IMG/VR virus record: IMGVR_UViG_3300037963_000603
Span: 1 to 35,937 of that record
Strand: one strand, 5' to 3'
From: a virus
Length of the DNA stretch: 35,937 bases
Each line of letters starts with the position of its first letter. Within the stretch, counting starts at the first letter, position 1. A program made the translations under genes and the position numbers. Shown piece by piece: positions 1 to 35,937 of the stretch. The notes under the pieces are model-generated. The model was not told where the DNA came from, did not search any database, and was given only the letters and a program-made list of their open reading frames with translations.

Positions 1-708
1 AGTGTTAGCTGTATTTGCTGTAGTAACAGCAGCTGCAGCATCAGTAGCTGCAGATTGAGCTGTACTAAGGGCTGTCGAAGCATTAGAAGATGCAGTATTA
101 GCCGTAGCAACAGCTGCAGAAGCATTGGTAGCAGCAGTATTTGCTGTACCTGATGCAATATTAGCTGTATTTACAGCATTAGTAGCATTTGTAGAAGCAG
201 TATTTGAAGTTGATACTGCAGCATTTGCACTAGTTACCGCTGTATTTGCATTACCATTGGCAACATTAGCTGTAGTTACAGCAGCTGTTGCATTTGTAGA
301 TGCTGTATTTGCAGTACTAACAGCATTATCAGCTTTTGTATCGGCGTCATTTGCTGTAGCAACAGCAGCAGCAGCCGTTGTATTAGCATCTGCAACTTCA
401 GTATCTGCTTCCTGAGTTACATATAGGTTTTGAGTAAAGTTATTATTTAAATCCTCAGCTTTAATGGCGGAACCTGGGAAAAAAGTAGAACTTAGGTTAT
501 CAATTGCTGTATCACGATAGATACGGATTCCAACACCATTACCAGGAGCACTGGTAAATGCTAGAGTTGTGGCGTTAACAAATGAGAATGCAGTTGTAGC
601 TACTGAATTAAGTGTTACCTTGACGTCAGATTGTTTTAAATATTCAAATGTAAATGAATAGTTCGTTGTTGAACCATTACCTGTGTATAGGTTTTGTGTA
701 GTTGCCAT
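1..708 (-). CDS. Tail fibre protein, N-terminal part (T7 gp17-like), cut by window edge
   Basis: The reading frame is open from the ATG at 708 to base 1 (236 codons), so the C-terminal receptor-binding part lies outside the window. The first ~115 residues (MATTQNLYTGNG start) resemble the T7 gp17 N-terminal domain that attaches the fibre to the tail. From about residue 120 onward the chain is a run of seven-residue Ala/Thr/Asn/Val units (NATAAVT, TANTAST type), as expected for a trimeric coiled-coil shaft. The ATG shares its A with the TAA stop of the preceding internal core gene (TAATG), suggesting coupled translation. It sits just after the core proteins, as in T7. I am sure it is structural; the fibre assignment is strong from order and repeats. 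Confidence 0.85.
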   Translation of the reverse strand, partial: MATTQNLYTGNGSTTNYSFTFEYLKQSDVKVTLNSVATTAFSFVNATTLAFTSAPGNGVGIRIYRDTAIDNLSSTFFPGSAIKAEDLNNNFTQNLYVTQEADTEVADANTTAAAAVATANDADTKADNAVSTANTASTNATAAVTTANVANGNANTAVTSANAAVSTSNTASTNATNAVNTANIASGTANTAATNASAAVATANTASSNASTALSTAQSAATDAAAAVTTANTANT

Positions 709-3700
709 TAGTAACGATTAGTTGGAATGGGCATAATACCCATCAGAGCATTTTCATCATTGATTTTTTTGAGCAAAATACGCTGCTCAATTTCATTACG
801 CATTTCAGGTGTAAGGCTGTCGAAAGCTAATTTTTCAGCTTGTCGCTGGGCTAAACGTAGTTCTAAATGTATCTTATCATACTTATTAATAGGTACGTCT
901 TTAGAAGTTACAAGAGAGCGTCTCATATTCTTTAACTCTGCAATAGTATTACGTGTACTTGCAAGTTTACTGATACGTTTAATTTCTCTACGAAAATAAC
1001 CCATTTTACCCATTTGAGCATTAAGTGTATTACGTTCTTTATAATTTAAATCTACACCATGATGCTTTTTAAATGCTGATGATACATCGTATTCAATATC
1101 ATACAAAAATTTTTCTTCTTCAGTCATGCTTTTATGCACTTTAACCGGAGAATAAGTATTCCAAATACGCTGAAGCATGGTGTATTTATTCGGCGCTTCA
1201 CCACTTACAGGACTAATAACAGTAGGTAATCTATTTGTTTCATCAATCAAACCACCTAGACGGTTACGATTAGACAAATGTCCAAGAATGTCCTGTTCAA
1301 AATCTTTTAAACCAGCATCCAGTAATCTACCAAATTCATTACGCATACCACCTAAAGGTCCAAGAGAGTTGATCTGACCAGCAGACCAACGGCTTGCAGC
1401 AGCTTTATTACCACTCATGGTTTCTACTAAAGGCCGCAATGCAGACAAACCAGCTTGATCAGTCAATGCTGCAGCCAGGATAAAGCTTAGTTTTTCAAAT
1501 GCATTTTCAGTAACAGCTTCACCTAACATATCAAAGTTATCTGCTACGTTAGCAACAGCAGCAACCCAATTACTAATACCAGGACCAAGTAATTCATTGT
1601 ACTCAAATCTCACACCATCAGGTCCAATGATTGAACGTGGTTTAAAGTTACTGTTTTTCATCCTAGCAGTGTTTAGCTGACGGTCAACAGAACCATCACC
1701 AGTTACACTAAACAGTCCATCACCAAAGATTTGATCTTTAATAACACTGCCAATTACCATAGAAGTGAAAAAAGTACCAATAGCTTTTCTGCCAAGAGTA
1801 CGGTTTTTTAAATCAACAATAGTGTTAAGTTTGGCAATATTATCCATCTTGTCAATGTTATGACCCCTAGTACTCAAAATTCTATCTATTGCTTCAGGGT
1901 TTTCAATAAAAGTTTGTGTTTTATTAAATGTTAAATCATTAATATCCTGCTGGAAACTTTTAAAAGGTAGAGGCATGTAATCATCTGCAACTCTTACCAT
2001 GTTCATCATCGTTGTTGGGAACGTGAGGAATGGAGTAAGACCAGGTATAGTTTTAAGCAAACCATCCACTTGTTTACTAAGTCCTGTGTCAAGGTTTAAT
2101 GCAACATCAGCAGTGTTATATTTAACAGCTTGGTCTTTAATAACACCACTAGCATCAAACATGCTGTTGTACTCAGCAGTGGCTAGTTCTTTAATTCTCT
2201 CAGGTGTAGCAGCTTCTCCTAGTTTTTCAAGCTCATCCATGGCACGGAAACGTGCTTGAGCATTAGCTAAGGTAGCACCAGTCCAAGCATCAAAACCAGT
2301 GAACATGTTAGGTACAATACGGAACACAGGATCAGCAGCCATAGCCATTTGTTCCTCATATGTTTTTACAAGGAATTTAAAACCATCATTACCTTGGACG
2401 GCTTCTTGCTCGGCAATATACCTATATTGTTCTAGTTTTTCTTCTTGTTTAAGTACAAGATCAAGACGTGATGAATTTTTTACAGAGTTTGGATTTTGAG
2501 ATGCTTTGGTAAACATCCTACCAGCATAAGGTAGTGCCTTTTGTTGAGTATCAAAAATTGCACTATATGCCATCCAACCACGTTGTAGTGATTTCATATC
2601 TTGACTGATAAGAGCACCAGCAAAGTAAGATACAGGTTCAGATACAAGACCACTTAAGTTACCATACAAAGCTCTAGCAGCAGTCGCAGGAGCTGACAAT
2701 AAACTGTTAAAGTAGTTAGACCTTACAGCTTGTGCAATGATGTTAGGAGTATCGGGATTTGGATCGTAGATAGGTCGTAGATGGACAAACGTATTAAGGA
2801 TGTCATCATTCATCTTAGCAATGGTATTAATTTTACCATCACTGAGTTCATACAACTCTAAGAATGAATCAAGAATTTCAGGTCGATTTTTCTGAAGATA
2901 CATCCAACTTTCAGTAAATTTCTCACTATCATCTTGGATGCCACGCAAAGCTGCAGGATAGTTATTTGTAATGTCATCAGCAATTTGCTGTGGTGTTTTA
3001 AACAAATTCTTAGCACGCTCACCTAAAGCAGCAAGACCTTTTTTTTGAATTGTATAATAACGAGTAGAACCTACAAGTTGTTGTAAGAATTTAATCTTAT
3101 CAAGCAGTTGTTCTTGGGCATTTTCAATAGAAATAGATCCACGATTAAGTCGAATACCTTCAGACAAGTCTGCAATTTGACCAGCCATAGACGTTGCTGT
3201 ATAAGCTTGAGCTTTAGCAATATCCATACCAGTATAGTTCTTAACCATTGTATTAATGGAAGCTAAAGCATCAGTATAACCATCTTTAGCAAGAGTTTCT
3301 ACACCATCTTTAGTCTTGACAATCTGTGGGTCAAGCATACGACGCATGTCGTCAATAGTTGCAGATGGATCAAACAGTTCAAGAACTAAATTTTCAGCAG
3401 CTTCATTAACTTCATTAGAAGTAATTGTAAAATCATCAGCTACCATACCAACACGATCAGCTTCTTTTAGCTGTTGTGTTAATCCAATAGTAATTTCTTC
3501 TACACCACCAGGTGTTTCAGCACCATATTTTAGAGCAGGACCACTGATAAAATTACCAATACGTCCGTTGACAGTACCTTTGTTGGCTTGAATACGTGCA
3601 GCATCAATGCTAGCACCTACTACACCAAAATCGTCTACAGTGCGAATACCTATTTCTTGCCACTCATAAAGATCGTGTACACCTTTAAGGGGTTGATTAG

Positions 3701-4697
3701 GATCCTGTGCTTTAGACATATTGTAATATCCAAGCTCATCCAATGCTTCTTCTTGCTTAGCAGCATACTCTAGTAGAGCTTCTTCAGGCACTTCACTTTT
3801 AGGTTTGGGTTTGTTAGAAGCTAGGTACTTAACGGCTTGTTCACTTTCGCCAACCATAACAGGTGGTTTTTTAAACAAGCGTTTAGTTTGTTCCATAGCA
3901 CCAACAAATTTACCAGCAAAACCAGCAAAAGGAATAATAAAACCAAGAGCAAGTTCTTCGTTAATGTTTTTTTGCCTAAATTTATCCGGTGATTCACCTT
4001 CTAATGTCGCCCAATTATCAGGAATAAAATCCCACGTTTTTGGAAATGTTTTCTTTAACATTCCAGCAATGTTATCGTCCTTTTCATATTGTGTACTGAT
4101 AGCTCCCACAATGGCAGCAGCTCCTGCCTCAACACCCCTAGCACCTATAAATTTCATAAAGGCAGTATTACCAATACCCAGACCAATACTGCTATGTGCT
4201 GCTGTACCCATCGCCATACCTTTACCTTGAAGAAGTATTGTAGGTAAAACAACAGAAGAAATTTGACGTGATGCAGATGCAATCTCATCTTCGTATTTAG
4301 TTGCTTTAGGTATTTGAAGTCCTGTTTTTTTTAATAGTTGGTTTAAACCATCAGTAGCAAAGTCAATAAGACCTTGACCTGGTGAGCTCATCCTCTGCTT
4401 TACTTGTTCAGATGTTTCACCAATAGGCTGACCTAGATAAGTAAAGCCAGTAGGCCGTTCAAAATAAGTAGAACTTTGTTGTTCTTGTGGCACCTCACCC
4501 GTAGGTTGAGGCTGTTGTTGCTGAGGTTGGATTTGACCTGCCGTAGCAGGTTGTGCGGGTGGTTGAGCAAGAATTGCTTCTTCTTCTTCTAACCTAGATT
4601 CAATCTGTTCACGTTGTTCGTTAGTAAGTTGAACTTGCCGTTCTTGCTCATCAAGCACTAAATCTTCACCCAAGCTACGAAAAGTTGAGTCTGTCAT
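708..4697 (-). CDS. Internal virion core protein (T7 gp16-like), 1329 aa
   Basis: T7-like phages carry three internal core proteins that are ejected to form a trans-envelope channel for DNA entry. This is the third and largest (1329 aa; T7 gp16 is about 1318 aa) and lies directly before the tail fibre gene, as in T7. The N-terminus is charged, followed by a Gln/Pro-rich linker around residues 30-75. Short hydrophobic stretches occur later (for example FFTSMVIGSVI around residue 980). I do not see the lytic transglycosylase domain that T7 gp16 carries at its N-terminus; a similar domain is instead at the end of the preceding protein. Identification rests on size and order. Confidence 0.8.
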   Translation of the reverse strand: MTDSTFRSLGEDLVLDEQERQVQLTNEQREQIESRLEEEEAILAQPPAQPATAGQIQPQQQQPQPTGEVPQEQQSSTYFERPTGFTYLGQPIGETSEQVKQRMSSPGQGLIDFATDGLNQLLKKTGLQIPKATKYEDEIASASRQISSVVLPTILLQGKGMAMGTAAHSSIGLGIGNTAFMKFIGARGVEAGAAAIVGAISTQYEKDDNIAGMLKKTFPKTWDFIPDNWATLEGESPDKFRQKNINEELALGFIIPFAGFAGKFVGAMEQTKRLFKKPPVMVGESEQAVKYLASNKPKPKSEVPEEALLEYAAKQEEALDELGYYNMSKAQDPNQPLKGVHDLYEWQEIGIRTVDDFGVVGASIDAARIQANKGTVNGRIGNFISGPALKYGAETPGGVEEITIGLTQQLKEADRVGMVADDFTITSNEVNEAAENLVLELFDPSATIDDMRRMLDPQIVKTKDGVETLAKDGYTDALASINTMVKNYTGMDIAKAQAYTATSMAGQIADLSEGIRLNRGSISIENAQEQLLDKIKFLQQLVGSTRYYTIQKKGLAALGERAKNLFKTPQQIADDITNNYPAALRGIQDDSEKFTESWMYLQKNRPEILDSFLELYELSDGKINTIAKMNDDILNTFVHLRPIYDPNPDTPNIIAQAVRSNYFNSLLSAPATAARALYGNLSGLVSEPVSYFAGALISQDMKSLQRGWMAYSAIFDTQQKALPYAGRMFTKASQNPNSVKNSSRLDLVLKQEEKLEQYRYIAEQEAVQGNDGFKFLVKTYEEQMAMAADPVFRIVPNMFTGFDAWTGATLANAQARFRAMDELEKLGEAATPERIKELATAEYNSMFDASGVIKDQAVKYNTADVALNLDTGLSKQVDGLLKTIPGLTPFLTFPTTMMNMVRVADDYMPLPFKSFQQDINDLTFNKTQTFIENPEAIDRILSTRGHNIDKMDNIAKLNTIVDLKNRTLGRKAIGTFFTSMVIGSVIKDQIFGDGLFSVTGDGSVDRQLNTARMKNSNFKPRSIIGPDGVRFEYNELLGPGISNWVAAVANVADNFDMLGEAVTENAFEKLSFILAAALTDQAGLSALRPLVETMSGNKAAASRWSAGQINSLGPLGGMRNEFGRLLDAGLKDFEQDILGHLSNRNRLGGLIDETNRLPTVISPVSGEAPNKYTMLQRIWNTYSPVKVHKSMTEEEKFLYDIEYDVSSAFKKHHGVDLNYKERNTLNAQMGKMGYFRREIKRISKLASTRNTIAELKNMRRSLVTSKDVPINKYDKIHLELRLAQRQAEKLAFDSLTPEMRNEIEQRILLKKINDENALMGIMPIPTNRY

Positions 4698-4713
4698 CTG
4701 TATTTTTTAATAA

Positions 4714-7356
4714 TTAAAAACCAAACCGTTTTCTGGCTGCTTCTCTATGTTGAGCCATAATTCTACCTTTTTCAGTTGCAGGGTTTACTGCATCCCTTGC
4801 AGTAGTACCAAAACTATCTGCTGCGTCTGGATTAGCACCAGGATTTCCAGCTAGAACTGTTGTGTAGAGTTGTAATAAATTAGCGCCTCGTGTGTCCATA
4901 CCTGCTTTGTTAAACCTATCTTTAAAGTATCGCAACACTGGACCACGTAATTGTTCTTCAAATGTCATACCTGGAGTTACACCGTAAGTAGTCCTTTCAG
5001 GCCCACCAAACTGAATAAGACCTTGGTAGTTGTCACCTTCTCCGCCGACTTCACCTGGATTGTATGTGCCACCAGTTTCAAATCCAATAATAGTAGCCAA
5101 ATCAAGAGGATCTACACCCATTTCTGATGCTACATCTAGTAATGCTTGCCGCTGATTTCCAGTAGCACCACCCATACTAGAACGTAAATACTGAGGCGCA
5201 GTACCTAATGTACTTGCTCCACCTCGTTCAACCTGTTTAGGGTAAATAGAACTCATTAATTCAGCAGCTTCTGTTCGAGCAGCATCGATTAATTTCACAG
5301 CAGGACTAAGTTGAATAAGTTCTTTATTTGTACCATTAATTTCATTATAAGCTTTCCTCATGCTATTAGCTACTTCAGAAACTTTTATATCTAAACTTTC
5401 TGCAACATGCAGCATGTTTCTAGTAGGCAAAAAGACACCATCCTTAGCAGATTTAATAACCTTATCTAATTCTGGTTCAGTGTTAATATAATATGGTTTA
5501 TTTACAATATTTCTTTGGTCAATAAGAATACGTTCATCTAAAAGTTTACGTTTTTGTGCTGCGTATACAGGGTCAGTTGTGATTGCTGGATATGTCCGGG
5601 TATTGTATTTCCCGGACACAGAATAAAAAGGATTAGAAGAATCGGCAGCACCGGCTTTAGCTTGCTCTGCCATAAGTTCGGTTTTTTGAGCTGCTTCTTG
5701 TGGTGTGTGGTTTTTGTTTTGAATAAGATCATCATAGTATTCAGTCGCCATTATTCCTAAACCTGCAAGACGAGCGTTAATTGGTGCATTAACGTCAGTT
5801 GCAAATAATGTTTTAACACTACCAAGTAATGCTTTTTTAAAAGTACCGTATTTTTCTCCATACTTAACATTTTCATATTCTTCTAACTTTTCTGCTGCAT
5901 ATTGCCTTAAGTCTGCAGTTGGTTGCCTATTAACAGTTGAAGTATCAATAGTACCTTGTGCAGCCATTTGCTCAATAAGAAGTTTGGTGGCTTCCGTATC
6001 CCTCTTCATTGAATGTTTGATCATATCTTTAATTACAACAGGAGCTTTAAACCTTTCTTGTGCCATTTCATCTAGTAAAGCTTGCCCATTATTAAGCGGA
6101 TCTTCTTCAACAAATTGTTGTATGTTAGAGTAATTATTTAGTAATTTATTTTGATATTCACTTTCTCCTAGTTTATATTCAGCATCCTCTACTTTTTGTT
6201 TATTGGTTCTGTATTTTGCAAGAGCACCTGCCATCCAAGTTCTTTTAGAAAGAGGTTCACCATCAAACTCTAAAGTTTGTATTAACTCTCTAGTTTCATC
6301 ATTTAACTCGGTATCTGCTACTGCTGCTGCAAAAGTCTCGTGCATACCTTTAAAGCCTTTTAAACTAAACAAGGTTTGTCCGGCTTGCATCAAATCAGCA
6401 TGAGTTGCTGGATTACCCCCACCATATATCAGGGTTGTAGCATTTTCAACACCAATGTCAATTGCTTCTTCAAGCTCTGAAGCCCTTACTTGTACTAGAT
6501 TAGCTTCGTTAAATCGGTTAATATTTTGATAAGCCTTTGAATAAGCCCTAGGTTCAGTGACATTAAATCTTCCATCTAATTCTAATTTAAGTTGTCTTTG
6601 TAATTCTCCTGCATAATATGAGTTACTAATTGCTTGAGCACCAGTAAATGTAGTACCATCACCTGCAGTAAATTTCCTTTCTGTATCACCTAAAGATTGA
6701 CTATAAAGAGCTTTGTAATCTCTTTCATAAAGCATATTATTGTAAATACGCTCACCTCTTCCTGTTAAAACAGGTCCACTTGCAATAGTTTTGGCAGCCT
6801 GAATTTGACTACCACCAGATTCAACGCTATTAGTTAGCGTAATAGCATTTTGTGCTACCTGAGCTTCCTGGGCTTTTCCTTCTAAAACATCATAATCAAT
6901 CTGAGCCTGGGCCTGAATTGTTGGAGTTTCTGCCAGTTTAGCGTGTGCATCAGCTACATCTTTTTTTAGTAGATCTGCATCAATTGCTGTAACTGCTGAT
7001 GCTGCAAATTTACTTAATGAAGAAATACTTGTCAGAATGGCTTGAGTTTTTGCTTGCTGAGCTTGAGCTTCCGCTCCTTCTAATTGAAGACCAGTAACAG
7101 TTTGATTCCGTTCAGATTTAAGGTTTTGAAGTTGAGTGTTAAAATTTTCCCTTTCAATCTGTGCTTCGTATTCATTATTTTCTTTGATTGCTTGGAGATC
7201 ACGGTCTCGCTGTTCTTTTTCAGCTTGACGGTTTTTCTCCATATTTTGGATAATCCGGTTGCTTTCTTCACGCATCCGGTTGATACCCGCTGTACTTAAA
7301 TTTCTTGGTTTAAAACCCCGACTTCGTGAAGCGGGTTGATATTGGATACGTGCCAT
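4714..7356 (-). CDS. Internal virion core protein (T7 gp15 position) with C-terminal transglycosylase-like domain, 880 aa
   Basis: Second of three consecutive core proteins. The N-terminal ~150 residues are rich in Glu, Gln, Lys and Arg and look like coiled coil. The centre is mostly helical. Residues ~730-880 contain a lysozyme/transglycosylase-like segment: a GFETGGTYNPGE stretch supplying a candidate catalytic Glu, then YQGLIQFGG, then a region rich in Tyr and Phe. Such domains open a local hole in peptidoglycan during DNA ejection. In T7 the activity sits on gp16, so here it would have moved to the neighbouring protein. The start ATG lies about 20 bases after the stop of the gp14-like gene. 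The catalytic assignment is inferred from motif shape, not alignment. Confidence 0.75.
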   Translation of the reverse strand: MARIQYQPASRSRGFKPRNLSTAGINRMREESNRIIQNMEKNRQAEKEQRDRDLQAIKENNEYEAQIERENFNTQLQNLKSERNQTVTGLQLEGAEAQAQQAKTQAILTSISSLSKFAASAVTAIDADLLKKDVADAHAKLAETPTIQAQAQIDYDVLEGKAQEAQVAQNAITLTNSVESGGSQIQAAKTIASGPVLTGRGERIYNNMLYERDYKALYSQSLGDTERKFTAGDGTTFTGAQAISNSYYAGELQRQLKLELDGRFNVTEPRAYSKAYQNINRFNEANLVQVRASELEEAIDIGVENATTLIYGGGNPATHADLMQAGQTLFSLKGFKGMHETFAAAVADTELNDETRELIQTLEFDGEPLSKRTWMAGALAKYRTNKQKVEDAEYKLGESEYQNKLLNNYSNIQQFVEEDPLNNGQALLDEMAQERFKAPVVIKDMIKHSMKRDTEATKLLIEQMAAQGTIDTSTVNRQPTADLRQYAAEKLEEYENVKYGEKYGTFKKALLGSVKTLFATDVNAPINARLAGLGIMATEYYDDLIQNKNHTPQEAAQKTELMAEQAKAGAADSSNPFYSVSGKYNTRTYPAITTDPVYAAQKRKLLDERILIDQRNIVNKPYYINTEPELDKVIKSAKDGVFLPTRNMLHVAESLDIKVSEVANSMRKAYNEINGTNKELIQLSPAVKLIDAARTEAAELMSSIYPKQVERGGASTLGTAPQYLRSSMGGATGNQRQALLDVASEMGVDPLDLATIIGFETGGTYNPGEVGGEGDNYQGLIQFGGPERTTYGVTPGMTFEEQLRGPVLRYFKDRFNKAGMDTRGANLLQLYTTVLAGNPGANPDAADSFGTTARDAVNPATEKGRIMAQHREAARKRFGF

Positions 7357-7376
7357 AGAATCAGTGCGTTGTTAAT

Positions 7377-8681
7377 TTAGTCAAATCTGTCATCTACATT
7401 AAAGGAGGGATCGGTTGTAATTTCATTATAGTCGGAAACCTGATCTGAACCATCTTCTCCATCTTCTGGTTTTTCTACTCTTACAACGTCTCCGCGTTCA
7501 AGAGCTCTTTCTAATTTATTTTTCCTATCCTTTTTTAAAGGTTTAGGAACAATAACTTCCATACGATCTAAGAAGATACGTTCTGGTGGCATAACCGGCT
7601 TCGGTTGGTAAGGAAGTTTTTTAGGTCTAAGCATTCTGTTTGCTCTGATATTTAAATCAGCAACGTCACGATCCAACATAATATCTCTAATATTACGTTC
7701 GGATGCTTCAATAGCACTTTCTATGTTGAAATCAATAACTTTATTATTGAATACATATTCCTCTTGTGCAACAGCTATAGCTTGATTAATACGTTCTAGA
7801 TTTAATTGAGCACCAGAAAGTTGCAAACTAGCATCAGCATTAAGTTCTGCCAATTGAATACCAGCTTGTTTGTATTTACCAGATAGTTGGTTATCAAGTG
7901 ACCTAAGTCCACGGTGTAAGGCTGCTTCAGCGCTTTGTTTACTTTTCGCATTTGACCTACCTGCTTGCCCAATTTCTGCTTGACCTCGGGCAACCAAACC
8001 TTCTACCAGAGCTGCTTCTTTTTCAACAGAACCTTGAGTCATTAAATCGTTAATAGTAGATTGTATCTGAAATTGACCGGATCGTTGTCGGTCTTTAATA
8101 CCTTGTATTCTAATACCCTGTTCTTTTGTTGATATTGCACCTTCAAAAAATGCTTGTTGCAAAGAAGATAAATTAGACTCACGAGCTAATCCTTGCTGCA
8201 ATAATGTATCACGCAAGACACCTTCCTCTTGCTCAATAGCAAATTTTTCAGCTTGAGCATTAAAACGAGTTTGTTTCTTGGTAAGTCTTTTGCTTTTCCG
8301 AAACTGTTTCATACTACTTAAATGATTAAGCCGATGAATCCTCCTTCCAAATTTCCAATCTTTTTTTAAAGATTTATAAGCAAAATCTACTTCTTGTTCG
8401 TAATTAGCACGGTCGTTTGCATCTAATAACTTATTATATTTGTTAGTTGCTTTGGCAACTTTAATTTGATGTTTTCTATCTGCTGCGGCGATTTGAAATT
8501 GCCTATTAGCGGCTGATCTAGCAGCAGAAGCAGAACTTATACCACCAAAAATAGAGGCACCAACGCCTAGGGCGCCTAAACCCAAGCCAATTGCAGTTGC
8601 CGGTTCAATGTTCATTTCTAGACCAGAAACAGCAAGCTCCTGATCTAGAATATTATTACCTTTAGGATTAAATTCAACCAT
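7377..8681 (-). CDS. Internal virion core protein (T7 gp14-like), 434 aa
   Basis: First of the three core proteins after tail tubular protein B. Residues ~30-55 form a Gly/Ala-rich hydrophobic segment (AIGLGLGALGVGASIFGG) that could insert in the outer membrane, which fits the gp14 role of forming the outer-membrane pore during ejection. The rest is a long charged, Gln-rich helical region with probable coiled coil, ending in an acidic Asp-rich tail. At 434 aa it is about twice T7 gp14 (196 aa). The ATG sits at the stop of the tail tubular B gene (8681), so the two are translationally coupled. The call rests on gene order and the N-terminal hydrophobic segment. Confidence 0.7.
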   Translation of the reverse strand: MVEFNPKGNNILDQELAVSGLEMNIEPATAIGLGLGALGVGASIFGGISSASAARSAANRQFQIAAADRKHQIKVAKATNKYNKLLDANDRANYEQEVDFAYKSLKKDWKFGRRIHRLNHLSSMKQFRKSKRLTKKQTRFNAQAEKFAIEQEEGVLRDTLLQQGLARESNLSSLQQAFFEGAISTKEQGIRIQGIKDRQRSGQFQIQSTINDLMTQGSVEKEAALVEGLVARGQAEIGQAGRSNAKSKQSAEAALHRGLRSLDNQLSGKYKQAGIQLAELNADASLQLSGAQLNLERINQAIAVAQEEYVFNNKVIDFNIESAIEASERNIRDIMLDRDVADLNIRANRMLRPKKLPYQPKPVMPPERIFLDRMEVIVPKPLKKDRKNKLERALERGDVVRVEKPEDGEDGSDQVSDYNEITTDPSFNVDDRFD

Positions 8682-11254
8682 TAAGTCCTCCTATAAAACC
8701 GTGGGGAATAGTTACCTTCCCACATCATTGACACCAACGATACAGGGTATGGAAAATTACTTGTCACTTTTAATTCAAAATTAGTATTACGTTGATGGAT
8801 AGGAATAGTAAATTGATGTTCCAAAGTTATAGGGCTACTATCTGCTGCATAAGAGTTAGCATCAGTTACATACTCAATATTTTTCCATTCATCAGATCCA
8901 GAAGATTTTAATTTAAATTCTATTGGACCAGTCCTACCGACAGAAAAATGTACTCTAGAAATAGTTAATGCAGCTGTATAATCAGTAGTATTTTCATCTA
9001 TTCTGTAGTAAAATTTAGGTAATGTAATATCAAAGTCATAATTATAACCTATAATAATACCGTCAGCATAAGCTGTGTGATTACCTTGTACCTCAAAATA
9101 CCGATACCCTGTACCAATTTCTGTACGTTCAGTTGCTTCTAAATAGTAACCTGCATCTGCATCTACAACAGCTGAAGTTCCTACATCTGCTGTTGGGATA
9201 CCGAACAACATAGCACCTTTTTTATCGGAAATAGGTGTGTATGGTGTGTAGATTTTAGTGACCTGATTGGTCGCATCATATACTACTGGATTAACACCTG
9301 AAGCTGGTGAAATTGGCCTTGCAGCCATGTCTAAGCATGAGTTACCATCAATAGAAGTAGCACTTGTTACAGAGGTTCCTGTAGGAATTTCATCTAAAAT
9401 AATTTTACCTATAGTATATTCATTCTCATGCTGAGACACAACGACTAATGTGTCGTTTAGAATATCTGCTGTTTGAATAGTACCAGGTAATTCCCATTTT
9501 ACCCAAGCCTGGAATAAATCTCTTTCACCATTATTGTAATACCTGTACAAATAAATGTAAGACGATTGACTATCGACTAACATAATTACAGAATTTTGAG
9601 GGCTCACTGTAAGGATGTCAACAGTGTCAGGAATCCATTCTAATACAACTTTACTAATATCAATAACAATCGGGCTTTCTTCAATCTCCCTTAATGCTAA
9701 AGAAAATAGTTTACCATAACCAGAAGCTGTATTTAAAAAGACAGCAGAAGTGCCTACATCTACAGGTTCAATGTCAGGTGACATTTCATAATTAGATAGA
9801 CTTCTAATTTCAGATGTTCTTGGTGTCAACCTAGCGGTGCTAGTAGCATAAAGTTGGAACTGTTGTCTTGAACTAAATAAAATAAGACCTTGAGGAGAAG
9901 GTAAAACATCAGATAATACAACAGGTCGAATACTAGATACATTTAAATCAATTGGATCAGAATCAGTCTGAGCTAATGCTGACTTAACAAAAAAATTAAA
10001 GGGATCGTTAGCAACACCTAAGAATATATTATCTTCTGAAAGGGTACCAAACCGATCACTATAGAAGAAAGTAGAGGTTAGTTTAGAACCAGTATAAGTT
10101 GGTGGGGTAGTAGTATCATTAACTGTAATAAATGAAGGAGGTGGATTAGTTAAATCATCACCTACTTGCCGTGCAGTCCATGCTATTGGTTTAAAATTAA
10201 ACGAAGTAGGACCAGTATTTTCCAATTGATGCGGCATATAAGCAGCATTTAAACCAGGAGAAATACCACGTTTAATTGTTTCTTTCCAAAACCCTTTACC
10301 TTTTACACCATCATACGCTGAATATTCTAGGTAATAGTCATCTTCTTCAGAAGCAGTATTTAGAATTGTAAGATGATGTCCATTAAAAGATTCAACAGGC
10401 AAGGTACTGGTATCATCAATGCTATCAAGATAAGCCTTAATAGCTATGTTACCCGGTCCACCTTTAGCATCTAAAGTAAAGGCCACTCGTGTACCAGCAG
10501 GTTGAGTACCATCTGTAACAACAGCATTAGTTCCAGTAGTACGTCTAATAACAAGACTATTAGGGTATGCTTCTAAAGACCATACTCCATTAAAATCTGC
10601 ATTATTTGCTGCCTGTTGTGCTTCAATTGTAGCTTTAATGGCATCTATTAGGTGGTGATTAGTGTTTACACTACTGCTATCATATACAAGAAAATCATCA
10701 AAAGTCGTAGAGTTTTGTGGAGTAACCTCTGATTTAATTCCTTGAATAGTAACTGAATACTCAAGATCAGCGGTAAGTGTAATTAACCTTACAGTGCCAA
10801 CAGAATTAGAAACAAACGTAGTTGCTGCTTGCATTTGAGTTGCAACAGTTCTGTTAGTAATAACGGTTACATCTTGTACTGTACGGAAATGGTAATCTGT
10901 TTGATTTGAACCAGTTAAATAAGATGTACCTGTATTATTTACTGTACAAAATGTGCCATCTGCTCTAGTCCAGACATAAATGTTTGTACCTTTAATAGCA
11001 CCAATGTACGAGCCTGCTGCATCACGGTCAATAAAAAACCATACAGCTCCATCTAATTCAGCTTTAGTAAATGCAGTACCATTAGCTTTCTTTAGCACAT
11101 TAACATGTTGCATCCCTGGCCTTTTTAATAGACCAAAAGTAGGGTCAGGATAACCATTGATGCATTCTGTTACTTGTCCTAATATTTTTTTGTCATCATT
11201 TTGTCGGGAAACACCACCAAGATAGCTCGGTGTTAGTTGAGTTACTGCTGCCAT
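8681..11254 (-). CDS. Tail tubular protein B (nozzle, T7 gp12-like), 857 aa
   Basis: The nozzle forms the distal part of the short podovirus tail. The N-terminus (MAAVTQLTPSYLGGVSRQ, then a GYPDPTFGLLKRPGM segment) is typical of this family: T7-like nozzles start with an ILGGVSQQ-type motif and a KRPG segment. The rest is beta-rich, with frequent Thr, Ser, Asn and aromatic residues and no membrane segments. Length (857 aa) is close to T7 gp12 (794 aa). It starts at the last base of the gp11-like stop region (11254) and ends where the gp14-like gene begins, consistent with one tightly packed tail operon. Confidence 0.9.
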   Translation of the reverse strand: MAAVTQLTPSYLGGVSRQNDDKKILGQVTECINGYPDPTFGLLKRPGMQHVNVLKKANGTAFTKAELDGAVWFFIDRDAAGSYIGAIKGTNIYVWTRADGTFCTVNNTGTSYLTGSNQTDYHFRTVQDVTVITNRTVATQMQAATTFVSNSVGTVRLITLTADLEYSVTIQGIKSEVTPQNSTTFDDFLVYDSSSVNTNHHLIDAIKATIEAQQAANNADFNGVWSLEAYPNSLVIRRTTGTNAVVTDGTQPAGTRVAFTLDAKGGPGNIAIKAYLDSIDDTSTLPVESFNGHHLTILNTASEEDDYYLEYSAYDGVKGKGFWKETIKRGISPGLNAAYMPHQLENTGPTSFNFKPIAWTARQVGDDLTNPPPSFITVNDTTTPPTYTGSKLTSTFFYSDRFGTLSEDNIFLGVANDPFNFFVKSALAQTDSDPIDLNVSSIRPVVLSDVLPSPQGLILFSSRQQFQLYATSTARLTPRTSEIRSLSNYEMSPDIEPVDVGTSAVFLNTASGYGKLFSLALREIEESPIVIDISKVVLEWIPDTVDILTVSPQNSVIMLVDSQSSYIYLYRYYNNGERDLFQAWVKWELPGTIQTADILNDTLVVVSQHENEYTIGKIILDEIPTGTSVTSATSIDGNSCLDMAARPISPASGVNPVVYDATNQVTKIYTPYTPISDKKGAMLFGIPTADVGTSAVVDADAGYYLEATERTEIGTGYRYFEVQGNHTAYADGIIIGYNYDFDITLPKFYYRIDENTTDYTAALTISRVHFSVGRTGPIEFKLKSSGSDEWKNIEYVTDANSYAADSSPITLEHQFTIPIHQRNTNFELKVTSNFPYPVSLVSMMWEGNYSPRFYRRT

Positions 11255-12138
11255 TAGCGTTGTAAAGTATGGAACGGCTGGTATGGTTGATAAAAATCTC
11301 CACCTTTAGGTGCACCAAAGAAACTATAATCCCCTTGATTACACTCGTATGCTAGAGCTGTTGATTTAGCTACAGCTTCTTTTTGTGCTAAAAGTTGATA
11401 TTGATTAACATCTCCAATAATTCTACTAGATACGATAGTAGAAGCTCTTGCTACAATATAAGCTTGAATAGGGGTAGGAATACTTTGCCAATCAAAGTAC
11501 CAAGTAACATCTACATATAAAGTTTCATCTGTCCAAATAAATGAATGGGCAATTTTATCGTAAAGTTTTCCTTCACGATTAATGCTATCCCTATCCATAT
11601 TTTGGGTGTAAGTTTTATTCAAATCAATTTGAAGAATATTGTTAGCAATAATTACTTCATTATTTGCATCTGGTGCTATAGGAAATTTATACTCTTTATT
11701 AAATGACCATCCTTCTGATTGAACTTCACGGGATACTTCTCTAAGGGTGTCGAGTGCAATCGCAACGTCCGGGTTGGTTTGTGCTTCAACTCTACTTTCA
11801 ACAGTAGATAGTGTAAAGGTTTGGCTACTAATATTTTGAGAAATATTAATAGTATAATTGTAGGTAACTGGATCTGTTGCAGGGGATGCTTCTACAGCAG
11901 CAACAGCAATAGAAGTACCAATAATTACATTAGGTCCACCAATATATGAACCAACAGCAATGTCACCTTTGGTTGTTGTTAGAGTAGTGCCAGAGATAGT
12001 ACCAATAAAGTTAGATACTTTACTGAGGATAAACGTCTCGTCAGTTGTTAGTGTAGTAACGGGAGCCTGACCAACTGACGCCAGGATCTGATTAACAGCT
12101 TGTAGCTCAGTATTGGAGCCAGTAGTAGGGAAGGCCAT
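11254..12138 (-). CDS. Tail tubular protein A (adaptor, T7 gp11-like) with inserted beta domain, 294 aa
   Basis: The adaptor ring joins the portal to the nozzle. The N-terminus (TELQAVNQILASVGQAPV) closely matches the T7 gp11 start (ELSAVNDILASIGEPPV), and DTLREVSREVQSEGWSFN matches the T7 segment ending in SRGWTFN. Between these matching parts, residues ~35-118 hold an extra Thr/Ser/Gly-rich beta segment absent from T7 gp11 (196 aa). It carries the pattern SGTTLTTTKGDIAVG, NVIIGTSI and YTINISQ, a motif set common in phage tail proteins. The C-terminal half again follows gp11. It follows the MCP terminator directly and is the first gene of the tail block. Confidence 0.88.
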   Translation of the reverse strand: MAFPTTGSNTELQAVNQILASVGQAPVTTLTTDETFILSKVSNFIGTISGTTLTTTKGDIAVGSYIGGPNVIIGTSIAVAAVEASPATDPVTYNYTINISQNISSQTFTLSTVESRVEAQTNPDVAIALDTLREVSREVQSEGWSFNKEYKFPIAPDANNEVIIANNILQIDLNKTYTQNMDRDSINREGKLYDKIAHSFIWTDETLYVDVTWYFDWQSIPTPIQAYIVARASTIVSSRIIGDVNQYQLLAQKEAVAKSTALAYECNQGDYSFFGAPKGGDFYQPYQPFHTLQR

Positions 12139-12172
12139 AATTGCAAATGAGTTTTATTCTCAATAAAGAATT

Positions 12173-12200
12173 AAAAAAAAGGAGCCTCCGAAGAGACTCC
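12173..12200 (-). terminator. Rho-independent terminator after the major capsid gene
   Basis: On the minus strand an 8-bp stem (GGAGTCTC / GAGGCTCC, one G-U pair) closes a TTCG tetraloop and is followed at once by eight T. It starts 13 bases after the MCP stop and precedes the gp11-like gene. T7 has its main terminator (T-phi) at the same place, just after gene 10. It would partly stop transcription and raise capsid mRNA relative to tail mRNA. Confidence 0.92.
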
Positions 12201-12213
12201 CGTATAATATGAA

Positions 12214-13371
12214 TCAGAATGCAGCAGGCTTGGTAGCGGTGCCAGCAAACAGTTCAACAGAAGCAGCGGGATTTAGGTAGTCAGCACCCATGGCGAGACG
12301 ACCCAGGATCACGTCACCCTGGTAGATAGTGGAGATATCACCGCTAGTGACTTGCACTTGAGGGGCAATAGCTTCCACACAGCCAGCAGCTTCACGTTGG
12401 AAGATGAGGCCACAGCTATTAGCAAACTCAGTTTCTTCACCGTACTCATTGTTGATACCGGTGACATCAGCAGCGGCATCTTCAATAGCTTCAGACACGA
12501 AAGAACCAGTGTTACCAGGATCGGTCACACCAGGATTCGTGGCAGAACCAGTACCATACTTAGTACCGTACTGAGAGAAGAACGGAATGTTCATAGACTT
12601 GAAGATCTTGATACCGGCGATCTCGACGATACCGTTACCACCTTGCAGTGCGGTACCTTGAGCATCACGGTTTACAAGACCGTTAGATCCAACAGCTTGG
12701 ATCAGTTCATAGTACTGACGTGGGTTCAATACACCAACACGTCCGTCAGAACTGACGCCCTTTTCGTCAAGAGCAGCAGCAGCATCATAGAATGCAGCAA
12801 CCAGCTTTGCAGAATCATAAGCATCAGATGCAGCGGTACCGGAGGAACCGACACGAATCTGAGTACCACCTGGCTCAACATAGCCAGACTTAGTGATTGG
12901 AGAAGCAGCACGTGCACCACGGCTGATAGCACGGAAGATCAGGCGATCATATTTTTGGGCCAATGCGTAGCCGATTTTACGTGAGATCTCCGACCTCATA
13001 TCATAATGAGAAAGAGTCTCATCAAGGTCGTACAAGAATGCACTGGAGATCAGCAGATCGTCAACCGTGATGGTCTTCTCAGCCACTGGAGGTGCACCTT
13101 GGTCGTTACCAAGAATGCTGTTACCAGGAGTATGGTACTCAGCTTTGGTGTGACCAGTGTAGATAAACTGAAGAGATTTCCCGTTGGTCAGCGTACGACG
13201 CATTACCAGATCACGGGCGATCGCGTTGTGCTGAAATCCTTTGAACATCTCTCCACTAAACAATTTCAAGTAGAGAGCACGGGCATCACCCGTTGCGTTA
13301 GATTGACCCGGGCGAGTAAGCTGCGCGGGGTTTACATTAGATTGGTGATCAAATGAACCAGGATAAGCCAT
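12214..13371 (-). CDS. Major capsid protein (T7 gp10-like), 385 aa
   Basis: This is the HK97-fold shell protein of the T7 group. The start MAYPGSFDHQSN, an LKLFSGEMFKGFQ segment near residue 35 (T7 gp10 has LKVFGGEVLTAF-like sequence) and the SARYPVG-like composition fit. Length is close to T7 gp10A (345 aa) and other cyanopodovirus capsids. No frameshift product like T7 10B is evident: the stop is followed directly by a terminator. The start at 13371 has no clear Shine-Dalgarno sequence; the bases before it are AT-rich (TTAATTAATA), which is unusual for what must be the most translated gene. Its base composition is richer in G and C than neighbouring genes, as often seen in highly expressed capsid genes. 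Confidence 0.93.
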   Translation of the reverse strand: MAYPGSFDHQSNVNPAQLTRPGQSNATGDARALYLKLFSGEMFKGFQHNAIARDLVMRRTLTNGKSLQFIYTGHTKAEYHTPGNSILGNDQGAPPVAEKTITVDDLLISSAFLYDLDETLSHYDMRSEISRKIGYALAQKYDRLIFRAISRGARAASPITKSGYVEPGGTQIRVGSSGTAASDAYDSAKLVAAFYDAAAALDEKGVSSDGRVGVLNPRQYYELIQAVGSNGLVNRDAQGTALQGGNGIVEIAGIKIFKSMNIPFFSQYGTKYGTGSATNPGVTDPGNTGSFVSEAIEDAAADVTGINNEYGEETEFANSCGLIFQREAAGCVEAIAPQVQVTSGDISTIYQGDVILGRLAMGADYLNPAASVELFAGTATKPAAF

Positions 13372-13532
13372 TATTAATTAAGATAAAAGTTATTACTTGC
13401 TCCCAAACGTTTGGAAAAATTTTTGTTGGAATTTAATTTAGGTCATTCCATAACCGTCGACGGCTAGAGGTATCGGCGTACCGGCTCTAACCAAGGCCGG
13501 GGGAGTCCTACTCCGAGGTGCTCCCCAAGCTA
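13372..13532 (-). promoter_or_regulatory. Gene-free, structured leader of the capsid gene
   Basis: No ORF with a credible start covers these 160 bases. The part at 13451-13530 is clearly richer in G+C than its surroundings and can form several short stems: 13500-13505 with 13521-13526 (GGGGAG/CTCCCC), 13481-13485 with 13496-13500 (CCGGC/GCCGG, competing with the first), 13466-13472 with 13479-13488, and the palindrome CCGTCGACGG at 13454-13463. Closer to the gene are two perfect palindromes, CCAAACGTTTGG (13403-13414) and AAAAATTTTT (13415-13424). T7 has its strongest late promoter and an RNase III site before gene 10, so a phage promoter, processing site or structured 5' UTR is likely here. 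The exact element is not identified. Confidence 0.5.
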
Positions 13533-13700
13533 TTACAGAAGGTCTTTAAGACACTTCTTTTGTTTGCGGCATTCTGGTTTTTTATCACCACAAAAACCAC
13601 AGCGTTTAAATACAACCTCAGTATCGCCAGGTATCATTTTAGTGACACTGGCTTTTACTTTAGAAGATTGCATCATTTTAGCGCTTTTTCTAGTTGCCAT
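13533..13700 (-). CDS. Small cysteine-rich protein, putative zinc finger, 55 aa
   Basis: ATG at 13700, stop at 13533. The N-terminal half is Lys/Ser-rich and basic (MATRKSAKMMQSSKVKAS). The C-terminal half holds four cysteines in a CxxC...C...C arrangement (CGFCGDKKPEC, then C near residue 50), fitting a single treble-clef or ribbon zinc site. It starts three bases after the stop of the 38-aa ORF and is the last gene before the capsid leader. I do not recognise a named family. A nucleic-acid-binding role is an inference from the basic charge and cysteines. Confidence 0.6.
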   Translation of the reverse strand: MATRKSAKMMQSSKVKASVTKMIPGDTEVVFKRCGFCGDKKPECRKQKKCLKDLL

Positions 13701-13702
13701 AA

Positions 13703-13819
13703 TTAAGCAAGAACAGTTTTTTTATATGCGGTACCTCGGTAAACAAGCTTCAACTCTTTGGCTTTACGAGTCAGTTCATTGTAGCTTTTAATGATGTAAC
13801 GCTTTTCGAGATTAGTCAT
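13703..13819 (-). CDS. Hypothetical small basic protein, 38 aa
   Basis: ATG at 13819 gives MTNLEKRYIIKSYNEL followed by a Lys-rich tail with KELKLVYRGTAYKK. It is mostly helical at the start and basic overall. It lies between two similarly tiny ORFs with near-zero spacing, supporting real coding. No family is recognised. A 15-codon ORF (13816-13863) that overlaps the preceding stop could couple its translation to the gene upstream. Confidence 0.5.
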   Translation of the reverse strand: MTNLEKRYIIKSYNELTRKAKELKLVYRGTAYKKTVLA

Positions 13820-13862
13820 TTGTTCGTACAAGTAAACTTAACCCCCGTTCCCTGGTTAAGCA

Positions 13863-14027
13863 TCATGCGTCTATGTAAGATTCTAATACAATCTTGGTAA
13901 ATTGCAATTCCAAGAAACTAATGTTTTCTTGTTCTTCTGGATCACCACCAGGCCATCTTTCTTTGTAGACGCGTAAGGCGTCACGTAGAATGACGGCAGC
14001 ATCAGTTGTAATAGTAACGTTAAACAT
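13863..14027 (-). CDS. Conserved-type cyanophage hypothetical protein, 54 aa
   Basis: ATG at 14027, stop TGA at 13863. The protein (MFNVTITTDAAVILRDALRV..., with YKERWPGGDPEEQENISFLE in the middle) is acidic, well structured in composition and has good codon use, so coding is convincing despite its size. It lies between the 43-aa gene after psbA and the mini-genes before the capsid. I have the impression that similar small proteins occur near psbA and the capsid in other cyanophages, but I cannot verify this. Function unknown. Confidence 0.65.
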   Translation of the reverse strand: MFNVTITTDAAVILRDALRVYKERWPGGDPEEQENISFLELQFTKIVLESYIDA

Positions 14028-14046
14028 AGATGAACGTACGAATTAA

Positions 14047-14178
14047 TTACTTACCGTTATAACCACGCATAAACTCAATAGCCTGGTTGGTTTTTTGAGT
14101 GCGTTGTTTCAGTTTATGAAAGAGCCCAGCATGACTAGGCATTTGTTTGGGTTTGTTTTCTTTTTTAGATTTACCCAT
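14047..14178 (-). CDS. Hypothetical small basic protein downstream of psbA, 43 aa
   Basis: ATG at 14178 lies four bases after the psbA stop, so it is probably co-translated with psbA. The sequence (MGKSKKENKPKQMPSHAG... KQRTQKTNQAIEF) is rich in Lys, Gln and Arg and likely helical in the second half. A longer upstream start in the same frame would run inside psbA and is rejected. Function unknown; a minor structural or DNA-binding role would fit its charge. Confidence 0.6.
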   Translation of the reverse strand: MGKSKKENKPKQMPSHAGLFHKLKQRTQKTNQAIEFMRGYNGK

Positions 14179-14182
14179 TGTA

Positions 14183-15265
14183 TTAACCAATAGAAGGGGC
14201 AGTGAGAGCAACAGAAGTAGTATCAGCAGCCGCCAAATCAAGAGGGAAGTTATGTGCATTTCGTTCATGCATCACTTCGATACCAAGATTAGCACGATTA
14301 AGTACATCAGCCCAAGTCGGAATAACCTTAGTGCCATTTTCAGCTAGTACACTTTGATTAAAATTGAATCCATTTAGGTTGAATGCCATAGTACTAACCC
14401 CAAGAGAAGTAAACCAGATACCCACGACAGGCCAAGCAGCCAAAAAGAAATGCAGACTACGACTATTATTGAACGACGCATATTGAAAAATGAGACGACC
14501 AAAATAGCCGTGCGCCGCAACAATGTTATAAGTCTCTTCCTCTTGCCCGAACTTGTAGCCATAGTTCTGACTAACTTCTTCAGTCGTCTCACGAATAAGT
14601 GACGACGTGACCAGAGATCCATGCATAGCTGAGAACAATGCACCGCCAAAAACACCAGCAACTCCCAACATGTGGAAGGGGTGCATGAGGATGTTGTGTT
14701 CGGCTTGGAATACCAGCATAAAATTAAAAGTACCGGAAATGCCAAGAGGCATACCGTCTGAAAAGCTACCTTGTCCAAAAGGATACACAAGGAATACAGC
14801 AGACGCTGCAGCGACCGGAGCAGAGTATGCAACAAAGATCCAGGGCCTCATCCCAAGTCGGTAACTAAGTTCCCATTCGCGTCCCATGTAAGCAAAGACA
14901 CCGAGCAGGAAATGGAAGACGACCAGTTGGTACGGTCCGCCGTTGTAAAGCCATTCGTCAATAGAACTCGCTTCCCACATTGGGTACAAATGCAGACCGA
15001 TGGCGTTGCTGGAAGGCACGACAGCGCCGGAGATGATATTGTTTCCATACAGCAAGGATCCAGATACTGGTTCTCTAATTCCATCAATGTCTACAGGTGG
15101 TGCGGCGACGAACGCCATAATAAAACAAATTGCAGCAGCTAGTAGACACGGAATCATCAGTGTCCCAAACCAGCCGACGTATAAACGGTTATTTGTGGAC
15201 GTTACCCACGAACAGAAGTCCCCCCAATTTTGAGAGGCAGGCTGTTTAATTGATACAGAAGTCAT
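14183..15265 (-). CDS. psbA: Photosystem II reaction centre D1 protein
   Basis: This 360-residue D1 protein would replace damaged host D1 in the thylakoid membrane and keep photosynthetic electron flow running during infection. Five transmembrane segments are visible. Key residues sit at canonical positions: D170, E189, H190 near the Mn cluster and TyrZ, H198 (P680 ligand), H215 and H272 (iron ligands), and S264 (QB site). Residue 130 is Glu (MGREWELSY), the high-light D1:2 form rather than Gln. One residue is inserted near position 312 (AENGTKV), so the C-terminal ligands shift to H333, E334, H338 and D343, and the cleavage site to after DLA at 345. The ATG at 15265 gives the standard MTSV start; an upstream in-frame ATG is rejected. 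Confidence 0.98.
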
Positions 15266-15298
15266 AATTAAAAACCAACCCACCCACCACATATTCAA

Positions 15299-15532
15299 TT
15301 ATTTGGTCTTACGACCTTGACGCTTACGGGTTACACGACCCGCAGTTTTCCTTGCGGCTTTACGCTCTTCTTTGCTTCCACCAGATTTGCGAATTTGTGC
15401 TGCAGCCGCTTTACGATTAGCTCGGCGTACTTCACGATCTTCTTTTGCAGTACCACGAGTAGGGCGTGACTTTGAACGAACAAGTTTACGAGCCGTTTCA
15501 CGAGCTGCTTTTCTTTTTTCAGCGTAATCCAT
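15299..15532 (-). CDS. Very basic Arg/Lys/Ala-rich protein, 77 aa
   Basis: Roughly 40% of residues are Arg or Lys, with many Ala and no hydrophobic core (MDYAEKRKAARETARKLVR... KRQGRKTK). Such a composition suggests a nucleic-acid-binding, histone-like or virion-packaged peptide, or a disordered one. It ends 33 bases before psbA and starts about 10 bases after the outer-membrane-like gene. I do not recognise a family. The codon pattern and tight spacing make it a credible gene. Confidence 0.65.
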   Translation of the reverse strand: MDYAEKRKAARETARKLVRSKSRPTRGTAKEDREVRRANRKAAAAQIRKSGGSKEERKAARKTAGRVTRKRQGRKTK

Positions 15533-15541
15533 TAGATTAAG

Positions 15542-15883
15542 TTAGAAGGAATATTTAACACCAACCTTGGTGCCGTAGCTGTTATCCTCATCACCAGTGA
15601 TGAATGACACCTCTCCATATGCTCCAAGCTTTTCCGTCAAAGAAACGGATCCACCGGCTTTACCTGAGAGTTCTACAGAAGTGTCACCACCATCGGGGGC
15701 AACGATACTAGGACCTCCCTGGATATACCAGTTTGATCCTTCATAACCAATATGGTTGTCAATAACAGAGCCGATATAATTAGACCCAGCAGTTGCAGAG
15801 TTTGACTCGACGTTCACATAAGGACCAGCAATAGCAGCAGAGCCAAAGCCGAGGAGGATACCGGCAGCGATAATAGATTTCAT
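15542..15883 (-). CDS. Secreted outer-membrane-like protein of unknown function, 113 aa
   Basis: The N-terminus is a good Sec signal peptide: MKS, a hydrophobic stretch IIAAGILLGFGSAAI, then AxA-like AIAG with cleavage near residue 19. The mature ~94 residues alternate polar and hydrophobic positions (SVSLTEKLGAYGEVSF, then YGTKVGVKYSF) and end in Phe preceded by alternating aromatic and hydrophobic residues, the classic C-terminal signature read by the BAM machinery of Gram-negative outer membranes. It is too short for a full porin but could form a small barrel or part of one. It sits between hli and psbA in the auxiliary block. Envelope modification or superinfection exclusion are possible roles, both inferred. 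Confidence 0.7.
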   Translation of the reverse strand: MKSIIAAGILLGFGSAAIAGPYVNVESNSATAGSNYIGSVIDNHIGYEGSNWYIQGGPSIVAPDGGDTSVELSGKAGGSVSLTEKLGAYGEVSFITGDEDNSYGTKVGVKYSF

Positions 15884-15896
15884 GTTAATAAATTAG

Positions 15897-16046
15897 TTAC
15901 TTTTTCTTAGCAGTTTTAGCGGAGCGTTTGAAGTTAGCAGCCGTGGGTGCTCCTTTAGACCCAGGCTTTCTCATTTTTTCACCACTACCTTGCTTGATAC
16001 GCAAACGTTTAGCGTGAATGTTGGCATAAAGACCTTTCTTAGCCAT
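15897..16046 (-). CDS. Small basic cyanophage protein, 49 aa
   Basis: ATG at 16046 shares its A with the TAA of the 22-aa ORF (TAATG). The product begins MAKKGLYANIHAKRLRI, continues with GSGEKMRKPGSKGAPT and ends in a Lys-rich tail. The glycine/lysine motif GEKMRKPGSKG looks strongly constrained, and I have seen this type of short protein in other cyanophages, but I do not know its function. It is too short for a usual ORF cutoff. Confidence 0.7.
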   Translation of the reverse strand: MAKKGLYANIHAKRLRIKQGSGEKMRKPGSKGAPTAANFKRSAKTAKKK

Positions 16047-16114
16047 TATTTTTTGGCTCCCTTTTTAGGGGGACGACCTTTTTTTGTACCGTAAGTTCCT
16101 TTACCGTAAGGCAT
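16046..16114 (-). CDS. Tiny basic ORF, 22 aa
   Basis: ATG at 16114 overlaps the hli stop (TGATG) and its TAA overlaps the next ATG (TAATG). The peptide reads MPYGKGTYGTKKGRPPKKG and ends in Lys-Lys. Perfect start-stop overlaps on both sides support translation by coupling. The RGRPP-like segment (KKGRPPKK) resembles an AT-hook, which binds the minor groove of AT-rich DNA; this is only a resemblance. Confidence 0.55.
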   Translation of the reverse strand: MPYGKGTYGTKKGRPPKKGAKK

Positions 16115-16305
16115 CACCATACTCCGGGGATAATTTGTCCAGTCAAGGCGTACGCACCAAGCGCAGCCATGACGCCTAGCATAGCCAGACGCCCATTAAG
16201 TTTTTCAGCTTTTTCATTGTGAGTTTCAGTGATGTCCATGATTGTCATTGGGGGTTCTTTTGCGTAAATGTTGGTGCGGCCGCCGTCTTCAGTTACAGTT
16301 GTCAT
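16114..16305 (-). CDS. hli: High-light inducible protein (HLIP)
   Basis: The 63-aa product carries the chlorophyll a/b-binding motif EKLNGRLAMLG (ExxNGRxAMxG) at residues ~33-45 followed by one transmembrane helix (VMAALGAYALTGQIIPG). HLIPs bind chlorophyll and carotenoid in the thylakoid and protect photosystem II assembly from excess light. The first ~30 residues are polar. It starts at the scaffold stop (16305) and ends in an overlap with the next ORF, so it is read from late mRNA with the head genes and psbA. Confidence 0.97.
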   Translation of the reverse strand: MTTVTEDGGRTNIYAKEPPMTIMDITETHNEKAEKLNGRLAMLGVMAALGAYALTGQIIPGVW

Positions 16306-16943
16306 TAGAAATCTACGTCAGAGTTTTCTAGACGACGGATAACATCCCTACGGTAAGCGGGGTCTTTATCATAGCGTGAGTCACTCATTGCTGCAACTAG
16401 CTCTGCTTGACTCTTAAAAGAATCATCACTATTAGCAGCACCACGACCAGTTAAGGTCTCTCCATCTGTTCCTACACCTTCACCATACCTAGCTTGGAGA
16501 GCTTGGATAGCAAAGAAAATAGCACTAGGATCTCCTGACGCCATTACCCCATCATACATAGAAATTTCTTCTTTAGAAAAATTTTCACCAGCCCAATCAA
16601 TCATAGACTTGTAGGCTTTATCACCACCCACCATATTCATCAGAGACTCAGCTTGTTCTTCAGAAAGATTATTGTCTTCGTAATCTTCTTCTTCAGCTGC
16701 TTCTTCTTCTTCAGCAACTTCTGCTTCTTGTTCTTCCTCAGTCTCCTCTTCACGAGGTTCACCAAGTTTCTTTTGAAGCTCAACATAAGCTTGTTCAAGT
16801 TCTTGCGGGCTTTTATATTTACCAGCAAGTAGCGATTCCTCTCCACCCTCAAGAGACTCAGCAACCGCTAGGGAGTCTTGTTCGTCTGAGTTAAGAATCT
16901 CAGAGTTCACAGGTGTTTCTTTCATTGTAAATGTTTCAGCCAT
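16305..16943 (-). CDS. Capsid scaffolding protein (T7 gp9-like), 212 aa
   Basis: Lies directly after the portal and is strongly acidic: a Glu/Ala-rich stretch at residues ~65-95 (EEEAAEEEDYED) and a helical C-terminal part, the usual make-up of T7-group scaffolds that guide procapsid assembly and then leave. A LAGKYKSPQELEQAYVELQKKLGE segment near residues 40-62 is typical of phage scaffold N-terminal regions. The ATG follows the portal stop with one base between. In T7 the capsid gene comes next; here the hli-psbA block is inserted between scaffold and capsid. Confidence 0.88.
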   Translation of the reverse strand: MAETFTMKETPVNSEILNSDEQDSLAVAESLEGGEESLLAGKYKSPQELEQAYVELQKKLGEPREEETEEEQEAEVAEEEEAAEEEDYEDNNLSEEQAESLMNMVGGDKAYKSMIDWAGENFSKEEISMYDGVMASGDPSAIFFAIQALQARYGEGVGTDGETLTGRGAANSDDSFKSQAELVAAMSDSRYDKDPAYRRDVIRRLENSDVDF

Positions 16944-18533
16944 TTATTGTTGTGGGGGGATAGGTGGTTGTTGTTGTTGCATAGCCATTTGCTGTTGCAT
17001 TGCAGCTTGCGCTGCTTTTTGGTCAACAGCAGCCATTTGTGGTGCTTGCTGTTGTTGCATCATTTGTTGCTCAAGTGCTTGTTGCTGCTGCTGTTCAGCT
17101 TGTAACTCTTGTACGCTCTTTACTAGATTAAGTACATCAATACCAGAAGATGCAGCAAGTCGTTTAATAACTTCGTCAGGGTTAATATACTGAGCAATAG
17201 CATCTGGACCCATTGTCTGGGCAATTACAGTAAGGAACTGAGCTAAACTTTCACGGTCTTGACCACGACCAAGGGCATTAATACCAGCTACAATAGTAGG
17301 TCGTACAATATCACCTTTGGGTAGTCGTGGAATGTCACCAGTTTTTTGTGCAATGTTTAGTTTACGATTTAGATAAGGCACTAGAAACTCAACAGTCAAA
17401 AGAGAGAACAATCCTCCCAATTGTTGTTCAAGTTCAAGTTGAGTCATCCTGACTTCTTCCGCAGTAGTGCGCTCACTGTTCCTAACCTGAAGGATTAAAA
17501 AAGCTTCATTCAAACGTTGAGTTAGTGACCCAATCATTTGATATGCGGTCCCAAAATCAGCTGTCTTTCCAACCTGCACCACACCAATATCATCAGGACG
17601 TCCCTGAATAATAGCACCATTCCCTGCCTTAGCAAGGGTCTGTGGTTTGGTGGTACTGCTTGGACTGACAGTAAATACTACCTTAGCAGCTGCAGCGCTG
17701 CCTTCAACGATGGCTTGTGACAGAGCTTCAAGTGATTTTAGATCTCCAAGGAACTCTTCCACTCTACCACGTCCGTAGACCTCACCGTCTACGTGGTTAA
17801 AGCGTAGCACAAGCCAGGGGTTAGCGTCAAGGGGTGCTTTACCCATAGACTTAGGTAGGATTTTATCCTCTAGTTCTTGGTGCCACACCCAGCGGTTGTT
17901 ATCCAATTTGATGTGTGTATAAATAACACATTCATCATTTGGCATATTTGATTCGTCAATCAGAGAATCTGTAGTCTTCTCTACAAATTCTGGATAAAAT
18001 TTTTTCAGTAATTTTTTCGAGATTGTTTCTTTTGTTACAATTTCAATAACATTACCGTTACCATCTCTATCTACTACGTAGCGACTTAGAGGATAAAGTT
18101 TAAGTCCATCCTTACTCATGTAGATAAGAGCATTACCAGCTACTACCAAATGCTTTAGTGCTTGATGAACTACAACACGATCACCGGATTCTGCAATAGA
18201 TTCCATGACCGTGCGTTCAATCTTAGCAAACGACAAGTCTAGTTCTGATCTAATTTGTGGTCCTAAATCTTCAGGAAGGTTGATGTCGTTAACTTGCAAT
18301 TTAAAGAAGCTAGTTTGTGGTGGCAACAATGCAAGCATTAATTTACTTGCTAATGTTACCACACCTTTAGCTCCTGTTGATTGCCAAGGTGTTGTCAATT
18401 TAACAGCACTTTTAGTTGTGTGCTCATCATCCCTAATAAGATAAGGTAATGTTAGATCTGCTGCTTGCCTAGCAGAATTCAGAAACTGTGAACGGCTAGA
18501 AGACAATCTGTCATAACGAGATTTAGCAGTCAT
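16944..18533 (-). CDS. Portal (head-tail connector) protein, T7 gp8-like, 529 aa
   Basis: The dodecameric portal is the entry gate for DNA packaging and the tail attachment site. Size matches T7 gp8 (536 aa). Recognisable features are the N-terminal SRYDRLSSSRSQFLN segment, the LTTPWQSTGAKGVVTLASKLMLALLPP motif region near residues 47-73, and LEQQLGGLFSLLTVEFLVPYL near residue 370. The last ~50 residues are almost all Gln, Ala, Met and Pro, encoded by CAA/CAG runs, and are probably disordered inside the head. It is preceded by a gene of unknown function and followed by the scaffold. Confidence 0.92.
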   Translation of the reverse strand: MTAKSRYDRLSSSRSQFLNSARQAADLTLPYLIRDDEHTTKSAVKLTTPWQSTGAKGVVTLASKLMLALLPPQTSFFKLQVNDINLPEDLGPQIRSELDLSFAKIERTVMESIAESGDRVVVHQALKHLVVAGNALIYMSKDGLKLYPLSRYVVDRDGNGNVIEIVTKETISKKLLKKFYPEFVEKTTDSLIDESNMPNDECVIYTHIKLDNNRWVWHQELEDKILPKSMGKAPLDANPWLVLRFNHVDGEVYGRGRVEEFLGDLKSLEALSQAIVEGSAAAAKVVFTVSPSSTTKPQTLAKAGNGAIIQGRPDDIGVVQVGKTADFGTAYQMIGSLTQRLNEAFLILQVRNSERTTAEEVRMTQLELEQQLGGLFSLLTVEFLVPYLNRKLNIAQKTGDIPRLPKGDIVRPTIVAGINALGRGQDRESLAQFLTVIAQTMGPDAIAQYINPDEVIKRLAASSGIDVLNLVKSVQELQAEQQQQQALEQQMMQQQQAPQMAAVDQKAAQAAMQQQMAMQQQQPPIPPQQ

Positions 18534-18542
18534 TATTTAATA

Positions 18543-19274
18543 TTAATTTGGGTTAAAAAGTCGGGAAGAGATTGATAAAGCATTGTTCACTGGACCCATA
18601 AATTGTGATCCAAGTGCACCACGACGTCTAAAACCAAAAGTACCACCACGTCTATTGTTCTTGGTACCAAACCTATAGTCAGCTTGCTGGCCAGCTTGAG
18701 CCATGTTACTGAGTTCAGTTTGATAACGCAGTTGAGCATCTTTTTCTCTTTGCACACGGTCAGCTTCAATTTGATCTAGCATTGCTTGAAACGCAGCCAT
18801 GGGATCAAAAGGTTCCTCAGCAGGTTCTGCAGGGGCAGGATCAGGTGGGTTAATTGCTAAATCATTATAGTAACCACTTGGGACAATTTGGTTTCCTCCA
18901 GCATCTTCCTGTAACGGACCCATAAAAGTACTTAATGGTGCTGGTTCAAAATTTTCTGGACCAATGCCAAACAATTCGGCTATTGTTTTACCAGATTTCG
19001 GAGGTTTGTCCTTAGGTTTATCTCCTCCCCCAATACCAAGCAGATTCTGTGCGCCACTACGAATTTTAGAACCTTGTTGATCCGTAATTTTTAAAACATT
19101 ACGTTGCAGAAATTTATCACCAACCCCTGCTTTCTTTGCTTTTCGGGTTGCTTTTCTAACTTCTTTACGTGAAACATCTGCTCCTTTATGACTGTCTGAT
19201 TGTGAAGCAGATCTAATAGTTTGTTTAAACTGTTTCTTTGCTTTAGCTTTTTTATTTTTTTGCTTTTTAGCCAT
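18543..19274 (-). CDS. Hypothetical virion-associated protein upstream of portal, 243 aa
   Basis: The N-terminal ~60 residues are extremely basic (KKQKNKKAKAKKQFKQ start), the middle is Pro/Gly-rich and likely disordered, residues ~160-195 are helical and charged, and the C-terminus is Arg/Gly-rich (NNRRGGTFGFRRRGALG). It starts within the TAATGG overlap at the previous stop (19274) and lies 10 bases before the portal. Position and composition suggest a minor head or connector protein, but no family is recognised. Confidence 0.65.
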   Translation of the reverse strand: MAKKQKNKKAKAKKQFKQTIRSASQSDSHKGADVSRKEVRKATRKAKKAGVGDKFLQRNVLKITDQQGSKIRSGAQNLLGIGGGDKPKDKPPKSGKTIAELFGIGPENFEPAPLSTFMGPLQEDAGGNQIVPSGYYNDLAINPPDPAPAEPAEEPFDPMAAFQAMLDQIEADRVQREKDAQLRYQTELSNMAQAGQQADYRFGTKNNRRGGTFGFRRRGALGSQFMGPVNNALSISSRLFNPN

Positions 19275-19456
19275 TATTCTTCCTCCATGTATTTAATCAC
19301 CCACTCGACAACACTACGTTGACCTGAGCGGTACATAATTTTTTCCATTGAATCTTCAGGTGTAGGGTTAGTGGGTGGAAAGGATTCCTCTAGTGCATGA
19401 ATTAAACCTCGGGAGTTCATCCCAAGGACTTCAAGCATACTGGGGGAGGTTGACAT
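19274..19456 (-). CDS. Hypothetical protein between nrdB and head genes, about 60 aa
   Basis: The conserved-looking part is the C-terminal half (SFPPTNPTPEDSMEKIMYRS, then GQRSVVEWVIKYMEEE), ending in a short amphipathic helix. Several ATGs are possible (19456, 19438, 19420). I list 19456, which overlaps nrdB by 26 bases and has a weak GAG upstream; 19438 or 19420 are equally defensible. I do not recognise the family. It ends in an overlap with the ATG of the following gene. Confidence 0.6.
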   Translation of the reverse strand: MSTSPSMLEVLGMNSRGLIHALEESFPPTNPTPEDSMEKIMYRSGQRSVVEWVIKYMEEE

Positions 19457-20147
19457 TACTGTGCTCAAAAAATGCGGGCATTCTAGCTGATTTAGTAAAG
19501 CTTAGTTCTGGTGCTTTACCTTCATACATTAGCCGGTCGCTAGAATCCAGCCAAAATTTTTTATCCAAAAACTTGTCTTGAGTATTTACACCTAGTGGTT
19601 TCATTACCCAATTAATAGTTGCCTTTCTAAGTTTATCTAGGGAAGGGCTGATATTATATCCAAGCTCAGTATGGACTAATGAATTAGTCGCGACATGGAT
19701 CTGTTCATCTCTGCTGATATCGGCACTCACTGTTCGCATACCAGCGTCACCATTAGCGCGGAAGAATGGTAGAAGAACGAAGAAGATTGCACGTTCGGCA
19801 ACAAGCGCTTTGGTGATTGTGTGATCAGGATGCGCCTCCCAAGCGGTTTTGAGACGGAGCGCTTCGGATTCAGCTTGCGGATCAACACCGTAAGCATTTG
19901 CGATGTAACCAAGTGCGATGTCGTGGTTTTCCTCGTCTTTAACGTTGGATCCCAGTAACTCGCGTGCCAACGTCGGCACTTCAGTAGAGAGGGCATCAGT
20001 GATAAAATCTCCCACAGGTAGTTCCATATGTCGCAATGCAAGGGCACGGTGAATCGTTTCCTCCGCGCCTTCTTTGCATGTACCAGCAGTCGTCTGTACT
20101 GGTGTCCATTTGCGCTTCCGCGCTATCAGTTTTTCGTAAGGGTTCAT
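19431..20147 (-). CDS. nrdB: Class I ribonucleotide reductase small subunit, short form
   Basis: This 238-aa protein would supply the metal cofactor that starts radical chemistry in NrdA. Reading the four-helix core, candidate ligands are E42, E72, H75 (EENH), E118 (AERAIFF), E148 and H151 (DEQIH), a complete set for two metals. The position four after the first His, where E. coli NrdB has Tyr122, is Leu79, so the usual tyrosyl radical cannot form. It is much shorter than E. coli NrdB (376 aa). The ATG at 20147 overlaps the nrdA stop (ATGA), confirming the pair; an upstream TTG is rejected. Published work re-assigned related cyanophage RNRs from class II to class I; this sequence agrees. Confidence 0.82.
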   Translation of the reverse strand: MNPYEKLIARKRKWTPVQTTAGTCKEGAEETIHRALALRHMELPVGDFITDALSTEVPTLARELLGSNVKDEENHDIALGYIANAYGVDPQAESEALRLKTAWEAHPDHTITKALVAERAIFFVLLPFFRANGDAGMRTVSADISRDEQIHVATNSLVHTELGYNISPSLDKLRKATINWVMKPLGVNTQDKFLDKKFWLDSSDRLMYEGKAPELSFTKSARMPAFFEHSNVNLPQYA

Positions 20148-21532
20148 TCTGCACAATCACATTGAGGTTCATTATCCCCATCGTTAATTAGACTTGCCAG
20201 ATAATCATCTACATCGCTCTCTTCTAAAGCAGCATACGCACTTGACTTATCTTGAACGTCGCCCATAACTTGGAGACTATAATAAAGAGAAGTCTGGGGC
20301 GATTCAAGCCACTCTTCTATGAACGCATTGTCATAGGTTACAATATCACTCCATGAATTGAAGCTATAACCGTGAAGAAGTCCAGTCTTATTAAGTAGAG
20401 TCATGATGCCATCAGCAACACGTTTGTAGGCTTCCCAGCCCACCTTAGAGGCGATCTCTACGTCGCCATAATTGTAGGTTTGTACTCCGAAAGTACCGCT
20501 GTCGCGATCGACTGTCTGTGAGATAGGTGGAGCGATTTCTGGTGTGCAAGTATAGCCATCCAGATCCATGCTTCGGTAACTGCAACTGGCGGTCGGTGCG
20601 ATAGCAAAGGCTCGAACCATGTTAGCGTTGCGAGCAATTTCGGCTGCTTGCTTAATACCAGAGTCAATTTGTGTGACAAGTTCATAGGCTGCTGATCGGA
20701 CTGTTTCTCCGTTGTTGTATTGCTCAAGGGCACGACCAAACTGATCGTAAGTTACTTCATATCGACGAAGTAGATTAGCGAGACCAAGCATACCAAGACC
20801 GACTTGTCGATCAACTGTACTTGGTAGATATTCTCCACTTTCTCCTACATTTGTTTTACCGTGGAGATCACACAATTGTGACATACCCTCAACAAATGCC
20901 CGTGGAATATCATCAAACTCACAAGCACCTAGAGATACATGTTGAAGCAAACAAGTACCACGGCTAGGTAAATATACCTCTAAACATACATTACCTCGAA
21001 TACGATTACCATCTTTGTCGTATTTTACTTTGTTTAGCCAGATGTCACCAGATTTGATACCATATAGAAGCTCTTCCTTAAACGTACAAGCTTCCCACCA
21101 TTCTGGTTTAATATTAATACAACGTTTAATCCAGGGCAATTCAGCCCTAGGAGTTTGAATAAAATCTAGTGCATCAGGGTGGTTTAAATCAAGATGAGCA
21201 ACCACAGCACCATTGCGGTAAGTACCACCGCGACGTAAGATCTCATTGAGTGTAGAGTAAATGCGTGCAAAAGATACCGGTCCGGATGCAACCAGTTTAT
21301 CAATACCTTTAACAGTCTCCGTACCTTTTGGTCGGAGTTTAGATAGATGGACAGCACAACCTGCACCGTTGCGTAGAGCATGACTAACGAATTTCCAGCT
21401 AGCTTCTAAGCCGTCTGGTCCTTCCATTGAGTCCTCTACAACAAATACCGTGCACGATACCGGCAGTCTAGACGTTGGGTTATCCATCCAAGATTGGACA
21501 CGTCCCGTGCGGGAAACATATGAGGTAGTCAT
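20144..21532 (-). CDS. nrdA: Class I ribonucleotide reductase large subunit, minimal form
   Basis: It reduces ribonucleotides to deoxyribonucleotides for phage DNA synthesis. Catalytic parts are visible: the N-x-C-x-E loop (NVCLE), candidate redox Cys in LPVSCTVF and RGTCLLQ, the paired tyrosines SLYYS near residue 420 (Y730/Y731 of E. coli, which relay the radical from a class I small subunit), and a C-terminal CDC for disulfide exchange. At 462 aa it is far shorter than E. coli NrdA (761 aa) and has no ATP-cone, so it likely lacks the usual dATP off-switch. Such short forms are often labelled class II; the YY pair and adjacent nrdB argue for class I. The ATG overlaps the mazG stop (ATGA). 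Confidence 0.88.
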   Translation of the reverse strand: MTTSYVSRTGRVQSWMDNPTSRLPVSCTVFVVEDSMEGPDGLEASWKFVSHALRNGAGCAVHLSKLRPKGTETVKGIDKLVASGPVSFARIYSTLNEILRRGGTYRNGAVVAHLDLNHPDALDFIQTPRAELPWIKRCINIKPEWWEACTFKEELLYGIKSGDIWLNKVKYDKDGNRIRGNVCLEVYLPSRGTCLLQHVSLGACEFDDIPRAFVEGMSQLCDLHGKTNVGESGEYLPSTVDRQVGLGMLGLANLLRRYEVTYDQFGRALEQYNNGETVRSAAYELVTQIDSGIKQAAEIARNANMVRAFAIAPTASCSYRSMDLDGYTCTPEIAPPISQTVDRDSGTFGVQTYNYGDVEIASKVGWEAYKRVADGIMTLLNKTGLLHGYSFNSWSDIVTYDNAFIEEWLESPQTSLYYSLQVMGDVQDKSSAYAALEESDVDDYLASLINDGDNEPQCDCAE

Positions 21533-21933
21533 GGATTAATAAGATCGAAAAGATTTGGTGGTTGGTAGTTTGGTCCTTTCAGGACTTTACCATCAGGGCG
21601 ATAGATTGGTTTTCCATCAATCCCTAGTTTAGACATATTAGATTTATGAACACGATTCATTGCTTCTTCAAGATCCCATTCCATGTTCTCAGCATATTGA
21701 AAGCAGACATAAACTAAATCTGCAAGCTCTTTTAACTCAGCTTCATATGGTTCTTCAGTTGCAGCATACATAAATTCTTTGAACTCTTCAACGATCAAAT
21801 CCCGTTGCATAGTCCGTTTCCCAGTCCCATTCGTTAATCCATACGCTGTCCGGAACTGGATCGCCTGTTCGCTTAGCGAGGTCGCTGTGTAGTGGCCCGC
21901 GAGATGGGGTTGGTGGTGTGTGTCGGAGTTCAT
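21529..21933 (-). CDS. mazG: MazG-like nucleotide pyrophosphohydrolase, 134 aa
   Basis: MazG-fold enzymes hydrolyse NTPs/dNTPs or alarmones with acidic residues on two helices. Visible here are EEFKEF (residues ~58-63), ELADLVYVCFQYAENM and the tail DGKPIYRPDGKVLKGPNY, a common ending in the short phage MazG-like family. The recognisable domain starts around residue 18; the ATG at 21933 (MNSDTHHQ) is the closest one upstream but overlaps the DUF3310 gene by 146 bases. A longer start at 22026 would lie entirely inside DUF3310 and is rejected. It stops at the nrdA start, placing it in the nucleotide-supply block. Confidence 0.82.
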   Translation of the reverse strand: MNSDTHHQPHLAGHYTATSLSEQAIQFRTAYGLTNGTGKRTMQRDLIVEEFKEFMYAATEEPYEAELKELADLVYVCFQYAENMEWDLEEAMNRVHKSNMSKLGIDGKPIYRPDGKVLKGPNYQPPNLFDLINP

Positions 21934-22108
21934 TTTCAAGATAGTGAATAGCTTTTTTAAGATCCTCTTCTCTAGTATTCGGATTCTTGTGACCTGCTCT
22001 GCAAGTATATTTGATAACATTACCAAGGTGGTAGTTTAATTTTTGATCTCTAATAAAATCCCAAACTTCTATGGAACCTCTGGTGTAATGGGCGGGTGAT
22101 TTGGCCAT
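21788..22108 (-). CDS. DUF3310-domain protein, 106 aa
   Basis: Residues ~4-62 (PAHYTRGSIEVWDFI, then LGNVIKYTCRAGHKNP and EEDLKKAIHYLENEL) match the DUF3310 pattern found in many phages, including a region of T7 gp1.7, a nucleotide kinase. The ~45 residues after the domain are Pro- and Trp-rich and overlap the mazG frame, so they may be a neutral extension. The ATG overlaps the end of the nblA-like gene by 40 bases. Its place next to mazG and RNR suggests a role in nucleotide metabolism; no catalytic residues are known to me. Confidence 0.82.
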   Translation of the reverse strand: MAKSPAHYTRGSIEVWDFIRDQKLNYHLGNVIKYTCRAGHKNPNTREEDLKKAIHYLENELRHTPPTPSRGPLHSDLAKRTGDPVPDSVWINEWDWETDYATGFDR

Positions 22109-22305
22109 AGTTTTACTAAGTTACTAACTGTATTGGAAAGGACAAAATTTTGCCTCTGTAGTGCAACAAAGACTGTAATTAAATCCTCTTTCTCTGCCTG
22201 TGGTAAGAGATCATCCAGGCGTCTCATCTTGAACTGTTGCTCCATCGTCAACTCTGTAATTGGCGGTGGGGGTCCAAAGAATTGGTTGTTGTCGGTCAAA
22301 GTCAT
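22069..22305 (-). CDS. nblA: NblA-like phycobilisome degradation protein, 78 aa
   Basis: NblA is a small helical adaptor that delivers phycobilisomes to the host Clp protease and drives pigment loss. Residues ~17-62 fit its signature: ELTMEQQFKMRRLDDLL, then a loop, then a second helix ITVFVALQRQNFVLSN, compared with the NblA pattern L-x-x-EQQF-x-x-R followed by L-x-x-L-x-RQ and EN. A 17-residue Pro-rich N-terminal extension precedes it. The start overlaps the exonuclease gene by 95 bases and the end overlaps DUF3310 by 40, so it is easily missed by gene finders. nblA has been reported in freshwater and marine cyanophages. The match is by eye; if right, the host must have phycobilisomes. Confidence 0.72.
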   Translation of the reverse strand: MTLTDNNQFFGPPPPITELTMEQQFKMRRLDDLLPQAEKEDLITVFVALQRQNFVLSNTVSNLVKLWPNHPPITPEVP

Positions 22306-22981
22306 AGTCAGATGCTGTGAGGATCTTAGCGAGTCTTGCATTTTCTAGTGCAACATCTTCTGAAAGATCCTTGTCAGCAAAAGCTGTAACAACAGTCTTC
22401 CAAGAGTACCCTTTATCTTCAAATAGGGTAATTGCTCGTTTAACACCAATACCAGGTACACCAGAGTAACCATCTGTTTGATCCCCTGCTAGTGTTTGGA
22501 TTAGGTGCCAGCGTTTCCCTTCATGCTCTTCCACATTCACGGTTTCTTCCATGTCAAATAGTTTGCCAGGGATTTGACGCATATCTTTGTCAGGAGAGCA
22601 GATAATATTACCGGGATATTTTGTAGCATAAATACCTAAGGCATCGTCTGCCTCAAGTGTTGGCATAATGATCACTTCATACTCAGTCTTGAGTTGGTTG
22701 ATCACACGTTTATAACCACAAGGTTTTTTACGTTGCCGATGACCCTTGTATTCGGGTTGGATAGATTTACGAAAGTTTACACTGTCGCTAAAAAACAGAA
22801 CAAGTTCAGGTACATCCCATAAAAAATTTTGGGCTATTTTTTTAAGGTTACGGATAACGCTAGTATAAGCTTCACTAAACTTACTTGTAACTAAAATTAC
22901 ATCATCACCCCAATCAATTTCTGTTTCAGCTCCGGCACAGCATTTGTAGACTACGTAATCAGCGTCTACAAGTAACTTCAC
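22211..22981 (-). CDS. 5'-3' exonuclease (T7 gp6-like, FEN superfamily), 256 aa
   Basis: It degrades host DNA and removes primers during replication and recombination. Metal-binding motifs of the FEN/5'-nuclease fold are clear: LLVDADYVVY near the N-terminus, FFSDSVNFRKS, EADDALG (~residue 112), CSPDKDMRQ and GDQTDGYSGVPGIG (helix-hairpin-helix). The C-terminal ARLAKILTASDYDF...ILWTP matches the end of T7 gp6. The start codon is GTG at 22981, supported by a purine-rich region (GGACAGGG) just upstream and a GTGA overlap with the stop of the 36-aa gene. The last ~32 codons overlap the nblA-like gene. Confidence 0.93.
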   Translation of the reverse strand: MKLLVDADYVVYKCCAGAETEIDWGDDVILVTSKFSEAYTSVIRNLKKIAQNFLWDVPELVLFFSDSVNFRKSIQPEYKGHRQRKKPCGYKRVINQLKTEYEVIIMPTLEADDALGIYATKYPGNIICSPDKDMRQIPGKLFDMEETVNVEEHEGKRWHLIQTLAGDQTDGYSGVPGIGVKRAITLFEDKGYSWKTVVTAFADKDLSEDVALENARLAKILTASDYDFDRQQPILWTPTANYRVDDGATVQDETPG

Positions 22982-23088
22982 CTACCCTGTCCTCTATAAC
23001 GTTTCTTACCACGTTTTGGTAGGGAATGGCGGCCAGATCCTTGTCGTGTTTTCTTGTTGTTGGTTGGCTTGAACTCAGTCAAAGCCAT
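22978..23088 (-). CDS. Tiny basic hypothetical protein, 36 aa
   Basis: ATG at 23088 (a second ATG lies just before, at 23091) gives MALTEFKPTNNKKTRQG... ending in KRGKKRYRGQGR. It is very basic and Gly-containing and fills the gap between DNA polymerase and exonuclease, overlapping the exonuclease GTG. No family recognised. Perfect packing between two genes is the main support. Confidence 0.5.
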   Translation of the reverse strand: MALTEFKPTNNKKTRQGSGRHSLPKRGKKRYRGQGR

Positions 23089-23102
23089 CATACTTTTACT
23101 TC

Positions 23103-24371
23103 TCAATGGGTTTCACTCCAGTTGTTTCCTTGTGTTGCTTCAGCGTCGATGCGGACTCGCATGTTGTAGTATTCCCCAGCCGCTGTAGCGCTATATACCA
23201 GGGATGAACATAAGTCATCGACGTGTTTTGGGTCGCATTCAAACTGTAATTCGTCATGAATAAATCCTAATTGTGATGCACATATACCTACCTCTTGCAT
23301 TGTTTGTTGGTTTAATACCATCCATCTTTTCGCAATAACTCCTGCTCCGGATTGGAGGAGGTAGTTAAGACTTTTGTGAGGTGAATCAACCGTGATTTTT
23401 CTTCCATCGATAGACTTAATATGCCCTCTTTCTCCAGCTTTCTTGATAGCTTCAAGTAAATCACCCAGTCCTTCGACCGCTTCAACATACGCTGAGCGGA
23501 TCTCTTTACCTTTTCTTTTAGCTGCTGTAGAGGAAAGTTGTGCATCAAATGAGTGTCCAATTTTTTCGTCACCTGCACCGTACAGGAAAGCATAAGTTAC
23601 TGTTTTGACATCTCTTCTACTAATGCCGATTTTATCTGCGTTAGTTTGATGAATGTCTCCGTTGAGGAGGATGTCTGCGTAGCGTCCTGAATCGAACCTA
23701 GCCAAATAGTGAGCAAGCATCCGAAGCTCAATCCCAGACAAATCAGCGCCGACCATGCATAACCCTGGACTTGGTATAAAGAGTTTTCTAAATCTTCCGT
23801 CTGAGTTACATTGCGCAAGGTTCGGGTTTCTGTGTGCACAGCGGTGTGTATTCGTTGCAACGCTGCAGTGATGATGTATCCGTTCATTCGTAACAAGCTT
23901 CAGCCAAGCGTTCGTGCCTTGCGAGACTTGACCAAGCATTTTCGTTACCGTCAAACATTTCAGAAACTCCATAGAAATCGGAGACCCAATCTCTGTCAGA
24001 ATAACTTCGTCGATAACTGGTTTCCCAGTAGTTGTCTTCGTCTTTGGCTTCCAGCCATGAAAGGTTTGCAGGATCCATGAAATATGGTCTCGTGAAGTAC
24101 AATTTAGCTCCTTTAATCGAGTAGAGGGTGCACCCGCAACATATCCTTGCGTGCGGTTATTTCGTTTCGGAGTGAATTCTGCTCCTGCGACGTAAGGGTG
24201 TTGCCTTCGTAGTGACTCCTCAGTCTCTCGTAACTCTCTTGTGAGAGCAGATGTAAGCTCCCATGCAGCATTCTGATCAAATCGCCATCCATGAATTTCT
24301 TGCTCCGTTAGAATTTGTTGGACTTGATGTTCTAATTCTACCCATTTAGGTAGGGTTGGAAATGATCCCAT
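23103..24371 (-). CDS. DNA polymerase, polymerase domain (T7 gp5 C-terminal part), separate ORF
   Basis: Family A polymerase fingers and palm motifs are complete: GADLSGIELRMLAHYLARFD (motif A), RRDVKTVTYAFLYGAGDEKIG (motif B), and FIHDELQFE (motif C with catalytic His-Asp). The 3'-5' exonuclease is on a separate ORF just upstream in another frame. Similarity to T7 gp5 begins at LPKWVELEHQ. The first ATG is 24371, 34 bases inside the exonuclease ORF, without a Shine-Dalgarno sequence; an earlier TTG at 24437 is possible. The frame is -1 relative to the exonuclease, so either two proteins or a programmed frameshift must join the domains. The thioredoxin-binding loop of T7 is cut to about 25 residues (EFTPKRNNRTQGYVAGAP region). 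Confidence 0.85.
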   Translation of the reverse strand: MGSFPTLPKWVELEHQVQQILTEQEIHGWRFDQNAAWELTSALTRELRETEESLRRQHPYVAGAEFTPKRNNRTQGYVAGAPSTRLKELNCTSRDHISWILQTFHGWKPKTKTTTGKPVIDEVILTEIGSPISMEFLKCLTVTKMLGQVSQGTNAWLKLVTNERIHHHCSVATNTHRCAHRNPNLAQCNSDGRFRKLFIPSPGLCMVGADLSGIELRMLAHYLARFDSGRYADILLNGDIHQTNADKIGISRRDVKTVTYAFLYGAGDEKIGHSFDAQLSSTAAKRKGKEIRSAYVEAVEGLGDLLEAIKKAGERGHIKSIDGRKITVDSPHKSLNYLLQSGAGVIAKRWMVLNQQTMQEVGICASQLGFIHDELQFECDPKHVDDLCSSLVYSATAAGEYYNMRVRIDAEATQGNNWSETH

Positions 24372-24862
24372 AATTTGGTGGTAACGTTGACATCTTGGAC
24401 ACAATAGTCTTCCATTTCTTGTGACCAGTTTTTCCAATCAGTAGACTTACTGAACGAACCTTTAAATTCATTTAATCGATAACCGTATGCTTCGAGTGAG
24501 TGGCGACCATACAATTTTAGTGGCATTTGATCCCAATTGCGTCTCTTATCTATGTTCATTATGTCTTGGTGGTAAAGCCTAGATAAAAGAAGAGTGTCAA
24601 TGATATAAGGATTGCGATCAAACCAAGAATAAAGTTTCCGAATGACAGGAAGATCATAGCCAATAATGTTGTGACCAATAACGCAATCAGCATCGTAGAG
24701 CCGTTGTATCCCGCGTACAATAGGCTCCTGGTTACCTGTGTCATTGTACGTGATAGTCTTTTTTGTATCGATGTCATGAATAGCAAGGCAGTGGATGGTA
24801 GAAACATTGTAAAGTAGTCCGTCTGTCTCTAAATCAAAGATCAGAGTCACTTCTGATTCCAT
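24338..24862 (-). CDS. DNA polymerase, 3'-5' exonuclease domain, separate ORF
   Basis: This 174-aa protein is the proofreading part of a T7 gp5-type polymerase. Exo I (FDLETDG), Exo II (VIGHNIIGYDLPVI) and Exo III (YCVQDVNVT) carry the acidic metal ligands, and SLEAYGYRLNEFKG matches T7 ALEAWGYRLGEMKG. The frame stops (TAG at 24338) right at the boundary where T7 gp5 passes to its polymerase domain, and the polymerase continues in the -1 frame. It begins within a 16-base overlap with a 34-aa ORF. A single-base error in the assembly would also produce this picture. Confidence 0.85.
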   Translation of the reverse strand: MESEVTLIFDLETDGLLYNVSTIHCLAIHDIDTKKTITYNDTGNQEPIVRGIQRLYDADCVIGHNIIGYDLPVIRKLYSWFDRNPYIIDTLLLSRLYHQDIMNIDKRRNWDQMPLKLYGRHSLEAYGYRLNEFKGSFSKSTDWKNWSQEMEDYCVQDVNVTTKLWDHFQPYLNG

Positions 24863-24951
24863 ACGTAGGTTTTATCCACAAACTGGGCACGTTTAATAGC
24901 TTCCTGTGTTGGTGGGTTAGGGCGTTTCAATTCAGAAATCTGTTGCTGCAT
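24847..24951 (-). CDS. Tiny ORF between primase-helicase and DNA polymerase, 34 aa
   Basis: ATG at 24951 overlaps the primase-helicase stop by 20 bases and the stop TGA overlaps the exonuclease-domain ORF by 16. The peptide starts MQQQISELKRPNPP and ends with DKTYVWNQK. It bridges the only gap between the two replication genes, which supports translation. No function recognised. Confidence 0.45.
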   Translation of the reverse strand: MQQQISELKRPNPPTQEAIKRAQFVDKTYVWNQK

Positions 24952-26548
24952 TGAACTCTGGTTCTGGTTGAGTTTCATAGAATTTACAAGTAGGTAGATC
25001 ATAACTTAATTGACAGGCAACACCAGTCTCGCCAGAATATCTATTCTTGAGGATTCTAACAGTTGTATCAGACTGTTTGCCTCCGCTCTGCTGATCTCTT
25101 TCGAGTCCAATACATGCGTCAGACAACTGTGCAATCGCCGCAGATCCTCGGAGCTGTCCAAGTGTGACACGGGCACCTTCTTCATGATTTTGATCCGATG
25201 ATGTTCGTTTTAGGTGCGAAACAAGAAACAAAGCAATGCCTGTTCTTTCTACTAATGACCTTAGTTTAGTCATAGTAGTATCAATCATTCTGCGTTCATC
25301 TCCATCCAAACCACTAAGTAGAATGGACAAGTGATCTAAGAAAATTATCTTACAATCCAGCCCCGACGCCAGATATTCAATCCTGTTATAAATAATATCA
25401 GGATCATAGGATCCAAAACCATCAAAAAGAAATAAATTCCAATTTGCCATGGTCTGATCGAATGCTTGTACCAATTCATCATGACTATGTTCACCTAAAT
25501 GTAGGGACTTGCCAACATGGGCAGACATCAACCCTAGGGCTGTACGACGGTTGGATTCTTCCAACGCCAAATAACCGACCCGCTCCCCCTTGTTAAGAAG
25601 GTTAGTTGCAAGTTCACGACAGAAGCTGGATTTTCCGATACCAGATCCTGCAGTGATTGTGACAAGCTCTCCATACCTGATCCCGTGAAGCTTTGACTGT
25701 AATCCTTTAAATGGGTAGTCATGATCTGCTGATGGTGATGGTGTAGTTACTAGCTCTAAAAGAGTTTTGCCATCGACAATGCCATCAGGGCGGAACGGTT
25801 TGGCGTCCCAGATAGCTCTGCATACAGAGTCAGTGTCGTTTGCTTGGAGTGCGTCTGAGGCATCCTTGTAGTTGCCTTGAAGGTGGGCAATTTTGACTTT
25901 GCCTGGTGGTAGTACCCCGGCACACTCTTCAGCCGCTTGACGCCCTGGTTGATCATTGTCGAAAAATATAACAATTTCATCATAACCCTGGAGTAATGGT
26001 AATTGTTTCTGTATAGCCTTCTTTGCTCCAGCAGCTCCTGATGGTACAGAAACCATTGGCCAACCTGGCATACACTCAGATCCACTAGCTGCATCTAATT
26101 CACCCTCAAAGATGACGATACGTTTGCCTGTTGTTGGATATAAATGCTGACCAAAGAATGTACCAGGTGTATCACCCTCGTATGAGAATGATTTACCTTT
26201 TGTTTTAACCTTGGCACCCATGAGGACACCAGATTCGTCATGATAGTAAAAGCGAAGCCTATCACCATCACGGTAAATACGATATTTCTCACAGACTTTC
26301 TGAGAGATGTTACGCTTCTGCAGCCGTTCGGCTGAGCCTATTAGTTCCACTCGTTTTGTATAGTGAATGTGTTTTGTAGGTTCACCATCACCGTGCGTAT
26401 AGTGATGGCAAACAAAGCAATATGTGTGACCGTCATCATAGACACTCTTGGCATCTGATGACCCACACTCCTCACATGGCTCATGAAATAAAAACTCAGA
26501 GGAGCCATTTAAGAGGGATGTTTTGGAAAGATGTCCAAGGGATGTCAT
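24932..26548 (-). CDS. Primase-helicase (T7 gp4-like), 538 aa
   Basis: One protein unwinds the fork and primes lagging-strand synthesis. Order of parts: N-terminal zinc-binding motif with Cys pairs CEEC and CFVCH (residues ~25-48); TOPRIM primase core with FEGELDAAS (~residue 148) and FFDNDQPGR; linker; RecA-like hexameric helicase with Walker A GSGIGKSSF (~302) and the DHLSIL Walker B region; acidic C-terminus ending DF, like the T7 gp4 tail that contacts polymerase. Length matches T7 gp4 (566 aa). The ATG at 26548 lies 53 bases inside the endonuclease gene. Confidence 0.95.
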   Translation of the reverse strand: MTSLGHLSKTSLLNGSSEFLFHEPCEECGSSDAKSVYDDGHTYCFVCHHYTHGDGEPTKHIHYTKRVELIGSAERLQKRNISQKVCEKYRIYRDGDRLRFYYHDESGVLMGAKVKTKGKSFSYEGDTPGTFFGQHLYPTTGKRIVIFEGELDAASGSECMPGWPMVSVPSGAAGAKKAIQKQLPLLQGYDEIVIFFDNDQPGRQAAEECAGVLPPGKVKIAHLQGNYKDASDALQANDTDSVCRAIWDAKPFRPDGIVDGKTLLELVTTPSPSADHDYPFKGLQSKLHGIRYGELVTITAGSGIGKSSFCRELATNLLNKGERVGYLALEESNRRTALGLMSAHVGKSLHLGEHSHDELVQAFDQTMANWNLFLFDGFGSYDPDIIYNRIEYLASGLDCKIIFLDHLSILLSGLDGDERRMIDTTMTKLRSLVERTGIALFLVSHLKRTSSDQNHEEGARVTLGQLRGSAAIAQLSDACIGLERDQQSGGKQSDTTVRILKNRYSGETGVACQLSYDLPTCKFYETQPEPEFNAATDF

Positions 26549-26849
26549 GCTTATCGCACCACTTAGCGTATGTAGTTTTTGATTTCTTGCTGATTTTATT
26601 GTAAGGGGATTGGAAGACCATACGTAAATCTAAATGAGGATTCAGTTCTTTGACTGCCCTGATTTTACGCCGATCAGCCGGATCCCAGTATCCTTTGCAT
26701 TCAAGCACAACACCATTAGGTAAAATAAAGTCAGGTGTATAAACATGCTGAATAATATAACGGACTTTGGTTGTTTCGTATTCATACTTCACTCCAAGCT
26801 CAACAAGAAGATCAGCAACCTTTTCCTCAAGCCCAGAGCGGAATGCCAT
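26496..26849 (-). CDS. Endonuclease I / Holliday junction resolvase (T7 gp3-like), 117 aa
   Basis: This dimeric nuclease resolves branched DNA and helps break down the host chromosome. The PD-(D/E)XK-type site is readable: an early Glu in the GLEEKVADLL helix, YTPDF (Asp), then VLECKGYWDPADRRK (Glu-x-Lys). In T7 gp3 the matching residues are E20, D55, E65 and K67. Length is typical. It starts at the SSB stop (26849) and its end overlaps the primase-helicase start. Confidence 0.93.
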   Translation of the reverse strand: MAFRSGLEEKVADLLVELGVKYEYETTKVRYIIQHVYTPDFILPNGVVLECKGYWDPADRRKIRAVKELNPHLDLRMVFQSPYNKISKKSKTTYAKWCDKHDIPWTSFQNIPLKWLL

Positions 26850-27412
26850 TAGAAATCATCCTCAGTATCTTCAGAGGACGTCACGTTTGGTTCACTAGCT
26901 TTAAAGCCTTCAGTCTTACCAAACAATGCTGCAACGTCTTCAGCCGCCATGTCGCCAGTGTCTACACCAGCTCCTGAATTGAGAGACACCAATTGAACAC
27001 CAACCAATTTAAGACTCGTTCCATAAGTAACTCCATCCTTGAGGATGTAAGGTTTTTGATAGAACGCCAACTTAACTTGGCTACCAGAATACATGGGTGT
27101 ATTCTCATCTGTGACTGGTGTACCTTCAGTGTCAACGACTGGTGGTCGGTTGTCTTCATTCCAACTGAATTTTACTTTGAATTGATTGTCAGCGATTTCT
27201 TCCCAAGGTTCAGGCTTGAGAACAGAACGCTTTGGATTCTTAAGTTTGGATTGTGCCCATTCAAGTGACTCAGTACGATCTTCTTCTAGGGACTCAACCA
27301 TGCTACCATCAACAATGGCAGACAAGGAATAACCAAACTTACTTGGTTTCATTACAGCTTGATACCCTTCAAGGATGACAGGCTGTTCAGTTTTGTGGAT
27401 AGTGCGTGGCAT
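26849..27412 (-). CDS. Single-stranded DNA-binding protein (T7 gp2.5-like), 187 aa
   Basis: It coats single-stranded DNA and coordinates polymerase and helicase. Position between RNA polymerase and endonuclease I is that of T7 gene 2.5. The body is a beta-rich OB-like fold (QVKLAFYQKPYILKDGVTYGTS and SLKLVGVQLVSLN), and the C-terminus is acidic and ends in Phe (SSEDTEDDF), the feature of gp2.5 that contacts gp4 and gp5. Length is somewhat below T7 gp2.5 (232 aa). It starts at the RNA polymerase stop. Confidence 0.9.
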   Translation of the reverse strand: MPRTIHKTEQPVILEGYQAVMKPSKFGYSLSAIVDGSMVESLEEDRTESLEWAQSKLKNPKRSVLKPEPWEEIADNQFKVKFSWNEDNRPPVVDTEGTPVTDENTPMYSGSQVKLAFYQKPYILKDGVTYGTSLKLVGVQLVSLNSGAGVDTGDMAAEDVAALFGKTEGFKASEPNVTSSEDTEDDF

Positions 27413-29751
27413 TAACAGAAAAAATAAGTGGATTCAATCACGGATTCCGGTTCAAGGTCTCCAATGATCGGTGGTTTAGTCTCCGCTTCTATTTGGTTAG
27501 CGAAGTCTTGCAAGTAATCATGTTCGGCAAAGAGGTGCATATATGTCTCTCGTACAATTGTACTGAGAGATGACATGTCAGTAGCACGACACAATACAGA
27601 ATCGTGAATAAGAGCGATCGGTGCGTCAAAACGTAGTGCACTTAGATGTAACAGTGAGGCATCGAGTGAATGTATAAGATTTGGAGCTGTAGCATTTTTG
27701 TGATGTTGCTTGTCAACCTTGTCAGAGTCATTGACTGCGACAGTTAACTTACAACGACCCATCAACTGTAGTTCAACTTGAACTGTCTGTTTCTTCATTA
27801 ACTTCTGAGTAACAACAAAACCAGATGGTGTAATCCATTTTAGTTCTGTTTTACCACGGTCGATTGCCTTAGCGACCTCAGATTCAATCCAAGACATAAC
27901 AGCCATAGGACCAGGTACAACCTCATCCATAGCATTTCTAACAGCGACAACAGTCTTTGTCAAGTCATCCTTCTCAATCTCAACACCTTTTTCTTTTAGT
28001 GCATCTCTGATGTACCCACGATTACTAAAAGGTTTAGCATTGTAGGGTACGGTCATAACGACTCTTTTGACTACCTTTCTATCCATATAATTACGGATAG
28101 AATTAGGGCAGAAAGGAGTAGCAGTAGTAGCAACGACAGCATAAGCATCCTGTGGTTTATCGGACGGTAACACGTTAACTAGACTAGCTGTGTTCTTATC
28201 CCTAGCTAATCCAGCTAGTATTTGTAGACCACTACATGTAGCGTCTGTAGCTATCATAGCAGATGTGAAGTGACGATCACACTTTAACACGCAATGATAG
28301 TACTCATCACATGCTGCCAGGAATTGCCAAGGTTCATCAGCAGCTTCCCATTCGTGAATGTGTAAGATAGGATCAGAAGCGACACAAGAGATTAGATGTG
28401 TGTTGTTCTTAACCCACTCTAATCGTTTAGCCATAGGATCTTTATCTAGACCATATGTTGTAGCAACTTGAAACGCTAACCAGTCTTCAGATTCAGGAGT
28501 TATGTAAGACTCATCCGCAAAACGTAACAAACTTTTTCCAAAGTCAGTATCTTGTGGCGTGAGAAATGCAGGAATTGGGTAAGCTCTACCTCTGTAATCA
28601 AACGACCACGGAATGTAGAATTTATCTCTATCCTTGAACCTAGCTACTGCTTCCATCGTCATCCTAGTACGGCATGACTTCCTAAACTCTTGTGCTTGTA
28701 AGTTATGAACCTCAGCACAATTCCTCCTATAGGATTTACGAGACTCAGCGTTCTCCTCAATATCTATAGGCTTGGGTGGTAGTTCATGATGGATAATAGG
28801 GAGAAACTTACCAACAGCTCGTTCCAATCTATCTAGCTCTTCCGCAACCCCTACGATAAAGGGGTTTAGCCGGTAAGGAACCTTCTGGATTTTGTTCAAA
28901 AACTCCAGTGGTTTATCTCCCTGTATAGATGTGGGATCGCCCCGCCTTACCATGTCATGCCCTCTCATCACCTCATTGAGGATGTAACCACCTTGCCTAT
29001 CATGCTCCCAATCATTGGGTTCGATAAGCATTGGCCACGCAAGTGGGCTGAATAGTTCAGCATCACGCATTATTTTGTCCTTGATCTCCAAGAACTCTGG
29101 AGTAGGGATAACATACTGCACACGTTTACGTCCTTGCAGTTGCATGTCCTTCGTGAACCAGCCGCTACTCTGCATGATGCAATCAAGTAGCCAACCTCCA
29201 AGTTTAATGCGATTAGAGCTTCCCCATGTAGTCCATTGCTTGACTTCATAGCGATTCATCAAGGTACGAATGACAACTAATTTCTGCTGTGTTCCAATAG
29301 AACGATGCCAATAGTTGTCCTTGAGAGTCTTTAATAGACCAGGTGCATTGTTTTCATAGTGTCGCATCTGGCACTCTTGCTCTACAGCAAGTCCTATAGA
29401 CTCACATACTTTGGTGGCTTGGTTACTTTTCTCTTTATATGAGAAAACCTTATCAAAGGTTATCTTTACAGCAATGGCTGCAGCAGCAAGTGGTTCAACA
29501 TCAGCAAGATACTTTTGTATCTCAGCAAATGCAGCACCAGTCTTACCTTCTTTTATGCGAGAGGTAGTTGCTTCAATACGTGCCACCACAAGGGGCAGCA
29601 AAGTATCAATAGAAGCAGCTCCATATACAGTAGCAGACGCATACTGTTTACCTTCTAAATCGCGTGTGTTCTTATGTAGTTTCTTAAGACCTTGCGAGAT
29701 AGCATCTCGTTCAAGTTGTATCTGTTCGTCAATCTGGGCTGGTGTTGGCAA
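27412..29751 (-). CDS. T7-type single-subunit RNA polymerase, 779 aa
   Basis: It transcribes phage middle and late genes. Conserved palm and fingers motifs: TDATCSGLQILAGLARD (motif A; T7 has DGSCSGIQ), KRVVMTVPYNAKPFSNRGY (motif B with Lys and Tyr) and LIHDSVLCR (motif C with the catalytic HDS). The C-terminus STYFFC corresponds to the T7 FAFA foot. It is about 100 residues shorter than T7 gp1 (883 aa), mainly in the N-terminal promoter-binding domain. The start is TTG at 29751: a strong GAGGAG sits four bases upstream and no ATG occurs in frame for about 130 codons. It overlaps the end of a 45-aa ORF. Confidence 0.96.
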   Translation of the reverse strand: MPTPAQIDEQIQLERDAISQGLKKLHKNTRDLEGKQYASATVYGAASIDTLLPLVVARIEATTSRIKEGKTGAAFAEIQKYLADVEPLAAAAIAVKITFDKVFSYKEKSNQATKVCESIGLAVEQECQMRHYENNAPGLLKTLKDNYWHRSIGTQQKLVVIRTLMNRYEVKQWTTWGSSNRIKLGGWLLDCIMQSSGWFTKDMQLQGRKRVQYVIPTPEFLEIKDKIMRDAELFSPLAWPMLIEPNDWEHDRQGGYILNEVMRGHDMVRRGDPTSIQGDKPLEFLNKIQKVPYRLNPFIVGVAEELDRLERAVGKFLPIIHHELPPKPIDIEENAESRKSYRRNCAEVHNLQAQEFRKSCRTRMTMEAVARFKDRDKFYIPWSFDYRGRAYPIPAFLTPQDTDFGKSLLRFADESYITPESEDWLAFQVATTYGLDKDPMAKRLEWVKNNTHLISCVASDPILHIHEWEAADEPWQFLAACDEYYHCVLKCDRHFTSAMIATDATCSGLQILAGLARDKNTASLVNVLPSDKPQDAYAVVATTATPFCPNSIRNYMDRKVVKRVVMTVPYNAKPFSNRGYIRDALKEKGVEIEKDDLTKTVVAVRNAMDEVVPGPMAVMSWIESEVAKAIDRGKTELKWITPSGFVVTQKLMKKQTVQVELQLMGRCKLTVAVNDSDKVDKQHHKNATAPNLIHSLDASLLHLSALRFDAPIALIHDSVLCRATDMSSLSTIVRETYMHLFAEHDYLQDFANQIEAETKPPIIGDLEPESVIESTYFFC

Positions 29752-29866
29752 TAGGCTCCTCTAGCAGTGCGGACTTGCTTTGCGTGTATGTGAAATCGTA
29801 GCATTGAGCAAGCTCAGGATAGTCCTCCTTAAGCTGCTCAAACTCTTCAAGATTGATCAGTGTCAT
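29729..29866 (-). CDS. Hypothetical protein overlapping the RNA polymerase start, 45 aa
   Basis: ATG at 29866, stop TGA at 29729. The peptide (MTLINLEEFEQLKEDY... CYDFTYTQSKSALLEEP) is acidic and helical. It overlaps the 103-aa gene by 20 bases and the RNA polymerase by 23; its GAGGAG codons double as the ribosome-binding site of the polymerase. Translation of this ORF would bring ribosomes onto the polymerase TTG. Function unknown. Confidence 0.6.
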   Translation of the reverse strand: MTLINLEEFEQLKEDYPELAQCYDFTYTQSKSALLEEPIANTSPD

Positions 29867-30158
29867 TTAGTTTAACGGGTGAAACGTGTCTTAGCTCGTC
29901 GTCAGTGCAGATAGTAAAGGATGCACCCTCACTGACAAGTTGTCGTACTCTGTTTTCGGCAGCGTGTTGTTTTTGGTAAACGTACTCTTTGACTTTACCT
30001 TTGGAGTTTTCTGCACGTATGATACAACACACAGAACTGGGGATCTCCCAACCGCGCAGCTTCCAATCCTCAAATTCCTCCCATGTCGGAGTATGCAAGA
30101 ACTCTTCGGGCATGTCACTCCATGCCTCCCAGTTGTTTGGAAAGTAGTTACCACTCAT
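29847..30158 (-). CDS. Early hypothetical protein, 103 aa
   Basis: Trp- and Glu-rich N-terminal half (NNWEAWSDMPEEFLHTPTWE) followed by a beta-rich segment (SSVCCIIRAENSKGKVKEYVYQKQ) and a C-terminal helix. The Trp-rich beginning and the KVKEYVYQKQHAAENRVR part give it the look of a genuine folded protein. It overlaps its neighbours by about 10 and 20 bases. No family recognised; position among early genes suggests a host-takeover or regulatory role. Confidence 0.65.
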   Translation of the reverse strand: MSGNYFPNNWEAWSDMPEEFLHTPTWEEFEDWKLRGWEIPSSVCCIIRAENSKGKVKEYVYQKQHAAENRVRQLVSEGASFTICTDDELRHVSPVKLNDTDQS

Positions 30159-30312
30159 CTGTTTGTTTTACGTTTTTAAGAAATCGACTGCCACCGGACA
30201 ATTCAGCAGCAGCCCATGCAGCATGCTCTAAATCGGGTGCCAATAAGTATCGCACCTGACCGTCAATTTGTGTGTACTCGTATTCTTTAAGAGAGGAGTT
30301 CTGTAACTTCAT
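30148..30312 (-). CDS. Early hypothetical protein, 54 aa
   Basis: I choose the ATG at 30312 (MKLQNSSLKEYEYTQ), which gives a compact protein with DGQVRYLLAPDLEHAAWAAAEL and an acidic-aromatic C-terminus. A longer ORF in this frame starts at 30459 and its ATG overlaps the preceding stop (ATGA), so a 103-aa version is possible; I reject it because the 64-aa ORF in another frame occupies that stretch with a more protein-like composition. Overlap with that ORF is 26 bases. Confidence 0.55.
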   Translation of the reverse strand: MKLQNSSLKEYEYTQIDGQVRYLLAPDLEHAAWAAAELSGGSRFLKNVKQTDEW

Positions 30313-30481
30313 TAGTTTTCTTGCGTCGTCTTGCTGGACGCGGTTGTGGTAGATACTTTTCACGCTGAGAGAGTTCTTTATATTTGGAGTACCATTGATG
30401 ATCTTCTCCAAAGTAGTGTAACCAGCAATAGATTGCATTACGGATGTAGAAGTCGTCATCGTGTGGTTTTTGTTTTGGCAT
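30287..30481 (-). CDS. Early hypothetical protein, 64 aa
   Basis: ATG at 30481 (a GTG lies two codons upstream). The N-terminal half is rich in aromatic residues and His (DDDFYIRNAIYCWLHYF) and the C-terminal third is strongly basic (PQPRPARRRKKTNE). It overlaps the preceding gene by 26 bases. No clear Shine-Dalgarno sequence. Function unknown. The alternative reading in this region is the long version of the next ORF. Confidence 0.5.
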   Translation of the reverse strand: MPKQKPHDDDFYIRNAIYCWLHYFGEDHQWYSKYKELSQREKYLPQPRPARRRKKTNEVTELLS

Positions 30482-30668
30482 TGTCACGTAATTGATTTTC
30501 TAGTTTGTCGGCATCGATTTCATTATAAAATGGAGATGTATAATCACAGAAGTAGAACCTGACACCTTGCACTAACAACATGGATAGCATTTGCTCAACA
30601 CTACGCATTTCTGCATCAGCAATTTCTTCAAGGACTTTTTGTTGTGTGTCGTTGAGGGTGAAGTTCAT
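30456..30668 (-). CDS. Early hypothetical protein, 70 aa
   Basis: ATG at 30668 overlaps the stop of the membrane peptide gene (ATGA). The first 40 residues form two likely helices (LNDTQQKVLEEIADAEMRS, then VEQMLSMLLVQGVRFYF), followed by an aromatic turn and a Lys-rich tail. Composition and overlap support coding. No family recognised. Confidence 0.6.
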   Translation of the reverse strand: MNFTLNDTQQKVLEEIADAEMRSVEQMLSMLLVQGVRFYFCDYTSPFYNEIDADKLENQLRDNAKTKTTR

Positions 30669-30784
30669 TTGTTGTTGTAGTACTTAGAGGTGATGCGGTT
30701 AGCACGTTGCCAAATAAATGCAGTGCTGAATAATCCTACCATACCAACGATGGCAAGAATGATGGTTGATTCGTCCCAGATCAT
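30665..30784 (-). CDS. Small single-pass membrane protein, 39 aa
   Basis: ATG at 30784 overlaps the stop of the zinc-ribbon gene and its TGA overlaps the next ATG. After a short acidic N-terminus (MIWDEST) comes one hydrophobic helix, IILAIVGMVGLFSTAFIW, then a basic tail (RANRITSKYY). Charges predict the tail in the cytoplasm. A small inner- or thylakoid-membrane peptide made early could affect envelope physiology or exclude other phages; this is inference. Confidence 0.6.
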   Translation of the reverse strand: MIWDESTIILAIVGMVGLFSTAFIWQRANRITSKYYNNK

Positions 30785-30996
30785 TTGTTAATAACCACTT
30801 GATAATCGTATTTGTCAACCATGTTACCACATGTTTGGCAACCTAAGGCGCTCCATGCAAAGTGATAGACACGATGCACTGCGCCACATGTACACATAAT
30901 TTCTTTGCCGTGTTTACCGGCGCGTGTGTAGCGTGTGATGGGTTTGGTTTGCAACTGCGGACTTGCTTGCGTGAATGTGTTATGAATGTGAATCAC
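30781..30996 (-). CDS. Early zinc-ribbon protein, 71 aa
   Basis: Two cysteine pairs, CTCGAVHRVYHF and CQTCGNM, 20 residues apart, form a zinc ribbon, with a short beta tail (YDYQVVINK). The start is GTG at 30996; the only in-frame ATG (30897) would leave just 38 residues beginning at the first Cys. The GTG and its GGCGG-like binding site lie within the hairpin at 30991-31041, so translation may depend on RNA folding. Function unknown; zinc ribbons of this size often bind RNA polymerase or nucleic acid. Confidence 0.6.
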   Translation of the reverse strand: MIHIHNTFTQASPQLQTKPITRYTRAGKHGKEIMCTCGAVHRVYHFAWSALGCQTCGNMVDKYDYQVVINK

Positions 30997-31041
30997 AATA
31001 AAACCGCCGCTATGTATTAGTAATAGCGACGGATTGTGATT
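30991..31041 (-). terminator. Bipartite hairpin after the ArdA-like gene, probable terminator
   Basis: On the minus strand, AATCACAAT, then CCGTCGCTAT, a 9-base loop, ATAGCGGCGG (one G-U pair), TTTT, and ATTGTGATT. The inner 10-bp stem followed by TTTTATT is terminator-like; the outer 9-bp arms pair around the TTTT bulge. It lies 20 bases after the ArdA-like stop and covers the GTG of the next gene. It might instead be an RNase III processing site, as found between T7 early genes. Confidence 0.65.
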
Positions 31042-31060
31042 AGTTTGTAATTATAATTAA

Positions 31061-31396
31061 TTAAAAGTTACGATTGAAGAAGTAATATTCACCATTAAAA
31101 TACACCTCAAAGTAGTCATGACGTAGCGATTGATGCCACACTAAATCCCAATCAATTGCACACTGTAACCATGAAGGAAGCGACTCAATTTCTTGATGAT
31201 AAATGTCAGATAGCAAGTCCTCACAAAATGTAGCTACGTCACGATAACAGCCACTGTAAGAGTCATCGAACTGCTCAACAGTATCGATACCATAATCAGA
31301 CAATTCAGTCAAGAACTTATCAATCGCTGACACTGAATCAGACTCAATGATGTCCGCAACATGTACCTCAAGCGGTGATAACGTGGTGGCAGTCAT
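31061..31396 (-). CDS. Probable ArdA-like antirestriction protein, single-domain, 111 aa
   Basis: ArdA proteins mimic DNA and block type I restriction enzymes. Residues ~40-110 follow the shape of the ArdA C-terminal domain: DDSYSGCYRDVATFCEDLL, then LPSWLQCAIDWDLVWHQSL, then a DYF segment and an aromatic end (YFFNRNF). The protein is strongly acidic, as expected for a DNA mimic. ArdA usually has about 165 residues in three domains, so this is a short form. It is in the early block, where T7 encodes its own antirestriction protein Ocr. I use the ATG at 31396; a TTG at 31429 lies closer to the previous stop. The family call is by eye. Confidence 0.55.
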   Translation of the reverse strand: MTATTLSPLEVHVADIIESDSVSAIDKFLTELSDYGIDTVEQFDDSYSGCYRDVATFCEDLLSDIYHQEIESLPSWLQCAIDWDLVWHQSLRHDYFEVYFNGEYYFFNRNF

Positions 31397-31432
31397 AAGT
31401 GTGTGTAAGTGTTGTTTGATGAGTGACAATGA

Positions 31433-31669
31433 TCAGGCGAGAGAGAAGAACGAAACATCCTCACATTTGCAAGCGTTGTTAACCCACTTACCGAAGGAAT
31501 CGATAGTACCAAACAGCAGATCAAAGATAGCTTCTTCACTGATGTTAGTGTAGAGATACTTACGTCCGTCTTTGTAAGTTACAATTGCTTGGTTGTCAGC
31601 AGCAGAAACCTCAAGGTTAGAAACCATAGAGGATTGAACAGCGTTGCGAGTGGAAGGAGTGAAGAACAT
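31433..31669 (-). CDS. KTSC-like early protein, copy 2, 78 aa
   Basis: The sequence shows the KTSC-type pattern: a first strand (NLEVSAADNQAIVTY), G-x-x-Y-x-Y (DGRKYLYTNIS), a helix with AIFDLLFG, then SFGKWVNN. It shares a core with the neighbouring 77-aa gene: TY-x-x-G-x-x-YxY-x-N-x-S-x-x-AI-x-x-L and FG/GF-x-WVNN. KTSC domains are small and widespread in phages, with no firm biochemical role. It starts at 31669 without a Shine-Dalgarno sequence; the leader resembles that of the other copy. Confidence 0.65.
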   Translation of the reverse strand: MFFTPSTRNAVQSSMVSNLEVSAADNQAIVTYKDGRKYLYTNISEEAIFDLLFGTIDSFGKWVNNACKCEDVSFFSLA

Positions 31670-31713
31670 AGTAGGTAGTGAGTGGATGTGTGTATGTGAA
31701 ATGTGTTAGTTAA

Positions 31714-31947
31714 TCAAGCACAGTATACAAAATTGTTATACTGTGTAGCTAGTACGTTGTTGTTAACCCAGAAACCAAGAGACATGTTAGGGTTAGCAAT
31801 GAGATTCAAGATAGCACGACGTGAAACATTTTCGTAAGTGTAGATGCTACCACGTGTGTACTCAATACTAACCACACCAGTGAAAGGATTGGCTACGATG
31901 CAATCGATAGCATCAGAAGAACGTGAAGGAATAGCAATGTCAAACAT
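31714..31947 (-). CDS. KTSC-like early protein, copy 1, 77 aa
   Basis: It has the same organisation as the 78-aa neighbour: IDCIVANPFTGVVSIEY, then GSIYTYENVSRRAILNL, then SLGFWVNNN. The two are tandem paralogues separated by 44 gene-free bases, probably an old duplication because identity is now limited to the core. The ATG at 31947 has no Shine-Dalgarno sequence. The region upstream holds two hairpins rather than a gene. Function unknown. Confidence 0.65.
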   Translation of the reverse strand: MFDIAIPSRSSDAIDCIVANPFTGVVSIEYTRGSIYTYENVSRRAILNLIANPNMSLGFWVNNNVLATQYNNFVYCA

Positions 31948-31972
31948 GTGTTAGTTAGTAAGTGGAAATGAA

Positions 31973-32013
31973 GTAGACATAGAAGTCTACATTGAAGGGA
32001 TAAATCCCCTCAA
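31973..32013 (-). other. Two adjacent hairpins upstream of the KTSC-like genes
   Basis: Stem 1 is GTAGAC/GTCTAC at 31973-31990 with a six-base loop. Stem 2 is a ten-base inverted repeat, TTGAAGGGAT against ATCCCCTCAA, at 31992-32013 with one G-U pair and a very short loop. No T-tract follows on the minus strand, so simple termination is unlikely; RNA processing or mRNA stabilisation between early genes is possible, as with RNase III sites in T7 early mRNA. Confidence 0.5.
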
Positions 32014-32021
32014 GGTAAACA

Positions 32022-32225
32022 TCAACCGTGGCTAGACATGAACTCGTCTAGAGTAAACTCAGCGTCGCAGTCAGTAGCGTCAATGAGTTGCTCAACGTTG
32101 AGTGAGCTAATATACTCAAGATGCTCTGATGCAGACATGTCAGTTGTAGGATCAAAGTCGTCATGAATGAGATGCTCATACTCATGCTGTAAAGCGTTGA
32201 TGAGTTGCTCGCGTGTGTAAGTCAT
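32022..32225 (-). CDS. Early hypothetical acidic protein, 67 aa
   Basis: ATG at 32225 gives MTYTREQLINALQHEYEHLI with two more likely helices (SASEHLEYISSLNVEQLI) and an acidic end (DCDAEFTLDEFMSS). It is all-helical and strongly acidic. No Shine-Dalgarno sequence is seen; the leader is rich in C and A. An upstream in-frame start (32264) lies inside the preceding gene and is rejected. I believe similar small acidic proteins occur in the early regions of other cyanophages, but I cannot check it. Confidence 0.65.
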   Translation of the reverse strand: MTYTREQLINALQHEYEHLIHDDFDPTTDMSASEHLEYISSLNVEQLIDATDCDAEFTLDEFMSSHG

Positions 32226-32239
32226 GATGTCGTTGGTGA

Positions 32240-32395
32240 TTAGTGTCTGTCGCTGATGTTCCACGTCTCAAACTTATAGTCATGAGATGCAACACGACAT
32301 TGACGTTGTAACAACTCACGCTCAATGCATTGACGTGCAATGTCAGCGAGGTAATCAGATGAGGCGATGACGCCGTGCTTGTTTGGTTTGTTCAT
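32240..32395 (-). CDS. Early hypothetical protein, 51 aa, possibly leaderless
   Basis: ATG at 32395 gives MNKPNKHGVIASSDYLADIA, a helical centre (RQCIERELLQRQCRV) and a polar tail. Seven bases upstream is the -10 box of a well-formed promoter, so a transcript from that promoter would start at or next to this ATG. Then the gene would be leaderless, or it is translated only from longer mRNAs. In-frame sequence upstream of the ATG is Pro-rich and not protein-like. Function unknown. Confidence 0.55.
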   Translation of the reverse strand: MNKPNKHGVIASSDYLADIARQCIERELLQRQCRVASHDYKFETWNISDRH

Positions 32396-32430
32396 GCTCT
32401 TAGTATGGCAGAGAACTGGTGGAAAGTCAA
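32396..32430 (-). promoter_or_regulatory. Early sigma-70-type promoter
   Basis: Minus strand TTGACT (32425-32430), exactly 17 bases, then CATACT (32402-32407). The -35 matches the consensus at five of six positions and the -10 at four. The predicted start is at 32395-32396. The same TGCCATACT string forms the -10 region of the promoter at 33083-33111, supporting both. Host RNA polymerase would read it early, before phage polymerase is made. Confidence 0.65.
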
Positions 32431-32445
32431 GTGGTGGTGGACAGT

Positions 32446-32583
32446 TTACCAGGTGGCTTCCATCTCGTAATCGTTGATAGCTTCGACATAAGTACAAATC
32501 ATATCAACTGTCATACAGTTTGTATAACAATCGTTGAGTGAATCATACCAAAAGTCTACATGCTCTTCAATGTCAAACTTCAT
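32446..32583 (-). CDS. Early hypothetical protein, 45 aa
   Basis: ATG at 32583 is preceded by GAGGT, a fair Shine-Dalgarno sequence. The peptide MKFDIEEHVDFWYDSLNDCY... is acidic with aromatic residues and ends NDYEMEATW. It overlaps the stop of the 50-aa ORF by about 11 bases. A longer in-frame start inside that ORF is rejected. Function unknown. Confidence 0.6.
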   Translation of the reverse strand: MKFDIEEHVDFWYDSLNDCYTNCMTVDMICTYVEAINDYEMEATW

Positions 32584-32725
32584 GGAATACCTCCACAGTG
32601 TTGGTGACAATAATACCATTGATCTTTGCTGGTTTGTTACGCTTAGAACGTTTCTGTTTGTCACACCATAACAGTGTCTTGATTGGTTTGCTGCCGAGTG
32701 TGAATGTGACTTCCTTGAGTTTCAT
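32573..32725 (-). CDS. Early hypothetical basic protein, 50 aa
   Basis: ATG at 32725 follows the previous stop by two bases. MKLKEVTFTLGSKPIKTLLW is beta-like, followed by a basic loop (CDKQKRSKRNKPAKI) and a final strand (NGIIVTNTVEVFHEV). Alternation of hydrophobic residues suggests a small beta sheet. Close spacing on both sides supports coding. Function unknown. Confidence 0.6.
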   Translation of the reverse strand: MKLKEVTFTLGSKPIKTLLWCDKQKRSKRNKPAKINGIIVTNTVEVFHEV

Positions 32726-32727
32726 AA

Positions 32728-33057
32728 TCAAACGCGCTTGATGTTATAACCATTCTCAAACTTTACAGTCTTATCATTATCTTTGATGTACCACACAAAA
32801 TCTTTTTGATACACACCTTGAGTGTAACCATCACACAATCCATTGATCAATGCATTTAACCGTGACTTGGTTGTGTTACTCTGCCAACCACCATCGTAAA
32901 TCTCGATAGCACCAGCAGCACATACTGCAATTAAATTCTTATGTAAGTAAACACAAGATACCTCACGACTTGGAGAATACAACACCTCAGTGTTATCCTT
33001 ACGCCAGTCTTCCCTGTTACTAACTGCTCTGCACATCTGTTGTTCAATGAGTCGCAT
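32728..33057 (-). CDS. First early protein after the promoter, 109 aa
   Basis: ATG at 33057 has a strong Shine-Dalgarno sequence (GGAGG, 33063-33067) and a sigma-70 promoter 26 bases further up, so it should be the first phage gene made. The protein is beta-rich in the middle (EVSCVYLHKNLIAVCAAGAI) and at the end (QKDFVWYIKDNDKTVKFENG), with a short helix between. I do not recognise a family. In T7 this position holds the antirestriction gene 0.3, but no DNA-mimic character is seen here. Confidence 0.75.
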   Translation of the reverse strand: MRLIEQQMCRAVSNREDWRKDNTEVLYSPSREVSCVYLHKNLIAVCAAGAIEIYDGGWQSNTTKSRLNALINGLCDGYTQGVYQKDFVWYIKDNDKTVKFENGYNIKRV

Positions 33058-33075
33058 GTGTTCCTCCGTTGTTGA

Positions 33076-33111
33076 TGCATATAGTATGGCACACTAGCGC
33101 TATCCTGTCAG
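33076..33111 (-). promoter_or_regulatory. Main early promoter (sigma-70 type) and ribosome site
   Basis: Minus strand CTGACA (33106-33111), 17 bases, CATACT (33083-33088), with start expected near 33076. It shares the -10 string GCCATACT and the spacing with the promoter at 32396-32430. The short leader contains GGAGG ahead of the first early gene at 33057. It is placed like the T7 A1-A3 promoters at the left genome end. Confidence 0.72.
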
Positions 33112-33402
33112 CATGTAGTAGACAGTACGTTGACTGGCTAAACCGCAGACAGATGTGTTGCAATTGAGACGCATTATCAATAACTAAGTAACACTAACTG
33201 TTCCCGCTCGCGCTACGCGCTCGCTCATGATTGCCGCAGGTTAATCATATCAACACAGTACAATCATGATGCGCCAGAGAAGCGAGCGTAGCGAGCGGAG
33301 CTAATAATAATAAAAAATATTTGCAGATATTTGTATTTTTTATACCCCCAATGGGGGATTTTCGTTAATTCTTATTATAAATATAGGGCTGAGAAATTTA
33401 TG
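33112..33402. other. Gene-free region between the zinc mini-gene and the early promoter
   Basis: No convincing ORF is present on either strand in these ~290 bases. It contains the inverted repeat at 33205-33298, an AT-rich tract with A/T runs (33301-33345), a short perfect hairpin CCCCC-AAT-GGGGG (33345-33357) and further AT-rich sequence. It separates the late and auxiliary end (terminase, thyX) from the early start, so the phage terminal repeat, packaging junction or a replication element could lie here. Confidence 0.55.
33205..33298. repeat. Large imperfect inverted repeat
   Basis: Left arm 33205-33225 (CCGCTCG-CG-CTACG-CG-CTCGCT) pairs with right arm 33281-33298, which lacks the two extra CG pairs. 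A second arm pair, CATGATTG (33226-33233) with CAATCATG (33261-33268), lies inside. The right arm also contains a direct repeat of GCGAGCG separated by TA. The GC-rich arms in an AT-rich stretch stand out strongly. Confidence 0.8.
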
Positions 33403-33540
33403 TTATTTTTTAGCGGGTTCCGCCAGTTTAGGGCAGTACCAATCACGACATTCGACGTAATCGACTGGATAACGTGCGTTAACAGGCACATCTACACCAC
33501 ATTCTTTACATTTAAGGATTTTAATAGGGTCTAATTCCAT
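33403..33540 (-). CDS. Zinc-ribbon mini-protein, 45 aa
   Basis: ATG at 33540, TAA at 33403. The peptide MELDPIKILKCKECGVDVP has a CxxC, followed by YVECRDWYCPKL with two more Cys, giving four ligands for one zinc. It ends Lys-Lys. It overlaps the preceding small ORF by 20 bases and is the last gene before the gene-free region. Function unknown. Confidence 0.6.
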   Translation of the reverse strand: MELDPIKILKCKECGVDVPVNARYPVDYVECRDWYCPKLAEPAKK

Positions 33541-33661
33541 GATCAGTTTCTTTAAACATGGTATATTCTACGATATCACCACAATCGTTTAGTAGTTCCA
33601 GTTTAAACACGTTAGGACCGGTTTCAACGAGTCCAACGACAAGCATATTCAATAAAAACAT
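33521..33661 (-). CDS. Hypothetical small protein, 46 aa
   Basis: Two in-frame ATGs, 33661 and 33646; the first lies four bases after the YkgJ-like stop. The product MFLLNMLVVGLVETGPN continues as a small beta-type sequence (FKLELLNDCGDIVEYTMF) and ends before residue 47. Alternating hydrophobic residues and the tight packing support coding. No Shine-Dalgarno sequence is visible. Function unknown. Confidence 0.5.
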   Translation of the reverse strand: MFLLNMLVVGLVETGPNVFKLELLNDCGDIVEYTMFKETDHGIRPY

Positions 33662-33665
33662 AAAT

Positions 33666-33980
33666 TTAAATAAGATAAGATTTGTCTAATCCAGCTGAAA
33701 GAATCATAGCATTACAAGCTTCTATATTTAACTTAAATCGTTCTTCTATTGGTTGGTTTAATAGAATAGCAACTAATTTAATGTTACAAATAATAGGTCT
33801 ATTGTTATAAACTGAGCAACGGTTTTGGTCATCTAATTTAGGGCAAGAACCGTCTAAATTAGGTTTATAAGGAAACCTATCAATTAATTCTTGTATAATA
33901 GGATTATCCGAACCGTGTTTAAGTACATCACCTAATTGTTTACAACATAAACCACAAGATGTACAAGGAAAAGTATCCAT
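33666..33980 (-). CDS. YkgJ-type cysteine-cluster protein, 104 aa
   Basis: The family signature is clear: CTSCGLCC near the N-terminus, then SCPKLDDQNRCSVYNNRPIIC. These cysteines bind zinc or an iron-sulfur cluster; the biochemical role of the family is unsettled. Length is at the lower end of the family. The ATG overlaps the thyX stop (33980), so the pair is co-translated; a link to ThyX, for example in metal or redox supply, is possible but unproven. Confidence 0.8.
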   Translation of the reverse strand: MDTFPCTSCGLCCKQLGDVLKHGSDNPIIQELIDRFPYKPNLDGSCPKLDDQNRCSVYNNRPIICNIKLVAILLNQPIEERFKLNIEACNAMILSAGLDKSYLI

Positions 33981-34609
33981 TAGCAGTACATAGCTGCGTA
34001 TACGTTAGGAAATTGTTGTTCTATAATATCTTTACATTGATCAGCAATCAATTTATGTTCATATTGAGTACCATTAGCACATCTAAGGTCTGTATAATGC
34101 AACCATGAGCGTAGGGTACCGTTCATATAGAGTGTAGTAGGTGTTGAAAGGGGAAGGATGTCTCTAGCACACTCTTTAGCTACACCAGCTTGTAACATCT
34201 CCTTATAAAGGCTCTCACTAAGATCAAACAAACTACTAATCTTTACGTTAAAGTCTTGAACTGTAATAGGATCTAAGTTATCAATACTATTCTGTCTATT
34301 CTTAGTATCTTGACGTCTTAGTTGCGGGATAGCGGCAGGTTTAACTACTTGAGCGTATCGTTGGGAGAACTCTTGAAAACTAAAGGATCTATGTCGTAAG
34401 ATTTGAGCAGCAACACTTCGGGTTGTCTCTATCTGTACACACATGTTCACCATTTCAAAAGGTGACCAATGTTTATGTTTAATAAGGTATTTAATCAAAC
34501 GTTCTGAGTTAGGGTTATCCTGGTTATCAGGATTAGATACTCTAGCCATATAGGCTATAAGTTGTTCAGCATCTGGTGTAGTATGTACTAATGATACTGT
34601 ATGATACAT
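33980..34609 (-). CDS. thyX: FAD-dependent thymidylate synthase
   Basis: ThyX makes dTMP from dUMP with methylene-tetrahydrofolate and NADPH through FAD, supplying the phage with thymidylate. The ThyX motif RHRxxSxxxxSxR is intact (RHRSFSFQEFSQRY), as are the N-terminal HKHWSPFEM segment (ThyX has H-x-SxxEH/M here) and RSWLHYTDLRCANGTQYE near the C-terminus. Length (209 aa) is typical. It follows the terminase terminator and starts without a clear Shine-Dalgarno sequence. Many cyanophages of this group instead carry other auxiliary metabolic genes at this end. Confidence 0.95.
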   Translation of the reverse strand: MYHTVSLVHTTPDAEQLIAYMARVSNPDNQDNPNSERLIKYLIKHKHWSPFEMVNMCVQIETTRSVAAQILRHRSFSFQEFSQRYAQVVKPAAIPQLRRQDTKNRQNSIDNLDPITVQDFNVKISSLFDLSESLYKEMLQAGVAKECARDILPLSTPTTLYMNGTLRSWLHYTDLRCANGTQYEHKLIADQCKDIIEQQFPNVYAAMYC

Positions 34610-34680
34610 GTAATAGGTGGGTTAACGTAGTTGGTGGTAGTATTTAATTGATGAGTACGGAAACGAATCATCGGATAAAA

Positions 34681-34729
34681 GAAGGAAGGAGATGTTTGTC
34701 GTTAAGACAAACGTCGGATTCCTTCCTTC
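34681..34729 (-). terminator. Long bipartite hairpin after terminase, probable terminator
   Basis: Outer arms GAAGGAAGGA (34681-34690) and TCCTTCCTTC (34720-34729), inner arms GATGTTTGTC (34691-34700) and GACAAACGTC (34706-34715), a five-base loop and a four-base bulge. On the minus strand it is followed by TTTTATCC. It lies 50 bases after the terminase stop and would end the late transcript. The stretch 34610-34779 is otherwise gene-free; a smaller imperfect repeat (GGTCCCAC / GTGGACC) sits between the hairpin and the terminase stop. Confidence 0.75.
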
Positions 34730-34779
34730 GCAGAAGTCGGGTCCACCCTTCCCTTCTCCTGTATAGATGTGGGACCGTT

Positions 34780-35937
34780 CTAAACCCAGGTGGGGACTGA
34801 GTTTTTACCACCACCTCTAGATTGTTGTCGTTGTTCGTAATTCATACCTAAAACCATATGATTAGCAGAGGCTTGAGGGTCGTCAATAAACTCTTCTAAC
34901 ATTTGATTCCATTCCATACGTTTACGTTCTTTAATAGCTTCCTGGGCTGAAATACCCATTGCATCTGTAAAGTATTTAACACCTTGAGCAAGACAATCTA
35001 TTCTATCATCATGTTTGACGGCACCTTTCTCCCTGCACATGCGGGACATTTGGTAGAAGAGCATGTACATGAGTCTTTTTTCTGGGGCTTCATCGGGGTT
35101 AGATCTAAAATCCCATTCGATAACTGATTTGTCAATGACGAGTCGATGTTGGTTAAGGACTGGTTCAAGGGAGTCAATAATTCTGTCTTCTTTTCTAACA
35201 GTTGCTCTGATTTCTTCAACATCAACTCTTTGGTTTGTTTGTTGAAGATGTTTGCGGAACAACTCGCTAACAAGACCATCCCCAAAATTAGTTTCAATGA
35301 CAAGCTTAGATACTTCATACTTTTTACAACCTTTTAGAATGTCCAATAATGTTTTGTCTGAGTATCCGTCTCTGTAAGCACGCATTTCGTGCAGGTACAA
35401 GATACCGTTACGTTGGGAGAGATAAGCTGCTGTCGTCTCATCCGCCCCACGACCCGACGGGTCAACCGAGCATATTGTTTCTGAGTAAGAAGACCACTCT
35501 CCCTGGAGCTGCATTGGATTGTAGAAATAATCTCCAGGTAAACCGACTGTTGGGAGTTCCTTGATAACGTTTTTTGGGTCTGAGCACCAGATGACGGACT
35601 CAGGAGCAGACTTAGGATTGACAGAGGTAACAATAAGGTCTGCACATTTAAGGGGGAATTTGTCTGCATCACTAAGGCTTGTATCTAACATGAACTGCAA
35701 CATAAAGTTGCTACGACCCATTGACGCTTCACGTTCAATCAAGTCTTCATCATCAAATCTATCATCTGTTACATCCCATTTCTTTGCACCTTTATCAATA
35801 TCTTCAGTAAGTTGTGGTGCAAGTAAACCTTCATAATTAGAAGTTTTACGAGGGTATCTAGCGGGCCATACAAAAGGTTTGTAGGAACGTTCTGCTAAGC
35901 GTTTATACACAGTAAATGTAGTCTGTGGTGTACCGAG
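34780..35937 (-). CDS. Large terminase subunit (T7 gp19-like), C-terminal part, cut by window edge
   Basis: The frame is open to the right edge, so this is the last 385 residues; the ATPase Walker A part lies beyond the window. The visible start, LGTPQTTFTVYKRLAERSY, continues into WPARYP, typical of T7 gp19 after its ATPase motifs. The nuclease domain is complete: SVDPSGRG (Asp), VIETNFGDG (Glu) and HDDRIDCLAQGV (Asp). Terminase packages concatemeric DNA and cuts it. A GTG at 35910 is internal and is not the real start. In T7 the terminase is at the right genome end; here it precedes thyX and the early region. Confidence 0.93.
   Translation of the reverse strand, partial: LGTPQTTFTVYKRLAERSYKPFVWPARYPRKTSNYEGLLAPQLTEDIDKGAKKWDVTDDRFDDEDLIEREASMGRSNFMLQFMLDTSLSDADKFPLKCADLIVTSVNPKSAPESVIWCSDPKNVIKELPTVGLPGDYFYNPMQLQGEWSSYSETICSVDPSGRGADETTAAYLSQRNGILYLHEMRAYRDGYSDKTLLDILKGCKKYEVSKLVIETNFGDGLVSELFRKHLQQTNQRVDVEEIRATVRKEDRIIDSLEPVLNQHRLVIDKSVIEWDFRSNPDEAPEKRLMYMLFYQMSRMCREKGAVKHDDRIDCLAQGVKYFTDAMGISAQEAIKERKRMEWNQMLEEFIDDPQASANHMVLGMNYEQRQQSRGGGKNSVPTWV

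Follow-up and report, generated by a model that had tools for sequence, protein, structure and literature searches.

The window, by which we mean the whole 35,937-nucleotide stretch analysed (positions 1 to 35,937 of IMG/VR virus record IMGVR_UViG_3300037963_000603), carries an nblA-like gene that overlaps the exonuclease and DUF3310 genes of a T7-like cyanophage. We consider it likely, at roughly 80%, that this gene encodes a viral NblA, a two-helix proteolysis adaptor which would direct phycobiliproteins to the host Clp (ClpC) protease, and from this we infer dismantling of the phycobilisome. The observed basis is homology to NblA, a kept position, purifying selection, a predicted hairpin, and the presence of D1 and hli genes in the same genome. 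The preliminary description of this DNA had proposed an nblA-like gene in this arrangement, and the proposal is supported by Pfam, by a PDB search with a family profile, by the kept position and by purifying selection. The features are listed in Table 1.

Table 1. Positions of the nblA-like gene, its overlaps and the other genes considered here, in window coordinates
Feature	Positions	Strand	Basis and remarks
nblA-like gene	22069..22305	minus	78 aa; ORF, Pfam PF04485 31.4 bits (E 2.7e-7), kept start codon, selection
NblA domain	22111..22254	minus	residues 18-65; predicted two-helix hairpin; PF04485 positions 1-48/50 (E 9.7e-9)
Overlap of exonuclease C-terminus and NblA N-terminus, different frames	22211..22305	minus	95 nt
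Overlap of NblA C-terminus and DUF3310 N-terminus	22069..22108	minus	40 nt
T7 gp6-like 5'-3' exonuclease	22211..22981	minus	Pfam PF02739; phrog_107 exonuclease (E 4.1e-65)
DUF3310 gene ("nucleotide kinase" in phage annotation)	21788..22108	minus	Pfam PF11753 (E 1.5e-17)
psbA (D1)	14183..15265	minus	TIGR01151 736.8 bits, match from residue 12
High-light-inducible protein (hli)	16114..16305	minus	NGRLAMLG motif; Chloroa_b-bind 20.1 bits (cut-off 22.3)

The 78-codon ORF, read from the ATG to the stop, translates as MTLTDNNQFFGPPPPITELTMEQQFKMRRLDDLLPQAEKEDLITVFVALQRQNFVLSNTVSNLVKLWPNHPPITPEVP. A profile match to NblA was found for this protein: the Pfam NblA family (PF04485) scored 31.0-31.4 bits, over a curated cut-off of 25 bits, and aligned without gaps over profile positions 1-48 of 50. 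It was the sole PF04485 match in the whole record, and the same search of 14 control genomes was positive in Synechococcus elongatus only. A single-sequence search of the PDB found the NblA structure 3CS5 (E 0.0049). When a family profile of 12 relatives was used instead, the best four PDB matches were 3CS5, 1OJH, 2QDO and 2Q8V, all of them NblA crystal structures, with E-values that ranged from 3.2e-4 (3CS5) to 0.11 and were modest for the latter three. The NCBIfam NblA equivalog model (NF045916) gave 21.3 bits, below its cut-off of 100, so by the NCBI standard the protein is a diverged NblA homologue and not a canonical NblA or equivalog. On these profile matches, the 78-aa protein is a diverged member of the NblA family. 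It also falls within phrog_27006 of PHROGs (E 1.6e-19), which is listed there under "unknown function"; unlike our NblA-like reading of the window's protein, PHROGs assigns this group no function, and the matches above suggest that phrog_27006 deserves an NblA-like label.

AlphaFold modelling of a 64-residue core together with 37 varied sequences placed helices at residues 12-24 and 30-57 with a turn between them (mean pLDDT 84.9), which corresponds to about residues 21-33 and 39-66 in the 78-aa numbering. In the predicted monomer a short helix is followed, after a turn, by a long one, which resembles the two-helix hairpin expected of NblA. Modelling of the full 78 residues with 27 close homologues was poor (pLDDT 64.8), and the PDB structure search with that model returned nothing. 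Foldseek with the core model found no NblA and nothing significant in the PDB and viral libraries; a monomeric two-helix hairpin is a weak query. The missed equivalog cut-off and the Foldseek result would fit a small helical structural or regulatory protein of T7-like cyanophages whose likeness to NblA is convergent, and spurious profile matches are possible with small helical proteins. Against such convergence, the Pfam match is ungapped and lies above the curated cut-off, the family profile retrieved NblA at all four top places in the PDB, and the family is restricted to phages of phycobilisome-bearing cyanobacteria and the sister Prochlorococcus. We regard convergence as very improbable and homology to NblA as the better account.

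In the single-sequence alignment, PPLPDFSLSVEQQF of 3CS5 aligns with PPPPITELTMEQQF of the window's protein, and residues 12-64 of 3CS5 align without gaps. The NblA structures 3CS5, from Synechococcus elongatus PCC 7942, and 1OJH, from Anabaena, resemble the phage protein in their (PP)-x-x-x-L-x-x-EQ(Q)F start and in having two helices of similar lengths. The phage protein differs from both in about 11 extra N-terminal residues, in a C-terminal tail of 10-13 residues, and in the low identity of helix 2. A proline-rich N-terminal extension had been described earlier as unusual for NblA. This does not hold, as the solved NblA 3CS5 is also proline-rich before helix 1 and only the first ~11 residues are extra. 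The GPPPP segment is almost invariant in the phage family.

The protein is widely distributed among related phages. By tblastn it was found in 37 phage records, all of them marine fosmids or T7-like cyanophages from the sea, estuaries or reservoirs, and 228 IMG/VR viral contig stretches encode it. A 100% identical copy is present in two other IMG/VR contigs, and identity elsewhere is at most 86-87%. A search of cyanopodovirus genomes for the same overlapped ORF was successful: in all 13 phage records inspected, which span many Autographiviridae genera, the gene lies between the exonuclease gene and DUF3310, MazG or ribonucleotide reductase genes. None of the 13 names it NblA, and those of S-TIP37, S-RIP2, NATL1A-7 and S-SBP1 annotate nothing there. 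Because it is overlapped by two neighbours, the gene is easily overlooked, and many public records omit it or call it hypothetical. Among the marine and estuarine cyanopodoviruses, the isolates examined (S-TIP37, S-RIP2, S-CBP1, S-CBP3, S-CBP4, P-SSP7 and others) share with the window both an nblA locus that overlaps the exonuclease gene and the start GPPPP-x-LT-x-EQ-x-x-K-x-R; unlike these isolate-borne genes, the window's copy comes from an uncultured contig. A later study is said to have dealt with an nblA mutant of S-TIP37.

The gene had been called "hidden" in the preliminary description. This is true of many GenBank records, in which it is unannotated, but not of the family, which was already recognised. 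According to a 2022 article (PMC9602691), Nadel et al. (2019, Environ Microbiol Rep 11:848) predicted nblA in 14 cyanopodovirus isolates. Viruses of this kind are already known to carry nblA, and what is new here is another member. The freshwater cyanophages Ma-LMM01, MaMV-DC and PaV-LD also carry nblA; they belong to other virus families, and in Fig. 5 of PMC9602691 their genes are placed, by phylogeny, far from the cluster of marine cyanopodoviruses.

Purifying selection was measured in a core of 102 nt which is free of either neighbour and carries most of the NblA domain. In 71 distinct sequences this core had pS 0.737, pN 0.174 and omega 0.065, the omega values here and below being simple Nei-Gojobori averages across related sequences and not likelihood estimates. 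The same core DNA contains stops in 70 and 67 of the 71 sequences when read in the two other frames. In 18 relatives that share the window's layout, pS of the exonuclease gene was 0.366 upstream and fell to 0.253 within the nblA overlap, and its pN rose from 0.070 to 0.174; in this overlap, constraint is common to both frames. It could be argued that the ORF is a non-coding frame kept open by the constraints on exonuclease and DUF3310, since these neighbours overlap more than half of it and the annotators of the four phages named above omitted it. The NblA domain, though, spans the 102 nt without overlap, where synonymous change far outweighs nonsynonymous change, the other frames are closed in 67-70 of the 71 sequences, and a Pfam NblA match is not expected of an artefact. 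The artefact is thereby refuted, and we give it a negligible probability. Because the protein is encoded by 37 phage records and 228 viral contig stretches and its core has this low omega, the ORF is confirmed as a real gene and not a chance reading frame.

The 95-nt and 40-nt overlaps that had been reported with the exonuclease and DUF3310 genes agree exactly with the ORFs at 22981-22211 and 22108-21788. The 40-nt overlap is identical in size in 72 of 91 relatives, and the overlap with the exonuclease gene varies from 56 to 122 nt across the 91 sequences. The longest open frame begins 12 codons upstream of the ATG at 22305, at 22341, and would give 90 aa. This longer start was ruled out, as it is unconserved and in-frame stops interrupt the 12 upstream codons in 18 of the 91 relatives. 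The codon equivalent to 22305 is ATG in 89 of the 91; together with the upstream stops, this makes the 78-aa form the conserved one. The ATG at 22305 lies where the exonuclease gene encodes a conserved Asp-Tyr-Asp, so the conservation of the start is by itself weak evidence, and no clear Shine-Dalgarno sequence was seen before it in the window. For these two reasons we consider 22305 the probable, not the proven, translation start. An alternative is the ATG at residue 21, directly ahead of EQQF, where methionine is found in 89% of 71 sequences.

The position of the gene between the exonuclease gene and the DUF3310, MazG-like and ribonucleotide reductase genes places it in the DNA-metabolism (middle) module. 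The D1 gene that had been noted in the same genome was confirmed by the TIGR01151 match; this match begins at residue 12 of the longest ORF, and a psbA start at that residue agrees with the D1 family. The high-light-inducible protein noted earlier was upheld in part, as the NGRxAMxG motif is present in 16305-16114 but the Pfam score is slightly below its cut-off. Elsewhere in the window, the minus-strand ORF at 33666-33980 encodes a CxxCxxCC-type putative metal-chelating protein (PF03692) and adjoins a ThyX-like thymidylate synthase gene (33980-34609).

The nearest relatives are fosmid MedDCM-OCT-S04-C24 (81%) and S-RIP1 of Synechococcus WH8101 (79%). Among phage psbA genes, that of S-RIP1 was closest, and every psbA match came from Synechococcus phages. 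Because both the nearest phages and the psbA matches point to Synechococcus, a phycobilisome-bearing marine Synechococcus is most likely the host. In S-RIP1 (NC_020867.1) the nblA-like frame is broken mid-gene at an A-rich run, so that only pieces match, and an HNH endonuclease gene follows directly, ahead of DUF3310; this may mean that the S-RIP1 nblA has decayed or was misread, and that a homing endonuclease inserted next to it.

A Pfam NblA search of 151 picocyanobacterial-family genomes gave 5 matches at E 0.01, one of them above the cut-off, and the host donor of the phage gene could not be traced by this search. The small number of matches agrees with the divergent host nblA-like gene of picocyanobacteria (PMC7439483). 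A search of the same 151 genomes with the phage profile gave two matches, of which the good one was a phage contig. Pfam NblA and PHROGs under-call marine NblA. One picocyanobacterial-family assembly includes a T7-like phage contig, 41,955 bases long, on which an NblA-like protein of 95 aa is encoded in the same position, overlapping the exonuclease gene; it scores 23.1 bits with Pfam NblA. The cell may have been infected, the contig may be a provirus, or it may be a contaminant.

If the protein acts as other NblA proteins do, it would pair into a four-helix dimer, bind phycobiliproteins during infection and deliver them to the host Clp (ClpC) protease, by which the phycobilisome would be dismantled. 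The freed amino acids could then enter phage protein synthesis, and less energy would reach photosystem II, whose reaction centre would meanwhile be kept functional by D1 and HLIP of the phage. The timing of these steps and their benefit to the phage would follow known NblA biology. Phycobilin loss followed expression of nblA genes recovered from marine viral metagenomes and of freshwater phage nblA genes, including copies from the group of Ma-LMM01, MaMV-DC and PaV-LD (PMC9602691). Small phages would in this way combine antenna disposal (NblA) with reaction-centre maintenance (D1, HLIP).

The preliminary description had also held that the host must have phycobilisomes. Prochlorococcus uses other antennae and has neither phycobilisomes nor an nblA orthologue (PMC7439483). 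Constrained homologues are present at the same place in P-SSP7, P-SSP3, NATL1A-7 and P-GSP1 (host MED4 according to its record), which are phages of Prochlorococcus, so the gene alone is no proof of a phycobilisome-bearing host, and the claim has to be withdrawn. In the P-SSP7-like group, 68 distinct sequences gave a core omega of 0.095 and the 41 closest ones 0.067, a constraint of the same strength as in the window's group; its environmental contigs are inferred from their likeness to P-SSP7 to infect Prochlorococcus. Pfam NblA fails to detect the copies of P-SSP7, P-SSP2, NATL1A-7 and P-GSP1, which implies a changed surface for these copies.

These observations raise the possibility that the phage protein, while homologous to NblA, is a Clp adaptor whose principal targets lie outside the phycobilisome, in the photosystems or among host proteins in general, phycobilisomes being just one target or not a target at all. 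The equal constraint on the P-SSP7-like core in phages of a phycobilisome-free host, the diverged P-GSP1 copy at the same place and the invisibility of the Prochlorococcus-phage copies to Pfam speak for it. The window's copy, on the other side, belongs to the branch of Synechococcus phages that Pfam NblA detects, and phycobilisomes are an abundant target there. T7-like cyanophages may moreover cross hosts, and Prochlorococcus retains remnant phycoerythrin genes. For the window's gene we consider this alternative unlikely and retain phycobiliproteins as the probable target. For the T7-like cyanophage family as a whole, we suggest tentatively, with less than even odds, a general adaptor through which Clp would receive other host proteins during infection and whose target range shifted between Synechococcus and Prochlorococcus phages. 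Our literature search found no paper on the role of the constrained nblA-like copies in Prochlorococcus phages. Their existence in phages of a phycobilisome-free host makes it a testable question what phage NblA proteins degrade.

Two further features of the Prochlorococcus-phage copies were observed. In P-GSP1 (NC_020878.1, Prochlorococcus MED4), the strongly diverged NblA-like protein KLTLHQDLQMREIELALYEIDKKTMIELYLKLQEQLFKFNNILVPLLKE is encoded by a gene that overlaps the end of the exonuclease gene and is followed at once by ribonucleotide reductase, DUF3310 being absent from this place. Of 83 P-SSP7-like sequences, 16 have ACG and 5 have TTG where the nblA start codon is expected, which indicates that the start differs or is non-canonical in that branch.
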